A stretch of 64,000 nt of DNA from Alphaproteobacteria bacterium (GTDB taxonomy: Bacteria; Pseudomonadota; Alphaproteobacteria; Reyranellales; Reyranellaceae). The notes beneath the pieces were generated by a model. The model was not told the origin of the DNA. It made no database searches and saw only the letters and a program-made list of their open reading frames with translations. The stretch lies in assembly GCA_019635875.1 (NCBI GenBank), contig JAHBYP010000001.1, positions 1-64,000 of the forward strand, in the 5' to 3' direction. Within the stretch, counting starts at the first letter, position 1. Each line of letters starts with the position of its first letter. The position numbers were made by a program, and so were the translations under genes. Of this stretch, positions 1-64,000 are shown in pieces.

Positions 1-846
1 ATCCTCGAAGCGCGCGACGATGGCTTCGACCTGACGGTCGTACGGCGCGCCGAACAGGGCGGCGTGCACCAGCAGCGGGTAGAGCTGATAGAGGGCGCGG
101 CGCGTCTCGGCGAAGCCCGGCGGCGGCGGTGCGATCTCGAAATAGCGTCGCAGGAACGAGGGCGGGAAGCCGCCGAAGAGCTGCGTGAAGGCGAGCTCGA
201 TCTCGGGATGGCCATAGGCGATCGCCGGGTCGATCAGCGCCACGGCGCGGCCGCCGCGGCAGAGCACGTTGCCGATCCACAGATCGCCGTGCAGCAGCGC
301 CGGCCGCGGCGGCTCGTGCAGCCAGTCGCGCAGGCGCTCGCCCAGGCGCCACAGGCGCTCGTTGAGCTCGGGCGCGATGTGTCCGGCGCGCATCGCCAGC
401 CAGGACGCCACGTCGAGCCGCTTCCAGCGGAAGAAGTCGACCCAGCTCGCGAAACGCTCGTTGATCTGCGGCAGTCCGCCGATCATCACGTCGTAGCCGT
501 GGCCATAGTCCGTCGCGGTGTTGGCGTGCAGCGCGGCCAACGTCTCGGCCAGCGCGCGGCCGCCCTCGTCGGAGAGGCCGAGGCTGTCGGTCTCGATGTA
601 GTCCATGACCACGAGCCGGTCGTCGCCGTAGTGGAGCTGCGGTACCGGTGCGCCCGCCGCGGCGAGGTCGGCCAGCATGCGGCTTTCGCTCAGGAGATAC
701 GCCGGCGCTGTCTTGGCGACCAGCCGCTCGCCGCCGACATCGAGGCGCCAGACGGTGGCGCCGTGGCCTCCGGCGATGCGGGTGAGGCGGTCGGGGCGGC
801 GGCCCAGCGCCGACTCGAGGCGATCGGCGAGGTTGTCGGCGCTCAC
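1..846 (-). CDS. Fructosamine kinase family protein (3' end outside window)
   Basis: ATP-dependent kinase of the fructosamine/ribulosamine-3-kinase family, which phosphorylates sugar adducts on protein amines so that they break down (deglycation). About 282 codons are visible and the frame runs off the left edge. Seen: an HGDLWIGN catalytic loop (phosphotransferase HGDxxxxN), an IDPA metal-binding motif followed by YGHPEIE, and an early GGHGATVW glycine-rich segment. The GTG start at 846 overlaps the stop of the upstream phosphatase as GTGA, so the two are translationally coupled. An aminoglycoside-type kinase is less likely given the family-specific GHPEIELAF stretch. Confidence 0.9.
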   Translation of the reverse strand, partial: MSADNLADRLESALGRRPDRLTRIAGGHGATVWRLDVGGERLVAKTAPAYLLSESRMLADLAAAGAPVPQLHYGDDRLVVMDYIETDSLGLSDEGGRALAETLAALHANTATDYGHGYDVMIGGLPQINERFASWVDFFRWKRLDVASWLAMRAGHIAPELNERLWRLGERLRDWLHEPPRPALLHGDLWIGNVLCRGGRAVALIDPAIAYGHPEIELAFTQLFGGFPPSFLRRYFEIAPPPPGFAETRRALYQLYPLLVHAALFGAPYDRQVEAIVARFED

Positions 847-1322
847 GCCGTCAGCGACGTGGCGCGCAACTGCTCGAACAGGGCGGCGCAGCCGGCCTCG
901 ATCACGTCGAGGGCGCGCTCATAGTCGGCGGCATCGCCCATCCACGGATCGGCGACCTCGCGCAGGCCCAGATGCGGCGCGTAGTCGAGGAACAGGCGCG
1001 GCTTGGCGGTCAGGCCCTTGGGCGCCAGGCGGCGCAAGGCGGCCAGATGCGTGCGGTCCATGCCCAGCACGTGGTCGAAGCCGACGATGTCCTCGGCTGT
1101 CACGGGCCGCGCCCGCAGCCCGGAAAGGTCATAGCCGCGGCGCTTGGCGATGATCATCGCCGGGCCGCTCGGAGGCTCGCCGGCATGGCCGCTGTAGGTG
1201 CCGGCGGAATCGATGCGGAAGGCGCCGTCCATGCCGTCGCGCTCGACCATGGTGCGGAAGACCCCCTCGGCCGTGGGTGAGCGGCAGATATTGCCGGTAC
1301 AGACGAACAGCACGCCGATCAT
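843..1322 (-). CDS. Low molecular weight protein-tyrosine phosphatase
   Basis: Cytoplasmic phosphatase of 159 aa, the usual family length. The P-loop CTGNICRS is at residues 8-15 (nucleophile Cys8, Arg14) and the general-acid DPW motif is at about 125-127. The frame is open further upstream, but the ATG at 1322 puts MIGVLFVC at the N-terminus, as in the family. It is followed by the fructosamine kinase with a 4-base overlap. LMW phosphatases of this group have been shown elsewhere to remove phosphate from protein-bound ribulosamine 5-phosphate, so the pair may be a protein-repair unit; that role is inferred from context. Confidence 0.93.
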   Translation of the reverse strand: MIGVLFVCTGNICRSPTAEGVFRTMVERDGMDGAFRIDSAGTYSGHAGEPPSGPAMIIAKRRGYDLSGLRARPVTAEDIVGFDHVLGMDRTHLAALRRLAPKGLTAKPRLFLDYAPHLGLREVADPWMGDAADYERALDVIEAGCAALFEQLRATSLTA

Positions 1323-1423
1323 ATCGTCCGATCTCCGCGAGGGGGGCTTCCGCAGGGCGGGCGGGTACCGTACACCGGCCGCCGCGGACCGGGTATGGTT
1401 GTCGCCTCCACGAGTCAAGCGCG

Positions 1424-2161
1424 ATGCACCAGGAATTCGGCCATCCTCCGATCGTCATCCTGACCGGCGCCGGCATTTCCAAGGAATCCGGCATCGACAC
1501 CTTCCGCGATATCGGTGGGTTGTGGAGCCGCGTCAACCTGGAGGAGGTCGCCACCATCGAGGCCTGGCACCGCGACCCGGCCAAGGTGCTGGACTTCCAC
1601 AACGCCGGCCGCGCCTTCTTCGCCGGCCGCAACATCACGCCCAACGCCGCGCATCGCGCGCTGGCCCGGCTGGAGCGGGAATGGCCGGCCGAGGTGCTGG
1701 TGGTGACCCAGAACATCGACCTGCTGCACGAGGGCGCCGGCTCGCGGAACGTCCTGCACATGCACGGCCAGGCCGGCAAGCTGCGCTGCATGGCCTGCGA
1801 GAGCGTCACCGACTCCGACGCCGAGCTGTCGGTGAAGACCGTCTGCGTCGCCTGCGGCGCGATCGGCCAGACGCGGCCGCATGTCGTGTGGTTCGGCGAG
1901 ATGCCGCTTTCCATGGACGAGATCATGGCCGCCCTCGATGCCTGCGGCCTGTTCATCTCCATCGGCACATCGGGGGCGGTCTATCCCGCCGCCGGCTTTG
2001 TGCAGCATGTCCGCCGGCGGCGGCGTGCGCATACCGTCGAGCTCAACATGGAACGCTCCGACGGCTACCAGATGTTCCATGACGGGATATACGGGCCGGC
2101 CACCGAGGTCGTGCCGGCCTTTGTCGACAGACTGCTGAATGGAAGGACACAACATGCCTGA
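1424..2161 (+). CDS. NAD-dependent protein deacylase (sirtuin, CobB-like)
   Basis: Class III deacylase that removes acyl groups from lysine using NAD+. The 245-aa product has GAGIS at 15-19, TQNID at 95-99, catalytic His114 in HMHG, and four zinc cysteines as CMAC (122, 125) and CVAC (141, 144), followed by RPHVVWFGE. All core motifs are intact. The ATG at 1424 places the NAD-binding motif close to the N-terminus as expected. Its stop overlaps the start of the acyl-CoA dehydrogenase gene by 8 bases, suggesting coupled expression; acyl-CoA metabolism and lysine deacylation are functionally related. Confidence 0.93.
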   Translation: MHQEFGHPPIVILTGAGISKESGIDTFRDIGGLWSRVNLEEVATIEAWHRDPAKVLDFHNAGRAFFAGRNITPNAAHRALARLEREWPAEVLVVTQNIDLLHEGAGSRNVLHMHGQAGKLRCMACESVTDSDAELSVKTVCVACGAIGQTRPHVVWFGEMPLSMDEIMAALDACGLFISIGTSGAVYPAAGFVQHVRRRRRAHTVELNMERSDGYQMFHDGIYGPATEVVPAFVDRLLNGRTQHA

Positions 2162-3953
2162 CGACAGCGCCCGCTGGCGGCTCGAGGCGGCCAAGCCCTT
2201 CGGCGCGCGCCACATCGCGCCCGACTGCCGCGGCCAGAACTTCTATCGCGTCGATTCCTCGTTCCGCGACCTGCTGTCACTCTACATGGACGAGGACTGG
2301 CGTCAGCGCATCGAACCGCATTTCGACCGCATGGGCGAGATCGCCGGCGGCAGGCTCGACGAGCTGGCGGATGTCGCCGACAAGCACGGCCCGGTGCTGC
2401 ACCCGCGCGACCGCTTTGGCCGCGACGAGGAATGGATCGAATATCACCCGAGCTATCGCGCCATGGAGCAGATCGCCTTCGGCGATTTCGGCATGCACGC
2501 GATGAGCCATCGCGCCGGCGTGCTCGGCATGCCAGAGCGGGCGCCGCCGCTGGTGAAGTACGGCTTCACCTATCTCTTCGTGCAGGGCGAGTTCGGGCTG
2601 ATGTGCCCGATCTCCGTCTCCGATACCTCGAACTTCATCATCAGGAAGTACGGCTCGGCCGCCCTGAAGGCCAGGCTGCTCGACCGCCTGCTGTCGACCG
2701 ACTTCGCGACGATGCTCAAGGGCACGCAGTTCATGACCGAGAAGGCCGGTGGCTCCGATGTCGGCGCGCTGGAGACCGAGGCCGAGTCGCTGGGCATGGG
2801 CGCCGACGGTGTCGAGCGCTGGAAGCTGCACGGCGACAAATGGTTCTGCAGCCACGCCGACGCCGATGTCGCCGTCATGCTGGCGCGGCCCCGCGGCGCG
2901 GCGTCCGGCACCAGGGGGCTTGGCCTCTTCGCCCTGCCGCGTCATCTCGATGACGGTTCGCGCAACGCGTATCGCATCGTGCGCCTGAAGGACAAGCTCG
3001 GCACGCGCTCGATGGCTTCGGGCGAGATCGTGCTCAACGGCGCCACGGCGTACCTGATCGGCGACGTGCGCGCCGGCTTCAAGCAGATGATGGAGCAGGT
3101 GAACCTCTCGCGCCTGTCGCACGGCGTGCGCGCCGCGGCGATGATGCGCCGATGCCTCAACGAGGCGCTGATGGTGGCACGCCATCGCCGCGCCTTCGGC
3201 AGCACCATCGATGCCTTTCCGCTGATGCGCCGGCAGCTGATGAAGATCATGCTGCCGACCGAGCAGGCGCTGTCCATGGCGATGTGGTCGGCCGCCGCCA
3301 TGGGCCGCGCCGACAAGGGCGATCGCGGCGCCGCCGAGCTGGTGCGCATCCTCACGCCGGTGTTCAAGTACCGCGCCTGCCGCGACAACATCCGCGTCGC
3401 CAGCCATGCGCTCGAGGTGCGCGGCGGCGTCGGCTACATCGAAGAATGGGTCAACGCCCGGCTGGTGCGCGACGCGCAGATCGGCACGATCTGGGAGGGT
3501 ACCAGCAGCATCAACGCGCTCGACGTGGTCAGCCGTGCCGTCGGCAAGTCCAGGGGCCATCGCGCGCTGCAGGAGGCGCTGGGCGACATGCTGGGCAAGG
3601 CCACGGCACTGCCCGGCCAGTTCCGCGGCACGCTCAACGCCGCCATCGGCCGTGCCGCCGACTTCGCCGAGCGCGTCGCCGCCGACCCGGCGCTGGAGAA
3701 CCGCAGCCGGCTCGCCGCCGGCGGGCTCTATCACGCGGCGACCGCGGCGCTGCTGGCGGCCGAAGGCGCGGCCCTGGGCGCACGCGGCGGCGATGCGCGC
3801 CGCCTGCTGCTGGCGCGGCTGGTGATGGAGCATCGCCTGACGGCGCAGGATCCCTTCTCGCTGGCGATGAACGAGTGGGAGGAACAGGCCACCGACCTCC
3901 TGCTGTCGGATCGACCGGTGGCGCTGACGCAGGCGCAGGCGCTGGTTGCCTGA
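2154..3953 (+). CDS. Acyl-CoA dehydrogenase family protein, AidB-like
   Basis: FAD-dependent flavoprotein of 599 aa with the acyl-CoA dehydrogenase fold. Seen: a substrate/FAD segment MTEKAGGSDVGALE near residue 200, the dimerisation/FAD stretch RVASHALEVRGGVGYIEEW, then IGTIWEGTSSINALDV, the usual end of the C-terminal helical domain. An extra region of about 130 residues follows. The GYIEEW/IWEGT pattern and the N-terminal extension resemble the AidB branch, whose members are often not classical beta-oxidation enzymes, so the substrate is unknown. The start overlaps the sirtuin gene by 8 bases. Confidence 0.88.
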   Translation: MPDDSARWRLEAAKPFGARHIAPDCRGQNFYRVDSSFRDLLSLYMDEDWRQRIEPHFDRMGEIAGGRLDELADVADKHGPVLHPRDRFGRDEEWIEYHPSYRAMEQIAFGDFGMHAMSHRAGVLGMPERAPPLVKYGFTYLFVQGEFGLMCPISVSDTSNFIIRKYGSAALKARLLDRLLSTDFATMLKGTQFMTEKAGGSDVGALETEAESLGMGADGVERWKLHGDKWFCSHADADVAVMLARPRGAASGTRGLGLFALPRHLDDGSRNAYRIVRLKDKLGTRSMASGEIVLNGATAYLIGDVRAGFKQMMEQVNLSRLSHGVRAAAMMRRCLNEALMVARHRRAFGSTIDAFPLMRRQLMKIMLPTEQALSMAMWSAAAMGRADKGDRGAAELVRILTPVFKYRACRDNIRVASHALEVRGGVGYIEEWVNARLVRDAQIGTIWEGTSSINALDVVSRAVGKSRGHRALQEALGDMLGKATALPGQFRGTLNAAIGRAADFAERVAADPALENRSRLAAGGLYHAATAALLAAEGAALGARGGDARRLLLARLVMEHRLTAQDPFSLAMNEWEEQATDLLLSDRPVALTQAQALVA

Positions 3954-4006
3954 TGGTGGTCGTGATAGCGTCTCGACGTCACTGACCGTCTCGGGGGGAG
4001 ATCGAC

Positions 4007-4726
4007 ATGGCCATGAGCGATGCGAGGCCAAGCGGCTTCGATTGGAGCGTCGGTTCGGTCATCGGCACCGCGTTCAGCACCGTGTTCGGCAATTTCGTGC
4101 CCTTCGTCGGCCTTGCCCTGCTGATCGGCCTGCCCAGCCTGCTGCTCACCCTGATCGGCGTCCCCGAGCTCGTGAAGACCATCGTCGACCTGGTGATGGG
4201 TCAGGTGGTCACCATCACCCTGATCTACGGTACGGTGCAATCGTTGCGCGGCAACAAGGTCGGCATCTCGGAGTGCCTGAGCCAGGGCCTCAGCCGCCTG
4301 CCGGCGGCCATCGGCGTGGCCATCCTGGCCGGTCTCGGCATCGGCCTGGGCCTGATCCTGCTGATCGTCCCCGGCCTGTTCCTGATGACCATGTGGGCCG
4401 TCGCGATTCCCGCCGCCGTGATCGAGAAGACCGGTGTCGGTGCATCCTTCACGCGCAGCTCGACGCTCACCGAAGGCCGCCGCTGGCGCGTCTTCGGCGC
4501 GATCGTGGTGTCGTGGATCGTCGTCATGGCGATCACCATGGCCATCGCCTTCGCGCTGGTGGGCGCGGCCGGCGCCGGCAGCCTGTCGTTCGTGTTCGTC
4601 GTGATGTGGGTGGTCGGTGCCGTCCTGCAATCCTACATGTCGGCGCTGTCGGGCGTGCTCTACTACTTCCTGCGCCGCGACAAGGAAGGCGCCGACATCG
4701 AGAGCATCGCCTCGGTGTTCGATTGA
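4007..4726 (+). CDS. Polytopic membrane protein of unknown function
   Basis: A 239-aa inner-membrane protein with about six hydrophobic segments, including one with the helix-breaking PGLFLMTMWAVAIPA stretch. The layout and the PGL..W..AIPA..EKTG..ASF.RS..L pattern resemble the YciC/DUF975-type membrane family, a weak match by eye. A good ribosome site (GGGGGAG) lies just before the ATG at 4007. It sits 53 bases after the dehydrogenase gene and is followed immediately by a palindromic repeat. No catalytic residues are recognisable. Confidence 0.75.
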   Translation: MAMSDARPSGFDWSVGSVIGTAFSTVFGNFVPFVGLALLIGLPSLLLTLIGVPELVKTIVDLVMGQVVTITLIYGTVQSLRGNKVGISECLSQGLSRLPAAIGVAILAGLGIGLGLILLIVPGLFLMTMWAVAIPAAVIEKTGVGASFTRSSTLTEGRRWRVFGAIVVSWIVVMAITMAIAFALVGAAGAGSLSFVFVVMWVVGAVLQSYMSALSGVLYYFLRRDKEGADIESIASVFD

Positions 4727-4737
4727 TCTTCCATTTA

Positions 4738-4862
4738 CCTTCCCCCGGAGGGGGAAGGTGCCCGAAGGGCGGATGGGGGATGTCGAAGACGAACGCAGGA
4801 GTCCGTCATCGACATCCCCCTTCCGTCGCTGCGCGCCACCTTCCCCCTCCGGCGGAAGGGAA
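4738..4862. repeat. Type I palindromic intergenic repeat, copy 1
   Basis: About 125 bases between convergent genes. Each end carries a hairpin (CCTTCCCCCGGAGGGGGAAGG at the left arm; a matching inverted arm at the right) and an inner arm GGGGGATGTCGA / TCGACATCCCCC. The two halves are inverted copies of one another. The same element recurs at 24704, 29357, 30462, 47101 and, as half, 44777. Confidence 0.9.
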
Positions 4863-4865
4863 GAC

Positions 4866-5750
4866 TCACCGATCGAACTTGTCGCGCTTGCGGCGGCCGA
4901 AGGCGAGATCGGTCTCGAGCCGGCCGCGCTGGGCGGCGTAGAACGCCTCGAGGAAGCGCGTGGCGTCGAAGCTGCGCTGGTCCGGCACCTCGTAGCCGAT
5001 GCGCCGGATGATGCGCTGGGCCACGTCGCGGCGCGCGGCCGACACATCGGCATGCGTCGCGCGCAGCAATTCCTCCAGGACCTGCAATTCCTTGACGCCG
5101 TAGACCGCGAGCTGCGCCGGGGTGAAGCCATGGGGCTGCTCCGCCGTCGCGACGCCGCCGGTCATGCGCGCCAGATCGGGCAGCAGCGCCGGCCGCGGCT
5201 CGACGATCACCCAGGTGCCCGCCACCATGTCGCCGGCGCGCAGGCGGTCGCGGTTGAACAGCGGCAGACAGGCCAGGGCGGCGACCCAGACGAAGGCGGC
5301 GACCATCTCGAGGCGGCCGGTGGCGAAGGCTTGCGGCGTGGCGATGGCGAGCGAGATCGGCGCGAACAGCTCGACCTCGCGCATCAGGTTGCGGGCGATC
5401 ACCGCCGAAGGCGCCAACGCGCCGCCGCGCCGGTTGACCACGCGCAGCCGCGTGGCGCGCTTGCCGAGCGTCCGGCCGTTCCACGCCAGCTCGAACAGCG
5501 TGAAGTAGAAGCAGCGCAGCAGGAACAGGATCAGCGTGGCGAAGGCGATGCCGAGATGGCCGCCGCCCAGCACCACCAGCGCCACCATCACGATGAAGGC
5601 CACGATCAGCACGGCGATATCGACCGCCAGCGCGCCCAGCCGCTCGCCGATGCTTGCCAGCTTGACATGCACCTGCACGCCCTCGGGCGTGGTCAGCTCG
5701 CGCCGCCGCGGATCGGGCGCCTGGGGATCGAGGATCAGCGCGTCGGTCAT
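4866..5750 (-). CDS. RDD family membrane protein
   Basis: A 294-aa inner-membrane protein with the RDD signature: Arg in ASIGERLGALAVD, with the paired Asp of the first membrane helix, then hydrophobic segments near residues 45-70 and in the middle of the protein. RDD proteins are transport-related or of unknown role. It is the last gene of a conserved cluster (DUF4129, DUF4350, MoxR, DUF58, SpoIIM, RDD), and its ATG overlaps the SpoIIM stop as ATGA. The C-terminal third is charged and cytosolic, with EAFYAAQRGRLETD near the end. Confidence 0.85.
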   Translation of the reverse strand: MTDALILDPQAPDPRRRELTTPEGVQVHVKLASIGERLGALAVDIAVLIVAFIVMVALVVLGGGHLGIAFATLILFLLRCFYFTLFELAWNGRTLGKRATRLRVVNRRGGALAPSAVIARNLMREVELFAPISLAIATPQAFATGRLEMVAAFVWVAALACLPLFNRDRLRAGDMVAGTWVIVEPRPALLPDLARMTGGVATAEQPHGFTPAQLAVYGVKELQVLEELLRATHADVSAARRDVAQRIIRRIGYEVPDQRSFDATRFLEAFYAAQRGRLETDLAFGRRKRDKFDR

Positions 5751-6739
5751 CGCGGCCTCTGCCGCCCGGCCGTCAGGATATAGGCGAGCAGCGCGGCGAA
5801 GACGCCCCAGCCCACGACGTAGCGCGATGCCGTGTCGACGATCAGCTGCCGGCCGAAGCCTTCGAGGATGCCGGCGAGCAGGAACAGCACGATCGCGCCC
5901 ATCATCACCAGCGCCGCCGCGCGCCCCTCGCGCGCCAGCCGGACCAGCCTGGGCTCGCGCCCGGCGAAGATCACCGCGCCGGCCAGGCGCAATCCGGCGG
6001 CGGCGCTGAGGATCAGGGCGGCGAACTCGGTCGGGCCATGGATCGACAGCCAGCCGCCGGCCTCGACCAGCAGGCCGTGACTGTCGAACAGCGCCACGAA
6101 GGCGCCCAGCATGGTGCCGTTGTGCAGCATCAGCACGATGGTCGGCGCGCCGACGACGAAGCCCAGGGCGAAGCTCAGCATGCCGATCTGGGCATTGTGC
6201 GAGAACAGCCGCGCGGCGAAGGCCGCCAGCGCGTCGCCGCCGCCGCCGCCCTGCAGGGTGGCGCGCAGCGCCTCGCTCGAGGCGCCGGGCGAGCGGCCCT
6301 GCTGCAGCCCCGGCGGCACGAAGGCGTGGTAGTAGGCCGGATCGGCCATGGTCAGCAGATAGGCCGCCAGCGCGCCGCCGAAGACGACGAGCGAGACGAT
6401 GGCGATCTGCTTCCAGCTTGCTCGCACCGCCTGTGGCAGCTGGCGCGCGAAGAAATGCGCGAACAGCCCGCCGGGATCCTCGCGCACGCCGTAGACGCAG
6501 AGATAGGCGCGCGCGCAGAGCGCCTCGAGATAGGCCAAAAGGTTGCGGTCGAGCGAGGTGGCGCGCGCCACCGAGAGGCCCGAGAGCGTGGCGCGGTAGA
6601 GCACCGGCAGGCGCGCCAGCGCGCGGCCGTCGAGCGAGCCGATGCCGCCCTTGTCGACGCGATCGATCAGCTCCTCGAGCTCGCGCCAGGCGGCCTCGCG
6701 TTCGCGGCGGAACTGCGCGCTTCTCAGCTCCAGCGCCAT
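5747..6739 (-). CDS. SpoIIM (stage II sporulation protein M) family membrane protein
   Basis: A 330-aa protein with a cytosolic helical N-terminus (FRREREAAWRELEELI) followed by five or six membrane spans from about residue 125. NGTMLGAF and HGPTEFAALILSAAAGLRL are the hallmark of the SpoIIM/DUF95 family. Nothing else suggests sporulation; in non-sporulating proteobacteria the family accompanies MoxR/DUF58 loci as a membrane component. It overlaps the RDD gene by 4 bases and starts 1 base after the DUF58 stop, so the genes form one transcript. Confidence 0.88.
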   Translation of the reverse strand: MALELRSAQFRREREAAWRELEELIDRVDKGGIGSLDGRALARLPVLYRATLSGLSVARATSLDRNLLAYLEALCARAYLCVYGVREDPGGLFAHFFARQLPQAVRASWKQIAIVSLVVFGGALAAYLLTMADPAYYHAFVPPGLQQGRSPGASSEALRATLQGGGGGDALAAFAARLFSHNAQIGMLSFALGFVVGAPTIVLMLHNGTMLGAFVALFDSHGLLVEAGGWLSIHGPTEFAALILSAAAGLRLAGAVIFAGREPRLVRLAREGRAAALVMMGAIVLFLLAGILEGFGRQLIVDTASRYVVGWGVFAALLAYILTAGRQRPR

Positions 6740-6740
6740 C

Positions 6741-8054
6741 TCACAAGAGCTCCCGTCGCTTGATCTCGAGGTAGCGGTTGACCAGCTCGATGCTCAGCTT
6801 CGCAGGCTCGGTCTCGAGGCACTGGATGCCCAGCCGCCGCAGGCGCTGCAGCACGATCTCGCGTTCGCCCATCAGGTCCTGCGCCAGCACGGCGCGGGCC
6901 AGCACCGGGAAGCTGTCGGGCCGCGCGTCGGCCAGCCCGGTCAGCGCGCGGTCGCGCAGGGCGACGAAGAGCACGAGGTGGCGGCCCGAGAGCCGGCCGA
7001 GATTGTCGATCATCAGCTCGGCGGTGACCGAATCGACGAAGTCGGTCATCACGACGATCAGGCTGCGGCGCTTGAGCCGGCCCATCAGGTCCATCAGCGC
7101 CAGCGTGTAGTTGCTCTCCTCGGCGCGATACTCCAGCCGCGCCATCTGGCGCTGGATATGGGCGAAATTGGCGACGTTGCCGACCGGCTCGGCATAGTGG
7201 CGAACGCGCGCGTCGAAGCCGAACACGCCCACCCGGTCGCCGGCGCGCAGCGACATGTAGGCCATCTGCAGGCCGGCGTTGATGGCGTGGTCGAGCCGCG
7301 GCACGCCGCCGAGCGGCTGGCTCATCAGATGGCCGGTGTCGAAGGCGAAGACGACCTGCTGGTTGCGCTCGGTATAGAACTCCTTGCACATCAGCTTGCG
7401 GTGCTTGGCCGAGGTCTTCCAGTCCATGGCGCGATGGTCGAAGCCCGGCATGTACTCGCGCAGCGCCCGGTACTCGCTGCCGTCGCCCTGCTGGCGCATC
7501 GGCTTCTGCCCGAAGAAGGCGTCGCGCTGCGCGAATTTCAGCGCCAGCTGGCGCACCGCGGCGATGTCGGGCACCGCGGCGATGACGCGGCCGACCTCGA
7601 CGCGGTGATGGATCGCCATCAGCCCCAGGGGCCCGGTCCACAGCAACCAGATGCGCTCCAGCCGGCCCTCGCCGCGCCGCGTCGCCGACAGCTTCCAGTC
7701 GACCGCCGCCTCGGCATCGGCGCTCCACTCGACGATCGCCGCCGAGAGGTCGCGCAGCGGTCCCGACGTCTCGGGCAGCACGGTGCAGCGTCCGCCGCCG
7801 ACATTGCCGGCCGGCGCGGCGACGCGCACCGACAATGGTCCGTCGGTGCCGACATAGAGCAGCTCGGGTGTGCTGGCCTCGACCCGCACGCCGCGCGTCG
7901 CCGGGGCGAGCGCCGCGTCGAGCGCCAGCGCCAGCAAGGCGGTGAGGGGCAATGCCAGCGCGGTCTCCCACCACGCCTCGAGGATCAGCGCCCACGGCAG
8001 CGCGATCGCCGCCGCGATGGCGACAATCGTGAGCGCGCGCGAGGTCGGACGCAT
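6741..8054 (-). CDS. DUF58 domain-containing protein
   Basis: A 437-aa protein with two N-terminal membrane helices (about 5-50) and a DUF58/von Willebrand A-like region. Seen: the diagnostic RAMDWKTSAKHRKLM stretch and the VVFAFDTGHLMSQPL metal-site-like segment. DUF58 proteins work with MoxR ATPases, probably as chaperone-type assembly of metal-dependent or membrane complexes; the client is unknown. The upstream MoxR gene is separated from it by a 220-base gap filled by a type II palindromic repeat, unusual for this otherwise overlapping cluster. Confidence 0.9.
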   Translation of the reverse strand: MRPTSRALTIVAIAAAIALPWALILEAWWETALALPLTALLALALDAALAPATRGVRVEASTPELLYVGTDGPLSVRVAAPAGNVGGGRCTVLPETSGPLRDLSAAIVEWSADAEAAVDWKLSATRRGEGRLERIWLLWTGPLGLMAIHHRVEVGRVIAAVPDIAAVRQLALKFAQRDAFFGQKPMRQQGDGSEYRALREYMPGFDHRAMDWKTSAKHRKLMCKEFYTERNQQVVFAFDTGHLMSQPLGGVPRLDHAINAGLQMAYMSLRAGDRVGVFGFDARVRHYAEPVGNVANFAHIQRQMARLEYRAEESNYTLALMDLMGRLKRRSLIVVMTDFVDSVTAELMIDNLGRLSGRHLVLFVALRDRALTGLADARPDSFPVLARAVLAQDLMGEREIVLQRLRRLGIQCLETEPAKLSIELVNRYLEIKRRELL

Positions 8055-8088
8055 CAGCAGGCCAATCGCTGAGGGATAAGCAGAGTCC

Positions 8089-8242
8089 CCTTCTCCCCGC
8101 GAAGGCGGGGAGAAGGTGCCCGAAGGGCGGATGAGGGGCTTCGCGGAAGTTCAGCAATGACGGCCTTCGTTGCTCGGCGAGGAAGCCCCTCATCCGCCTC
8201 GCTGACGCTCGGCACCTTCTCCCCGCCTTCGCGGGGAGAAGG
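8089..8242. repeat. Type II palindromic intergenic repeat, copy 1
   Basis: About 154 bases with ends of CCTTCTCCCCGCGAAGG and its inverted partner, inner arms GGATGAGGGGCTTC / GAAGCCCCTCATCC, and a variable centre. The ends are hairpins in their own right. It splits the MoxR and DUF58 genes of one predicted operon. A second copy lies at 15793. Confidence 0.9.
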
Positions 8243-8274
8243 AGTGAACGCCATATGCGATGGCCTCGGGCGCA

Positions 8275-9220
<946 letters not shown>

Positions 9221-9231
<11 letters not shown>

Positions 9232-10432
9232 GCAGGGAATCCTCCCACCAACGGAACAGGCGGCCGGCCACCCCGACGATGGCGGTCGAATCGGGCTTCG
9301 GCGCGCGATCGACCTGGTCGACCTGGCGCATCAGCTCGGCGTAGCCCGGCCCCGGGGCGCGGCGGCGGCGCGACGCGTCGAGCCAGGTGCCGATCTCGGC
9401 CGGGCTGGTCGTGGCGCGCGGCGCGTGCAGGCGGCGGCCGAGGTCGAGCGCCTGCAGCTCGGCGTAGCGGCGCAGCACGCGTCCGCCATGGCTGCGCGCG
9501 TGCAGCAGCCCGGCCCCGACATCGATCAGGGTGAAGATGCCGGCCGGCGGACCTTCGGTCTCCCTGGCCGGCGGACCGAAGCGCAGCGCCGCCATCCACA
9601 GCGCCACGGCGGCCGCGATCGCGAACGCGATGGTGATGGCGAGGAAGGGCGGCGTGAGCATGAGCTTCCAGATGCTGCGCGACGCCGCGGCGGCGGCGGC
9701 ATCCGACTCCAGCGCGAGGATCTGCCCGCCCGAGCCTCGGATGCGATCGATCATGCTCATCGCCACGCTGGCGTTCTGCCCGCGCCACAAGCCGTGGTTG
9801 GCGAGCAGATCGGGGTCGGCGAGCACGATCACGTCGGGACGCGCGCAGAGCCGGCCGATCAGGATCCCTTCCGGGCTCGACAGCAGCGGGCAGAGCAGGC
9901 GCGAGCGCACGAGCTGCGGCTGGCCGAGCTCGGGCGCGCCGCGGATCTCCGAGGCGCGCCACGCCGTGACCGACGGGGGCCGCACGATCTCGATGTCGCC
10001 GGCGACTTCGCGCGCCAGCTGGCGCACCGACTCCGGGGCCAGCAGCCGCGCGGCGCGCACGCGGTCGGAAAGCCCGTCGCGCCGGGTGCGCCATTTCGGC
10101 AGCACGATCAGCGCCGGTCCGGCGCGCGTGGCGACCACGTAGCGCACCTCGGGCGGGTCGGCCGGCGCCAGCAGCAGGCGCAGCGCGGCGCGGCTGTCGC
10201 TGCGCGACAGGCGAGAGGCGACCGCGGGCTCGAACTGGCGCAACAGCTCGATGAAGGCGCGGTAGCCGACGGCGGAGCGCGAGGCGCTGGTCGTGCCGGC
10301 GGACTCGTTGCCGGCGCGCGGCGCGTCGTCGTCGATGGCGAGATAGGCCATGGCGACGAAGGCGGCCGCCGCGACGCCCAGCAGCACCAGCAGGGTGCGC
10401 CGCCGGAAGGGGTGGGTCTGCGTCCCGCTCAC
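9221..10432 (-). CDS. DUF4350 domain-containing membrane protein
   Basis: A 403-aa protein with an N-terminal membrane segment ([19 protein letters not shown]), a large extracytoplasmic part beginning with a [15 protein letters not shown] stretch typical of DUF4350, and a second span near [18 protein letters not shown]. The GTG at 10432 was chosen because it overlaps the DUF4129 stop as GTGA; a longer frame exists upstream. Part of the MoxR/DUF58 cluster, where such proteins are thought to sense or bind a ligand outside the membrane. Confidence 0.85.
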
Positions 10433-11112
10433 GCCGCCGCCTGCGGAGCGATCTGCCACAGCCGCTCGTAGTGCATGCGCACGCGCGCGTAGAGCGCGCC
10501 GTCGGCCGACCGGCCGCCGAAATGGCACAGCTCGGCGGCACCGACCAGGGCGGCGAGATCGCCGCGCGCCTGGTCGGGAAGCCTCATGTGGTGGATCAGC
10601 TCGCGCGCGGTGAGCGCCACCGGCACGCCCTGGCCGGTCAGCCTGCGCAGCCGCTCGATGCTGGTCAGCAGCAGGATATGGATGGCCCTGGCCCAGTCGC
10701 CGTCGGCCGCCGCCTGGTCGGCGTCGTCGAGGCGGGCGATGACCTCGACTTGCTGGCGGGTATGGGCCGCGCCCGGCGCCTCGCCCGCATCCGCACGGTC
10801 GGCCGGCGCCGATAGCCGCCAGCCGCCGCCCAGCAGGCGCACGGCGATCATCGCCAGCACGATCACCAGCGCGCCGGCCAGCAGGAAGGTCACGATGCCG
10901 TTGCCGGCAGGAACGCTCACCTCATCGGGCGGACGACGCGGCGGCGGCAGCGGCGCCGCCTGCACGTCGGGCAACTCGCGCTGGTAGCTCGAGGCGCCGT
11001 AGATCCGTTCGACGGCGCGCTGGATCGTCTCGCCGGACGGCGCGGGCGCCGCCGCCGCGCCGCAGGCGAGCGCCGCCGCGAGGCCGAGGAGCGCGACGAG
11101 AGTTCGGATCAT
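10429..11112 (-). CDS. DUF4129 domain-containing protein
   Basis: A 227-aa protein with an N-terminal signal sequence (IRTLVALLGLAAALACGAAAAP), one membrane span near residues 80-100 (IVTFLLAGALVIVLAMIAV), and a cytosolic C-terminal domain ending in CHFGGRSADGALYARVRMHYERL, the typical DUF4129 end. The ATG at 11112 gives the signal peptide; the frame extends upstream without domain support. It is the first gene of the MoxR/DUF58 cluster, so the promoter should lie in 11113-11210. Confidence 0.85.
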   Translation of the reverse strand: MIRTLVALLGLAAALACGAAAAPAPSGETIQRAVERIYGASSYQRELPDVQAAPLPPPRRPPDEVSVPAGNGIVTFLLAGALVIVLAMIAVRLLGGGWRLSAPADRADAGEAPGAAHTRQQVEVIARLDDADQAAADGDWARAIHILLLTSIERLRRLTGQGVPVALTARELIHHMRLPDQARGDLAALVGAAELCHFGGRSADGALYARVRMHYERLWQIAPQAAA

Positions 11113-11329
11113 GCCGCGCGATGCTAGGGTGCCACACGAGCCCACCGCAAGGTCGCCGGCCGACCACCGCGGGATGCGCTGCCCGGGGCCATGTCGAGCC
11201 ATTTGATTCGGTCACGTCCGGGGCCCGGACTCGGCGGCGTCCTGTTTCTGCGGCACTATCAGGCTCCGGCGGGCCGGGCGCATGCGGGCGCCGCGCGACG
11301 AGGGTTGGCCGACGGGGGCGAGGTGATCC

Positions 11330-11899
11330 GTGCCGCGGGCATCAAGGAGGAGCGAGGCGCCGCCGGCGCATCTGGTGCCCGACGTGCTCGGCCCGGACCT
11401 CGATCTCGTGTTCTGCGGCACGGCGCCGAGCCCGATCTCGTTCAGGCGCCGGGCCTACTACGCCAATCCCGGCAACTCCTTCTGGTCGACCCTGCATCGC
11501 GTTGGCCTGTTGCCGGAGCGCCTCGAGCCGGAGCGCTACCGTGAGGTGCTGCGTCATGGCATCGGACTCACCGATCTCAACAAGACCGAATACGGCAGCG
11601 ACCACGAATTGACGCCGGCGGCGCTCGACGCCGCCGCGATGCGCGCCAAGCTGCTGGCGCACAGGCCCGCCGGCGTCGCCTTCACCAGCAAGAACGCCGG
11701 CGGGCTGTTCTTCGGCGTACGCGGCATCGGCTACGGCCGCCAGCCGCCCGCGCTGGTGTCGACCCTGGAAGCCGGCTTGCGCGATATCGCCTATTTCGTC
11801 CTTGCCTCGCCCTCGGGCCGCGCGCGCTCCTGGTGGCGGATCGAGCCCTGGCAGGAGGTCGCCGCCTTCGTCGAGGCGCGGCGGCGCGGGCGCGCATGA
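11330..11899 (+). CDS. mug: Mismatch-specific DNA glycosylase (Mug/TDG family)
   Basis: Uracil-DNA-glycosylase superfamily enzyme of 189 aa that removes U or modified T from mismatches. Seen: LDLVFCGTAPSPIS (family-2 active-site region, normally GINPS; here GTAPS, so the usual Asn is replaced), NPGNSFWSTLHRVGL, and GLTDLNKTEYGSD. The N-terminus is uncertain; GTG at 11330 is the nearest start giving the full domain. Its last codons overlap the start of the next gene as ATGA. The substitution in the catalytic motif could change activity. Confidence 0.85.
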   Translation: MPRASRRSEAPPAHLVPDVLGPDLDLVFCGTAPSPISFRRRAYYANPGNSFWSTLHRVGLLPERLEPERYREVLRHGIGLTDLNKTEYGSDHELTPAALDAAAMRAKLLAHRPAGVAFTSKNAGGLFFGVRGIGYGRQPPALVSTLEAGLRDIAYFVLASPSGRARSWWRIEPWQEVAAFVEARRRGRA

Positions 11900-13173
11900 T
11901 CTCGCGGCGCGCGGCGATCGCCGGCGTCGCCGCCGCGACGCTGGCGCGGCCAGCGCTGGGCCGATCGGGGCTGCGGGCGCTCACCGATCTGGCGCGCCGC
12001 GCGGCGATCTACGCCGTGCCGATCTACCAGATCTATCGCCGGCGCTGGCGCGAGACCGTCGATTCCGCCAATCCCCGGTTGCTCATGCTCAACCGGCTCG
12101 ACCACGCGACGATGCCATCGCCGGCGGCGCCTGACATGCTGGCATCCGACGCCTGGCTCGATCTGACGGACGAGCCGATGTTCCTCAGCCTGCCCGACAT
12201 GGGCGGGCGCGCCTATTGCTTCGCCGTTGTCGACATGTTCGGCGACACGATCGACCAGGTGTCGCGCCGCCACTATGGCGGACGATCGCCGCCGCATGTG
12301 CTGTTTGGCCCGGCGTGGACCAATCCGCCGCCATGGGATGTGCGGGCGATCCACGCGACGAGCAATCTGGTGCGGCTGATCGGGCGCATCGCGATCGACG
12401 ACACCGGCGACATCGTCGCAGCGCGCGCCCTGCAGGCCAAGGTGTTGCTCGAGACCCCGGGGCGGCGCAACGAGCGGCGCATGCTGGAATCGCGCGAGCT
12501 GATGCCTGCGGGCACCGCGGTGCAGGAGGAGTTGATTGCGAGCTGGCCCCAGCCTTCCGTTCGCGATCCGTGGGATCTTCTGGCGGTGGCCGCGCGCGTG
12601 CTGGGCGAGGGTCCGGTGCCAGCCCGCGACACGGCGCTGGTGGCGAACCTCGCCGGGCTGAGGCTGCGACCGGGACGGCGCTTCGATCTGCTTGGCTTCA
12701 CGCCGGTGGAGCGGACGGCGATGCTCGAGGGGATCCATGCCGCGCATGCCGAGATCGATGAGGCGGCGCGCGGCAACCGTCGCGCGCGGACCTGGCGTCT
12801 TCCGCCGCGCCATCCGGGCGATTTCGGCGGCGACCGATTACAGCGCGCCGTCGTCGCGACGATCGATCCGTTCATGCCGCAGAGCGAGGAGGCCATGACC
12901 CTGGTTGCGACTGCCGACGACAGCGGCGCGCCGCTCGACGGCGCGCGGCGCTACGAGGTTCGCTTCAACGCCGCACCGCCCACCCGCGCCTTCTGGTCGC
13001 TGTCAAGCGACGGGCGGTTGATTGGCGGGTTGCGGCGCAACGGCGACCGGCCGGTCGAGATATCGGTACGTGTTCGGCCGGGTCCGTTTGTGCTCGAGCT
13101 GCGCATCTTCCAGCCGGAGGGTGGATTGCTCGACGGGACGTGGCACCCACCTGACATAGTGCATATTCAATGA
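11896..13173 (+). CDS. DUF1254/DUF1214 domain-containing exported protein
   Basis: A 425-aa protein with a Tat-like signal (ISRRAAIAGVAAATLARPALG). DUF1254 follows at about 45-170 (DEPMFLSLPDMGGRAYCFAVVD) and a DUF1214 region at the C-terminus (FWSLSSDGRLIGG to the RVRPGPFVLELRIFQPEGG stretch). The function of the family is unknown; members are periplasmic and widespread in soil bacteria. The ATG at 11896 overlaps the mug stop, so the two are co-translated although no functional link is known. Confidence 0.85.
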   Translation: MISRRAAIAGVAAATLARPALGRSGLRALTDLARRAAIYAVPIYQIYRRRWRETVDSANPRLLMLNRLDHATMPSPAAPDMLASDAWLDLTDEPMFLSLPDMGGRAYCFAVVDMFGDTIDQVSRRHYGGRSPPHVLFGPAWTNPPPWDVRAIHATSNLVRLIGRIAIDDTGDIVAARALQAKVLLETPGRRNERRMLESRELMPAGTAVQEELIASWPQPSVRDPWDLLAVAARVLGEGPVPARDTALVANLAGLRLRPGRRFDLLGFTPVERTAMLEGIHAAHAEIDEAARGNRRARTWRLPPRHPGDFGGDRLQRAVVATIDPFMPQSEEAMTLVATADDSGAPLDGARRYEVRFNAAPPTRAFWSLSSDGRLIGGLRRNGDRPVEISVRVRPGPFVLELRIFQPEGGLLDGTWHPPDIVHIQ

Positions 13174-13427
13174 ATATTCTGATTGCGCTCGCACTGCGGC
13201 TTTTTGGCCGCGACGGCTGCCACAATCGCAAACAATGGGACAATCACGAGAGATTGACGATATATTGACACCTACCTCGTGTCCAACGGGCCCGTGAGTT
13301 GGGGATCGCGGCGATTGCGGATGGAAGCGGGACAGTAAGCGTTTCGCGCAGCCGGAGACCTTGGGGAAAGGGTGTCCGACAAACCGTCGCGGGCCTCATC
13401 GCAGGCTCCATCCACAACGAGCCACCC
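13174..13427. other. AT-richer upstream region of the histidine kinase
   Basis: Gap of 254 bases before the chosen kinase start. The first 100 bases are visibly AT-richer than the surroundings and probably hold the promoter. The kinase frame stays open back to a TTG at 13299, but that stretch has lower G/C at third codon positions than the gene proper. Confidence 0.5.
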
Positions 13428-15776
13428 GTGATCGACGAGCGTCGGCGGGTCGAGGCGTTGCGCGCCTATCGCATCCTCGACACGGATCGCGAGCCGGTCT
13501 TCGACGATGTCGTCGAGCGCGCCTGCGAGTTGTTCGGTGCGCCGATTGCGCTGGTCGCCTTCATCGATGCGCAGCGTCTGTGGATCAAGGCAAGCCGCGG
13601 CATCTCGTTCACCGAACTGGCGCGCGGCACCAGCATCTGCGAGCACGTCCTGGAGCAGCCCGGCCCCCTGCTGGTCGGCGACCTGTCGCGCGACGAGCGC
13701 TTCGCCGGCAATCCGCTGGTGAGTGGCGCACCGCAACTGCGCTTCTACGCCGGCGCTCCGATCATCTCGGCCGAGGGCCACTATGTCGGCGTCGTCTGCG
13801 TCATGGACGCGACGACGCGAGAGACAATCGAGGTCGCCGCGGTCACCGGGCTCGGCGCCCTGGCTCGGCTTTGCCGCAACGAGCTTGAGCATCGCCGTGA
13901 GATGCGAATCCTGGCCGCCTCCGAATCGCGGCTGCGCGACCTGGCGATGGTCTCGACCGACTGGTTCTGGGAAACAGACGCGGAGCACCGTTTCGTCGAC
14001 GTCGAGCGGGATGGAACGCACCGCTATCCGTCGCCCGACAGCGTCGTCGGCAAGACGCGCTGGGAGCTGGCCAACGCCGACCTCGCGCATCCCTACTGGC
14101 AGGCGCACCTGGCGATCCTGGCGCGGCGCGCCGAGTTCCGTCACTTCGAATACCGGTTGCCACACGCCGACGGCACGCTGCACTGGATCCGCGTCAGCGG
14201 CCAGCCGGTGTTCGAGGACGGCGTCTTTCGCGGGTATCGCGGCGGCGGCACCGACATCACGGCGCAGCGCGACATCGAGGAGCGGTTGCGCGATCTCGCC
14301 AGCCTGTCGACCGACTGGACATGGGAGACCGATTCCGAGCACCGCTTCGTGCGTCTCGACATGCTGATGCCGACGGCGCCGTTCGACTTCAACTACATCT
14401 CGGGCGTCACCCGCTGGCAGATCGCAGGCGCGGACACCAGCACGGAGCCGTGGCGCAGCCATATCGCCCAGCTCAACGCGCGCGAGGAATTCCGCGACTT
14501 CGAGTACGAGATGGCCCGCCCGGACGGCGCGCGGATGACCGTGCGCATCAGCGGCCGGCCGATCTTCGAGGGTGGCGTCTTCCGCGGCTATCGCGGCGCG
14601 GCGCGAGACATCACGGCGCAGCGGCGCGCCGAGGAGAAGCTCAGCGAGCGGGAGACCGCCTTCGCCACGCTGTTCCGCCGCCACCCTCAGCCGATGTGGA
14701 TTCACGAGCCGGGCACGCTGCGCTTCCTCGACGTCAACGACGCGATGTGCACGACCTACGGCTACACCCGCGAGGAACTCGCCCGGCTGACCGCGCAGGA
14801 ACTGCGCGTGCCCGAGCAGCGCGCGTCGCTGGCCGAGCTGGTGGCCAGCATTCCGCGCGACGCCGGCTACCAGGCCGAACGCCAGCACATCACCAAGGAC
14901 GGCCGGCGCATCGACGTCATCGTCAACGTCGCGCCGACCGAGTTCGACGGCAGGCCGGCGCGTTTCGTCATGGTGCGCGACGTCACCCAGCAGCGCGCCG
15001 CCGAGACCCGCGCCGCCGAGGCCGAACGCACGCTCCGGCAGAACCAGCAGATCGAGGCGCTCGCCAAGCTGGCCGGCGGCATGGCGCACGAGTTCAACAA
15101 CCTGCTGACCGTGATCATCTCGGCCAACGAGATGCTGAGCGACGGCCTGCCCGAGGGCGGCGAGGAGCGCCAGCTCGCGGGCATGGCGCTCGAGGCGGCG
15201 CAGCGCGGCGCGCAGCTCGCCGATTCGCTGATGACCATCTCGCGCCGCCAGGATCTCTCGGTGCTGCGCATCGACGTCGGCGCCGTGGTGCGCCGCATGG
15301 ATGAGCCCCTGCGCCGCCTGCTGGGCGGCGCCATCGCGTTGGAGAGCGACATCGCCACCGCGCCGTTGCTGTGCGAGCTCGACGAGGGCCAGCTCGAGGC
15401 CGCGATCGGCAATCTCGCCAGCAACGCGCGCGACGCCATGCGCGAGGGCGGCATCGTGCGCCTGCGCGCCCTGCCGCGCGAGGTGACGCAGGCCGAGGCG
15501 CTGGCCGATGCCCGCCTGCAGCCGGGTTCGTGGGTCGTCGTGTCGATGCAGGACAGCGGTCTGGGCATGGCGCCGGCCGTGGCCGCCAAGGCGTTCGAGC
15601 CTTATTTCACCACCAAGCCGGTCGGCCAGGGTATGGGGCTGGGCCTGAGCATGGTGCACGGCTTCGTGCATCAGTCCGGCGGCTTCGCCACCATCGACAG
15701 CCGCGTCGGGTCGGGCACGACGGTGAGCCTGTTCTTCCCGGCGGTGCGTACGCGCCGCGACTTCGCCTCGACCTGA
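13428..15776 (+). CDS. GAF-PAS-PAS-PAS sensor histidine kinase (orphan)
   Basis: Soluble sensor kinase of 782 aa from GTG 13428. Order: GAF (about 10-160, begins DERRRVEALRAYRILDT), three PAS domains (about 170-540), a phosphoacceptor helix with His554 in AGGMAHEFNNLL, and an ATPase domain with N666 (N box), Asp709 in DSGLGM, FEPYFTTKP and GQGMGLGLSM. No membrane spans and no receiver domain, so the signal is cytosolic. PAS1 and PAS2 are near-duplicates (STDWFWETDAEHRF / STDWTWETDSEHRF). GTG 13428 fits the usual GAF N-terminus; a TTG at 13299 in the same frame would add 43 residues. No response regulator is adjacent. Confidence 0.9.
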   Translation: MIDERRRVEALRAYRILDTDREPVFDDVVERACELFGAPIALVAFIDAQRLWIKASRGISFTELARGTSICEHVLEQPGPLLVGDLSRDERFAGNPLVSGAPQLRFYAGAPIISAEGHYVGVVCVMDATTRETIEVAAVTGLGALARLCRNELEHRREMRILAASESRLRDLAMVSTDWFWETDAEHRFVDVERDGTHRYPSPDSVVGKTRWELANADLAHPYWQAHLAILARRAEFRHFEYRLPHADGTLHWIRVSGQPVFEDGVFRGYRGGGTDITAQRDIEERLRDLASLSTDWTWETDSEHRFVRLDMLMPTAPFDFNYISGVTRWQIAGADTSTEPWRSHIAQLNAREEFRDFEYEMARPDGARMTVRISGRPIFEGGVFRGYRGAARDITAQRRAEEKLSERETAFATLFRRHPQPMWIHEPGTLRFLDVNDAMCTTYGYTREELARLTAQELRVPEQRASLAELVASIPRDAGYQAERQHITKDGRRIDVIVNVAPTEFDGRPARFVMVRDVTQQRAAETRAAEAERTLRQNQQIEALAKLAGGMAHEFNNLLTVIISANEMLSDGLPEGGEERQLAGMALEAAQRGAQLADSLMTISRRQDLSVLRIDVGAVVRRMDEPLRRLLGGAIALESDIATAPLLCELDEGQLEAAIGNLASNARDAMREGGIVRLRALPREVTQAEALADARLQPGSWVVVSMQDSGLGMAPAVAAKAFEPYFTTKPVGQGMGLGLSMVHGFVHQSGGFATIDSRVGSGTTVSLFFPAVRTRRDFAST

Positions 15777-15792
15777 TCTCAGCCTCATCCTT

Positions 15793-15945
15793 CCTTCTCC
15801 CCGCGAAGGCGGGGAGAAGGTGGCCGAAGGCCGGATGAGGGGCTTCGCGGTGCTGCGACAACGACAGTCGATGTTGCTGCGCGAGAAGCCCCTCATCCGC
15901 CTCGCTGGCGCTCGGCACCTTCTCCCCGCCTTCGCGGGGAGAAGG
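15793..15945. repeat. Type II palindromic intergenic repeat, copy 2
   Basis: Same architecture as 8089-8242: CCTTCTCCCCGCGAAGG outer hairpins, GGATGAGGGGCTTC inner arms, and a different central sequence. Lies between the convergent histidine kinase and metallopeptidase genes. Confidence 0.9.
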
Positions 15946-15949
15946 AAGC

Positions 15950-16390
15950 TCAGCCGCCGGCGCGCTGCTCGGCCTGCGCCTCGATGGCTTCCATGTCCTC
16001 GTCGCTCAGACCGAAATGGTGGCCGATCTCGTGGATCAGCACGTGGCGCACGACGTGGACGAGATCCTCGCCGGTCTCGCACCAGTAATCGAGGATCGGC
16101 CTTCGGTAGAGGAAGATGCGGTCGAGGTCGTTGGCCACGTGATCGACGCTGCGCTCGGCCATCGACACGCCCTGGTACAGGCCGAGGATGTCGAACGGGC
16201 TCTCCAGCCCCATGGTCTGCTCGACGTCCTCGCTGGGGAAATCGTCGACATGGATGTGCACGTTGGCGGTGTGGCGGCGGAAGTCCTCCGGAATCGACGC
16301 CAACGCCTCGCCGGCGATCTCCTCGATCTCCTCGAGGGTGGGTGCCGTCGTGAAGCTGCGCGCAGGCGGTCGACTGCGGTAAGGTACCAT
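15950..16390 (-). CDS. Metallopeptidase family protein (zincin-like, HEIGHHFG)
   Basis: A 146-aa protein with the zinc-binding HEIGHHFG motif near the C-terminus (VLIHEIGHHFGLSDEDME), preceded by IFLYRRPI and VRHVLIHE. This matches the small proteobacterial 'possible zinc metallopeptidase' family (PF06262). No signal peptide, so probably cytosolic. Substrate unknown. The ATG at 16390 gives the family length. Downstream lies the type II repeat. Confidence 0.9.
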   Translation of the reverse strand: MVPYRSRPPARSFTTAPTLEEIEEIAGEALASIPEDFRRHTANVHIHVDDFPSEDVEQTMGLESPFDILGLYQGVSMAERSVDHVANDLDRIFLYRRPILDYWCETGEDLVHVVRHVLIHEIGHHFGLSDEDMEAIEAQAEQRAGG

Positions 16391-16492
16391 GCGCTTTTCC
16401 TAGCGGCGCGCCGGTCGGCGCACAAGCGCACGATGGATCAAGCGCGGCGCGCGGCCTAGGCCGGCGCGGCGCTCCGGTCAAGGGAGAAGACG

Positions 16493-16780
16493 ATGGCAGC
16501 GAAGCTCGACGGCGCGCGACGCGCCGAGGCACTGGGTGAGCTGAAGGGCTGGAGCGAGGTCGCCGGCCGCGACGCGATATCGAGATCGTTCAAGTTCACG
16601 GACTTCAACGCCGCCTTCGCCTTCATGACGCGCGTGGCCCTGGCGGCGGAGAAGGCGGACCATCATCCCGAATGGTTCAACGTCTACAACCGCGTTGACA
16701 TCACGCTCTCGACGCACGACGCGGGCGGCCTCAGCGAGCGCGACGTCGCGCTCGCCCGGTTCATCGACTCGGTGGCGTAA
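16493..16780 (+). CDS. phhB: 4a-hydroxytetrahydrobiopterin dehydratase (pterin-4a-carbinolamine dehydratase)
   Basis: A 95-aa enzyme that dehydrates 4a-hydroxytetrahydropterin to the quinonoid form. The signature [17 protein letters not shown] carries the catalytic histidine pair and the PEW motif; the C-terminal [12 protein letters not shown] is typical. A ribosome site (GGGAGAAG) precedes the ATG. No phenylalanine hydroxylase gene is nearby; the protein may instead serve molybdopterin or other pterin chemistry. Confidence 0.93.
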
Positions 16781-16789
16781 GCCCCCGCT

Positions 16790-16893
16790 GTCGTCCTGAG
16801 CGCAGCGAAGGACCTTGCGGTATCGCGGTCACGCACTTGGGCCGTGTCCGTTCGCCCGACCGCGAGATCCTTCGCTGTCGCTCAGGATGACGA
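16790..16893. repeat. Type III inverted repeat (TCGTCCTGAGCGCAGCGAAGG family), copy 1
   Basis: Roughly 104 bases between phhB and the SDR gene. The left end GTCGTCCTGAGCGCAGCGAAGGA is mirrored by TCCTTCGCTGTCGCTCAGGATGACGA at the right, with about 50 unrelated bases between. A shorter copy is at 26007. Confidence 0.8.
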
Positions 16894-16900
16894 GGTGCGC

Positions 16901-17662
16901 TTAACGCGGCGCCATGCGGATGGCGCCGTCGAGGCGAATCACCTCGCCGTTGAGCATGCGGTTGGCGACGATGTGCGTGGCCAGCTGCGCATACTCCTTG
17001 GGATCGCCCAGGCGCGAGGGGAACGGCACCTGCGCGCCCAGGCTCTTCTGCGCCTCGGCCGACAGGCCCATCATCATCGGCGTCAGGAACAGGCCGGGCG
17101 CGATGGTGCAGACGCGCACGCCGACGGAGGCGAGATCGCGCGCGATCGGCAGGGTCATGCCGACGACGCCGCCCTTCGACGCGGAGTAGGCGGCCTGGCC
17201 GATCTGGCCGTCGAAGGCGGCGACCGAGGCGGTGTTGACGATCACGCCGCGCTCGCCGTCGTCCATCGGCTCGGCCTGCGACATCGCCCAGGCGGCGACG
17301 CGGATGACGTTGAAGGTGCCGATCAGGTTGACGTTGATGACCTGCGCGAACATGTCGAGCGCGTGCGGGCCGGTCTTCGAGATGGTGCGCGCGGCGCGGC
17401 CGATGCCGGCGCAGTTCACCGCCACGCGCGGCGTGCCCAGCTTGGCGACCACCTCGGCGACGGCGGCCTCGACATTGGCCGCGTCGGCGACGTTGCACTT
17501 CACGTACAGCCCGCCCAGCTCGGCCGCCTTGGCCTTGCCCAGCTCGTCCTGCACGTCGAAGATCGCGACCTTGGCGCCCGATGCGGCCAGCGCGCTGGCG
17601 GTGGCGCCGCCCAGTCCCGATGCGCCGCCGGTGACGATGACGGCCTGACCCTTGACGTCCAT
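16901..17662 (-). CDS. Short-chain dehydrogenase, 3-hydroxyacyl-CoA dehydrogenase type II-like (HSD10-like)
   Basis: A 253-aa NAD-dependent SDR. Seen: [12 protein letters not shown] cofactor loop at about 11-22, NCAGIG, catalytic Ser in [16 protein letters not shown] (Tyr/Lys), and [16 protein letters not shown] with [14 protein letters not shown] at the end, the diagnostic C-terminus of the HSD17B10/3-hydroxy-2-methylbutyryl-CoA dehydrogenase group. Likely role: oxidation of branched or short 3-hydroxyacyl-CoA, for example in isoleucine breakdown. The ATG at 17662 was chosen because the cofactor loop follows directly. Confidence 0.92.
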
Positions 17663-17794
17663 GGGGTTCCCCTTCCCGTTGGTTCGGATGCGAAACGCGG
17701 TGGCAAAGCCAGCGCGAGCGACGGCGCTTGTAGCAGAGGCCCACGGGAGAGGCGACCTCTTGCGCCGGCGGCCGGCGGGGCCATATGCCACGTC

Positions 17795-18145
17795 ATGGAG
17801 ACTGTCCAGACCGAGCAGCAGCGGCACGACACGGCCACGGTCCAGACCGGGTTCTGGCCCAAGATCAAGCTGGTCGCCCGCCGCGTGCCCTTCGCCGAGG
17901 ACGCCATCGCCGGCTGGTACGCCGCCAACGATCCGGCGACGCCCAGCTGGGTGCGCGCCACCCTGATCGGCGCGCTGGCCTATTTCGTGATCCCCTTCGA
18001 CGCCGTGCCCGACTTCTTGGCCGTGCTGGGCTATGCCGACGATGCCGCGGTGCTGATGGCCGCGATCAAGGCGGTCGGCAGCCACATCACCCAGGGCCAT
18101 CGCGGCCGGGCGCGGCGCTGGCTGGATTCAACCGACCTGGGCTAG
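17795..18145 (+). CDS. YkvA/DUF1232 family protein
   Basis: A 116-aa protein with the DUF1232 core [25 protein letters not shown], which forms a short hydrophobic hairpin, followed by a basic tail. The family is common in proteobacteria and has no assigned function. The start at ATG 17795 follows the sequence GCCACGTC without an obvious ribosome site. Divergent from the SDR gene. Confidence 0.87.
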
Positions 18146-18216
18146 CCGAAGCGGTTTGAACCGCCGGCCGCGATCTGCGATTCTGGACTGCCGAACGGAC
18201 CTCCAGAGTTCCGCCG

Positions 18217-19713
18217 ATGCCCCCGCTCGAGACCCTTCTTCCCGTCGTCATCGCCGCGCTCGTCCTGGGCCTGGCGATCGGCTGGCTGGCGCGCAGCGGC
18301 CAGGTACGCCGCCATACCGACGATGCGCATTCCACCAGGCTGCAGCTCGCCGGGGCGCAGACGACGGCTGCGCGCGTGCCCGAGCTGGAGCAGCGGCTCG
18401 TCGATGCCGAACGCGAGAGCGATGCGCTGCTGTCCGAGAAGTCGCGGCTGCAGACCCTGGCCGAGCGGCTGAAGCCGGCGGAGGACGAGCTGGCCTTTCT
18501 GCGCGCCCGCGTCGATGCGCTGTCCTCGGCCAAGACCAAGCTGGAGGAGAACCAGCGCAACATGGAGGCCGCGCACGCCGAGAAGACCGCGGCGCTGACG
18601 GCGCTGCGCGAGGACATCGACGCGCGGCTCAAGGCGATGGCCGATGCCGCGCTCGGCCAGAGCCAGAGCAGGTTGATCGAGCTCGCCGAGCAGTTGCTGA
18701 AGAACCATCACGCGTCGAGCGAAGCCGACCTCGCCAAGCGGCAGGTGGCGATCGATCAGCTGGTCAAGCCGGTGGCCGAGACGCTGGAGGCGTACCAGAA
18801 GCGGCTGGCCGAGCTGGAGCAGCGCAACGCCCAGACCTATGGTGCGCTGTCGGCCGAGCTGAAGAACGTCGTCGCCGGTCAGGAATCGGTGCGCGGCGAG
18901 GCGGCGCGGCTCACGCAGGCGCTGCGCGCTGCGCCCAAGACGCGTGGCCGCTGGGGTGAGCAGCAACTGCGCCGGGTGATGGAGCTCGCCGGCATGAGCG
19001 AGCATGTCGACTTCGTGCTCGAGCACAGCGTCGCCACCGAGAGCGGCCGGCTGCGGCCCGACGCGATCATCCGCCTGCCCGGCGGGCGCAGCATCGTGGT
19101 CGACGCCAAGACCTCGCTGTCGGCCTATCTCGAGGCGATCGATGCGGCGGATGAAGCGGTGCGCGACGGCAAGCTGGTCGAGCACGCACGGCAGATCCGC
19201 CAGCACGTGGCACTGCTGGCGGCCAAGGACTACTGGTCGCAGTTCGAGGATGCGCCCGACTTCGTGGCGATGTTCGTGCCCGGCGAGAACTTCTACAGCG
19301 CCGCCGCCGAGCGCGACCCCGACCTGTTCGAGTTCGCCATCTCGCGCCGCGTGCTGGTGTGCACGCCGACGACCCTCGTGGCCCTGGCCAAGGCGGTAGC
19401 CTATGGCTGGGGCCAGGTGAAGGCCAACGAGAACGCTGCTGAGATCGCGCGGCTGGGCAACGAGCTTTACGGCCGCCTCGCGGTGATGGCCGAGCCGATC
19501 GTGTCGCTGGGCAAGAGCCTGGAGGGCGCCGCGGCGCACTACAACAGGTTCATCGGCAGCATGGAGGGGCGCGTCTTCCCGACGGCGCGGCAGATCCGCC
19601 AGCTCTCGCCGGGCGACAGCCCGCGGCCGTTGCCCGATCTCAAGGAGATCGAGACGGCCGTGCGTCAGCCGCGCACCGACGGCGATCTGTTGCCGCCGGT
19701 CGATCCCGGCTGA
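18217..19713 (+). CDS. rmuC: DNA recombination protein RmuC
   Basis: A 498-aa protein: one N-terminal membrane anchor (about 5-25), a long coiled coil (about 45-230), then the nuclease-like RmuC domain with RGRWGEQQLRRVMELAGM, RPDAIIRLPGGRSIVVDAKTSL (the PD-(D/E)xK-type DAK) and FVPGENFYSAA. RmuC limits inversions at short inverted repeats. That is of note in this genome, which is full of palindromic intergenic repeats, but any link is speculation. Full length. Confidence 0.95.
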   Translation: MPPLETLLPVVIAALVLGLAIGWLARSGQVRRHTDDAHSTRLQLAGAQTTAARVPELEQRLVDAERESDALLSEKSRLQTLAERLKPAEDELAFLRARVDALSSAKTKLEENQRNMEAAHAEKTAALTALREDIDARLKAMADAALGQSQSRLIELAEQLLKNHHASSEADLAKRQVAIDQLVKPVAETLEAYQKRLAELEQRNAQTYGALSAELKNVVAGQESVRGEAARLTQALRAAPKTRGRWGEQQLRRVMELAGMSEHVDFVLEHSVATESGRLRPDAIIRLPGGRSIVVDAKTSLSAYLEAIDAADEAVRDGKLVEHARQIRQHVALLAAKDYWSQFEDAPDFVAMFVPGENFYSAAAERDPDLFEFAISRRVLVCTPTTLVALAKAVAYGWGQVKANENAAEIARLGNELYGRLAVMAEPIVSLGKSLEGAAAHYNRFIGSMEGRVFPTARQIRQLSPGDSPRPLPDLKEIETAVRQPRTDGDLLPPVDPG

Positions 19714-19719
19714 AACGAG

Positions 19720-19745
19720 AGCGCCCCCGACTTGGCGGGGGCGCT
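19720..19745. terminator. Probable bidirectional terminator between rmuC and glycine-zipper genes
   Basis: A perfect 10-base-pair stem (AGCGCCCCCG / CGGGGGCGCT) with a 6-base loop lies 7 bases after the rmuC stop and 15 bases before the end of the convergent gene. The T-run is weak (TTCGTC). Confidence 0.75.
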
Positions 19746-19760
19746 TCGTCGATCGTCCGA

Positions 19761-20054
19761 TCAGTAGCAGTAATTGCCGCCGTAGTCGCAGCGTGCCGGA
19801 GGCGGCGGATAGCCGTAAGGCTGCTGCGGTGGCGGATATGCCGCAGGATATCCCGCAGGCGGCGGTGGATAGCCGTAGGGCTGCTGCGGTGGCGGATAGT
19901 CGTAACGCTGCGGCGGCGGCGAGGGCGTTGTCGCCGCGCCGAGCACGGCGCCGCCGATGCCGCCGATCACCACGCCCGGCACGATGCCCAGACCCGTCGT
20001 GGCACCCAGTGCCGCGCCGCCGCCGGCGCCGATCAGGCCACCGGTCTTCACCAC
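19761..20054 (-). CDS. Glycine-zipper, Pro/Tyr-rich small protein without its own signal peptide
   Basis: 97 residues from GTG 20054: a glycine-zipper hairpin (TGGLIGAGGGAALGATTGLG...GIGGAVLGAAT) and a C-terminal tail of repeated PPPQQPYGYPPPP units ending in CDYGGNYCY. It matches the zipper of the lipoprotein encoded just upstream but lacks a signal sequence. The frame is continuous with that upstream gene, separated only by its TAG stop and three codons. It is either expressed by reinitiation or readthrough, or is half of a gene broken by a nonsense mutation. The DNA encoding the tail is itself repetitive. Confidence 0.6.
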   Translation of the reverse strand: MVKTGGLIGAGGGAALGATTGLGIVPGVVIGGIGGAVLGAATTPSPPPQRYDYPPPQQPYGYPPPPAGYPAAYPPPQQPYGYPPPPARCDYGGNYCY

Positions 20055-20063
20055 GGCCGCGCC

Positions 20064-20318
20064 CTAGTAGCGGCAGTAGTTGTTGTAGTAATCGCAGCGT
20101 GGCTGCGGCGTCGTCGCCGCGCCGATCGCGGCGCCGCCCAGGCCGCCGACCACGGCGCCCGGCACCACGCCGAGGCCCGTCGCCGAGCCGACCACCGCAC
20201 CGCCGCCCGCGCCGATCAGGCCGCCGGTGACGGCACGCTCGCCGGGGGTCTCGCCGCAGGCGGCAACCGCCAGCACCAGCGGCAGGCTCATCACGCCAAG
20301 ACGCAGGGACTTCAACAT
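20064..20318 (-). CDS. Glycine-zipper lipoprotein
   Basis: 84 aa with a lipoprotein signal ending VAAC (Cys21), then a glycine-zipper region (GGLIGAGGGAVVGSATG...GGLGGAAIGAAT) and the short tail CDYYNNYCRY. Probably an outer-membrane or periplasmic lipoprotein of the YMGG/glycine-zipper group. It ends in TAG, after which the same frame continues into a second zipper module (19761-20054) with the same CDY...YC(R)Y-type ending. The promoter should be in 20319-20400. Confidence 0.75.
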   Translation of the reverse strand: MLKSLRLGVMSLPLVLAVAACGETPGERAVTGGLIGAGGGAVVGSATGLGVVPGAVVGGLGGAAIGAATTPQPRCDYYNNYCRY

Positions 20319-20592
20319 GACACGCTCCTATGACGGCCGGCCTGACGCCGGCGGAGATAAAGGATGAACGCCTGGGAGAACGTGCGTGAGCGCCGGCCCC
20401 CATGCGCGGTCACATCGTCAACGGTGGCGCCGGACGTACGGTTCCCGCCAGCGTAGGGGAACCGGCGCCGAACGGATTGTGGTCAAGCTGTGGCGCGCCT
20501 GCCGCGCCCGGCTTCACGGCGGGCCACACAGAGCGTCGAGCAGGCGATGGACCGCGCACCAACCGCGGTCTGCTTCGAAGGCTGCACCAACG
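20319..20592. other. Intergenic region without a supported gene
   Basis: About 270 bases upstream of the glycine-zipper lipoprotein and downstream of the SRPBCC gene. Short open frames here have no recognisable domains or ribosome sites. Presumably promoter and leader of the lipoprotein. Confidence 0.5.
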
Positions 20593-21033
20593 TCACGCAG
20601 ATGCCGCGACGCTCTCGGCACGGGCCTTCAGGGCCTCGTTCATCGCCACGAATCCGCGGCGCGTTGTGGGAAGCGTGCCCCGCAGCAGACCGGACAGCAG
20701 CCCGGTGAAGATCTCGCCGTGATCGAGCCGACAGCCACCGTCAGCCGGGGTGAGGCGGAAGACATGCTCGCCGTCGAACAGGCCGGGCATCAGCAGACGG
20801 CCGCGCCAGCGCAGCTCGACCTCGGGCGTCGCCGCCAGCACCACCGGGCGGAACATCATCGCCCTGCGGCCGGGCGGCTGGATGGTGACCACCAGGCGAT
20901 CGCCGACGACGGGGAGCCCGGCGACACGGGTGATGAACGGGTTCCAGGCGGGATAGGACGCGAAATCCGTCAGCACCGACCAGACGCGCGCCGGCGACGC
21001 CGCGATGTCGATCGATGTGTCGATCGAAGGCAT
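20593..21033 (-). CDS. SRPBCC (START-like) family protein
   Basis: A 146-aa ligand-binding protein of the polyketide cyclase/SRPBCC fold: it begins SIDTSIDIAASPARVWSVLTDFASYPAWNPF, the classic N-terminal pattern, and ends in an amphipathic helix (FVAMNEALKARAESVA). The ATG at 21033 is only 10 bases beyond the scoB stop, so it is probably the third gene of the scoAB transcript. No ligand can be predicted. Confidence 0.87.
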   Translation of the reverse strand: MPSIDTSIDIAASPARVWSVLTDFASYPAWNPFITRVAGLPVVGDRLVVTIQPPGRRAMMFRPVVLAATPEVELRWRGRLLMPGLFDGEHVFRLTPADGGCRLDHGEIFTGLLSGLLRGTLPTTRRGFVAMNEALKARAESVAASA

Positions 21034-21043
21034 CGGCCGATGG

Positions 21044-21700
21044 TCAGGCCGCGACCTTGATGCCGATGGTGAGCTTGGCCTTGGTCTTGGCCTTGACCTC
21101 CTCGACCGTGACATCGTCGGCGAGCTCGACCAGGGTGACGCCGCCGGAGCCCTTCTTGTCGACGCTGAACACGCCCAGCTCGGTGATCACCATGTCGACG
21201 ACGCGCTGGCCGGTGAGCGGCAGCGAGCATTGGGCGAGCAGCTTCGAGGCGCCGTCCTTCGAGACGTGCTCCATCACCACGACGACGCGGCGCACGCCGG
21301 CGACGAGATCCATCGCGCCGCCCATGCCCTTGACCATCTTGCCCGGCACCATCCAGTTGGCGAGGTCGCCGTTCTCCGCCACCTCCATCGCGCCCAGGAT
21401 CGACAGGTCGATGTGCCCGCCGCGGATCATCCCGAAGGAATCGGCCGAGGAGAAATACGACGTGCCCTTGACCTCGGTGACGGTCTGCTTGCCGGCGTTG
21501 ATGATGTCGGCGTCGACCTCGTTCTCGAGCGGGAAGGGGCCCACCCCCATCATGCCGTTCTCGGACTGCAGGGTGACGTCCATCGTCTCGGGCACGTAGT
21601 TCGACACCAGCGTGGGAATGCCGATGCCGAGATTGACGTAGAACCCGTCCTGCAATTCCTTGGCGGCGCGGGCGGCGATCTGGTCGCGGGTCCAGGGCAT
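21044..21700 (-). CDS. scoB: 3-oxoacid CoA-transferase subunit B
   Basis: A 218-aa beta subunit of succinyl-CoA:3-ketoacid CoA-transferase, which activates acetoacetate. The catalytic Glu lies in SENGMMG; the GIGIPTLV and GGHIDLSILGAMEV motifs are present. Starts 13 bases after scoA. Acts as an A2B2 heterotetramer in the cytosol. Full length. Confidence 0.96.
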   Translation of the reverse strand: MPWTRDQIAARAAKELQDGFYVNLGIGIPTLVSNYVPETMDVTLQSENGMMGVGPFPLENEVDADIINAGKQTVTEVKGTSYFSSADSFGMIRGGHIDLSILGAMEVAENGDLANWMVPGKMVKGMGGAMDLVAGVRRVVVVMEHVSKDGASKLLAQCSLPLTGQRVVDMVITELGVFSVDKKGSGGVTLVELADDVTVEEVKAKTKAKLTIGIKVAA

Positions 21701-21713
21701 TGGTGGTTGCTCC

Positions 21714-22415
21714 TTAAGCCTTGCGAATCGTGCGCTGCTCGATGCGCTTCTCGTGCGGCGAGCCGTCGATGATGCGCTTCACGAAGATACCGGGCGTGTG
21801 GATGTGGTCGGGGTCCAAGGTGCCGGCGGGCACGAGCTGCTCGACCTCGGCGACGGTGACCTTGCCGGCCGTGGCCATCATCGGGTTGAAGTTCCTGGCG
21901 GTCTTTCGATAGATCAGATTGCCGGCGGTATCGCCCTTCCACGCCTTGACGATGGCGAGGTCGCCGACGATGCCGCGCTCCATCACGTAGCGCTCGCCGT
22001 CGAACTCGCGGATCTCCTTGCCCTCCGACACCAGGGTGCCGACGCCGGTCCGGGTGAAGAAGGCCGGGATGCCCGCGCCGCCGGCGCGGATGCGTTCGGC
22101 CAGCGTGCCCTGCGGATTGAACTCGAGCTGCAGCTCGCCCGAGAGGTATTGCTGGGCGAACAGCTTGTTCTCGCCGACATAGGACGAGACCATCTTGGCG
22201 ATCTGCTTGGTCTCCAGCAGCAGGCCCAGGCCGAAGCCGTCGACGCCGGCATTGTTGCTGACGCAGGTCAGGCCCTTGACGCCGGAATCCTTGATGGCGG
22301 CGATCAGCTTCTCGGGGATGCCGCACAGCCCGAAGCCGCCGGCCAGCACGGTGATGTTGTCGCGCAGCAGCCCGTCGAGCGCCGACTTCGCGTCCTTGTA
22401 GACCTTGTTGACCAT
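21714..22415 (-). CDS. scoA: 3-oxoacid CoA-transferase subunit A
   Basis: A 233-aa alpha subunit with [10 protein letters not shown] (CoA-binding glycine-rich motif), [11 protein letters not shown], and [16 protein letters not shown]. First gene of scoA-scoB-SRPBCC on the minus strand. Used for ketone body/acetoacetate use or PHB turnover. Full length, start at ATG 22415. Confidence 0.96.
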
Positions 22416-22544
22416 GGCTTCCCCGACCTAGCCGATTGCTGCGGTGCACAAGGATAGGCTGATATCGGCGGCTACAGGAAGCGTCAATCGGGCGAGCCGC
22501 CGTCGTGCCGGCGGACCGCGCGGGTTCATGACATGTCGGCGACG

Positions 22545-22841
22545 CTACGTCATGCGCACGATCGCCCAGCCGAGCGCGGCGGCGGCGAGGACAATGCCCG
22601 ACAGCGCAACCAGCCACGGTGCGCGGGCGCGGTGATCGGTGCGAGGCACGCGGGCCTCCTGTCGCCGTGCTTCGCTCCACGCCTCGGGCGGCGTCGGCGT
22701 GCCGGCGGCTTCCTCGTCCGTGCCCAGCGGCGCGGCGGCAGGATCGAAGGCCGGCACCTTGTCGCCGGTGCGTCCGGCGTTGATGTCGTCCTTCAGCTGG
22801 GCGCTGGTCGAGGGGCGGGAATTGCGATCATTTTCCGTCAT
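22545..22841 (-). CDS. Small tail-anchored protein of unknown function
   Basis: 98 aa: a polar, disordered N-terminus (STSAQLKDDINAGRTGDKVP, then AFDPAAAPLGTDEEAAG) and one C-terminal membrane helix (WLVALSGIVLAAAALGWAIV). The NAGRTGDKVPAFDPAAAPLG segment has the look of a conserved short family in alphaproteobacteria, but I cannot name it. Divergent from the gamma-glutamyltransferase gene. Confidence 0.65.
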   Translation of the reverse strand: MTENDRNSRPSTSAQLKDDINAGRTGDKVPAFDPAAAPLGTDEEAAGTPTPPEAWSEARRQEARVPRTDHRARAPWLVALSGIVLAAAALGWAIVRMT

Positions 22842-22946
22842 CCATCGAGAACGGGCGCGCCGGGCGCGGGTTGCCGGCCGGTCAAGGTCGCTGGAACCGC
22901 CCGCCGGCAGCGCATAGGCTCATCCCGTCGCAGGGAGTGACGCGCC

Positions 22947-24695
22947 ATGAACGCACCGTCGAACTATTCACTCACGCCCACGGTGGGCCGCGGCATGGTC
23001 GCGGGCCGGCCCGACATCGCCGGCACGCGCCACATGGCGTCGGCCGGCCACTACCTCGCCTCGCTCGCCGCCTTCCATGTGCTGGAGGACGGCGGCAACG
23101 CGATCGACGCCGGCGTCGCCGCCGGCCTGGCGCTGGGCGTGGTGCAGAGCGACCTGGTGAACGTCGCCGGCGTCGCGCCGATCATGATCAGGCTGGGCAA
23201 GACCGGCGAGGTGGTGACGATCTCCGGGCTGGGCTGGTGGCCCAGAGCGCTCGACCCGACCTTGTTCCAGCGCGAGCACGACGGCCACGTGCCGCGCGGC
23301 ATCCTGCGCCAGATCATTCCCGCCGCGCCCGACGCCTGGCTGCTGGCGCTGGAACGCTACGGCACGATGAGCTTCGGCGAGGTCGCGACCTCGGCGATCC
23401 GTCTCGCCGAGGGCTTCGTGATGTATCCGCTGATGGCCGACTACATCGAGACCTTCAGGAAGGACTATGCCGAGTGGTCGGCCAACGCCGCGGTCTACCT
23501 GCCCGGCGGCGCGCCGCCCAAGGCGGGCGAGGTGTTCGTGCAGCGCGATCTGGCGCGCACCCTGCGCTTCATGGCCGACGAGGAGCACAAAGCCTCGGTC
23601 ACCGGCGGCCGCATCGCCGGGCTGAAGGCGGCGCGCGCGGCGTTCTACGAAGGCGACATCGCGCGCGCCATCACCAGGCACCACGAGGAGAATGGCGGCC
23701 TGCTGCGCATGGAGGATTTCGCCGGCTACCGCAGCGCCATCGAGGCGCCGGTGTCGCTGACGTTCAACCAGCACACGGTCTATGCCTGCGGACCGTGGTG
23801 CCAGGGCCCGGCGCTGCTGCAGGCGCTGTCGCTGCTCGATCCCGACTCGCTGAGGGAAATGGGCCACAACAGCACGGCCTACCTGCACAGCGTCACCGAG
23901 GCGCTGAAGCTCGCCTTCGCCGATCGCGAGCGCTTCTACGGCGATCCGCGCTTCATCGACGTGCCGATCGAGCGCCTGCTGTCGGCCGAGTATGCCGCCG
24001 AGCGCCGCCGCATGATCCGGCCCGACGAGGCGTGGCAGGAGATGCCGCCGGGTGGCGCGGTCGACGGCTATCCACGACCCATGGCGTCGACAGGCGATCC
24101 GCAGCTGCCGCTCGACACCAGCTATGCCTGCGTCACCGATCGCTGGGGCAACGTCTTCTCGGCGACGCCCAGCGACGTGTCGAACTCCTCGCCGATGGTG
24201 CCGGGCCTCGGCATCGTGCCGTCCTCGCGCGGCTCGCAATCCTGGGGCGATCCAAAGCATCCGTCGGCCGCCGCGCCGGGCAAGCGCCCGCGGCTCACAC
24301 CCAACCCCGCCATCGCCATCGGCCCCAACGGTGAGGCGATACCCTTCGGCACGCCGGGCGGGGACGTGCAGAGCCAGGCGATGCTTCAGGTGTTCCTGAA
24401 CCGCACCGTCTTCGGCATGACCCTGCAGGAGTCAGTCGAGGCGCCGCGGCTGGCGAGCTTCAGCTTCCCCGATTCCTTCGAGCCGCACACCTACCTGCCG
24501 GGCAAGCTGATGCTCGAGGCGCGGCTGGCGAAGTCGGCAATGGGCCCGCTGCGCCAGCTCGGCCACGACGTCGACGAATGGCAGGACGGCACCTGGCGCG
24601 CCGGCGCGGTGTGCATCATCGAGGCCGACGCGAAGAAGGGCTTGCACATCGGCGCCGCCGATCCGCGGCGGGCGTGCTACGCGGTGGGGTGGTAG
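22947..24695 (+). CDS. Gamma-glutamyltransferase family protein
   Basis: A 582-aa Ntn-hydrolase that is made as a proenzyme and cleaves itself. The predicted nucleophile is Thr391 (in LDTSYACVTD), the new N-terminus of the small subunit; GNVFSATPSDVSNSSP and FGTPGGDVQSQAMLQVF match the substrate-binding parts. No signal peptide is visible, so unlike E. coli Ggt it is probably cytosolic, as for many GGT-like acylases. Substrate may be other than glutathione. Ends 9 bases before a type I repeat. Confidence 0.88.
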   Translation: MNAPSNYSLTPTVGRGMVAGRPDIAGTRHMASAGHYLASLAAFHVLEDGGNAIDAGVAAGLALGVVQSDLVNVAGVAPIMIRLGKTGEVVTISGLGWWPRALDPTLFQREHDGHVPRGILRQIIPAAPDAWLLALERYGTMSFGEVATSAIRLAEGFVMYPLMADYIETFRKDYAEWSANAAVYLPGGAPPKAGEVFVQRDLARTLRFMADEEHKASVTGGRIAGLKAARAAFYEGDIARAITRHHEENGGLLRMEDFAGYRSAIEAPVSLTFNQHTVYACGPWCQGPALLQALSLLDPDSLREMGHNSTAYLHSVTEALKLAFADRERFYGDPRFIDVPIERLLSAEYAAERRRMIRPDEAWQEMPPGGAVDGYPRPMASTGDPQLPLDTSYACVTDRWGNVFSATPSDVSNSSPMVPGLGIVPSSRGSQSWGDPKHPSAAAPGKRPRLTPNPAIAIGPNGEAIPFGTPGGDVQSQAMLQVFLNRTVFGMTLQESVEAPRLASFSFPDSFEPHTYLPGKLMLEARLAKSAMGPLRQLGHDVDEWQDGTWRAGAVCIIEADAKKGLHIGAADPRRACYAVGW

Positions 24696-24703
24696 CGACT
24701 TCA

Positions 24704-24823
24704 CCTTCCCCCGGAGGGGGAAGGTGGCGCGCAGCGCCGGAAGGGGGATGTCTCAACGCACGCGGTGTCCGTCGTCGACATCCCCCTTCCGCCCTTCGGG
24801 CACCTTCCCCCTCCGGGGGAAGG
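24704..24823. repeat. Type I palindromic intergenic repeat, copy 2
   Basis: CCTTCCCCCGGAGGGGGAAGG at the left and the inverted arm ending in CCGGGGGAAGG at the right; inner arms GGAAGGGGGATGTC / GACATCCCCCTTCC. Lies between convergent GGT and MaoC-type genes, 8 and 11 bases from their ends. Confidence 0.92.
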
Positions 24824-24834
24824 AAGGGGAGACT

Positions 24835-25977
24835 CTAGGCCTTTCTCGGCAGCTCCACGACGCCCGTGCCCAGGATCGACAGCTCGTCGTCCTGGTTGCG
24901 CGCTTCCTGCTCGATGGCCACGAGATGGCGGCCGTTCTCGACGTATCTGCGTGTCACCCTGCCGTTGATGAACAGCATGTCGCCGGCCGGGTTGTGGCGG
25001 CGGATCTTGCAGCTGGCGTTGCGCAGGAAGCCGTCGTCGCCCATCCAGTTGGTCATGTGATGGGTCAGCCACGAGGCGCGCTCCGGGCCGTAATCGTAGG
25101 CGCCGGGCGCGCCGACCTCGTGCGCGAACTCCTCCTCCCAGTGCACGCGCTCCGGACAGTCGGGGATGCCGAACTTGTTGGCGATGCCGGTACCGGGATG
25201 CGCGTCGATCAGGCGCCAGGCCAGCTTGTTGGCGCGGATGTAGAGGCCGCCCCAGCCTTGCGCGTAGGCGATGAAGCCGGTCACCGTCATCGGCCCCTTC
25301 AGCATGGTCGGCAGCGCCTCGCCTTCCTTCACATCGTCCCAGTAGCGCGGCGTGGCGCCCCTGATGGTCTCCTCGCGATAGAGGCTGTAGGCGTCGGCCA
25401 GCTCCTTCTCCGTGTAGCGGTGCGGTGCGCGCGCCTTCACCTCGGTGTACTTGGTGCCCTTCTCGCGCGCGTGGTCGCGCTCGGTGCGGAAGCACCAGCT
25501 GTCGGCCGAGGCCACCATGTCGCCGTGCTGGTTGAAGAAATCGACGTGGTAGATCTGCTGGATGGCGCGTCCCGCGAACTTGGTCTGATGTTCGACGATG
25601 TCCTTGAGCCAGGCCTCGGTCGTGATCTCGTCGTTGCGCTGCACGATCTTGTGCCACTGCCAGTCCGAGCCCGACCACATCGCATGCACGCCTGGCAGGC
25701 CGCCGACGTAACCCGAGATGATCCGGCTGGTGGCGAACAGGAAGCTGGGCAGGGCGACGATGCCGCCGAACTTCGTTCTCGCCGCGTACTCCGGCACGCA
25801 CCACAGCGGGTTGTCGTCGCCGATGCCGTGGGCGTAGTGCCTGATGTTGTCGCGCGTGGCCTCGTGGCACCACGGCTCGGCGGTCTGGCCGATCTTCACG
25901 CCGATGCGGCCGCGCAGGACGTCGAGGCCCTGCTCGGTGATCTTGGGGAAGCTGCGTTCGCGTGTGGCTGTCGACAT
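24835..25977 (-). CDS. MaoC-like double hot-dog dehydratase family protein
   Basis: 380 aa. The N-terminal half (about 25-150) looks like the MaoC N-terminal/FAS1-type hot dog (HYAHGIGDDNPLWCVPEYA, where GDDNP is the usual D-H dyad region). The second half has a matching fold with HHMTNWMGDDGFL. Predicted 2-enoyl-CoA hydratase acting on a bulky acyl-CoA. It lies downstream of the CoA ligase gene in the same direction, separated by a type III repeat, so the two are likely one catabolic unit controlled by the IclR gene at 27656. Start at ATG 25977. Confidence 0.8.
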   Translation of the reverse strand: MSTATRERSFPKITEQGLDVLRGRIGVKIGQTAEPWCHEATRDNIRHYAHGIGDDNPLWCVPEYAARTKFGGIVALPSFLFATSRIISGYVGGLPGVHAMWSGSDWQWHKIVQRNDEITTEAWLKDIVEHQTKFAGRAIQQIYHVDFFNQHGDMVASADSWCFRTERDHAREKGTKYTEVKARAPHRYTEKELADAYSLYREETIRGATPRYWDDVKEGEALPTMLKGPMTVTGFIAYAQGWGGLYIRANKLAWRLIDAHPGTGIANKFGIPDCPERVHWEEEFAHEVGAPGAYDYGPERASWLTHHMTNWMGDDGFLRNASCKIRRHNPAGDMLFINGRVTRRYVENGRHLVAIEQEARNQDDELSILGTGVVELPRKA

Positions 25978-26006
25978 CACACTCTCTCTAGTGGCTCGAT
26001 TCACCC

Positions 26007-26068
26007 TGTCATCCCGAGCAGGGATCTTTCGGACGTTCAAGATCCCTCGCTGCGCTCGGGACGACAGA
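26007..26068. repeat. Type III inverted repeat, short copy 2
   Basis: TGTCATCCCGAGCAGGGATCT and AGATCCCTCGCTGCGCTCGGGACGACA type arms flank about 10 bases. It overlaps the 3' end of the CoA ligase gene, whose last 20 or so codons are read from the element. Confidence 0.8.
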
Positions 26069-27589
26069 GGAGCGGCGCTCGCGCAGGACCTTGCGGTTGA
26101 CCTTGCCGGCGGGCGTCTTGGGCAGTTCGGATACGAAGGCGACCAGGCGCGGGTACTCGTGCTGGCTCAATCGGCTGCGCACGAGATCCTGGATCTCCTG
26201 CGCGAAGCGCTCGTCGCCGGCACGCGGCGAGACGACGAAGGCCTTGACGACCTGGCCGCGCAACGGATCGGGCACGCCGATGGCCGCGGCCTCGCGCACG
26301 TCGGCGTGCTTGAGGATCGCATCCTCGATCTCGACCGCGCTCATCGTCCAGCCGGCCGAGATGATCACGTCGTCGGCGCGGCCGGCGTGAAAGAAGTAGC
26401 CGTCTTCGTCGATGCGGCCGAGATCCTTGGTCGCGATCCAGGCGTTGCGCCGCCAGACCTTGAGTTCGCCGGTGATTCCGGGCGGGCAGGGCTGGCCGGA
26501 TGCGTCGTGCACCTCGACCCGGCAGCCCGGCACTGGCTTGCCCAGCGAGCCCGGCTTGACCGCGAAGTCCGGCGCGCCGGGATAGGAGGCGAGGATCACG
26601 CCGATCTCGGTCGTGCCGTACATGCTGCAGACCGGATGGCCGAACTGCGCTTCGGCAAAGGCGGCGGTCTCGCCGTCGATCGGCTCGCCGGTGAAGGAGA
26701 GCTTCTCCAGATGACTGCGATAGCGCGCCGCCGCGCTTGATACGCGCATCATGCGGTAATGCGTCGCCGCCGCCGACAGGTTGGTGAAGCGATGATCCTG
26801 CAGCGCCTGCAACAGCCGCTCGGCATCGAACTTGCCGGCATAGGCGCCGATGGTGACGCCCAGCGCCAGCGGCGCCAGCGTGCCGTGCCACAGGCCATGA
26901 CCCCAGGCCGGCGAGGAGGGACAGAAGAAGCGGTCGCCCGGGCGGATGCCGGTGCCGTACAGCGCCGCCACCATCAAGGTGACCACGGCGCGATGCGGGT
27001 GCTTCACCGCCTCCGGCAGCTCGCGCGTGGTGCCCGAGGTGTACTGGAAGATCGCCATGTCGTCGGCGCGCGTATCGGGCGTGAAGCGCGGCGCGAAGCG
27101 TTCGAGATCGGCGATGAACGCGTCGTCGGCGACGATGCTGCCCGTCACCATCGCCGCCTTCTCGGCATTGGTGACGAACAGTCTGGGCTTGCAGTCCTCG
27201 ACGCGCAGCCGCACGCCGTCGGGTCCGAACAGCGTGAACAGCGGCACGGCGATGGCGCCCGCCTTCATCGCGCCGAACACCGCCATGTAGAAGGCGCGCG
27301 ACGGCTCCAGCATGATCGCCACGCGATCGCCGGCGCCGACGCCGCGTTCCTTCAGGTAGTGGGCGAAGCGCGCCGAGTCCTCGGCGATCTGGCGGAAGCT
27401 CAGCACCTCATCGCCGCCGCCGGCGTGCACGACGATCACCGCAATGCGCTCGCCCTCGACATGCCGGTCGATGCATTCGTGGGCGATGTTCAGCGCCTGC
27501 CGGTCGCCGTCGAACAGCTCCCACAGTTTCTCGCTGGAGAAGTTCGCCTGGGCGTCGGCGTAGCGCGTGTACTCGGTGAGCCTGGCCAT
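26009..27589 (-). CDS. AMP-dependent acyl-CoA synthetase/ligase
   Basis: A 526-aa adenylate-forming enzyme: P-loop YTSGTTRELPEAVKHPHRA, YGTTEIG (A5 motif), GRADDVIISAGW (A8) and KTPAGKVNRKVLR (A10 lysine). Most like medium-chain or aromatic acyl-CoA synthetases of the acetyl-CoA synthetase-like group. The ATG at 27589 lies 66 bases from the divergent IclR gene. Oddity: after the A10 motif the last 20 residues (SSVVPSAARDLERPKDP...) are encoded by the type III repeat, so the native stop was displaced. Confidence 0.9.
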   Translation of the reverse strand: MARLTEYTRYADAQANFSSEKLWELFDGDRQALNIAHECIDRHVEGERIAVIVVHAGGGDEVLSFRQIAEDSARFAHYLKERGVGAGDRVAIMLEPSRAFYMAVFGAMKAGAIAVPLFTLFGPDGVRLRVEDCKPRLFVTNAEKAAMVTGSIVADDAFIADLERFAPRFTPDTRADDMAIFQYTSGTTRELPEAVKHPHRAVVTLMVAALYGTGIRPGDRFFCPSSPAWGHGLWHGTLAPLALGVTIGAYAGKFDAERLLQALQDHRFTNLSAAATHYRMMRVSSAAARYRSHLEKLSFTGEPIDGETAAFAEAQFGHPVCSMYGTTEIGVILASYPGAPDFAVKPGSLGKPVPGCRVEVHDASGQPCPPGITGELKVWRRNAWIATKDLGRIDEDGYFFHAGRADDVIISAGWTMSAVEIEDAILKHADVREAAAIGVPDPLRGQVVKAFVVSPRAGDERFAQEIQDLVRSRLSQHEYPRLVAFVSELPKTPAGKVNRKVLRERRSSVVPSAARDLERPKDPCSG

Positions 27590-27617
27590 CGGCCCAAGGC
27601 TAGCGGCCTTTGCCTGG

Positions 27618-27655
27618 AGTTGTAAAATGGATTCTCTAGTTGTATAAGTACAACT
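27618..27655. promoter_or_regulatory. IclR operator and overlapping promoter, probably leaderless
   Basis: A perfect palindrome AGTTGTA-TAAG-TACAACT occupies 27638-27655 and a third AGTTGTA half-site lies 20 bases upstream at 27618. Within it, TTGTAA (27620-27625) and TATAAG (27643-27648) make a -35/-10 pair with a 17-base spacer. The predicted start of transcription falls on or next to the ATG at 27656. The operator thus covers the -10 box and would allow autorepression as well as control of the divergent ligase gene. Confidence 0.75.
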
Positions 27656-28426
27656 ATGTCCGTGCCCAGGATCCGTCCCGTCCCCGCCGTCAGCCGCGCC
27701 ATTGCCATCCTGCGGCTGCTGGGCCGCGTGCGCAGGCCGATGGGGGTGAAGGCGATCGCGCGCGAGCTCGATCTCGTGCCGAGCACGGCGCTGCACATCC
27801 TGCGCGCGCTGGTCACCGACGGGCTGGTTCAGGTCGATGCCGCCAAGGCATACAGCCTGGGCACCGGCATGCTCTCGCTGGCCCGTTCGGTCCTCGAGAC
27901 CAGCGGCTTCGTCGATCTCGTGCAGCCCGAGCTCGACCGGCTGTCGAGAGATCACGCCGTCACCGCCATCGGCGTCGAGGCCGCCGGCGTCGAGCACATG
28001 GTCGTGCTGGCGCTGTCGCGCACGCGCACGCCGATCCGCCTGCATGTCGATGTCGGCAGCCGCTTCCCGGCGCTGATCAGCGCCACCGGCCGCTGCGTCG
28101 CCGCCTTCGGCGGCCTGACGCTTGCCGAGCTGAAGCCACGCTTCGACGCCTTGCGCTGGCAGAGCGCGCCGCCGTGGAAGACGTGGTGCGCCGAGGTCGA
28201 GACCGTGCGCCGCCACGGCTTCGCCGTCGATCGCGGCAACTACATAGCGGGTATCACCATCGTCGCCGTGCCGGTGCTCGATTCGCGCCAGCGCATCTCG
28301 CACACCCTGGTCGGCATCGGGCTCACCGGCCAGCTCACTCGCGCACCGCTCGCCGCGCTGGCACGCGACATGCGCGAGACGGCGGCGAGGCTGTCGGCCA
28401 ACCTGGTTTCAGCGGCCCGGCCTTAG
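27656..28426 (+). CDS. IclR family transcriptional regulator
   Basis: 256 aa: N-terminal winged helix-turn-helix (AVSRAIAILRLLGRVRRPMGVKAIARELDL, then STALHILRALV) and C-terminal IclR effector domain (ALISATGRCVAAFGG; a central RRHGFAVDRGNYIAGITIVAVPV). It probably binds an aromatic or acyl-type ligand and controls the divergent CoA ligase/MaoC genes. The ATG directly abuts a palindromic operator. The 3' end overlaps the convergent transporter gene by 18 bases. Confidence 0.92.
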   Translation: MSVPRIRPVPAVSRAIAILRLLGRVRRPMGVKAIARELDLVPSTALHILRALVTDGLVQVDAAKAYSLGTGMLSLARSVLETSGFVDLVQPELDRLSRDHAVTAIGVEAAGVEHMVVLALSRTRTPIRLHVDVGSRFPALISATGRCVAAFGGLTLAELKPRFDALRWQSAPPWKTWCAEVETVRRHGFAVDRGNYIAGITIVAVPVLDSRQRISHTLVGIGLTGQLTRAPLAALARDMRETAARLSANLVSAARP

Positions 28427-29341
28427 CCGAGCCGCCATGAGCCATAGCGAGGCGGCACCGATCAGCGCCGCGCCTGCCCACTCCCCTTGTGAGAGCGCGG
28501 GCGCGCTCGTCCAGCCCAGCCCGGCACCGGCGAATTCGAAGCCGATGGTGAACAGCGGCATCAGCGTGAGCGCGATCAGGTAGCCCTGGGTGCCGGCAAG
28601 GCGCAGGGCGTAGAAGCCGAACCACTGGCCCGGCCCGCGGAACAGCAGGCCCATGCCGATGCCCCAGGCCCACAGCGCCGGATCGCCGAACGCCCGCCTG
28701 CTGGAATCCCACGGCGAATGCGTGAGCCCGACAAGACCGGTGGCGCTCCAGGCGAGGATCAGGATCAGCGAGGTGACGATCAGCGTGTCGCCGGCGAAGC
28801 GGCTGCGCTCGGCGATGTCCTCGCTGCGGTTGCGCGGATGGCGCTCGACGGCGAGCGCGGCGACCACCACCACCGTCTCCGAGCCGAGCAGCCACAGCAC
28901 CCCGGGATAGGCCGAGGCGGGCGACAGGAAGATCGTCATGGTGGCGATACCGATGGCGAGCAGCCCCAGCGCCAGGCGCTCGCGCGCCGGCGCGGCGATG
29001 CCATGCACCAGCCAGACGGCGGTCGCGCCGACCAGCACGTTGACGGTCGACAGCAGCGTGCTTTGGGTGGCGGCGAGGAAGACCAACGCCGCCGACGATG
29101 CGCCGGTGATCCACACGCGCAGCACGCCGTAGCCGATCATCCAGGGCGTCAGCAGCCCGCGCCAATCGGCCGGCGCACCGCGCCCCAGCCCCAGCAGCAC
29201 GAGGCCACCGATCAGCAGCTGCACCAGGGTATAGGCCCAGGGGTCGAAGCCGGCATCGCCCAGAAGATGGCGCGAGATCACCAGGTACAGCGCCCAGAGG
29301 GCGGCCGTGCCGAGCGCGATGGCGAAGCCGGGAGACATCAC
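28409..29341 (-). CDS. EamA/DMT-type transporter
   Basis: A 310-aa inner-membrane protein with about ten hydrophobic helices in two halves (ALGTAALWALYLVISRHLL at the start; GQWFGFYALRLAGTQGYLIALTLMPLFTIGFE in the second half), consistent with the drug/metabolite transporter superfamily. Substrate unknown. Two adjacent ATG codons could serve as start. Overlaps the 3' end of the IclR gene by 18 bases. Confidence 0.8.
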   Translation of the reverse strand: MMSPGFAIALGTAALWALYLVISRHLLGDAGFDPWAYTLVQLLIGGLVLLGLGRGAPADWRGLLTPWMIGYGVLRVWITGASSAALVFLAATQSTLLSTVNVLVGATAVWLVHGIAAPARERLALGLLAIGIATMTIFLSPASAYPGVLWLLGSETVVVVAALAVERHPRNRSEDIAERSRFAGDTLIVTSLILILAWSATGLVGLTHSPWDSSRRAFGDPALWAWGIGMGLLFRGPGQWFGFYALRLAGTQGYLIALTLMPLFTIGFEFAGAGLGWTSAPALSQGEWAGAALIGAASLWLMAARLRPGR

Positions 29342-29356
29342 ACCATCTTAATCTTA

Positions 29357-29475
29357 CCTTCCCCCGGAGGGGGAAGGTGGCGCGCAGCGCCGGAAGGGGG
29401 ATGCCTCAACACATCAGGTGTCCGTCTTCGACATCCCCATCCGCCCTTCGGGAGTCTTTCCCCTCCGAGGGAAGG
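29357..29475. repeat. Type I palindromic intergenic repeat, copy 3
   Basis: Left arm perfect, right arm diverged (ACATCCCCATCCGCCC, CCTCCGAGGGAAGG). Lies upstream of the transporter gene and in the 300-base gap before 29643. Confidence 0.88.
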
Positions 29476-29569
29476 CAGGATCGAGAATGGGATTCACCCC
29501 GCGATTCGACACGCATAAGCGGAGGCAGAATCCCCTGTCTCGCAGCGATCGGAATGCTGCGGACGACAA

Positions 29570-29642
29570 TCGTAGAGGTTGAAATCGCACTCCCCGCGCC
29601 ACAGGCGTACACCCGCTCCAGTACCAACCGCTGGAGTCTCCG
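29570..29642 (+). other. Leader of the replication-like gene, duplicated at 44583
   Basis: Leader segment containing CGTAGAGG..., GGCGTACACCCG and CTGGAGT, immediately before the ATG at 29643. A closely similar segment precedes the truncated homologue at 44656, so leader and gene were copied together. Promoter elements are not evident. Confidence 0.6.
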
Positions 29643-30440
29643 ATGCCCCGTGCCCGTCTGATCCCGCCCGAATTCTGGACCACGGAGGCGGTCGTCGACT
29701 GCACGCCGATGGCCCGCCTGCTGCTGCTCGGGCTCAGCAACTTCGCCGACGATTTCGGCGTGCTGCCGCTGCGGCCGCGCACCTTGCGCCTGCAGGTCTT
29801 CCCCGGCGACGCGCTCGACGACGAGGCCGTGCGCGTCCTGATCGAGGAGCTGGCGGCGCGCGGCCTGGTGCGCCGCTACTCGGTCGAGGGCGTGGAGTAT
29901 CTGTCGATCGTCGACTGGACGGTCCACCAGCGCGTCGGCAAGCGCGCGCGCCGCCGCTACCCGGCGCCCGACCATGGCGAACCCCATAGCAAACCATGGC
30001 AAGGCCCCGACCCGGTCGCCGCCGAACCGCCGCCGCCCGCGCCCGAAGCCGCCGCGTGCGATGCAGCCGACCAGAGCAGTCCATCGCAAAGCTCCGAGCC
30101 GGTCGCAGCCGATCCGCCCTCTGCGCCCGAAGCCGCCGCGTGCGATGCAGCCGACCATAGCAATTCATTGCATTGCCCCGAGCCGGTGAACGACGACGCG
30201 GCCGACGCCGCCTGGCACCACGCCGTCGCCTCGGCGGTGCGGCGCAGCTGGGGCGCCGACCTGCCCGCCGACCTGCCGCTGCATGCCGCGCGCTGGCGCG
30301 CCGAAGGCCGCGACCTCGCGCGCGACGTGCTGCCGGCGGTCCGCAGGGTCGTGCGCGCCGCCGTCGAGCTCAACCGCCCGCTGCACCTCGCCCTGGCCGA
30401 CGCCGCCATGGCAAACCATGTCAAGCGGGCCCCGGCGTAG
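29643..30440 (+). CDS. Replication-initiator-like winged-helix protein with repeated Pro/Ala linker
   Basis: 265 aa, not assignable to a named family with certainty. Residues 1-105 (ARLIPPEFWTTEAVVD, LLLLGLSNFADDFGVLPLRPRTLRLQVFP, then VEYLSIVDWTVHQRVGKR) resemble the N-terminal domain of phage/DnaT-like replication proteins. Next is an Ala/Pro-rich linker of two 28-residue repeats (EAAACDAADxSxS) and a C-terminal helical region. Two type I repeats flank it. A second, truncated copy of the N-terminus lies at 44656. Possible phage-derived domestication; no phage genes are adjacent. Confidence 0.6.
   Translation: MPRARLIPPEFWTTEAVVDCTPMARLLLLGLSNFADDFGVLPLRPRTLRLQVFPGDALDDEAVRVLIEELAARGLVRRYSVEGVEYLSIVDWTVHQRVGKRARRRYPAPDHGEPHSKPWQGPDPVAAEPPPPAPEAAACDAADQSSPSQSSEPVAADPPSAPEAAACDAADHSNSLHCPEPVNDDAADAAWHHAVASAVRRSWGADLPADLPLHAARWRAEGRDLARDVLPAVRRVVRAAVELNRPLHLALADAAMANHVKRAPA
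30041..30192 (+). repeat. 84-base in-frame tandem repeat within the replication-like gene
   Basis: The sequence GCCCGAAGCCGCCGCGTGCG recurs at 30041 and 30125 with period 84 bases (28 codons), with near-identical following bases. It encodes the linker. Such in-frame repeats can change length by slippage or recombination. Confidence 0.8.
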
Positions 30441-30461
30441 TCGCCGGTCACCAGTTTCATA

Positions 30462-30585
30462 CCTTCCCCCGGAGGGGGAAGGTGCCCGCAGGGCGGAAGG
30501 GGGATGTCGAAGACCGACATCGGTGTCGTTGAGGCAACCCCCTTCCGTCGCGCTGCGCGCGCCACCTTCCCCCTCCGGGGGAAGG
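30462..30585. repeat. Type I palindromic intergenic repeat, copy 4
   Basis: CCTTCCCCCGGAGGGGGAAGGTGCCC left arm and GCCACCTTCCCCCTCCGGGG right arm, inner arms GGAAGGGGGATGTCGA / CAACCCCCTTCC. Lies between the convergent replication-like and methyltransferase genes. Confidence 0.92.
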
Positions 30586-30597
30586 CAAATCGCGAAA

Positions 30598-31881
30598 TCA
30601 GCGGCCGGGCCGGAACCGCAGCAGGATGTGGTTGATGCCGTTGAGCACGACGTAGAGGTGATCGAACTGGGTACGGAACTCCTCCCACAGCGGCTGCGAG
30701 CCGTAGGCGCCCATGGCGGTGTAGATTTCGGCGATGGTCCGGCGACCGTCGATCAGCGCCACGATCTGGCTGGCCAGCGGCGGCAGCGTGGCGCGCCAGG
30801 GGAAGCCGTCGAGATTGGCGACCAGCGGCATGCCGGGCTTCAGGCCCTGGGCCAGCTGCGCCGCCTCCAGCTCGCGCAGCATGGGAATCGCCAGCGTGTC
30901 CTCGGGCCGCGCCACCGTGTCGTAGCCCGCCTTGGTGGCGTAGAAGACGTGGGTGCGCAGGTTGCTGGCGAGGCGCTCGGCGAAGGCGGCGCGCTCGAGG
31001 AACGGCATGTCGGCGAAGCGCCGCGCGATTTGCGGGTCGCTCATGTAGGTCGCCGGCTCGTAGCGCAGCGGCTCGGCGAAGCCGACCAGGCGCAGGCCGG
31101 CGCCCTTCGTCATCTCGGCGATCTGCGGCACGGTGTAGGCGCGGTCGCGGCTGTGCAGCAGCAGGTCGTAGAGCGCACCGTCATTGCCCGAGACATGGTC
31201 GTTGAGGAACGGGTTGCGGCGAAACAGGTTGGTCGGCGGCAGGAAGCGGATCAGCCGCTTGGCCATGGCGACGCGCCCGGCCGCGTCGGAATCCTCCGGC
31301 GCCAGCACGCGCAGCATCTCCTGCATGGCATAGACGCCGGCGCGGCCATACTCGCCGTAAAGCATCACGCCCATGCCGCCTTCCGGTTCCAGCGCGTCGG
31401 CCAGGGTCTTCATGCCGCCGGCCGGGTCGTCGAGGTGGTGCAGCACACCGGTGCAGTCGATGTAGTCGAACCGGCCAAGCCCGAGCGACGGCAGGTCCAT
31501 CAGCGAGCCCGTCACGCAACGCACATTGCGCAGCTCGCGCGCCGCCAGCCGCGCCTCGCACACCGCGCGCGAGGCGGCGGAGATGTCGAGGTAGACGATC
31601 TCGGCCGGGCAGCGCTGGTCGGCGAGCTGCTGGGCCAGCATCACACAGGCATCGCCCGTGCCGCCGCCGGCGATCAGGGCGCGGAACGGCAGGCGGAAGT
31701 CGCGCCGGCCGGCGAACAGGTAGTGGTTGATCTCCAGCCAGTGGCTGGGCGAGCCGACGATCAGCCGGCGCGCCTCGTCGGCCGGATCGCGCGGCGGATA
31801 GGGCATTGCCTCGTACTGCGCCCGCACGCGCGCATCGGCCGCCGCGGTCGGGCCGGCGGCTTGGGACGGAACGTCGCTCAT
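30598..31881 (-). CDS. Class I SAM-dependent methyltransferase with C-terminal extension
   Basis: 427 aa. N-terminal RAQYEAMPYPPRDP, then the SAM-binding fold with LIAGGGTGDACVMLAQQL (motif I), EIVYLDIS (acidic residue) and FDYIDCTGVLHHLDDP. About 150 C-terminal residues (IVALIDGRRTIAEIY region) form a separate domain. The substrate is unknown; the QYExxPYP N-terminus is shared by a group of uncharacterised bacterial methyltransferases. Start at ATG 31881. Confidence 0.87.
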   Translation of the reverse strand: MSDVPSQAAGPTAAADARVRAQYEAMPYPPRDPADEARRLIVGSPSHWLEINHYLFAGRRDFRLPFRALIAGGGTGDACVMLAQQLADQRCPAEIVYLDISAASRAVCEARLAARELRNVRCVTGSLMDLPSLGLGRFDYIDCTGVLHHLDDPAGGMKTLADALEPEGGMGVMLYGEYGRAGVYAMQEMLRVLAPEDSDAAGRVAMAKRLIRFLPPTNLFRRNPFLNDHVSGNDGALYDLLLHSRDRAYTVPQIAEMTKGAGLRLVGFAEPLRYEPATYMSDPQIARRFADMPFLERAAFAERLASNLRTHVFYATKAGYDTVARPEDTLAIPMLRELEAAQLAQGLKPGMPLVANLDGFPWRATLPPLASQIVALIDGRRTIAEIYTAMGAYGSQPLWEEFRTQFDHLYVVLNGINHILLRFRPGR

Positions 31882-31994
31882 GAGGCGAGGGAGCTTCGGG
31901 GCAAGGGTGGCGGCGCGACTGTCGCGCGTGCCCAGGACATGCTAAGCGCCGCGCTGCGGAAAGTATCGTTTGTTTTGCCCCATCTAGGGTGGCG

Positions 31995-32570
31995 ATGAAA
32001 GGCTATTTCGGCATCGGCGTCGACGGCGTCAGCAAGGCGATGAACGTCGGGACCCTGTTCCGCACGGCGCATGCCTTCGGCGCCAGCTTCGTGTTCACGG
32101 TCAACGCCCAGTACCGCCGCCGCGAGGGCGCGCTGTCGGATACCTCCGACACGCCGGGTGCCGTGCCGACCTATCACTTCGCCGACGCCCGGGCGCTGGC
32201 CCTGCCGCAGGGCTGCGCCCTGGTCGGCATCGAGATCACCGACGAGGCGGTCGCGCTGCCGAGCTTCCGCCACCCGCGCCAGGCGGCCTATGTGCTGGGC
32301 TCGGAGCGCGAGGGCCTGTCCAGGGAGGTCCAGGCGCTGTGCGACCACATCGTGCGCATCCCGGCGCGCTTCTCGGTCAATCTCGGCATCGCCGGCGCCA
32401 TCGTCATGTATGACCGCATGCTGACCTTGGGCCGCTTCGCGATGCGGCCGGTGGCGCCGGGCGGCCCGACGGCGCCGCCTCCGGTCCACGTCTTCGGCGA
32501 GCCGATGTGGAAAAAGAAGGAGCGCCGGCGCCAGGCCAAAGCCCGGGAAGGCGCCGGCGTGGCGCGCTAG
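31995..32570 (+). CDS. SpoU/TrmH-family RNA 2'-O-ribose methyltransferase
   Basis: A 191-aa SPOUT enzyme with the trefoil knot. Motif 1 is NVGTLFRTAHAFGA, motif 2 is YVLGSEREGLS, and motif 3 is SVNLGIAGAIVMYDRM. The C-terminus is basic (KKKERRRQAK), fitting RNA binding. It probably methylates tRNA or rRNA ribose; the exact site cannot be told. ATG 31995 is preceded by AGGGTGG; a GTG two codons upstream is also possible. Confidence 0.9.
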   Translation: MKGYFGIGVDGVSKAMNVGTLFRTAHAFGASFVFTVNAQYRRREGALSDTSDTPGAVPTYHFADARALALPQGCALVGIEITDEAVALPSFRHPRQAAYVLGSEREGLSREVQALCDHIVRIPARFSVNLGIAGAIVMYDRMLTLGRFAMRPVAPGGPTAPPPVHVFGEPMWKKKERRRQAKAREGAGVAR

Positions 32571-32595
32571 AGATGTGGATTGTAGATTGATCGGC

Positions 32596-33129
32596 ATGAG
32601 GAATTCGGGTCTTTGGCGGATCCTGCTGGGCGGGCTGGTTCTCGGCGCCGGCTCGGTCGCGGCCGTCGGTCAGGAGAGCCAGCCCAGACAGATCGCCGCC
32701 TATTTCCACTGGCGCGCGCTGGTGGCGGGCACGCCTGACAACCCGGTCTGCTATGTGACCCACCAGGCCGAGGGCGCCGTCGAGGCCGGCCGGCGCGCCG
32801 GGCCGCGGCCGATGCTGATGGTCGCCTGGCGGCCGGCCAGGGCCAGCGCCAACGTGGTGACGGTCTTCGCCGCCTACCGGTTCAAGCCCGGGACCGAGGC
32901 GATCCTGGAATTCGCGCCGCGGATCTCCTTCAACCTCTACACCACGCGCGACACCGCCTGGGCGTGGAGCAGCGAGGACGACGCAGCCATCGTCCAGGCC
33001 ATGCGCGACGGCGCGACGGTCACCGTTCGCGGCACATCGGAGGCCGACGCGGCCGTCGCCGACACCTTCTCCCTGACCGGCTTCACCGCCGCCACGGCCC
33101 GCGCGATGCGGGCCTGCCGGCCGCGATGA
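32596..33129 (+). CDS. Invasion-associated locus B (IalB)-like exported protein
   Basis: 177 aa with an N-terminal signal peptide (GLWRILLGGLVLGAGSVAAVG). Match to the IalB family by pattern: PVCYVTHQAEG, RPMLMVAWRPA, NVVTVFAAYRFKPGT, ISFNLYTTRDTAWAWSSEDDAAIVQAMRDGA and the C-terminal Cys. IalB proteins are small periplasmic proteins of alphaproteobacteria; the 'invasion' name comes from Bartonella and need not apply here. Overlaps the next gene as ATGA. Confidence 0.85.
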   Translation: MRNSGLWRILLGGLVLGAGSVAAVGQESQPRQIAAYFHWRALVAGTPDNPVCYVTHQAEGAVEAGRRAGPRPMLMVAWRPARASANVVTVFAAYRFKPGTEAILEFAPRISFNLYTTRDTAWAWSSEDDAAIVQAMRDGATVTVRGTSEADAAVADTFSLTGFTAATARAMRACRPR

Positions 33130-33890
33130 GGGCGTTCCGTCCGCAGCCCGAAGAGGCCGAACTTCGCTACCATGACGTGCCTGGCGGCGGCGTGCCGCTG
33201 CTCTTCGTCCATGGTCTGGGCTGCGCGTCGTCGTGCGATTATCCGACGGTCGCCGGCGATGCGGCGCTGGCGGGCCGCCGGATGCTGCTGGTCGATCTGC
33301 TGGGTTCGGGCTTCAGCGACCGTCCGGGCGATTTCGCCTACACGATCGACGCCCAGGCGCGGACCGTCGCGGCGCTGGTCCGCCATCACGGCTTCGACGC
33401 CATCGATCTCTTCGGCCACAGCATGGGCGGCTCGATCGCCATCGTGGTCGCCCACCTGCTGGGCGATCAGGTGCGGCGGCTGGTGGTGGGCGAGCCCAAC
33501 CTCGATCCCGGTGGCGGCTTGGCCAGCAGAAGGATCGCGGCCATGCCGGAGGCCGACTACGTCGCGCACGGCCACGACGCCCTGGTGCGCGCCGCGCGGG
33601 CCGAAGGCAATGCCACCTGGGCGTCGTCTCTGGCGCTGAGCGCGCCCTGGGCCGTGCATCGCGGCGCGACCTCCCTGGTCGCCGGCGGATCACCGACCTG
33701 GCGCGAGATGCTTCTTGCGCGGCGCGGACCCAGGACGCTGCTGGTCGGCAGCCAATCGCTGCCCGATCCGGACACTGAGCGCCTGCCGCTGGGCGGCGTG
33801 AGCGTGGGAGTCGTGTCCGATGCCGGCCACGCCATGGCCTGGCAGAACCCGTCCGGACTGGCGGCGGCGATCGCACGGGCGCTGGCCTGA
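33126..33890 (+). CDS. Alpha/beta hydrolase
   Basis: 254 aa. [10 protein letters not shown] (oxyanion region), nucleophile Ser in GHSMGG at about residue 101, and catalytic His in DAGHAMAW near the C-terminus. No signal peptide. Coupled by ATGA overlap to the IalB-like gene. Substrate unknown. Confidence 0.87.
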
Positions 33891-33940
33891 GACGTCGCGG
33901 CCGGTTGCGCGGCGGGCCGCCCGAGACTATCTGTCCGGCC

Positions 33941-35095
33941 ATGTCCCTCCTGCCCACCGAACCGCTGCAGATCGCCGAGCCGCTGCGTCGCAACGACACG
34001 CGCCGCAACCTGGTGGGGCTGAGCCGCGCCGAGCTCAAGGCGGCCCTGGCCGGGCACGGGCTGGAGGCCTTCCGCGCCGGGCAGATCTGGCACTGGATCT
34101 ACTGGCACGGCGCGCGGGACTTCACGGCGATGAGCACCATCGCGCGCAAGACGCGCGAGCGGCTGGAGGAGCTCTTCGTCATCGACCGGCCGCAGATCGC
34201 CACCGAGCAGCGCTCGAGCGACGGCACGCGCAAATGGCTGCTGCGCCTGGCCGACGGCAACGAGGTCGAGTGCGTCAACATCCCGGAGGATGATCGCGGC
34301 TCGGTCTGCGTCTCGAGCCAGGTCGGCTGCACCTTGACCTGCAGCTTCTGCCACACCGGCACGCAGGCCCTGGTGCGCAACCTCTCGGCGGCCGAGATCG
34401 TCGGCCAGTTCATGGTGGCGCGCGACAGCTACGGCGAGTGGCCGACGCCGACCGAGACCACGCGCATGCTCAGCAACATCGTCATGATGGGCATGGGCGA
34501 GCCGCTGTACAATTTCGACAACGTCGCCGCGGCGCTGCGGATCGTCATGGACGACCAGGGCATTGCGCTCAGCCGCCGGCGTATCACGCTGTCGACCTCG
34601 GGCGTCGTGCCGATGATGCCGAAGGTGGCCGAGCTGCTCGACGTCAACCTCGCGGTCTCGCTGCACGCGGTGAGCGACGAGGTGCGCGACGTGCTGGTGC
34701 CGCTCAATCGCAAATGGCCGATCGCCGAGCTGCTCAGGGCCTGCCGCGAGTTCCCGAGCGCGAAGAACAGCCGGCGCATCACCTTCGAGTACGTGATGCT
34801 CAAGGGCATCAACGACAGCGACGCCGACGCGCGCGAGCTGGTGCGCCTGCTCAAGCCGATCCACGCCAAGGTGAACTTGATCCCGTTCAACCCGTGGCCC
34901 GGCGCGCCCTACGAGTGCTCGTCCAACAACCGCATCCACCGCTTCGCCCAGATCGTCAACGACGGCGGCCTGTCGGCGCCGGTGCGCACGCCGCGCGGCC
35001 GCGACATCCTGGCCGCCTGTGGCCAGCTCAAGAGCGCCAGCGAACGCGACCGCAAGACGAAGGTGCGCGACCTCGAGGCCCGCGTGGGCGCCTGA
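33941..35095 (+). CDS. rlmN: 23S rRNA (adenine2503-C2)/tRNA-A37 methyltransferase RlmN
   Basis: 384-aa radical SAM enzyme. The cluster-binding motif CTLTCSFC gives Cys130, Cys134 and Cys137. Also [32 protein letters not shown], and the C-terminal catalytic Cys in DILAACGQL. It methylates A2503 in 23S rRNA and A37 in some tRNAs. ATG 33941 was chosen because the frame's earlier codons have no family support. Monocistronic by spacing. Confidence 0.96.
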
Positions 35096-35119
35096 GCGTT
35101 CGCATCAGGGCGACGTCGA

Positions 35120-35611
35120 TCACGGGAACGCCGCGCTGACTGCGCCGGCGATCGCTTCCTCCCAATCCGTCTTGCGCGAGTCCTCGAACTTCCAGTGAAT
35201 ATGGATGTGGGTCTCGTGCTTCTTGTCGCTGTACTGCGTGTCGGTCGACCAGCCGTTGGTGCCGTTGCATTCCTTGTGATTGTACTTGGCCGAGACGAAC
35301 TGCATTACCTTCATGTTGTCGAAGAAGACCTTGTAGAGCTTCTCGCCCATGGCCTTCTCGTCCGGGAAGCGCGGATCGCTCGCGCGCAGGATGATGTCGA
35401 GCGCCAGGCCGTTGTCGTGCGGATCGCCCTCCGCCTTGTGCGGGCCGGCGGCTGCCTGCAGCCGCGGCAGCGGACCCGGCGGCAGCTTCCTGAGCTGGCC
35501 GGTGGTCGGATCCTTCTCCATGCGGTTCTCTTCGATATAGGTACCGCTCAGGATCGGCGGACCGTACTCCTTCAGGATGAAGATCAGGCTTTCGATGGCG
35601 GGACAGGCCAT
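35120..35611 (-). CDS. Hypothetical protein with a peptidase M15-like metal site
   Basis: 163 aa, no membrane segments or signal. The pattern PHDNGLALDI ... HETHIHIHW resembles the zinc site of LAS/M15 peptidases (HxxGxAxD ... HxH), and the C-terminal HxH is strict. The rest is unlike a typical cell-wall peptidase and I cannot assign a function. Convergent with rlmN, 24 bases apart. Confidence 0.6.
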   Translation of the reverse strand: MACPAIESLIFILKEYGPPILSGTYIEENRMEKDPTTGQLRKLPPGPLPRLQAAAGPHKAEGDPHDNGLALDIILRASDPRFPDEKAMGEKLYKVFFDNMKVMQFVSAKYNHKECNGTNGWSTDTQYSDKKHETHIHIHWKFEDSRKTDWEEAIAGAVSAAFP

Positions 35612-35742
35612 GACGATCTCCCTTGGCAGTCATTGGGGAAGACTCGCGTCCCTGTGAGCCTACACCGCGTTGGCTGAGGCCAATATGACAACGGCGCGAC
35701 GGTTGCCCATCGCGCCGCTGTCTGCGTGCCACCCGGAAGTAA

Positions 35743-37176
35743 TCAGACGCCGAGCTGGGTGATGAACTTGGTGTTGAGGTAGGCCTCGATCGCCTCGCTG
35801 CCGCCCTCCGAGCCGTAGCCCGAATCCTTCACGCCGCCGAACGGCACTTCGGGCAGCGCGAGGCCGTGGTGGTTGATCGACACCATGCCGCTTTCGAACG
35901 CCGCACCGATCGCCGCCGCGGTCTTGGCCGATCTGGTGTAGGCGTAGGCGGCGAGGCCCCAGGGCAGGCGGTTGGCCTCGGCGACCACCGAGTCGAAGTC
36001 CTTGAACGGCGCGATCGGCGCGATCGGGCCGAACGGCTCCTCGTTCATGATGCGCGCGGTCATCGGCACGTCGGTCAGCACCGTGGGCTCGTAGAAGTAG
36101 CCCTTGTTGCCCTGGCGCTTGCCGCCGGTGCGCACCTTGGCGCCCTTGGCGACGGCATCGCCGACGAAGGCGTCCATCGCCTGCAGGCGTCGGTCGTTGG
36201 CCAGCGGGCCCATGCGCGTGGCCGGATCCATGCCGTCGCCGACCTTGGTCGCCTTGGCCGCCTCGGTGAAGCCGTCGACGAAGCGCGCGTAGTGGCTCTC
36301 GTGGACAAGGAACCGCGTCGGTGAAACGCAGACCTGGCCGGCGTTGCGGAACTTGTTGGCGCTCAGAAGCTTGATCGCGCTCTCGACGTCGGCGTCCTCG
36401 AAGACGATGGCCGGCGCGTGGCCGCCCAGCTCCATGGTGACGCGCTTCATGTGCTGGCCCGCCAGCGCCGCCAGGTGCTTGCCCACCGGCGTCGAGCCGG
36501 TGAAGGTCACCTTCTTGATGATCGGATGCGGGATCAGGTACTCGCTGATCTCCGCCGGCACGCCGTAGACCAGGTTGATCACGCCCGCCGGCACGCCGGC
36601 ATCGACGAAGGCCTGCAACAGCGCGGCGCAGGCGGCCGGCGTCTCCTCGGGGCCCTTGACGATGATCGAGCAGCCCGCGGCCAGCGCGCCCGAGACCTTG
36701 CGCACCACCTGGTTGATCGGGAAGTTCCACGGCGTGAAGGCGGCGACCGGGCCGACCGGCTCCTTGACCACGAGCTGGTAGACGCCCTCGGCGCGCGCCG
36801 GCACGACGCGGCCATAGGCGCGCCGCGCCTCCTCGGCGAACCAGTCGATGACGTCGGCGCCGGCCATCGTCTCGCCCTTGGCCTCGATCAGCGGCTTGCC
36901 CTGCTCGGCGGTCATGATCGGGCCGATCGTGTCGACCCGGCTGCGCAGGATGTCGGCCGCCTTGCGCATGATCTTGTAGCGGTCGAAGGGCGAGACCTTG
37001 CGCCACTGCCTGAAGCCCTTGTCGGCCGCCGCCAGCGCGCGGTCGAGATCGGCCTTCTCGGCATGCGCCACCTGGCCGATGACTTCCTCGGTCGCCGGGT
37101 TGAGCACGGGGATGGTGCGGCCGCCGGCGGCCTTCGACCACGCGCCGTCGATCAGCAAATCGGTGTTGGGGTACAT
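35743..37176 (-). CDS. NAD(P)-dependent aldehyde dehydrogenase (succinate-semialdehyde dehydrogenase-like)
   Basis: A 477-aa ALDH: Asn151 in PWNFPINQ, Glu249 in MELGGHAP, Cys283 in NAGQVCVSP, and the NAD-binding FTGSTPVGK. The [15 protein letters not shown] stretch is typical of the GabD/SSADH and related semialdehyde subfamily. Full length, start at ATG 37176. Acts in the cytosol; no GABA aminotransferase is nearby to confirm the substrate. Confidence 0.92.
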
Positions 37177-37212
37177 GGAATCTCTCCGGGTCCTACGGAT
37201 CAGGCGCGCACC

Positions 37213-37317
37213 CTAGCCGGCGGCGCGCGGGAAATGAACCGCGATGGTCGTAAGGTTATGTCTCGGTTGTGCGAGTGCCGCGCGCGGCGGGAGATTCTCG
37301 TCGAAGAGCAGCTTCAC
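37213..37317 (-). pseudogene. Truncated DUF5615 PIN-like toxin remnant
   Basis: Starting at a GTG that overlaps the DUF433 stop as GTGA, 34 codons remain: VKLLFDENLPPRAALAQ, the N-terminus of DUF5615 PIN-like toxins, joined directly to a short unrelated-looking end (HNLTTIAVHFPRAAG). Intact members have about 110 residues, so most of the nuclease core is lost by internal deletion. Confidence 0.7.
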
Positions 37318-37541
37318 TCGGCAGCGAGAAGCTTGACGTGCCGCTCGCTGTCGGCGGCGTAGGCATAGATCGCCCGGAAATCCTCGCGCTCGAGTTCTGG
37401 CCACTCGGCAAGGATCGAGTCTTCCGTATCTCCGGCAGCGAGATACGACAGGATGTCTTCCACGGCGATGCGCATGCCACGGATGCACGGCTTGCCAAAG
37501 CGCTTGCCGGGCTCGAAGGTGATTCGTTCGCGCCAATCCAT
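37314..37541 (-). CDS. DUF433 family antitoxin-like protein
   Basis: 75 aa beginning MDWRERITFEPGKRFGKPCI, then RGMRIAVEDILSYLAAGDT and the C-terminal PELEREDFRAIYAYAADSE; this is DUF433 (VapB-type antitoxin, HTH-like). A GAGG ribosome site precedes ATG 37541. DUF433 genes are typically paired with DUF5615 PIN-domain toxins; here the toxin is only a remnant, so this is probably a residual antitoxin. Confidence 0.85.
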   Translation of the reverse strand: MDWRERITFEPGKRFGKPCIRGMRIAVEDILSYLAAGDTEDSILAEWPELEREDFRAIYAYAADSERHVKLLAAE

Positions 37542-37611
37542 GGGATACCTCAATAGCGCTGCATTATGCGCTCGCTCGACCTGGTCCGCAAACTACCGCT
37601 GGTTGCATAGC

Positions 37612-38640
37612 CTACTTTGCGAACGTCATCACGCGCGACAGGAAGGCGACTTCGGTCTCGATGTGCCGCATGCCGTGCGCGGCGAACAGCGCCTCGGGAT
37701 CGCTCGCCACCCAGTCGGCGAAATAGGGTTCGTGGAAATAGTACGGGAAAACGTCGAGCAGGCCCTTCCACTGCGGCCGGTCGGCCTCGGTGAACGAATC
37801 GATGACGATGGCGCGGCCGCCGGGCTTCAGCACGCGCGCCATCTCGGCGACGACCTGCTCGCGCACCGTCTTCGGCAGCTCGTGGAACAGGAACACCGCG
37901 CTGACGATGTCGAGCGAGGCGTCGGCGAAGGGCAGGCGCTCGGCGGCGCCCTCGAGCCACTTCAGGCGCTTCGACGCGCCGATATGGCGGCGGGCGTAGT
38001 CGAGATAGGCGGGGCTGAGATCCAGGCCGCTCAGCCGCATGCCGGGCCAGGCGTGCGAGACGAAGCCCAGCAGCCGGCCGGTGCCGCAGGCGATGTCGAG
38101 CAGGCGCACGGCGCGCTGGTCGCGGCCCTCGAGATAGGCGGCGATGGGTCTTAGCGCGCGGCGGCGCATGACGTCGGCGGCGCCGGTGAACAGCGTCTCG
38201 ACCTGGGTGTCGTAGAGCTTCGCCGATTCGTCCGTCAGCCATCCCCCGGACTGGTAGTGGAAATTCTGCCGGTAGTAACGCGGCAGGCCTTCATGCGCCG
38301 GGTCCTGGAACGGCTCGTCGTTGACCCTGGCATGGCGGCGCGCATCGACCTCGGGCAGGTCGCGGAAATAGGCGACGCTGCGCTCGATCAGGTCGAAGGG
38401 ATCGGCGTCGAGCCGCGGCGGCGCCGGATAGAGCCCGGCCTCGACCTCGGCCCACTCGCGCTGAAACAGCGCGCGCATCTCGCGCATGAGCTCGGCGCGG
38501 TCGGGGAAGCGGCCGACCGGGAATGCCGGGTCGGGCATCGGCTTGAGCCGTCGCCGTCCGGCGACGTAATGCGCCAGGTACCAGCCGACCCGCGCGGTCT
38601 GCTGGGCGGCGTAGGCGATGCGGTCCAACGCGCTCGGCAT
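37612..38640 (-). CDS. Class I SAM-dependent methyltransferase (UbiE-like)
   Basis: 342 aa. N-terminal ~140 residues have a distinct pattern (YYRQNFHYQSGGWLTDESAKLYD). The SAM fold follows with LLDIACGTGRLLGFV (motif I), LSGLDLSPAYL, GAAERLPFADASLDIV and HELP. Probably a lipid or small-molecule methyltransferase; substrate unknown. Divergent from argG. Confidence 0.88.
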   Translation of the reverse strand: MPSALDRIAYAAQQTARVGWYLAHYVAGRRRLKPMPDPAFPVGRFPDRAELMREMRALFQREWAEVEAGLYPAPPRLDADPFDLIERSVAYFRDLPEVDARRHARVNDEPFQDPAHEGLPRYYRQNFHYQSGGWLTDESAKLYDTQVETLFTGAADVMRRRALRPIAAYLEGRDQRAVRLLDIACGTGRLLGFVSHAWPGMRLSGLDLSPAYLDYARRHIGASKRLKWLEGAAERLPFADASLDIVSAVFLFHELPKTVREQVVAEMARVLKPGGRAIVIDSFTEADRPQWKGLLDVFPYYFHEPYFADWVASDPEALFAAHGMRHIETEVAFLSRVMTFAK

Positions 38641-38702
38641 GCCGGCATGATACGCCCGCCATTGTGGCGGTCACGCGGCCTCTCGACGCGGGCAAACGCC
38701 GC

Positions 38703-38730
38703 TTGCCGGGCGGGGGGCGGCGCCTATACT
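38703..38730 (+). promoter_or_regulatory. Candidate argG promoter
   Basis: TATACT at 38725 is a strong -10; TTGCCG at 38703 with a 16-base spacer is a weaker -35. The predicted start near 38737 gives a leader of about 50 bases. Confidence 0.5.
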
Positions 38731-38741
38731 CCGCGCGCTTT

Positions 38742-38768
38742 GCCGGACCCCCGCTTTTTCGGTCCGGC
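38742..38768 (+). other. Hairpin in the argG leader
   Basis: GCCGGACC and GGTCCGGC form a perfect 8-base-pair stem around an 11-base loop containing CTTTTTC, 17 bases before the argG ATG. It might influence translation; no attenuation peptide is visible. Confidence 0.5.
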
Positions 38769-38785
38769 CTCCCAACGAGGCTTCA

Positions 38786-40051
<1,266 letters not shown>

Positions 40052-40077
40052 CGGGACGGCGGGCGGGGAAGCGCGGC

Positions 40078-40725
40078 ATGCCGTTCGACCATCGCGACTT
40101 CCCCGGCGCGCCGCCGCCGCGCGAGCCGGCGATCAACCTGCCGCCGGTCACGCTGGCGCTGATCGTCTTCATGCTGGTGCTGCACGGGCTGCGCCAGCTG
40201 TTGTCGGACAAGCTCGACACCGAGCTGATCTTCACCTTCTCGATGATCCCCGCGCGCTTCACCGGCGCGGTGCCGACCGACATCGAATCGGTGGTCCTGG
40301 CACCGCTCACCCACATGGTGCTGCACGCCGACTGGCTGCATGTCGGCGTCAACGTCGCCACGCTCGCCGCCTTCGGCTCGCCGGTAGAGCGACTGCTCGG
40401 CACCTGGCGCTATGTGCTGCTGTTCGTCCTCGCCGGGCTGATCGGCGCGGCGCTGCACGTCGCCTTCTACCCGGCCGACATTTCGCCGATGCTGGGCGCG
40501 TCGGGCGCGATCAGCGGCTTGTTCGGCGCGCTGCTGATCGTGCTGCGCGCCGCCGGGCGGCTGACCGCCATGGTGCCCTTCACCATCCTGTGGCTCGCCC
40601 TGCAGGTCGGGCTCGGCCTGTTCACCACGACGCCCAGCGGCGACACCATCGCCTGGGCCGGCCATATCGGCGGCTTCCTCGCCGGGCTGCTGCTCTTCGT
40701 GCCGATCTCGCGGCTGCGCATCTGA
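40078..40725 (+). CDS. Rhomboid family intramembrane serine protease
   Basis: 215 aa with six predicted membrane helices. The catalytic Ser142 is in GASGAISG and His196 in WAGHIGGF; the HVGVN segment (88-92) holds the oxyanion Asn. It is short, with no extra soluble domain. Substrate unknown. Probably co-transcribed with argG. Confidence 0.92.
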   Translation: MPFDHRDFPGAPPPREPAINLPPVTLALIVFMLVLHGLRQLLSDKLDTELIFTFSMIPARFTGAVPTDIESVVLAPLTHMVLHADWLHVGVNVATLAAFGSPVERLLGTWRYVLLFVLAGLIGAALHVAFYPADISPMLGASGAISGLFGALLIVLRAAGRLTAMVPFTILWLALQVGLGLFTTTPSGDTIAWAGHIGGFLAGLLLFVPISRLRI

Positions 40726-41106
40726 TCCAGGGAGCGCGGTCCCGACGGGTTGAGTCGCCATTGTCAGCTACCGCGGGGTGATCGCGCACCACCGCACTCT
40801 TTCTCGCCGCACCTCTACGCCGCCGCCTGCCTCGCCCATCTTGGCCGCATGTGAGGCGCTGGAAAGCGCGAGGGCACAATTCGGCTAGCAGATCGCCCGG
40901 CTGCAGAAGCGGCCACCATGGTGAGAGTGAAGGATTGGGCGATCTAGACGCAGGGGTTGAGGTTGGCGGCTGGAAGGGCGAAATAGCGTCACCCTCAAGT
41001 CTCAGGTGTACAACCTGACAACTGTGGATAAGGTCCACCAGAAGCGTGGCTATGTGTGTCGTGTTGCTTCAAAGGTCTCGATAGACTGGCGGCCAAGGTA
41101 TTGAGC
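40726..41106. other. Left boundary of the AT-rich cassette; no gene seen
   Basis: About 380 bases. The first half still has high GC; the composition falls toward the end. One short frame with stop codons (EALESARAQFG stop QIARLQKR) could be a decayed coding remnant. No integrase, tRNA or clear direct repeat is visible. Confidence 0.55.
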
Positions 41107-42291
41107 ATGAGCGCGAGGACAGTCTGCATCGTTAGTTGCACGGCGCATAAGCGCGATGCACCAATGCGCGCAGAGAATCTCTATTCATCAGAGCTGTTTT
41201 ATAAGTCACGCAGGTACGCCCAAGCGAACTTCGACGCATGGATGATTCTGTCGGCAAAGCACGGATTGGTCCGGCCGTCGGAAGTCATCGCTCCGTACGA
41301 TCTCAAGCTCACAACGCTTTCCCGACCCGAGCGAGCGGTACTTGCCCAGCGCGTGTCCTCCCAAGTGGCAACTCTTCTTGATCCTAGCGATCGAGTCACC
41401 TCGATCTGCGGCGAGGAGTATGACGAGCTATTGTGCGATGCAGGTGTCCGATTTGAACGAAAGTGCGAGTTTGCCCTCCCTATCGGTAAAAAGCTGCAGG
41501 CTCTCGATACGGCTACAGATCCGGAAAAAAGTCAGCGAGTGCTCGATGCTGCCTATAAGATTATCGGGCGTCTCTCGAAAAACATGGAAGGAAGGCGGCT
41601 CCGAAATATTGTCGGCGGCGAGATGCCCCCGTCGGGTATCTATCTTTTTCTCGACGAAGCTGAGCCACGACTGAAGCAGATAGATCAGCTGCGCATTGTA
41701 AGAGTCGGGACTCATGGTGTCGCAGCTGGCTCCAAAGCCTCTCTCAAAAACCGCATGAGGACCCATTACGGAACTGCGATGGGAGAAGGAAACCATCGCA
41801 GCTCAATCTTTCGATTACACACCGGTCAAAGCCTAATGAATGCGAGTCGAGCTCCTTCTGTTAGCACTTGGGGCACGCCGACCGCCGACAAAGAGGCGCT
41901 TGCTGCTGAACGTGATCTTGAGAGGGCCGTTTCTAACTATCTTGCCAACTTGTGCGTTCTCCTCGTTGCAGTGCCCGGAGAGGCCGACAAAGGCAACGAT
42001 CGCGCTTACCTCGAACAAAATCTCATCGCTTTGTTGTCGAATGGATGCAGACCTCTTGATCCACCCAGCAGCGAATGGCTGGGCCTTCGGTCCGCAAAAC
42101 GGCAGATTCGAAAGAGCGGGTTGTGGAACGTTAATCACGTTGATCAGCAGTTTGATCCAGGCTTCCTTGACGTACTCGACCATTATGTCTCTGTGACCAT
42201 AGGGGCGAAGGCCATTCCAGAGAAGCAATTGGCGCCACTCGATTGGCAGTCCCGTTTGCGCCACAGTGCAAGGCAGCTGGCCTTACTATGA
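41107..42291 (+). CDS. DUF6884-like domain fused to a GIY-YIG nuclease-like domain
   Basis: 394 aa, first gene of an AT-rich cassette. Residues 1-130 (VCIVSCTAHKR, ENLYSSELFYKSRRYAQANF, MILSAKHGLVRPSEVIAPYDLKL) resemble DUF6884. From about 175, GIYLFLDE..., RIVRVGTHG (199-203) and SLKNRMRTHYG..GNHRSSIFRLHTG fit a GIY-YIG endonuclease-like fold. The C-terminal 150 residues are unassigned. ATG 41107 follows AAGGT; the stop overlaps the next ATG as ATGA. Domain names are by eye and should be confirmed. Confidence 0.75.
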   Translation: MSARTVCIVSCTAHKRDAPMRAENLYSSELFYKSRRYAQANFDAWMILSAKHGLVRPSEVIAPYDLKLTTLSRPERAVLAQRVSSQVATLLDPSDRVTSICGEEYDELLCDAGVRFERKCEFALPIGKKLQALDTATDPEKSQRVLDAAYKIIGRLSKNMEGRRLRNIVGGEMPPSGIYLFLDEAEPRLKQIDQLRIVRVGTHGVAAGSKASLKNRMRTHYGTAMGEGNHRSSIFRLHTGQSLMNASRAPSVSTWGTPTADKEALAAERDLERAVSNYLANLCVLLVAVPGEADKGNDRAYLEQNLIALLSNGCRPLDPPSSEWLGLRSAKRQIRKSGLWNVNHVDQQFDPGFLDVLDHYVSVTIGAKAIPEKQLAPLDWQSRLRHSARQLALL

Positions 42292-43994
42292 GTGTGATCG
42301 CTAGTTCAGGGATGGCTCCCCTAGTTGCCCGATACGCGAAGGCACTTTGCCACCTTAACTACGCCCGTCGTATCGGGCGATTGGGGCTGATTCTCGGCTC
42401 GGGGGTTAGCGATGAGCTGGAGATTCCTAAGTGGAAGGATCTCATCGAGGGAATCGAGCAAAGATTGAATTATAGCGGTGCCGGGGCGCCAGAGGCACAT
42501 CGCGCCGAGCAGCTCTTTCAGCACTACAAGAAGTTGCGCAAGGAGGAGCTTGGTTGGGCGGGTGGCGCGCGGCTCGATGCAGCGGTTTCGGTTGGTTGGC
42601 GTGATGTCGTCGCTCAATGTCTTTACAAGTGCTTTCTTAACGTTGACGGGGAGTTTGATGAGAGCGCGTATGTCCAAAAAATCAGGGATCATCCCTACCT
42701 ACTTAACTTGGGCCGACTAGCCCATAACATCGGAACACAGTTGGCGGGGTTTCAAGGCACCGGAGCGCCGAGCGCTGGATTGGTGGTTAGTCACAATTTT
42801 GACGATGCTCTTGAGGCCGCAATCGAGTTGAACCCGTCCCAAGAGCCCCCTAGTCGTCGATACCATTCATTTTGGCGTCCTGAGCCATTCTTGCGGCGCG
42901 GAGTGGTGAATATTTATCATCCAAACGGATACACGCCCTTACGGCGAGGCCTGCGTGGGAGTGAAAGTCTTGTCCTGACGGAGGCCACCTTTGCCGATCA
43001 TCTCGCCAACACCAACACGGAGGAGTCCAACTTCTTACTTCGACACCTTGCCGACAAAACTTGCCTTATAATTGGTCACTCATTGGCTGATGGCACTTTA
43101 AAGAACGCGTTGAGGCAACACGCTAATCAGCGACCTGCACATGTGAACTATTACGTGCATTGGGTTCGGAATGGCGAGAGCGAACTCAACGACGATCAGC
43201 GACGAGCAATTCGAGAGGCAAATTTCGAGACCTACAATCTGGTGACCATCTTCGCAAGCTCGGCAGAGGTTAGCGAACTTCTTTTGACTGTTATGATGAC
43301 AGAGGATGATTTTGAGGGACATCTGAAGAAGCATTCCCAGATTGCTAGGTATGTCTATTACGTTGTTGGGGCAGTTTCCTCGGGAAAGAGCACAACTCTG
43401 AGGCATCTTCGAGATCTTGCGACGGTGGAAGAGTGGCCGAACAAAATGCCGCCGATCATGAACCGGCAATCTATTGGCTTAAAGAAGACAGAAGAAGAAG
43501 AGATTGACGAAGGGCTTGAAGACGCGATTTGGAAGAAGAATACCGAGATCCGGTCCATGAAGGTTGGCATTGTTGCGGTAGATCGAGCGCCGCTCGACTT
43601 TATTGCGTTTCCCGCAACGGATGATGAGCCAATGCGCGAAACTGCGACCAGGAGAGCGAAAGCAGTTTTGGGGCGGTTGCTGAGGGACGACATGCGTGAT
43701 TTTTGCGCAGGGCAGGTCATCTTGGTGCGAGCAGAAACAGAAGCGTTAGTGCAACGCCAGATGCAACGGGGCGGCCGTACGAAGCCTGAGGAGGTCGCTA
43801 ATGGTAGCACCGCTAGCTATCTCAGCAATCAGAAGGCGCGCCTCGACGACATCTATAAGGACGCGAGTGTCATTGATAGCGATCGATGCTCGGTCGGGAC
43901 GTCTGTAAAGGCTGCAGCACGCATCATTCATTTTGATGACTATGTACCGTTTGATTTCGCCGGTCGGCTGCGCGCGATACAAGGAGACAATTGA
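42288..43994 (+). CDS. SIR2-like NADase domain fused to a P-loop nucleotide kinase-like domain
   Basis: 568 aa. SIR2-like part, about 30-335: LGLILGSGVS (motif at 37-41, where sirtuins have GAGxS), VVSHNFDDALE with Asn170 (TTN/TQN equivalent), and Tyr-His211-Pro in NIYHPNG (His equivalent); no zinc cysteines. The second part begins with a perfect Walker A GAVSSGKST (361-369); VDRAPLD (431-437) resembles a nucleoside-kinase-type site. SIR2-like domains in such operons usually degrade NAD+ when phage infects. Codon use is AT-rich, unlike neighbours. Confidence 0.75.
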   Translation: MSVIASSGMAPLVARYAKALCHLNYARRIGRLGLILGSGVSDELEIPKWKDLIEGIEQRLNYSGAGAPEAHRAEQLFQHYKKLRKEELGWAGGARLDAAVSVGWRDVVAQCLYKCFLNVDGEFDESAYVQKIRDHPYLLNLGRLAHNIGTQLAGFQGTGAPSAGLVVSHNFDDALEAAIELNPSQEPPSRRYHSFWRPEPFLRRGVVNIYHPNGYTPLRRGLRGSESLVLTEATFADHLANTNTEESNFLLRHLADKTCLIIGHSLADGTLKNALRQHANQRPAHVNYYVHWVRNGESELNDDQRRAIREANFETYNLVTIFASSAEVSELLLTVMMTEDDFEGHLKKHSQIARYVYYVVGAVSSGKSTTLRHLRDLATVEEWPNKMPPIMNRQSIGLKKTEEEEIDEGLEDAIWKKNTEIRSMKVGIVAVDRAPLDFIAFPATDDEPMRETATRRAKAVLGRLLRDDMRDFCAGQVILVRAETEALVQRQMQRGGRTKPEEVANGSTASYLSNQKARLDDIYKDASVIDSDRCSVGTSVKAAARIIHFDDYVPFDFAGRLRAIQGDN

Positions 43995-44462
43995 GTGTTC
44001 CCTCGAAAGAATGTCTACTTGGCTAGTCCTCTCTTTTCTGAGGCTGAGCGGACCTACAATGAGCACCTCTGTAAGACGCTGCAAAGGTGGTGCGATGTTT
44101 TTTTGCCTCAACGAGACGGCGAATTAGTTCCGCACCTTGTTAAGCAAGGGTTATCACCCAGCGATGCGTATCGTGTGGTTTTTGAGAGGGATATACGAGC
44201 CATTCGGGCTTGCGATGCGCTCGTGATAAATTTGGATGGTCGCGCAGTGGATGAGGGGGCCGCGTTCGAGTTGGGCGTTGCTCATGCTTTAGGTAAGCGC
44301 TGCGTCGGCATACGCACAGATCCGCGTGTTCTATTGCAATGGGGATTGAACCCTATGATTGCCGTTCCCTTGTCTGAGACATTTAGCTGTTTGGAGATGT
44401 TGGAAGATTGGGCGAAGGCCTTTGGTGAAGGCAGTTTTGAACGACCTCGTCTCGTGAGGTAG
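43995..44462 (+). CDS. Nucleoside 2-deoxyribosyltransferase-like protein (DRHyd superfamily)
   Basis: 155 aa: VYLASPLFSEAERTYN (7-22), RDIRAIRACDALVINLDG (65-82) and VDEGAAFELGVAHALGK with predicted nucleophile Glu92. This is the family pattern for N-deoxyribosyltransferases and related nucleotide hydrolases. GTG 43995 starts directly after the previous TGA, with AAGGAG at 43981-43986 as ribosome site. It is the third gene of the cassette and may cleave or exchange bases of nucleotides produced or sensed by its partners. Confidence 0.82.
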   Translation: MFPRKNVYLASPLFSEAERTYNEHLCKTLQRWCDVFLPQRDGELVPHLVKQGLSPSDAYRVVFERDIRAIRACDALVINLDGRAVDEGAAFELGVAHALGKRCVGIRTDPRVLLQWGLNPMIAVPLSETFSCLEMLEDWAKAFGEGSFERPRLVR

Positions 44463-44655
44463 ATTGATAGGCTAGGTTCGTCGCATATTGCTCGATGCGC
44501 TCATCATTGCCTTGATCCGCTCGACGTAGGGGCGTGTATCAGGCCTGTGTCCATTGACACTATTGCGCCACCCCAGCACGCGTAGAGGCGGAAATAGGAG
44601 TTCGCGCGGTCCGGGCGTACACACCGGTTCCAGTTTTCACCCTGGAGTGCGTCCC
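44463..44655. other. Right boundary of the AT-rich cassette, with duplicated leader
   Basis: The first 100 bases are AT-rich like the cassette. From about 44583 the sequence parallels the leader at 29570-29642 (CGTAGAGGCGG, GGCGTACAC, CTGGAGT), so the acquired block ends between 44460 and 44590. Confidence 0.6.
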
Positions 44656-44775
44656 ATATCCCGCGCCCGTCTGATCTCGCCCGAGTTCTGGACCTTGGAG
44701 GCGGTCGTCGACGGCGCGCCGATGACCCGCCTGCTGTTGCTCGGGCTGGCGAATCTCGTCGACGATTTCGGCGGA
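44656..44775 (+). pseudogene. Truncated copy of the replication-like gene at 29643
   Basis: The start codon is ATA where the intact copy has ATG. About 40 codons (SRARLISPEFWTLEAVVDG, MTRLLLLGLANLVDDFGG) match the first 40 of the gene at 29643, then the frame runs into half a type I repeat. It is a clear remnant. Confidence 0.85.
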
Positions 44776-44776
44776 G

Positions 44777-44836
44777 GAGTCCGTCTTCGACATCCCCCTT
44801 CCGCCCTTCGGGCACCTTCCCCCCCCCGGGGGAAGG
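44777..44836. repeat. Type I palindromic repeat, right half only
   Basis: Only TCTTCGACATCCCCCTTCC to the GGGGGAAGG end remains, fused to the pseudogene upstream. The left half is missing, indicating deletion or rearrangement at this point. Confidence 0.85.
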
Positions 44837-44861
44837 GAAGTCCGAGCTCGCCGCCCGCCGC

Positions 44862-45566
44862 TCACCACACCGGCAACGCGCTGCGGCCGATGACCCAGCC
44901 GTGGCCGAACAGCAGCACGAAATACACCACGATCGCGATCGCCAGCCGGCGCGGGCCGACCTTCGCGAAATTGAACCGCGTGCGGCCGTCGAGCATCGCG
45001 GCGAAAGGGATGTTCGAGGTGTGCGCGACGAAGGCCGGGTAGGTCTCGGGAAAGCTGCGGCTCTTGCGTGCGTCGATGCCGAGCATGCCGCCGAAGGCGA
45101 GCAGCGCGATGCCGCCGGTCAGGATCACCGTGGCGGCATCGCCGTTGGCGATCATGTGGCCCAGCGCCCACAGGCCGAAGCCCCACAGCCCGGGATGGCG
45201 CACGATGGCGTGGATGCCCAGGCCGTCGGCATAGTCGAACGGCTTGTTCTCGGCGCCGGCGACGCCCGGGCTGGGCGTGCCGTTGCCGATCACCACCAGC
45301 AGGGTCGAGGGGATCATGATCAGCAGCAGCAGGTGGCGCGCCCAGATCGGATCGCCCCACAGCGCGACATAGGGCGCGCGGCTATGGGCGAAGATCATCC
45401 AGGCCAGGCCGATGCCGACGACCACGGCGTAGATCGCCGGGAAGGCCCTGGCGCCGGCCAGGCGCTGCAGCGGACTGCGCAGCGGATGCGACATCAGGAA
45501 GTGCCCGCCGACGAAGAAGGCCGTCGCCAGGGCCATCGCCAGGATCGAGCCCGCCACCAGGTTCAT
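44862..45566 (-). CDS. NnrU family membrane protein
   Basis: A 234-aa membrane protein with six to seven helices. The NnrU/MddA-type pattern is present: GHFLMSHPLRSPL, DYADGLGIHAIVRHPGLWGFGLWALGHMIANGD, and a ARKSRSFPETYPAFVAHTS stretch. NnrU is linked to nitric oxide/nitrate metabolism in denitrifiers, but many homologues lie outside that context, as here. Divergent from the aldo/keto reductase gene. Confidence 0.88.
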   Translation of the reverse strand: MNLVAGSILAMALATAFFVGGHFLMSHPLRSPLQRLAGARAFPAIYAVVVGIGLAWMIFAHSRAPYVALWGDPIWARHLLLLIMIPSTLLVVIGNGTPSPGVAGAENKPFDYADGLGIHAIVRHPGLWGFGLWALGHMIANGDAATVILTGGIALLAFGGMLGIDARKSRSFPETYPAFVAHTSNIPFAAMLDGRTRFNFAKVGPRRLAIAIVVYFVLLFGHGWVIGRSALPVW

Positions 45567-45676
45567 CGTTGTTTCTCCTGCGATTCTTCGTCAGTGAACG
45601 TCGTTAATGTAACATGATCAGCGACCGATGCGCCAACTGGCGTAGGCTCGGTCCAACAACCGCCGGGGAGGGCACG

Positions 45677-46657
45677 ATGGAGATGCGCACGCTGGGCCGC
45701 ACGGGCCTGAAGACCTCGGTGCTCGGTTTCGGCTGCGGTGCCGTGGGCGGCCTGATGACCAAGGGCGACGCGGCCGACCAGGAGCGCGCCGTGGCGCGCG
45801 CGCTGGAGGCGGGCATCAACTATTTCGACACGGCGGCGCTCTACGGCGATGGCGAATCGGAGCGCAATCTCGGCCGCGTGCTGGCCCGGCTGAAGCCGAA
45901 CGTCGTGGTCGGCACCAAGGTGCGGCTGGCGCCCGGCGACATGTCGCGCATCGGCGCGGCGATCGGCGAGGCGCTCGACGCCAGCCTCGGGCGCCTGGGC
46001 CTGGAGTCGGTCGACCTGTTCCAGCTGCACAACCCGATCGAGACCAGCGGCCGGCCGGGCTCGATCAAGGTCGAGGCGGTGCTCGACGAGGTCGTGCCGG
46101 CCTTCGAGCGGCTGCGCCGCGCCGGCAAGATGCGCTTCGCCGGCATCACCGCCACCGGCGAGTCGGGCGCGCTGCGCCGCGTCGTCGACGCGCAGGCCTT
46201 CGACACCGCGCAGGTGATGTACAACATGCTCAACCCCAGCGCCGGCGGGCCGATGCCGGCCAATGCGCCGGGCCAGGATTACGGCCGCCTGCTGGAGCAC
46301 ACCAGGAAGGCGCGCATGGGCGTGATCGGCATCCGCGCGCTGGCCGGCGGCGCGCTCTCGGGCAGCGAGGCGCGCCATCCGCTGGCCATGCAGGTGGTCG
46401 ACCCGATCGGCTCGGGCCGCGACTTCCGCTCCGACGTCGAGCGCGCGCGCCGCTTCGAGATGCTGATCCGCGAGGGCTTCGCGTCGAGCCTCACCGAGGC
46501 GGCGATGCGCTTCGCCATCGCCCACGAGGGCATGACGACCATGATCATCGGCTACTCGACGCTCGATCACCTCGAGCAGGCGATCGCGGCGGTCGGCAAG
46601 GGGCCGCTGCCGCGCGCCGCGCTCGATCGCGTGGCGGCGCTCGCCGCGCAGCGATGA
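45677..46657 (+). CDS. Aldo/keto reductase
   Basis: 326-aa (beta/alpha)8 NADPH-dependent oxidoreductase. N-terminal RTLGRTGLKTSVLGFGCGAVGG, catalytic region INYFDTAALYGDGESERNLG with Asp and Tyr, and VGTKVRL with Lys. The His site (LFQLHNPIE) is present. The frame is open upstream, but ATG 45677 fits the family start. Its last codons overlap the Nudix gene as ATGA. Confidence 0.92.
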   Translation: MEMRTLGRTGLKTSVLGFGCGAVGGLMTKGDAADQERAVARALEAGINYFDTAALYGDGESERNLGRVLARLKPNVVVGTKVRLAPGDMSRIGAAIGEALDASLGRLGLESVDLFQLHNPIETSGRPGSIKVEAVLDEVVPAFERLRRAGKMRFAGITATGESGALRRVVDAQAFDTAQVMYNMLNPSAGGPMPANAPGQDYGRLLEHTRKARMGVIGIRALAGGALSGSEARHPLAMQVVDPIGSGRDFRSDVERARRFEMLIREGFASSLTEAAMRFAIAHEGMTTMIIGYSTLDHLEQAIAAVGKGPLPRAALDRVAALAAQR

Positions 46658-47100
46658 GCTTCAAGATTCCCGAATCGGTGCTGGTGGTGATCCACACCGC
46701 CGAGCTGAAGGTGCTGATGCTGGAGCGGCTCGACTGGCCGGGCTGGTGGCAGTCGGTCACCGGCTCGCGCGAGGCGGCCGACGCGTCGCTGGCCGACACC
46801 GCGCGGCGCGAGGTGCGGGAGGAGACCGGCCTCGACGTCGGCGCGGCACTGAGCGACTGGGGCGTGGTCAACCGCTACGCCATCTACGGACGCTGGCGGC
46901 CGCGCTACGCGCCCGACGTCACGCACAATGTCGAGCACACCTTCGGCGTCGAGGTGCCGGCACCCTTCGCCGCGACCTTGCATCCTCAGGAGCACGCCCG
47001 CTACCTCTGGCTGCCCTGGCGCGACGCGCTTGGCCGCTGCTACTCCGCCACCAACCGCGCCGCCCTGGTCAGATTGGCAGAGAGAGCGAGATTGGTCTGA
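46654..47100 (+). CDS. nudB: Nudix hydrolase, dihydroneopterin triphosphate diphosphatase-like
   Basis: 148 aa. KIPESVLVVIHTAELKVLMLER, then WWQSVTGSREAADASLADTARREVREETGL, which is the Nudix box (here GSREAADASLADTARREVREETG, with the first Gly/Glu spacing altered). Similar to NudB, which acts in folate synthesis by hydrolysing dihydroneopterin triphosphate. Overlaps the aldo/keto reductase gene by 4 bases. The stop is flush with a type I repeat. Confidence 0.85.
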   Translation: MSFKIPESVLVVIHTAELKVLMLERLDWPGWWQSVTGSREAADASLADTARREVREETGLDVGAALSDWGVVNRYAIYGRWRPRYAPDVTHNVEHTFGVEVPAPFAATLHPQEHARYLWLPWRDALGRCYSATNRAALVRLAERARLV

Positions 47101-47213
47101 GGAGGGGGAAGGTGGCGCGCAGCGACGGAAGGGGGATGTCGAAGACGGACTCCGGCGTTCGTCTTCAACATCCCCCTTCCGCCCTTCGGGCACCTTCCCC
47201 CTCCGGGGGAAGG
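47101..47213. repeat. Type I palindromic repeat, left end trimmed
   Basis: Starts directly after the nudB stop as GGAGGGGGAAGGTGG, lacking the first CCTTCCCCC of the outer hairpin; right arm complete. The insertion or erosion point coincides with the gene end. Confidence 0.88.
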
Positions 47214-47228
47214 AAGTACCTTGGCGAC

Positions 47229-48137
47229 TCAAGCCGGCCGGCGCACGCGGCGTGACCACAGCAGGCTGACGATGACCAGCAGGGCGCCGCCGCCCAGCAT
47301 GCCGAGCGCGACCTGGCCGCCGTAGTCGGCGAAGAAATCCTCCTCGTCGGGATTGCGCGGCTTGAACAGCGGCGGCGGCCTGCGCGGCGTCGGGGCGGGC
47401 TGGGTGAGGATCGGCGGCCGCGCGCCGTCGAAGCGCCGCGCGCGCTCGCCATTGGCCGACAGCAGCCGGTCGACATGGTCGCGCTGGTCCGTCTGCATCC
47501 AGTCGAGCGCCGCGCCGTCGCCGTCGTAGGGCGCCACGACCTCGATCACGATCGACTGGCCGGCGGCGACGGTCCAGGCGCGCAGCGAGGCCATCTCGTG
47601 CTGCCGGCCGTCGATCGCCACGACCACCGCATCGGCCGACATCAGCGCGCGATCGGTGCGCTCCATCAAGCCGATGTGGCCGTAGCGATAGGCGCCCGTG
47701 CCGTCGGGCGGGCCGTCGGCGGCCTTCTTCAGGGTCGCATCGCGGCCGGCAACCGGACGGCCGGCGACGATGCCGTTGAGGTAGGCGATGCGGCCGCGCT
47801 CGACCGGGCCGGCGGCCGGATCGTGCAGCATCTGCATGACCTCGATCGGCTCGGCGTCCCTGTCCTGGCGCCACAGCTTCAGCTCGTCGCAGGGCGACAT
47901 GCGCCGCAGCACCTTGCGATCGCCCGGCAGCCGGTCGAGCGCGTCGATCAGCAGCTTGTCGCGCGCATCCGCCGCGTCGAGGTCGCAATACTGGAACGGC
48001 GCCGGGATCGCCATCTCGCGATCGCCGACGCGCATGCGCTCGGTCTTGGGCGAGTCCTGCTGGGCGCCCGCGGACTGGCTCCACAGGGCGCCCAGCACGA
48101 GCAATGCGCACCAGCGACAAAGGCGACCGAAGGACAT
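47229..48137 (-). CDS. Exported protein with C-terminal membrane anchor, unknown function
   Basis: 302 aa. Signal peptide (WCALLVLGALWSQSAGAQ), a globular region with cysteines (FQYCDLD, RRMSPCDELKLW), a proline-rich linker (PAPTPRRPPPLFKPR) and one membrane helix (VALGMLGGGALLVIVSLLW) followed by a basic tail. It is likely anchored facing the periplasm. I do not recognise the family. ATG 48137 was chosen to give the signal peptide. Confidence 0.7.
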   Translation of the reverse strand: MSFGRLCRWCALLVLGALWSQSAGAQQDSPKTERMRVGDREMAIPAPFQYCDLDAADARDKLLIDALDRLPGDRKVLRRMSPCDELKLWRQDRDAEPIEVMQMLHDPAAGPVERGRIAYLNGIVAGRPVAGRDATLKKAADGPPDGTGAYRYGHIGLMERTDRALMSADAVVVAIDGRQHEMASLRAWTVAAGQSIVIEVVAPYDGDGAALDWMQTDQRDHVDRLLSANGERARRFDGARPPILTQPAPTPRRPPPLFKPRNPDEEDFFADYGGQVALGMLGGGALLVIVSLLWSRRVRRPA

Positions 48138-48355
48138 GACGCCAATATAGTCGCGCGCCCGGTCGAGCGCGATCCTCATGTCGTCTTCGACCCCGACTGG
48201 TGAATCTCAGCTTTCACTGCGATAGCGACCAGGCGGCTGCGGAGAACCGGGTATTTCCCGGATGGCTGGAATGGCGATCCCGCCGTAACATCCCTCGTTG
48301 CGGTGGTCGGCGCTCAGTCCGCTTCTCCGACTCCTTCCCCGGCTCGAGGTGATCC

Positions 48356-49693
48356 ATGGATCTCGGCCAATTGACCGACCTGCCGGAAGCGAAGTTCGCC
48401 CGCTCCGGAGAGGTCAGCATCGCCTATCAGGTACTGGGTGCCGGTCCGGTCGACATGGTTTTCGTGCCTGGCCTGATCTTCCACATCGAAGGCGTCCACA
48501 TGCTTCCGGGCGCCACGGATTTCTTCCGGCGATTGGCGCAGTTCAGCCGGTTGGCGATCTTCGACAAGCGGGGCCAGGGCCTGTCCGACCGCGTCCCGGG
48601 TGCGGCAACGCTCGAGGAGCGCGTGGACGACGTGAGGGCCGTGATGGACGCGCTCGGCATGCAGCGCATCGCCCTGTGCGGCTACTCCGAAGGCGCGCTG
48701 ATGTCGGCTTTCTTTGCTGCCAGCTATCCCGAGCGCGTGAGCCACCTCATTCTCCTCGCCGGCCTGGCCAAGTTCAGCCGATCGCCGGACTATCCCTACG
48801 GCTTCACCGACGAGCAGATCCGCAAGTCAGCGGGCTACTATGGCGACGGTCGGCTGTTCAAGCTGATCGCGCCCTCCTGGAGCAACGAACCGATCATGGC
48901 ACAGGGGCCGCGCATCGAACGTCTCTCCTGCAGTCCCGGAAACTATCGGGCCCTCACCGAGATGAACCTGAAGCTCGACGTTCGGCAGGTCCTGTCCGAC
49001 ATCCGGGTTCCGACCCTGGTCCTGCATCGCAAGACCGACATCATGGCCCCGGTCGAAGGCGGCCGCTATTTCGCGGCGCAGATACCGGGAGCGAAATACA
49101 TCGAGTATGCGACAGGCGACCATTGGCCCACGGCCGGCGACGGCAACGCCGTGTGCGCGGATATCGAGGAGTTCGTCACCGGTGAGCGGGGCCATGTGGC
49201 GGAAGCGGTCGACCGCGTCCTCGCGACAGTGCTGTTTACCGACATTGTCGATTCGACAAATCATGCCGCCCGTCTAGGCGATGCGGCCTGGCGCAGGACA
49301 CTGGATGAGCACGACCGCATTGCCCGGCGGTTGATCGAGCAGCATCGCGGCCGCCTGATCAAGTCGACCGGAGATGGCGTTCTCGCCGTCTTCGACGGCC
49401 CGGGACGAGCGATCCGCTGCGCCCTGGCCATGGAACCGTCGCTGGCGCGCCTGCAGCTGTCGGTTCGCGCCGGCCTTCACACCGGCGAGGTCGAGGATCG
49501 TGGCGCCGATATCGGCGGCATTGCCGTGCATGTTGCCGCCAGGGTCATGGCCAGGGCACAGGCCGGCGAGGTGCTGGTGTCGCGCGTCGTCGCCGATCTT
49601 GTGGCCGGATCCGGCATCGGCTTTCATGAACATGGGAACGCCGAGCTGAAAGGGCTCCCCGGTCAATGGGCGCTGTTCTCCGTCGATCTCTGA
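48356..49693 (+). CDS. Alpha/beta hydrolase fused to a class III adenylate cyclase
   Basis: 445 aa. Residues 15-275 are an alpha/beta hydrolase (nucleophile Ser111 in CGYSEGA; His256 in GDHWP). Residues 285-445 are a class III nucleotide cyclase: metal-binding Asp296 in FTDIVDST and Asp340 in STGDGVLA, Lys336 for base recognition. The usual transition-state Asn (VNxAAR) is His (VHVAAR), as seen in this hydrolase-cyclase group. It may make cAMP in response to a ligand bound by the hydrolase part. Soluble. Confidence 0.88.
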   Translation: MDLGQLTDLPEAKFARSGEVSIAYQVLGAGPVDMVFVPGLIFHIEGVHMLPGATDFFRRLAQFSRLAIFDKRGQGLSDRVPGAATLEERVDDVRAVMDALGMQRIALCGYSEGALMSAFFAASYPERVSHLILLAGLAKFSRSPDYPYGFTDEQIRKSAGYYGDGRLFKLIAPSWSNEPIMAQGPRIERLSCSPGNYRALTEMNLKLDVRQVLSDIRVPTLVLHRKTDIMAPVEGGRYFAAQIPGAKYIEYATGDHWPTAGDGNAVCADIEEFVTGERGHVAEAVDRVLATVLFTDIVDSTNHAARLGDAAWRRTLDEHDRIARRLIEQHRGRLIKSTGDGVLAVFDGPGRAIRCALAMEPSLARLQLSVRAGLHTGEVEDRGADIGGIAVHVAARVMARAQAGEVLVSRVVADLVAGSGIGFHEHGNAELKGLPGQWALFSVDL

Positions 49694-49736
49694 TCATCCG
49701 CCCGTGTGCGGACCAGCGCACCCGGCGGTTTCGCTC

Positions 49737-50684
49737 CTAGTTCTTCGCCATGCCGGCGACCAGCGCGGCGACGTTGTGGCGGAACATCTTCTCGTAGGTG
49801 TCCGCCGGTCCGCCGGCCGGCGAGAGCGCATCGACGTAGAGCGCCGGGCCGACCACGCCGCCGGCCTCGCGGGCGATCTGCTCGATCAGCTTGGGGTTGG
49901 CCATGTTCTCGATGAAGATCGCGCGGATGCCCTCGCGGCGGATCTGCTGGATCAGGGTGGCGACGTCGCGCGCCGAGGCTTCCTGCGCCGTGCTCAGCCC
50001 CTGCGGTGCGCGGAAGGTCACGCCGTAGGCGCGCGCGAAATAGCGGAAGGCGTCGTGGCCGGTGATGACGCGGCGCTTGGCCTTGGGCACGGTGTCGATC
50101 TGCTGGCGCACCCAGGCATCGAGTTCGGCCAGGCGCTGGTCGTAGGCCGTGGCGCGCTGGCGGTAGCCCTCGGCGCCGGCCGGGTCGGCCTCGGCGAGTC
50201 CCTGGGCGATGGCGGCGACGTAGCGGCGGGCCAGCGCCACGTCCTGCCACATATGCGGGTCGGCGCCGGCGGGCTTGCCGTGGCCGTGGCCGTGGCCGTG
50301 GCCAGGACCGTGGTGATGGCCCGCGATGTGGCGCTCGCGCGGCACGCCCGCGGTGGCGACGATGCGCCGTCCCTTGAACGGCGCGGCGCCGGCCAGGCGG
50401 TCGGCCCAGGCCTCGAAGCCCAGGCCGTTGCTCACCAGCACCTGCGCGCCGGCGACGGTGCGGCTGTCGCCGGTGGTCGGCTGATAGGTGTGCGCATCCT
50501 TGTCGGCGCCCACCAGGGTGACCAGCTCGATGCGCTCGCCGCCGACCGCGGCGACGAGATCGGCCAGGATGGTGAAGCTGGCGACGACCTTCGGCTTCTT
50601 CTGCTGGCCGAGGGCCGGCAGCGCCGCCAGCGCGCCGCTGATCGCGAGGAGGGCACAGGCCTGCCGCCGGGTCGTCGGTTTCAT
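49737..50684 (-). CDS. Zinc/manganese ABC transporter substrate-binding protein (ZnuA-like)
   Basis: 315 aa with a Tat/Sec-like signal (TTRRQACALLAISGALAALPALG). Metal-binding His in DAHTYQPTTGD, His-rich loop (HHHGPGHGHGHGHG) typical of ZnuA, DPHMWQD, and HDAFRYFA. It binds zinc in the periplasm for an ABC importer. No permease or ATPase gene is adjacent, so it is separated from its transporter. A Zur-like box precedes it. The DNA of the loop is four GTGGCC units. Confidence 0.9.
   Translation of the reverse strand: MKPTTRRQACALLAISGALAALPALGQQKKPKVVASFTILADLVAAVGGERIELVTLVGADKDAHTYQPTTGDSRTVAGAQVLVSNGLGFEAWADRLAGAAPFKGRRIVATAGVPRERHIAGHHHGPGHGHGHGHGKPAGADPHMWQDVALARRYVAAIAQGLAEADPAGAEGYRQRATAYDQRLAELDAWVRQQIDTVPKAKRRVITGHDAFRYFARAYGVTFRAPQGLSTAQEASARDVATLIQQIRREGIRAIFIENMANPKLIEQIAREAGGVVGPALYVDALSPAGGPADTYEKMFRHNVAALVAGMAKN
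50280..50303. repeat. GTGGCC hexamer repeat encoding the His-Gly loop
   Basis: Four perfect GTGGCC units in the plus strand (GGCCAC in the coding strand) encode alternating Gly and His residues in ZnuA. Length changes by slippage would keep the frame and alter the number of histidines. Confidence 0.9.
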
Positions 50685-50698
50685 GGCCGGACAGTAGT

Positions 50699-50711
50699 GT
50701 TATGTTATAAC
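50699..50711. promoter_or_regulatory. Zur-like box upstream of znuA
   Basis: GTTATGTTATAAC, with the perfect core GTTATAAC at 50704, lies 15 bases from the znuA start and just before the proX stop. It agrees with the AT-rich palindrome reported for Zur in alphaproteobacteria. Zinc excess should repress the gene. Assignment rests on sequence likeness only. Confidence 0.65.
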
Positions 50712-50712
50712 G

Positions 50713-51249
50713 TCAGTCAAGCGTCAGGATGGTCGGCGCATGGCCTGTATGGCCGAAGAAGCGGCCGAGATCGGCGCCGCTCAGGCCCACGGTCATGGTG
50801 TTGACCAGGGGATGCGCCCAGGCGCGCGGCGCCTCGAGGATCACCCGGTCGACCGCCAGGCGCACGGCATGCGCGCCGTCGTTGACCAGCGCGAAGGGCG
50901 TCACCGAGCCCGGCCGCACGCCGAGGTGTTTCATCAGCCGCTCGGCGCTGCCGAACGAGGCGCGGCCCAGGCCGATGCGCTCGCCGAGCCGCTTGAGGTC
51001 GATCGGCCGGTGCGCCTCGGCCACCACCAGCCACATCTCCTCGCGCTTGTTGCGCAGGAAGAGGTTCTTGATGTGCACGCCACCGGTCAGCGCCGGATGC
51101 TGCGCGTTGACGCGGCTCGACTGCTCGACGGTGAAGACCGCCTCGTGCGCCACGGTCTCGTGCGGGATGCCGAGCGTGGCGAGCAGCGCCAGCAGCGCCT
51201 GCGGCGTGGTCGGCAGGTCGTGGCCGTCGGGCAGGGTGGCGGTGTCCAT
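50713..51249 (-). CDS. proX: Prolyl-tRNA deacylase/YbaK-ProX editing protein
   Basis: 178-aa trans-editing domain that removes wrong amino acids (Ala) from tRNA-Pro. Pattern of the ProX family: HEAVFTVEQSSRVNAQHPALTGGVHIKNLFLRNKREEMWLVV, RASFGSAERLMKHLGVRPGSVTPFALVND, and NTMTVGLSGADLGRFF. The frame is open upstream, but ATG 51249 fits the family start. The stop lies within the Zur-like box of znuA. Confidence 0.9.
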   Translation of the reverse strand: MDTATLPDGHDLPTTPQALLALLATLGIPHETVAHEAVFTVEQSSRVNAQHPALTGGVHIKNLFLRNKREEMWLVVAEAHRPIDLKRLGERIGLGRASFGSAERLMKHLGVRPGSVTPFALVNDGAHAVRLAVDRVILEAPRAWAHPLVNTMTVGLSGADLGRFFGHTGHAPTILTLD

Positions 51250-51317
51250 GGGTCGCTGCTTAGCAAGCTTGCCAAGCCGATGGAAAGCCGGTATCTCCCG
51301 CCCCCACCGCGAGGAGC

Positions 51318-51392
<75 letters not shown>

Positions 51393-51421
51393 GTTTTCCT
51401 AAATAAAATCAAGTATTTGAG

Positions 51422-51444
51422 AACGGCCCCTCGGGGCCGTTTTT
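51422..51444 (+). terminator. Rho-independent terminator of tRNA-Gly
   Basis: ACGGCCCC and GGGGCCGT pair in a tight hairpin, followed by TTTTT. It lies 30 bases after the tRNA. Confidence 0.9.
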
Positions 51445-51864
51445 GCTTGGAGAGCTCTCCAGAAGCAGCTTTCTGAGCGAAATCTATGCATCCAGTCGAA
51501 AGTCGCCGGATGCTGTGGCGTGTTTGCGGCGAACCTACGAACCTAGGGTGGTCAAGTTGATCAATCTGGCCAGTCGTCAGGGGCGGTGCTTGTCGTTCGG
51601 GATCCATCGCGTTACGTGGATCGTCCTGGTGGGAGCCGCCATTTTGGTTCGCAGTTTCGTTCAGAACTGGCTCCCCGGGATCGACGAAAATGAGAAATTC
51701 GAGTTCGCCATTCCGCTACGCCAAGGCACGCCGGTGGGGCCGAAAATCCGCAAGCGCGACCGGGATCGCGCGGAACGGCTACGCCTTGCGGGTGGCCCGA
51801 AACCTTCCTTGCGCGACAGGGCCGTTGCATTGGCGAGCGAGCGTGGAGTTGAAGGACGCGTGAA
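51445..51864. other. Degenerate sequence downstream of tRNA-Gly
   Basis: About 420 bases with several open frames but none with a recognisable domain. The codon pattern suggests decayed coding DNA, and it precedes the AbiEi-like remnant. No integrase gene remains and no copy of the tRNA 3' end is seen further on in the window. Confidence 0.5.
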
Positions 51865-51975
51865 CTGACGGAGATTGGCGTTCCGCGCTGCTACTTGGCC
51901 CGGATGTGCGAAGAGGGTCTGCTCGCAAAGGTCGGCTACCGGCTCTACCGCGCTGCAGGTCGCAGGGCTGCTTGA
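51865..51975 (+). pseudogene. AbiEi-type antitoxin N-terminal fragment
   Basis: A 36-codon fragment LTEIGVPRCYLARMCEEGLLAKVGYRLYRAAG matches the winged-helix N-terminus of AbiEi antitoxins (GVxRxYLxRLxEEGxLxRVGRGLYR) and stops at TGA. There is no start codon or downstream toxin, so it is a relic of an abortive-infection toxin-antitoxin system. Identification is by eye. Confidence 0.6.
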
Positions 51976-52046
51976 CTTTCGAGGAATAGACGCTGGTCCG
52001 ACGCCTCTGTCGAGGCGCGATCGGGCGATGTGTAGCTGCTGAACAC

Positions 52047-52913
52047 CTAGCGATTGCAACTTGGTGGCACCGCAAGGATATCGCATTCGAAATGCCGAAG
52101 CGCAGCGTCGGCGACGCTTCCAAGCAACATCTTCTTCAACCCGCCATGACCCCGTGTACCGATGATCAGAAGATCGGGCTGAAACTGATGAACCCCAGCC
52201 TCAATGGCTTCGAACGGTGCACCCTTCTCGATGAGAAGCAACTTCGACATCTCTTCGAACCCTTCGTTGCGAAGAAAGGCCGCAATAGCGGCGCGTGCCT
52301 GGCTGGCGCTCACAGACACATGCTCGTTCACCTGTTCACGCTCAACTCCAGCGTAGTACATCATGCTCTCGCCTAGCGGGAGAAAGCCGTGCACCACCCC
52401 GGCCTGGGAAGGGCTCAGAAGACCAAGTCCTTGTGCCGAGCGAAGGGCGTGAGCCGAAGCTTCGGACAAATCGACCGCGGCAAGCACATCGCCATATGGG
52501 GTGTCATCGTCACGGTTGACCATGAGTACCGGTCGGCCTCCGAGGCGCATCACACGCTCGATGGTCGTCCCGGTGAAGACATCACCGAGCAGACGCTTCC
52601 TGTGCGAGCCCATAACGACGAGGTCGGCGTCAATCCTCTGGGCCTCGTCCACGATCACCCGGAACGGATCGCCCACCAAAGCCGTAATTCTTGGGGTCGA
52701 TTGGAAGCCATCTCGCCCCAACTGTTCTAGGAGGCGCGAAAGCGCTTTCTCGGCACCTCTGCATTCCTCATCGATCAGTGCCTGCGGCTTGTCGTCGTCC
52801 ACGACGTGGAGAATCGAGAGCTGGGAGGCGAACTGCCGAGCCAGAGTAATCGCCCGTCGCAGGGCGCGCTCCGATCGTTCCGATAGGTCCGACGCAATGA
52901 GAATCTGCTTCAT
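52047..52913 (-). CDS. Tandem universal stress protein
   Basis: 288 aa of two UspA domains. First: ILIASDLSERSERAL to VVMGSHRKRLLGDVFTGTTIERVM. Second: ending in LLIIGTRGHGGLKKMLLGSVADAAL, which carries the nucleotide-binding G-2x-G-9x-G-S pattern. It probably binds ATP and acts in stress or low-oxygen survival. Divergent from the DUF1538 operon. About 43% of its layout is shared by the Usp at 59545 by visual comparison of motifs, with the same domain order. Confidence 0.9.
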   Translation of the reverse strand: MKQILIASDLSERSERALRRAITLARQFASQLSILHVVDDDKPQALIDEECRGAEKALSRLLEQLGRDGFQSTPRITALVGDPFRVIVDEAQRIDADLVVMGSHRKRLLGDVFTGTTIERVMRLGGRPVLMVNRDDDTPYGDVLAAVDLSEASAHALRSAQGLGLLSPSQAGVVHGFLPLGESMMYYAGVEREQVNEHVSVSASQARAAIAAFLRNEGFEEMSKLLLIEKGAPFEAIEAGVHQFQPDLLIIGTRGHGGLKKMLLGSVADAALRHFECDILAVPPSCNR

Positions 52914-52997
52914 GGGCCGCTCCGGGTGTGGAGTTCCGGATCATAGTAAGGCTATCGTCGCCAGGAACCAGCCTTTTATCAATCTTGGCCGCGAGAT

Positions 52998-53723
52998 ATG
53001 CCCGATCAGATGATGCGACTTTTGCGCCCCCTCATGCAGAATGCTCGGGACCTCGCGCCGATCATCCTGGTTGTTTCCTTTTTCCAGTTCGTCATTTTGC
53101 AGGAGTCGGTGACCGATCTCGGAGAGAAATTCATGGGATTGGCATTCGTTCTTCTCGGGCTGACACTGTTTCTCGCCGGATTATCCATGAGTCTGTTCCC
53201 GTTGGGCGAGCGCCTGGCAGAAGAATTCGCGGAAAAGGCCAATCTCTGGCTTCTCCTATCTTTCGCCTTCGCTGTGGGCTTCGGCAGTACCGTCGCCGAG
53301 CCGGCTCTCATCGCGGTCGCGGAGCAGGCAGCTACGGCGATGACTTCGATGGAAGAGAAGGGGGAGATCGCACGAATTGCGTTGGGCCTGCGGCTGGCGA
53401 CATCTGCGGCTGTTGGTCTCGCAGTCGTCCTGAGTTGTGTCCGGATTATCAGGGGCTGGCCAGCTCATGCTCCAGTCCTTGCCGTCTATGCCATCGCCCT
53501 CATTGTCGTGCTGGTGCAGCCAACCTCCATGGCCGGAATCGCATTTGATGCAGGCGCGGCGGCGACGTCGGCCATCAACATCCCGCTGATCGCGGCTTTA
53601 GGGATCGGCCTCGCAACAGTGCTAGAGGGGCGTTCGCCGCTGGCGGATGGATTCGGCGCGGTCGCGCTGGCCTCGGCCATGCCGATGATCACGATCCTCC
53701 TCGGCGCCTCGCTTCTGGGATAG
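52998..53723 (+). CDS. DUF1538 family membrane protein (first copy)
   Basis: 241-aa polytopic membrane protein (six or seven helices). The DUF1538 pattern LVVSFFQFVILQ, LGLTLFLAGLSMSLFPLGERLAE, FGSTVAEPALIAVAEQA and ATSAINIPLIAALGIGLA is plain. The function is not established; the family often occurs in pairs. First of a four-gene run: two DUF1538 proteins, a PII-like and a CBS protein. No strong ribosome site. Confidence 0.87.
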   Translation: MPDQMMRLLRPLMQNARDLAPIILVVSFFQFVILQESVTDLGEKFMGLAFVLLGLTLFLAGLSMSLFPLGERLAEEFAEKANLWLLLSFAFAVGFGSTVAEPALIAVAEQAATAMTSMEEKGEIARIALGLRLATSAAVGLAVVLSCVRIIRGWPAHAPVLAVYAIALIVVLVQPTSMAGIAFDAGAAATSAINIPLIAALGIGLATVLEGRSPLADGFGAVALASAMPMITILLGASLLG

Positions 53724-53727
53724 CGCC

Positions 53728-54489
53728 GTGAGCGATGTGACCGCCCTCCTTATCGACAGCCTGGTCCAGACCGCGCTGGACGTGCTGCCGATCGCCGTTG
53801 TGATCTCCGTTTTCCAGACATTGGCCTTTCGGAGCGCGCCGCCTCAGTTCGGACGGATCCTCGTCGGGCTGGCGTCCATCATACTCGGAATATCCTTCTT
53901 TCGGGCGGGGTTGAATTTATCTTTCATACCCATGGGAGACAGTCTGGCGCTGCAGCTGGCTCAACGGGTTGCGTCACCTGGCCATTCAACCTTTTTCAAT
54001 GCCTTGTGGCTTGTCGCCTTTGCTGCGGCGCTGGGATTGGCGGCAACGTTGATCGAGCCAACCTTGACCGGCGTAGCGGATCGTGTGCGTGATCTAACCG
54101 GAGGAGGGCTGCATCCGTTCAGCTTCCGACTGGTGGTCGCCGTTGGCGTTGCCGCTGGCCTCGCCCTTGGGACGGTTCGAATCCTGGTTGGGTTTCCCTA
54201 TATCTATGTTCTGGTTCCGCTGGTCTTGCTCATTGGCGTCTTGGCGGCCTGGGCTCCGAGGCAGTTCGTACCGCTTGCGCTCGACAGTGGACCGATGGCG
54301 ACGTCGGTCGTGACGGTGCCGATCATTGCAGCCTTTGGCGCGAGTCTTGCGCGCCACCTGCCTGGTCGGGACCCCTTGGCCGACGGCTTCGGCTTGGTGC
54401 TCCTCGCTTTGCTCATGCCGATCAGCTGTCTCTTGGTTTTCGCACAGGTCAGACTAATGTCGGACCGTAGACGCAATGGAGGAAAATAG
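53728..54489 (+). CDS. DUF1538 family membrane protein (second copy)
   Basis: 253 aa with the same family pattern (VVISVFQTLAF, FFRAGLNLSFIPMGDSLA, ATLIEPTLTGVADRV, SVVTVPIIAAFGASLA). Starts at GTG 53728, 4 bases after the first copy; its stop overlaps the PII-like start by 1 base. The two are presumably halves of one transport complex, with the PII-like protein as cytosolic regulator. Confidence 0.87.
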   Translation: MSDVTALLIDSLVQTALDVLPIAVVISVFQTLAFRSAPPQFGRILVGLASIILGISFFRAGLNLSFIPMGDSLALQLAQRVASPGHSTFFNALWLVAFAAALGLAATLIEPTLTGVADRVRDLTGGGLHPFSFRLVVAVGVAAGLALGTVRILVGFPYIYVLVPLVLLIGVLAAWAPRQFVPLALDSGPMATSVVTVPIIAAFGASLARHLPGRDPLADGFGLVLLALLMPISCLLVFAQVRLMSDRRRNGGK

Positions 54490-54839
54490 TGCGATTCAAG
54501 TTGATATTGGCGTTAGCTGAGGAAGGTCGGGTTGAACCCCTCCTAAAGGCCGCAAGGGAAGCCGGCGCAACAGGCATGACAGTCATTCGCAGCGCTCGCG
54601 GCGAAGGCATGGTCCCGAAGAAGACCTTTCTTGGCCTAAATTTGACTGCCGTCCACGACATCGTGTTGTTCATAGTCGAAGAGAGCCTGTGTTCCAGCAT
54701 TCTGGATCGGATTGCAGCGGCCGGAGAGTTCGAGACCAAACCTGGAAGTGGCTTGGCCGTTCAGCTTGCCGTCGAGGATGCCGTGGGTCTGTCGGGGCAG
54801 ATCCGCGAGCTTTCCAAGAAGATCGAGGAGGAGTTATGA
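54489..54839 (+). CDS. PII-like signalling protein
   Basis: 116 aa with the PII ferredoxin-like fold: RFKLILALAEEGRVEPLLKAAREAGATGMTVIRSARGEG, then a short T-loop-like segment and DIVLFIVEESLCSSILDRIA. It lacks the conserved T-loop Tyr of GlnB. GTG 54489 overlaps the DUF1538 stop and its own stop overlaps the CBS gene as ATGA. Likely a nucleotide-responsive regulator of the adjacent membrane proteins. Confidence 0.82.
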   Translation: MRFKLILALAEEGRVEPLLKAAREAGATGMTVIRSARGEGMVPKKTFLGLNLTAVHDIVLFIVEESLCSSILDRIAAAGEFETKPGSGLAVQLAVEDAVGLSGQIRELSKKIEEEL

Positions 54840-55261
54840 AGAAGGGAGCGGACTTGCGCGTCGAAGAGGTCATGACGGCCGAACCCATGACGATCGACGG
54901 CATGGCGCCCGTAACGGAAGCGCTGGCGCTGATGCAGGAAAGGAACATCAGCTCGCTGGTCGTGACGCGGAGGGACGCAGATGATGAGTACGGTCTCCTG
55001 CTTGTCGCCGATATTGCCCGAGGCATATCGACAAGCAACCGGCCGGTCTCACGAATTCAGGTCTACGAGGTGATGCAGAAACCTGCGCCCGCGGTCGATG
55101 CTGAGATGAAGCTGAAGTACGCGGTCCGTTTCATGACACGCTTCGGCATCAGCCACTGTGTGGTCCTGCGCGGGCGAGATTTGGCGGGTATTGTGTCTCT
55201 TCGTGACATCACCATCAGGTTCCTTGAACAGGGTGCGGCGCCGGACGCTCCGTCACCCTGA
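54836..55261 (+). CDS. CBS domain pair protein
   Basis: 141 aa of two CBS motifs: VEEVMTAEPMTIDGMAPVTEALALMQERNISSLVV and VYEVMQKPAPAVD...AVRFMTRFGISHCVVLRGRDLAGIVSLRDI. They bind adenine nucleotides and sense energy state. Coupled by ATGA to the PII-like gene. Its 3' end overlaps the convergent P-type ATPase gene by 47 bases. Confidence 0.9.
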   Translation: MKKGADLRVEEVMTAEPMTIDGMAPVTEALALMQERNISSLVVTRRDADDEYGLLLVADIARGISTSNRPVSRIQVYEVMQKPAPAVDAEMKLKYAVRFMTRFGISHCVVLRGRDLAGIVSLRDITIRFLEQGAAPDAPSP

Positions 55262-58091
55262 ATGCTGCTATTGCGACGGCAACCCGCTTTTCAGCCTCAA
55301 CGATCAACAACAAAGCGACCCCGACTGCCACGATGATAACACCGTCGGCGACGGACACCGGGCCGCTTCCAAAAACAGTCTGCATCGGCGGTAGATAGGT
55401 AAAGGCGAGCTGTGCGGCGACGACGGTCGCCACTCCGATGAGGACCGCGCGGGTCCCGAGCACTCCCTGCCACGTCAGCGACGTGCCGTGAACATAGCGA
55501 ACGCTGAAGAGATAGAAGATCTCCATCACGACCATCGTATTGACCGCCATGGCGCGGGCCGTCTCGAGCGGCAGGCCCCGCTCTGTCGCCCAAGTGTAGA
55601 TACCGAAGGTGCCAGCGACCATCAGGGCGGAGACGAAGAGGATCCGCCACAGCAACCGGCCCGACAGGATTTGCTGATCGGCGGGGCGTGCGGGGCGACG
55701 CATGGCGTCCGGCTCCGTCGGCTCGAATGCCAGGGTCAGGCCGAGAGCAACGGCCGTGATCATGTTGATCCACAGGATCTGCACCGGCGTTATGGGCAAA
55801 GTGAGACCGAACAGAATGGCAAGGATGATGGTGAAGGCCTCGCCGCCATTGGTCGGCAATGTCCAGGAAATCACCTTGGTGAGATTGTCATAAACGGTCC
55901 GGCCCTCGCGGACGGCCGCGACGATGGACGCGAAGTTGTCGTCGGCGAGCACCATTTCGCTCGCCTCCTTGGCGGCCTCGGTACCCTTGCCACCCATGGC
56001 CACGCCCACATCCGCGCGCTTCAGTGCCGGCGCGTCATTCACGCCGTCGCCTGTCATGGCGATGACGGAACCATCCGCCTGCAGTGTCTCGACGAGCCGC
56101 AGCTTGTGCTCGGGGCTGGTCCGGGCGAAGACGATCGCCTCATCGGCGTTCTTTCGGAACCCCGCATCCTCCAGCGCATCGAGGTCCTGGCCGGTCACGG
56201 CCTTGGGATCATCGGCAAGTCCAAGCTGGATGGCGATCGCGCGAGCGGTGGCGGCGTGGTCGCCAGTGATCATTTTGACGCGGATGCCAGCCGCCTTGCA
56301 CTCCGCAATCGCCTCAATTGCCTCTGGCCGAGGAGGGTCGATCAGCCCCACCAGGCCGAGCAGTGTGAGACCGTGCTCGACATCGGACGGCGTGATCTGC
56401 CGGTCACCGCCGTTCATGGTGCGACGTGCCAGTGCGATCACACGCTGCCCGCGGGTCGCGAGCTGATCGATTTGTCTGTGCCAGGCTTCCGGATCGAGCA
56501 TGCGCTCGCCATCCAGCGTCGCGACATGGGTGCACATTCCCAAGATGCGCTCCGGTGCACCCTTGACGTAGGCGACAGGTGCATGATCGCCACGCGCGTT
56601 GAGCGTGGTCATGTAGCGATGGCGCGAGTCGAACGGAATTTCGTCGAGGCGAGGGAAATTTGCCCGGGCGGCAGCCGCATCATGTCCGGCCTTGATGGCG
56701 AGCGAGACCATTGCTCCTTCCATCGGATCGCCATCAACCATCCAATCTTCGCCCGATTGCCGCAGCCCTGCGTCGTTGCAGAGGAGCGCTGCGAGCGAGA
56801 GTTCCTCGAGAACAGGATCGGCGGCGGGATCGAGAGGCTCCCCGGCCTCGCCGCGAAAATGGCCCTCTGGCCTGTAACCGGAGCCTTCGACCTCAATGGT
56901 CCGATCGGCGGTGGCGATGGCGCTCACCATCATTTCGTTGCGTGTGAGCGTGCCGGTTTTGTCGGAACAGATCACGGAGACCGAGCCCAACGTCTCGACG
57001 GCGGGAAGGCGCCGGATGATCGCGTTGCGGCGCGCCATGCGCTGGACGCCAACCGCGAGGGTGATGGTCATCACGGCCGGCAGCCCCTCGGGGATCGCCG
57101 CAACGGCCAGTCCGACGACAGCCATGAAGGCATCATCGAGGCCGTAGGCCTGCACGAGCACGGCATATGAGAACACGAGCGCCGAGACAGCCAACACTGC
57201 GAAAGTGACCTGCCGCGCGAACTGGTCCATCTGCCGGACGAGCGGTGTCGCAAGCCGCTCCACCGCGCCGATCAAGGCGCTGATGCGTCCGAGCTCGGTG
57301 GCGGCGCCCGTTGCCACGACGACGCCAGTCCCCTGGCCGGCAGTGATGAACGTCCCGGAGAATGCCATCGGGAAGCGGTCACCCAGGGGAGCGCCCGCAT
57401 CCACGGCCTTCACCGTCTTGTCGACGGGTACGGACTCGCCCGTGAGGATCGCTTCGTCGGCTCGGAGCTTGCGTGCCTTGATGAGTCGCAGGTCTGCCGG
57501 CACCCGGTCCCCGGCTTCGAGCAACACGATGTCGCCCGGCACGACTCTGTCCGCCGCGATTGTGATGCGTCGGCCATCGCGAATGACCGAGGCGCTTGGA
57601 TCGATCATTGCGCGTATGGCATCAAGCGCCTTCTCCGCGCGGCCCTCCTGGATGAAGCCAATGATCGCGTTGACGAGTACCACGGCAAATATGACCAACG
57701 CGTCGGTCCCATGGCCGATCGCTGCGGCAAGCACGCCTGCTGCCAGAAGGACATAGATGAGCAGGTTGTGAAATTGCAGAAGGAACCGCGTCAGCGTGTT
57801 GCGGCGCGGTCCTTGGGGCAACCGGTTCGGGCCGTGTGTCTCCAGGCGGTGTGCCGCTTCATGTTCGGAGAGGCCGTCGAGATTTGTCCGAAGCGCATCG
57901 AGAGCGGCGTCCGGAGTGAGAGCATGCCATGCCAAATCGGGAGCGCCTGACGAAGAGCTGGTTTCGTGCGATACAGTTCTCGCGGCCGGTGCCGCGGATG
58001 CCGTGTTGCGCATAAGTCTTGCCTCCGTCAGTCGGTCTTGCGGCACGGCACTGCCCTTGCTGGAGGCTTGGGCCGACCAAGCGGTTGTCAC
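55215..58091 (-). CDS. Cation-translocating P-type ATPase (P2-type)
   Basis: A 958-aa membrane ATPase: TGES (217-220), PEGLP (334-338) in helix 4, phosphorylated Asp377 in DKTGTLT, KGAPERI, and TGDGVNDAPAL. Helix-4 PEGLP and the C-terminal helices place it in the calcium/magnesium-type P2 group; the ion cannot be fixed by eye. GTG 58091 overlaps the alcohol dehydrogenase stop as GTGA. An ATG at 58013 is a possible shorter start. The disordered first 50 residues are atypical. Confidence 0.92.
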   Translation of the reverse strand: MTTAWSAQASSKGSAVPQDRLTEARLMRNTASAAPAARTVSHETSSSSGAPDLAWHALTPDAALDALRTNLDGLSEHEAAHRLETHGPNRLPQGPRRNTLTRFLLQFHNLLIYVLLAAGVLAAAIGHGTDALVIFAVVLVNAIIGFIQEGRAEKALDAIRAMIDPSASVIRDGRRITIAADRVVPGDIVLLEAGDRVPADLRLIKARKLRADEAILTGESVPVDKTVKAVDAGAPLGDRFPMAFSGTFITAGQGTGVVVATGAATELGRISALIGAVERLATPLVRQMDQFARQVTFAVLAVSALVFSYAVLVQAYGLDDAFMAVVGLAVAAIPEGLPAVMTITLAVGVQRMARRNAIIRRLPAVETLGSVSVICSDKTGTLTRNEMMVSAIATADRTIEVEGSGYRPEGHFRGEAGEPLDPAADPVLEELSLAALLCNDAGLRQSGEDWMVDGDPMEGAMVSLAIKAGHDAAAARANFPRLDEIPFDSRHRYMTTLNARGDHAPVAYVKGAPERILGMCTHVATLDGERMLDPEAWHRQIDQLATRGQRVIALARRTMNGGDRQITPSDVEHGLTLLGLVGLIDPPRPEAIEAIAECKAAGIRVKMITGDHAATARAIAIQLGLADDPKAVTGQDLDALEDAGFRKNADEAIVFARTSPEHKLRLVETLQADGSVIAMTGDGVNDAPALKRADVGVAMGGKGTEAAKEASEMVLADDNFASIVAAVREGRTVYDNLTKVISWTLPTNGGEAFTIILAILFGLTLPITPVQILWINMITAVALGLTLAFEPTEPDAMRRPARPADQQILSGRLLWRILFVSALMVAGTFGIYTWATERGLPLETARAMAVNTMVVMEIFYLFSVRYVHGTSLTWQGVLGTRAVLIGVATVVAAQLAFTYLPPMQTVFGSGPVSVADGVIIVAVGVALLLIVEAEKRVAVAIAAFRVTERPAPHPVQGT

Positions 58092-59161
58092 GGTGTGATT
58101 GCTACCTTGAGGACACCGTCTCGCTGGTTGGCGAAGAGATCATATGCCTCCTCGATCTGGTCGAGCTTGAATCGGTGTGTCACCAGCGGCCGCGTGTCGA
58201 GGCGGTTAGATGCGATCACCTCCATCAGCCGCTGCATGCGCTCCTTCCCGCCCGGGCAGAGTGTCGTGACAATGGTGTGATCGCCGAGCCCCGCAAGAAA
58301 CGGACCGACCGGAATTTTCAGGTCGTTCGAATAGACGCCCAGCGAGGATAGCGTTCCGCCGGGACGCAGGACACGCAGCGCCGCCTCAAACGTCTCCTGT
58401 CGCCCCAACGCCTCAATGGCGACGTCGACGCCGCGGCCATCGGTGAGGTGCATGATATCGTCGACCGGATCGACCTTGGTGAAATCGACGACGTGGTCCG
58501 CGCCCATCTTGCGGGCGATTTCCATCCGTGGCTGCACTGTATCGACGCCAATGATCGTCGTTGCGCCCATCAGGCGTGCGCCCGCCGTGGCGCACAAGCC
58601 GATCGGCCCTTGTGCGAAAACCGCGACCGTGTCGCCGATCCTGACCTTGCCCCTCTCGGCTCCGGAAAAGCCCGTCGACATGATGTCAGGGCACATCAGC
58701 ACCTGCTCGTCACTGAGAGCATCCGGGATCGGGGCGAGATTGGCCATTGCGTCGGGCACGAGGAGATATTCCGCTTGCGCGCCATCGATCGTGTTGCCGA
58801 ATCGCCAGCCTCCCATGGGCTTGAAGCCGTGCTTTGTACCTGCGCCGTCTTGCGAGTGGCAGCCGCACAGGCAGGCGGCGCTATGTCCGCTCGGAGTGAT
58901 GGCGCCCGCGATGACGCGCTGCCCCTCGCAATAGCCTTTGACTGCCGATCCGAGCTTCTCGATGATGCCGACTGGCTCATGGCCGATGGTGAGGCCACGC
59001 GCTACCGGATATTCCCCCTTCAGGATATGGACATCCGTTCCGCAGATCGTCGTAGTGGTGACGCGGATCAGTGCGTCGAGAGGCCCGACATCCGGGATCG
59101 GCTTCTCATCGAGGACGATTCGGTTTGGTTCGACGAAAATCGCCGCTTTCATCTTCGCCAT
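58088..59161 (-). CDS. Zinc-dependent alcohol dehydrogenase
   Basis: 357-aa medium-chain dehydrogenase. Catalytic zinc site CGTD (Cys in TTTICGTDVHILKGEYP) and GHEPVG (His/Glu); NAD-binding VFAQGPIGLCATAGARLMGA. The four-cysteine structural zinc lobe is only partly present (SAACLCGCHSQDG). Probably an alcohol/aldehyde dehydrogenase of anaerobic metabolism. ATG 59161 is 2 bases after the HTH gene; the stop overlaps the ATPase start. Confidence 0.9.
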   Translation of the reverse strand: MAKMKAAIFVEPNRIVLDEKPIPDVGPLDALIRVTTTTICGTDVHILKGEYPVARGLTIGHEPVGIIEKLGSAVKGYCEGQRVIAGAITPSGHSAACLCGCHSQDGAGTKHGFKPMGGWRFGNTIDGAQAEYLLVPDAMANLAPIPDALSDEQVLMCPDIMSTGFSGAERGKVRIGDTVAVFAQGPIGLCATAGARLMGATTIIGVDTVQPRMEIARKMGADHVVDFTKVDPVDDIMHLTDGRGVDVAIEALGRQETFEAALRVLRPGGTLSSLGVYSNDLKIPVGPFLAGLGDHTIVTTLCPGGKERMQRLMEVIASNRLDTRPLVTHRFKLDQIEEAYDLFANQRDGVLKVAITP

Positions 59162-59163
59162 GC

Positions 59164-59382
59164 TCACTTCTCCTGTGGTACTTCCGGGGGACACACATCG
59201 TCGGGCGGACGATTGGCATGCCGTCGCAGATAGTTTTCGAGATCCGACGGTGCGATCCGCCATTCGCGCCCCAGGTCCACAGCGCGGAGGTCGCCCGATT
59301 TGATCCACGAGCGCACCGCAACCTCGCCCACCTTCAAAAGGTCGGCGACGTCCTTCACTGACAGGAATTGGCGGCTTAGCAT
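59164..59382 (-). CDS. Excisionase-like helix-turn-helix protein
   Basis: 72 aa. QFLSVKDVADLLKVGEVAVRSWIKSGDLRAVDLGREWRI is a MerR-type/excisionase-fold DNA-binding domain (BldC-like), followed by a short tail. First of three genes transcribed leftward (HTH, dehydrogenase, ATPase). It is likely the local regulator; excisionase relatives also occur on mobile elements. Start at ATG 59382. Confidence 0.87.
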   Translation of the reverse strand: MLSRQFLSVKDVADLLKVGEVAVRSWIKSGDLRAVDLGREWRIAPSDLENYLRRHANRPPDDVCPPEVPQEK

Positions 59383-59443
59383 TTGAACGCCTCTGATCGT
59401 CGATCAATGCAGTTGAACGTAGCTGATACCGCGCTTAAGTCAT

Positions 59444-59457
59444 TTGATCGAGATCAA
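59444..59457. promoter_or_regulatory. FNR/FixK-type box
   Basis: TTGATCGAGATCAA is a perfect TTGAT-N4-ATCAA palindrome, the consensus of FNR/FixK. It lies 62 bases before the HTH gene start and 88 before the Usp gene start, in the divergent region. It suggests oxygen control of both transcripts. Confidence 0.8.
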
Positions 59458-59544
59458 CGCCTATTATGATCTGGCGGGGCCATATAATTCTGGTGGCAGG
59501 ATGCGCGTTGCCAAACCGGTTACGATTGGAGGAGAAGGTGGACC

Positions 59545-60423
59545 ATGCAACGAATACTCATCGCGACCGACTTCTCGACCCGCTCGGACCGAGCCTTGCG
59601 TCGAGCGACTCTGCTGGCGCGGGAGGCTGCCGCCGAGATCGTTCTTGTTCACGGGGTGGATAACGACCAGCCGCCGCGGCTAGTAAAGGCGGAGGAGCGC
59701 GCAGCAAAAGACCTGCTGAGCGATCTTGCTGCCACTCTGCGCGAAGTCGACGGTGTGCGTAGCGAGACGCGCGTTGTCCTTGGCGAACCATTTCAGGTGA
59801 TCGCCGAGGCGGCGGAACGCGCCGATGCAGATGTCATCGTGATGGGGCCTCACCGGCGGCAAGCCCTGCGGGATGTTTTCATCGGCACCACGATCGAGCG
59901 GACGATTCGACGAAGCCCGCGCCCAGTCATCATGGCGAACGCTGTTCCGGCGGGAAATTATGATCGTGTTCTCATCGCTACCGACTTTTTGGACTCTTCG
60001 GCGCTCGCGGTAAGGAAGGCACGGAAGCTCGGTCTTCTCGACCACGCCGAAGTCCTCGTCCTGCATGCGTTCGATGCTCCTGCCCGGAGCATGATTACCC
60101 GCTCGGTGATGTCGACGGATGAGTTGAAGGACTATATCGCCGAAGAAGAGGAACGCGCCGGCAACGAGCTTTCCGAGTTCCTCCGAAGGGTCGATCTGCG
60201 ACCGAGCCGCAGCTTCGTTCAACTGATCGAGGCCCCCATTGCCGAGATTATCCGGGACTGTGTTCGCAAACAGAAGGTGGACCTTGTCGTCATCGGAACC
60301 CACGGCAGGTCGGGACCGGCCAAGTTCTTTCTGGGAAGCGTGGCGGAGGAAGTGCTCCGCGACTCCGATGTTGACGTGTTGGTCGTTCCGGGCGATCGAG
60401 AATCGGTTCCGGGGCAGTCATAA
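59545..60423 (+). CDS. Tandem universal stress protein
   Basis: 292 aa of two UspA domains: ILIATDFSTRSDRAL to VIVMGPHRRQALRDVFIGTTIERTIR, and VLIATDFLDSSALAV to LVVIGTHGRSGPAKFFLGSVAEEVL. The second half has the ATP-binding G-x2-G-x9-G-S pattern. Preceded by a GGAGGAGAAGG ribosome site and an FNR/FixK box. Same architecture as the Usp at 52047, with an otherwise different sequence. Confidence 0.92.
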   Translation: MQRILIATDFSTRSDRALRRATLLAREAAAEIVLVHGVDNDQPPRLVKAEERAAKDLLSDLAATLREVDGVRSETRVVLGEPFQVIAEAAERADADVIVMGPHRRQALRDVFIGTTIERTIRRSPRPVIMANAVPAGNYDRVLIATDFLDSSALAVRKARKLGLLDHAEVLVLHAFDAPARSMITRSVMSTDELKDYIAEEEERAGNELSEFLRRVDLRPSRSFVQLIEAPIAEIIRDCVRKQKVDLVVIGTHGRSGPAKFFLGSVAEEVLRDSDVDVLVVPGDRESVPGQS

Positions 60424-60568
60424 TCGAGCCGTCGCAGCGGTTCACGTCGTTTATCGTGAAGAGTCCCTGACATTGTGAAGCAGGAGACATCATTCTCGTT
60501 CTCCGTTGCACACCGAACGCTATGTGACATAGTTCCCATCGCGCGAATGTAGCTCGCTGGCACGGAAC

Positions 60569-60598
60569 TGTGCGCGGGCACAAATATGCCCGCGCACA
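60569..60598. terminator. Strong hairpin between convergent genes
   Basis: A 12-base-pair perfect stem (TGTGCGCGGGCA / TGCCCGCGCACA) with a 6-base loop lies between the Usp and the small membrane protein genes. No long T-run; it may act as a bidirectional terminator. Confidence 0.65.
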
Positions 60599-60604
60599 AT
60601 CGCT

Positions 60605-60916
60605 TCATTTGGGGCTAACGGCCCAGATAAGCCAAAATACGAGGCCGGCTGGCACTGCAACGAATATTGCGAACTTCAGGTAATCGCGAAAACCCAGCGC
60701 GAACGCGCGGCGATGCTCGCGGCGAAAGGCTTCGACGTTCTCCCGCAACTCGGGAATCGACGTGACCCGACCAATTTCAATGATCTTCCCGTGTTTGAGA
60801 AATGTGATGAGTTCGCGGGTTTCCTCGGCAGAAATGGCGGGGTAGCATCGAAGGATGTCTTCCGCTCGCTGAGTCTCGGCGGTGGCGCCGGAATCGGTAT
60901 TTGTCTTTGTGTCCAT
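60605..60916 (-). CDS. Small membrane protein with a C-terminal helix
   Basis: 103 aa. The N-terminal 75 residues are polar and helical (QRAEDILRCYPAISAEETRELITFLKHG, then EIGRVTSIPELRENVEAFRREH), followed by FAIFVAVPAGLVFWLIWAV. Unknown family. It has the look of a short anti-sigma-like or stress-island protein, but nothing is diagnostic. ATG 60916 is preferred to the upstream TTG. Confidence 0.65.
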   Translation of the reverse strand: MDTKTNTDSGATAETQRAEDILRCYPAISAEETRELITFLKHGKIIEIGRVTSIPELRENVEAFRREHRRAFALGFRDYLKFAIFVAVPAGLVFWLIWAVSPK

Positions 60917-61006
60917 AGAAAATTCCCAAGGCAATTAAGCCCCGATAAATGAGGTAATGGGGATGGTGCCGGACACCATCTTCAATGGTGTCCACGGATG
61001 CTTGTG

Positions 61007-61438
61007 TCAGATGATTATCTGAGGTGGAGCTCGGGCAGAATAGGGCGATGTTTCGGCACCGGCGAATAATAGATCCGAGCGTCCGACACTGCTGCACCGC
61101 AAGGCATTGCACGGCATGACGTCAGACGAGGAGGCAAGGACCGAATCAAACCCGTGGGAGACTTTGCGGTCATTGTCCCAATTGCGAGAGACCGGGGCGA
61201 TTTCTGCCTTGCCGGCACGGACGAACTGCACATGGTTGCCGATCGCCATATCAAGGAACGACTGATGGAACGGCCGATCCAGATGCGGCATCTTCTGCCC
61301 CGTCGCCGTCCAGACGAAAGAGCAAAGCAGCAGCCAGGGTAGAAGCTTGACGATATACGGGCGCACTCTAACCGGCGGTGTTGCCGCCTCAGGGCCCCGA
61401 GGCTCCTCTCGGGGTGCAAGAGCTCCCCGCTGCGTCAA
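61007..61438 (-). CDS. Doubtful open frame with one membrane helix
   Basis: A 143-codon frame with one hydrophobic segment (VKLLPWLLLCSFVWTATG). Residues after it (PVSRNWDNDRKVSHG) look protein-like, while a neighbouring frame ending at 61015 (DARIYYSPVPKHRPILPE) does too, suggesting a frameshifted gene. No family recognised. The 60917-61006 gap holds nothing else. Confidence 0.3.
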   Translation of the reverse strand: MTQRGALAPREEPRGPEAATPPVRVRPYIVKLLPWLLLCSFVWTATGQKMPHLDRPFHQSFLDMAIGNHVQFVRAGKAEIAPVSRNWDNDRKVSHGFDSVLASSSDVMPCNALRCSSVGRSDLLFAGAETSPYSARAPPQIII

Positions 61439-61722
61439 TCGATCCGCCGTGTTTCGTAGACCTGCAGCTTGCTTCTGACTAGCTTCGCTCCACGACCGTG
61501 ACCGAGCGACTCGAGCGCGCCTGCCAATGAATCGGCCAAACGAACCTCATTGATGAGCACGTGCCCTGGGCGGGAAGAAAGATGCCGCTTGAGGACGTAT
61601 GAGCCGCGTGCGGTTCTATAAACCTCAATGAAGCCCGTGTCATGATGGTCCTCCTTAAGGAGCAACTCTCCGTTGAATTCCAAATCAGGGCCATTTGGAT
61701 CGTGAACGATATAGTGGTTCAT
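61435..61722 (-). CDS. Small hypothetical protein
   Basis: 95 aa, soluble: YIVHDPNGPDLEFNGELLLKEDHHDTGFIEVYRTARGSYVLKR, then a helical C-terminus. Coding-like composition and a clean start at ATG 61722, next to the antiporter stop. No recognised family; it resembles small proteins that read out two-strand repeats, but this is uncertain. Confidence 0.55.
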   Translation of the reverse strand: MNHYIVHDPNGPDLEFNGELLLKEDHHDTGFIEVYRTARGSYVLKRHLSSRPGHVLINEVRLADSLAGALESLGHGRGAKLVRSKLQVYETRRID

Positions 61723-61725
61723 TGT

Positions 61726-62834
61726 TCAACTCTTTACCGGCATAGCGGTGATCCGGCCCCTATCGGCCACCAATGACGACATTCGCGCAGCGATCTCCCG
61801 CTCTCCCATCACGACTTCGGAAACACCAAGCTGTTCGAGATGCTCGACCTCCGCATCGGAATGTGCCCGCGCGATCACGCGGATTTCCGGGTTGAGCTCA
61901 CGCGCATGCGCAGCGATCGCTCCCGCCTCGAAGCCTTCGGGAATCGCGATCAACAGCTTGCCCGCCTGCGTGATGCCAGCAGCTTCGAGCGTTCGTGGAT
62001 CTAGTGCGTCGCCGTTCAAGATCTCCACGCCGTCGGCTTCTGCCTGCCGGACCGTGTCCGGCTGATCCTCGATGACGATGAAGGGCCTTCCCCGGTTCTT
62101 CAGTTCCCGGGCGATCAGATGACCAACCCGACCATAGCCGACGAGGATGACGTGGCCTTGGGTGGCGGGCTGCTGCGGTGGCTGCTCGTCTGCCGCCGCT
62201 TCCTCTGGTCGGCTCACGATGAGCGAAAAGAGGAAGGGGTTGAGGAAGATCGATATGATCGCGCCTGCCAGGATCAGGTCGCGACCTTCGGATGGTAGCA
62301 TGCCGAGTTGCGTTCCCAGTGCGGCCAGGATGAACGAAAATTCGCCGATCTGCGCGAGGCTGGCGGCGATCGTAAGCGCTTTGCCACTCGAATAGCCGAA
62401 GGCGCGGACGATGACGAAGGCCGCGATCGATTTGCCAATGATGATGATCCCGACCGTTGCCAGCAGCGGAAGCGGCTGCTCGATCACCACCGCCGGATCG
62501 AACAGCATGCCGACGGATACGAAGAACAGGACCGCAAAGGCATCGCGCAGCGGCAACGTCTCTTCCGTCGCCCGGCGGCTGAGCGGAGTCTCGCCCAGGA
62601 TCATGCCCGCAAAAAAAGCGCCAAGTGCGAACGAGACATCGAACACGAAGGCTGCACCGAACGCGACTCCCAATGCGATGGCCAGAACGGCCAGGCGGAA
62701 CAGTTCGCGCGAACCGGTATGCGCCACCCAATGGAGGGCGACGGGGATCAACCGGCGGCCGACGATCAGCATGAGCGCAATGAAGCCCGCCACCTTGAAA
62801 AGCGTGCCGGCCAGCGGCGCAACGAACGACGAGA
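61726..62834 (-). pseudogene. KefB-type K+/H+ antiporter, 5'-truncated
   Basis: About 370 codons of a CPA2 monovalent cation:proton antiporter: helices from FKVAGFIALMLIVGRRLIP, GAFFAGMILGETPLS, LPLRDAFAVLFFVSVGMLFDP, and a C-terminal TrkA-N/RCK domain (HVILVGYGRVGHLIAREL). Intact family members have about 200 more N-terminal residues (six helices), which are missing here. The frame continues upstream only as antisense of an autotransporter gene. Likely non-functional as a transporter. Confidence 0.85.
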
Positions 62835-63261
62835 CACCGCTTTCGGCAGTTCCGTCGCCAATCTCGCCTATGTGAGGGTCCGCACCGGCGGCTTCATGGA
62901 GCAGGGCGGGGCGGCTGCGCTGACCAGCCCGGCCGCGACGACGGATGTGATCTTCACCACGCTGGGCCTGCGCGCCTCGACGACGTTCGACGTCAAGGGT
63001 GCGACCGTCACGGCGACCGGTACGCTCGGCTGGCGTCATGCCTTCGGCGATGTGACGCCGCTCTCGACGATGCGCCTTGCCGGCGGCGGCAATGCCTTCC
63101 CGATCGGCGGCGTTCCGATCGCCCGCGACGCGGCCGTGGTCGAAGCCGGCGTCAATGTGGCGCTGACGTCAGCCACGACGCTCGGCATCTCCTATGGCGG
63201 CCAGTTCGGCTTAGGAATGTCCGACCACGCCGCCAAGGCCAGCTTCAGCGTCAAGTTCTGA
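62835..63261 (+). pseudogene. Autotransporter outer-membrane barrel, C-terminal fragment
   Basis: About 140 codons: NLAYVRVRTGGFMEQGG, TDVIFTTLGLRASTTFDV, GTLGWRHAFGDVTP, PIARDAAVVEAGVNVALTSATTLGISYGGQFG and the terminal Phe (SFSVKF). This is the end of a type V autotransporter beta-barrel. The N-terminal passenger and most of the barrel are absent; the upstream frame is antisense of the antiporter. The break is at about 62835-62860. Confidence 0.85.
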
Positions 63262-63385
63262 GCGTTCGGCAGTTGAGCATTCCGGCCAGCAGTGGTAGAT
63301 CGTGCCCCCGATGACGTTCGCCGCCACCCGGACCACGCCGAAACCGACCACCACAGGTGGGGCGGTGAAGGTGCGCGCGCGGTAG

Positions 63386-64000
<615 letters not shown>

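Follow-up and report, generated by a model that had tools for sequence, protein, structure and literature searches.

The small gene pair described here is best read as a tandem pair of glycine-zipper lipoprotein genes, in which the first gene, ORF1, ends at a genuine TAG and the second, ORF2, has lost its export signal in this lineage through an in-frame deletion. We assign this reading, which is drawn from sequence comparison, a probability of roughly 86%. Both genes lie on the minus strand of the window, i.e., the whole stretch of 64,000 nt from a Reyranellaceae genome that was analyzed. The initial annotation had instead proposed that the TAG might be read through to yield one two-module lipoprotein. 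In the genome of a sister species the second gene is intact, lies in another frame and carries an export signal of its own, which speaks against that proposal.

Anatomy of the gene pair

ORF1 (20064..20318, minus strand) encodes a glycine-zipper lipoprotein of 84 aa, runs from an ATG to TAC TAG, and is preceded by a Shine-Dalgarno-like AGGAG (20325..20329, minus strand) recognized from the sequence. Its N terminus, MLKSLRLGVMSLPLVLAVAAC, was read by eye as a signal peptide with the lipobox AVAACG (AAC preceding the glycine), followed by a zipper (TGGLIG..GAATTP) and a tail ending in CDYYNNYCRY (RCDYYNNYCRY in full). The TAG stop (20064..20066, minus strand) overlaps a weak Shine-Dalgarno-like TAGGG ahead of ORF2 and is followed by an intercistronic spacer of 9 nt, GGCGCGGCC (20055..20063, minus strand), after which ORF2 opens with a GTG in the same frame. 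ORF2 (19761..20054, minus strand) comprises 97 aa up to a TGA stop, and consists of a zipper and a Pro/Tyr-rich tail with the ending RCDYGGNYCY, the last nine residues being CDYGGNYCY. With a signal peptide and a lipobox Cys taken as the marks of a lipoprotein, ORF1 carries both, whereas ORF2, starting with MVKTGGLIG, carries neither. The anatomy given in the initial annotation, with two zipper modules in one frame, a TAG between them, a GTG nine bases on and no second signal peptide, was thus confirmed from the sequence. Its claim of a continuous frame also held, as no other stop occurs until the end of ORF2, but the product obtained by reading the TAG as X has 185 residues and not about 183. 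Within the Pro/Tyr tail of ORF2, positions 19797-19921 of the window hold an imperfect 27-nt tandem repeat of 4.4 copies, the length of which differs between the window and the sister genome G002.

The similarity of the two modules is real, since their BLOSUM62 local score of 186 is far above the scores of 1000 ORF2 shuffles (mean 37.3, sd 6.7, maximum 63). A tail motif, CDYxxNYC(R)Y, is common to ORF1, ORF2 and both genes of the G002 pair. In a tree built on 44 columns, these four pair genes share one side of a branch with a support of only 20/0, while the two ORF2 copies cluster at 85/89, the window copy having an unusual letter composition. The tree cannot establish ORF1 and ORF2 as mutual closest relatives. 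Of the earlier suggestion of a tandem duplication, the part that stands is the presence of two adjacent related genes with a shared tail motif; mutual closest kinship is beyond what the tree can show.

Using an anti-Shine-Dalgarno sequence, duplex energies of −7.7 kcal/mol (window) and −9.1 kcal/mol (G002) were obtained for ORF1, and the TAGGG of ORF2, found in both genomes, was weak at −4.9 and −3.9 kcal/mol, respectively. A terminator-like GC-rich hairpin (19720..19745, minus strand) is located 3′ of ORF2, between this gene and the convergent rmuC, and is found in G002 as well; the stretch after ORF2 folds at −32.9 kcal/mol in the window and −31.9 kcal/mol in G002. With ORF2 and rmuC converging on it from either side, the hairpin may terminate both. 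The pattern scan left it unflagged and found no promoter-like site, so that a single transcript carrying ORF1 and ORF2 is something we infer.

The intact copy in the sister genome and the wider family

G002 belongs to the same genus as the window genome, and its gene pair lies on contig JAFAZJ010000056.1 (loci L046 and L080 are this same contig). Here, the first gene is 94% identical to ORF1, retains the signal peptide with its lipobox, and also ends in CRY-TAG. The TAG is thus kept, where the initial annotation had suggested looking for a sense codon in homologues. The second gene opens with a GTG 10 nt past the TAG, hence in a different frame, and has its own signal peptide and lipobox. Its protein starts with VLRSLTAAALALPLVVSLAACGDNPGERALTG, and a longer stretch including the full signal peptide and the lipobox reads VLRSLTAAALALPLVVSLAACGDNPGERALTGAAIGAGSG. 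In the protein alignment of the two ORF2 copies, the start is kept (MVK in the window, MLR in G002), a gap of 27 residues follows, and the alignment resumes at TGGLIGAGGG. The segment missing from the window (codons 4-30) corresponds to the signal peptide, the Cys and the first mature residues. At the DNA level, CGGCCGTG around the GTG and the flanks are conserved, with one gap of 81 nt and a 1-nt indel in the spacer. The putative scar of this 81-nt (27-codon) in-frame deletion is located between codons 3 and 4 of ORF2 (20045..20046, minus strand). Because the spacer measures 9 nt in the window and 10 nt in G002, the shared frame of ORF1 and ORF2 can be attributed to a difference of a single nucleotide, a coincidence expected in one out of three cases.

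Since only one orthologous pair was found, the direction of the change leans on the intact state of the G002 copy and of the paralogues. A deletion in the window lineage is most likely, rather than a gain in G002. The ancestral state would have been a two-gene unit, with ORF1 as an intact small lipoprotein and ORF2 as a second, separately initiated one. In the window lineage, codons 4-30 of ORF2 would then have been removed and the frame kept. ORF1 would be exported and lipidated, taking its place in the envelope in the form of a zipper hairpin. Any ORF2 product translated from the GTG would be a remnant that is not exported; it would probably be broken down or stay behind in the cytoplasm or the inner membrane.

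Substitution rates were compared between the window and G002. The dN/dS values were 0.17 for ORF1 and 0.33 for ORF2, the latter from an alignment that sets the first three codons unlike the protein alignment; for the zipper part they were 0.06 and 0.46, respectively, and full-length rmuC (498 codons) reached 0.19. The contrast suggests a weaker constraint on ORF2 than on ORF1, though it falls short of significance (Fisher p 0.09 in the zipper comparison and 0.19 for the whole genes) and combines periods from before and after the deletion. In ORF2, 97 codons stay open and the tail is conserved, so that decay is at most a possibility.

When the two-module frame was used as a query, matches were obtained in 41 of 61 genomes, and G002 was the sole other genome with close relatives of both modules next to each other. 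No uninterrupted two-module match occurred among the matches listed; the only other one of nearly that length among them, in G001, holds three stops. With the zipper DNA as a query, each of the 75 family genomes searched gave matches, and long matches to both halves occurred in G002 only (among the matches listed). A search of genome contigs with the two-module protein, from which records of the window genome or near it were possibly excluded, gave no relative. A zipper pattern was scanned on both strands of 20 rmuC loci, made up of 8 of the 13 loci of a first set and 12 loci from an RmuC alignment scan of contigs, with the class-level loci L053-L057 outside the scan; the 20 loci contain duplicates, one G002 contig and one G003 contig (L047, L081) each being counted twice. 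Zipper genes beside rmuC were found in two genomes, the window's own and G002. Within the stretches scanned, none appeared in G003, which is of the same genus, or at the remaining rmuC loci.

Tandem arrangements as such are already seen elsewhere in the family, as judged from sequence. At L040, L041, L042, L070 and L075, there are likewise two adjacent, co-oriented small zipper genes. Altogether, 13 tandem loci (G002 included), picked for two close matches or a similar hint, provided 26 zipper genes; a signal-peptide-like N terminus was present in all of them and a lipobox Cys in 25, with a pattern that itself required a lipobox region. Dropping this requirement at 16 loci gave 28 matches and no further signal-less copy, with one match lacking the Cys (L076), although this looser pattern overlooked the second gene of the G002 pair, which was already known. 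L077, L078 and L079 hold one zipper gene each and are outside the count of 26. The window's second gene, with neither signal peptide nor lipobox, differs in this respect from the other tandem loci read, which keep both except for the one Cys at L076. There (849-1115, reversed strand, genome G065), a Trp replaces the lipobox Cys in one of the tandem zipper genes, which reads as another sign of the loss of an export anchor in a tandem copy.

In the window's own genome (G000), the ORF1 query gave 8 matches, the two modules of the window included; others lie at G000:C3:352946-353603 (L070), G000:C3:342524-342727 (L079), G000:C1:1059768, G000:C6:22975 and G000:C5:539538. The paralogue at L079 has a long tail of GGYGGGYP repeats.

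Decoding of the TAG and alternative explanations

With regard to the decoding machinery, release factor RF1 is present in the window genome (503 bits, over the cut-off), while the best PylS score of 28 bits falls far short of the cut-off of 178. In the controls of the PylS search, some match was found in 13 of 14 genomes, one of them above the cut-off. A CTA anticodon is absent from the 43 tRNA genes found, with the restriction that the model could miss a strongly diverged tRNA. A conserved in-frame extension past the stop, as would be expected of readthrough, is not seen, the second module of G002 being in a different frame. Taken together, the TAG between ORF1 and ORF2 reads as an ordinary, genuine stop. 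Readthrough and recoding were rejected on the frame in G002, the homologues, the presence of RF1, the tRNAs and PylS. An originally single gene with both modules, later split by a nonsense mutation, was rejected too, because the G002 copy consists of two genes in two frames.

It is very hard to credit, then, that readthrough of the TAG is frequent enough to be of use and gives a two-module lipoprotein beside the single-module form, even if the shared frame runs on to the end of ORF2 and the loss of the ORF2 signal peptide makes such a fusion structurally sensible. G002 provides its second module with a separate signal peptide in a different frame, none of the matches listed from the 61 genomes is stop-free across both modules, and the homologues read are all single-module lipoproteins, an outcome that the initial annotation had itself named as contrary to its proposal. 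Only slightly less improbable is a gene fusion caught midway. In this view, ORF2 has lost its own signal and come into frame with ORF1, leaving the TAG as the last barrier between a pair of single-zipper lipoproteins and one with a double zipper, and some of the second module might already be exported as a fusion through readthrough at a low level. The missing 81 nt could also be an artefact of assembly or sequencing, with the true ORF2 having a normal signal peptide. The region is GC-rich and repetitive, and the species is represented by a single genome; however, a collapse of similar modules should delete a whole unit and not the signal-peptide segment alone, and the assembly consists of 17 contigs at 100% completeness, which makes this explanation quite improbable.

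Somewhat more room, while still unlikely, is left for ORF2 as a functional, non-exported zipper protein made from its GTG, residing in the cytoplasm or, as a hairpin without a lipid anchor, in the inner membrane. The deletion spared the open frame, the GTG and the TAGGG, and a hydrophobic zipper persists (19-residue KD maximum of 1.95). In E. coli, 203 gene pairs have spacers in the range of +9 to +12 nt; transcripts are characterized for 201 of these, of which 194 are on polycistronic messages, and in such pairs initiation is likely to be independent or linked in some other way (PMC10666635). For ORF2, a start or restart of translation at the GTG is plausible and would yield a separate protein of 97 aa, not a two-module lipoprotein. 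Against a function without export, all 26 genes read at the other tandem loci have retained an N terminus that resembles an export signal, and a deletion stays in frame with a chance of one in three regardless. The structural model of ORF2 (mean pLDDT 50.1), with one helix and no hairpin, lends no help and is uninformative at that confidence. The deletion of the export signal from a former lipoprotein gene remains the preferred reading of ORF2.

Family assignment and meaning of the pair

The zipper of ORF1, approximately 40 residues long, aligns nearly end to end with two Pfam profiles, PF13441 (Gly-zipper_YMGG) and PF13488 (Gly-zipper_Omp), but the scores of 22.8 and 22.5 bits fall short of the curated cut-offs of 28.9 and 25, respectively. 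ORF2 reached 14 bits with PF13441, below the curated cut-off as well. At E <= 0.1, PF13441 matches four of the four members of the two pairs and PF13488 two of them. The AlphaFold model of ORF1, based on 4 sequences, places helices at residues 25-47 and 51-68 with a mean pLDDT of 68.8. An envelope location is most likely for this lipoprotein, with its zipper as a putative hairpin.

In being a small lipoprotein with a predicted hydrophobic, glycine-rich hairpin, ORF1 resembles the SlyB-type outer-membrane lipoproteins. SlyB itself carries a glycine zipper. Compared with solved structures, ORF1 gave no convincing sequence match (best E 0.2) and no fold match at E <= 0.001, and SlyB was not matched, so the likeness to SlyB is one of analogy. 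SlyB is described as a lipoprotein ringing outer-membrane proteins under stress (PMC13067283, PMC13082787). By analogy, this would be the closest functional model on offer. General literature searches returned no work on this gene pair.

For the interpretation of such loci, the comparison with one sister genome explains an in-frame amber codon between two modules without recoding, and it comes with a warning that a shared frame alone is poor ground for inferring readthrough. Within the family, the pair would be a small example of how a clean in-frame deletion can strip a tandem lipoprotein gene of its export signal and leave the remaining frame open.
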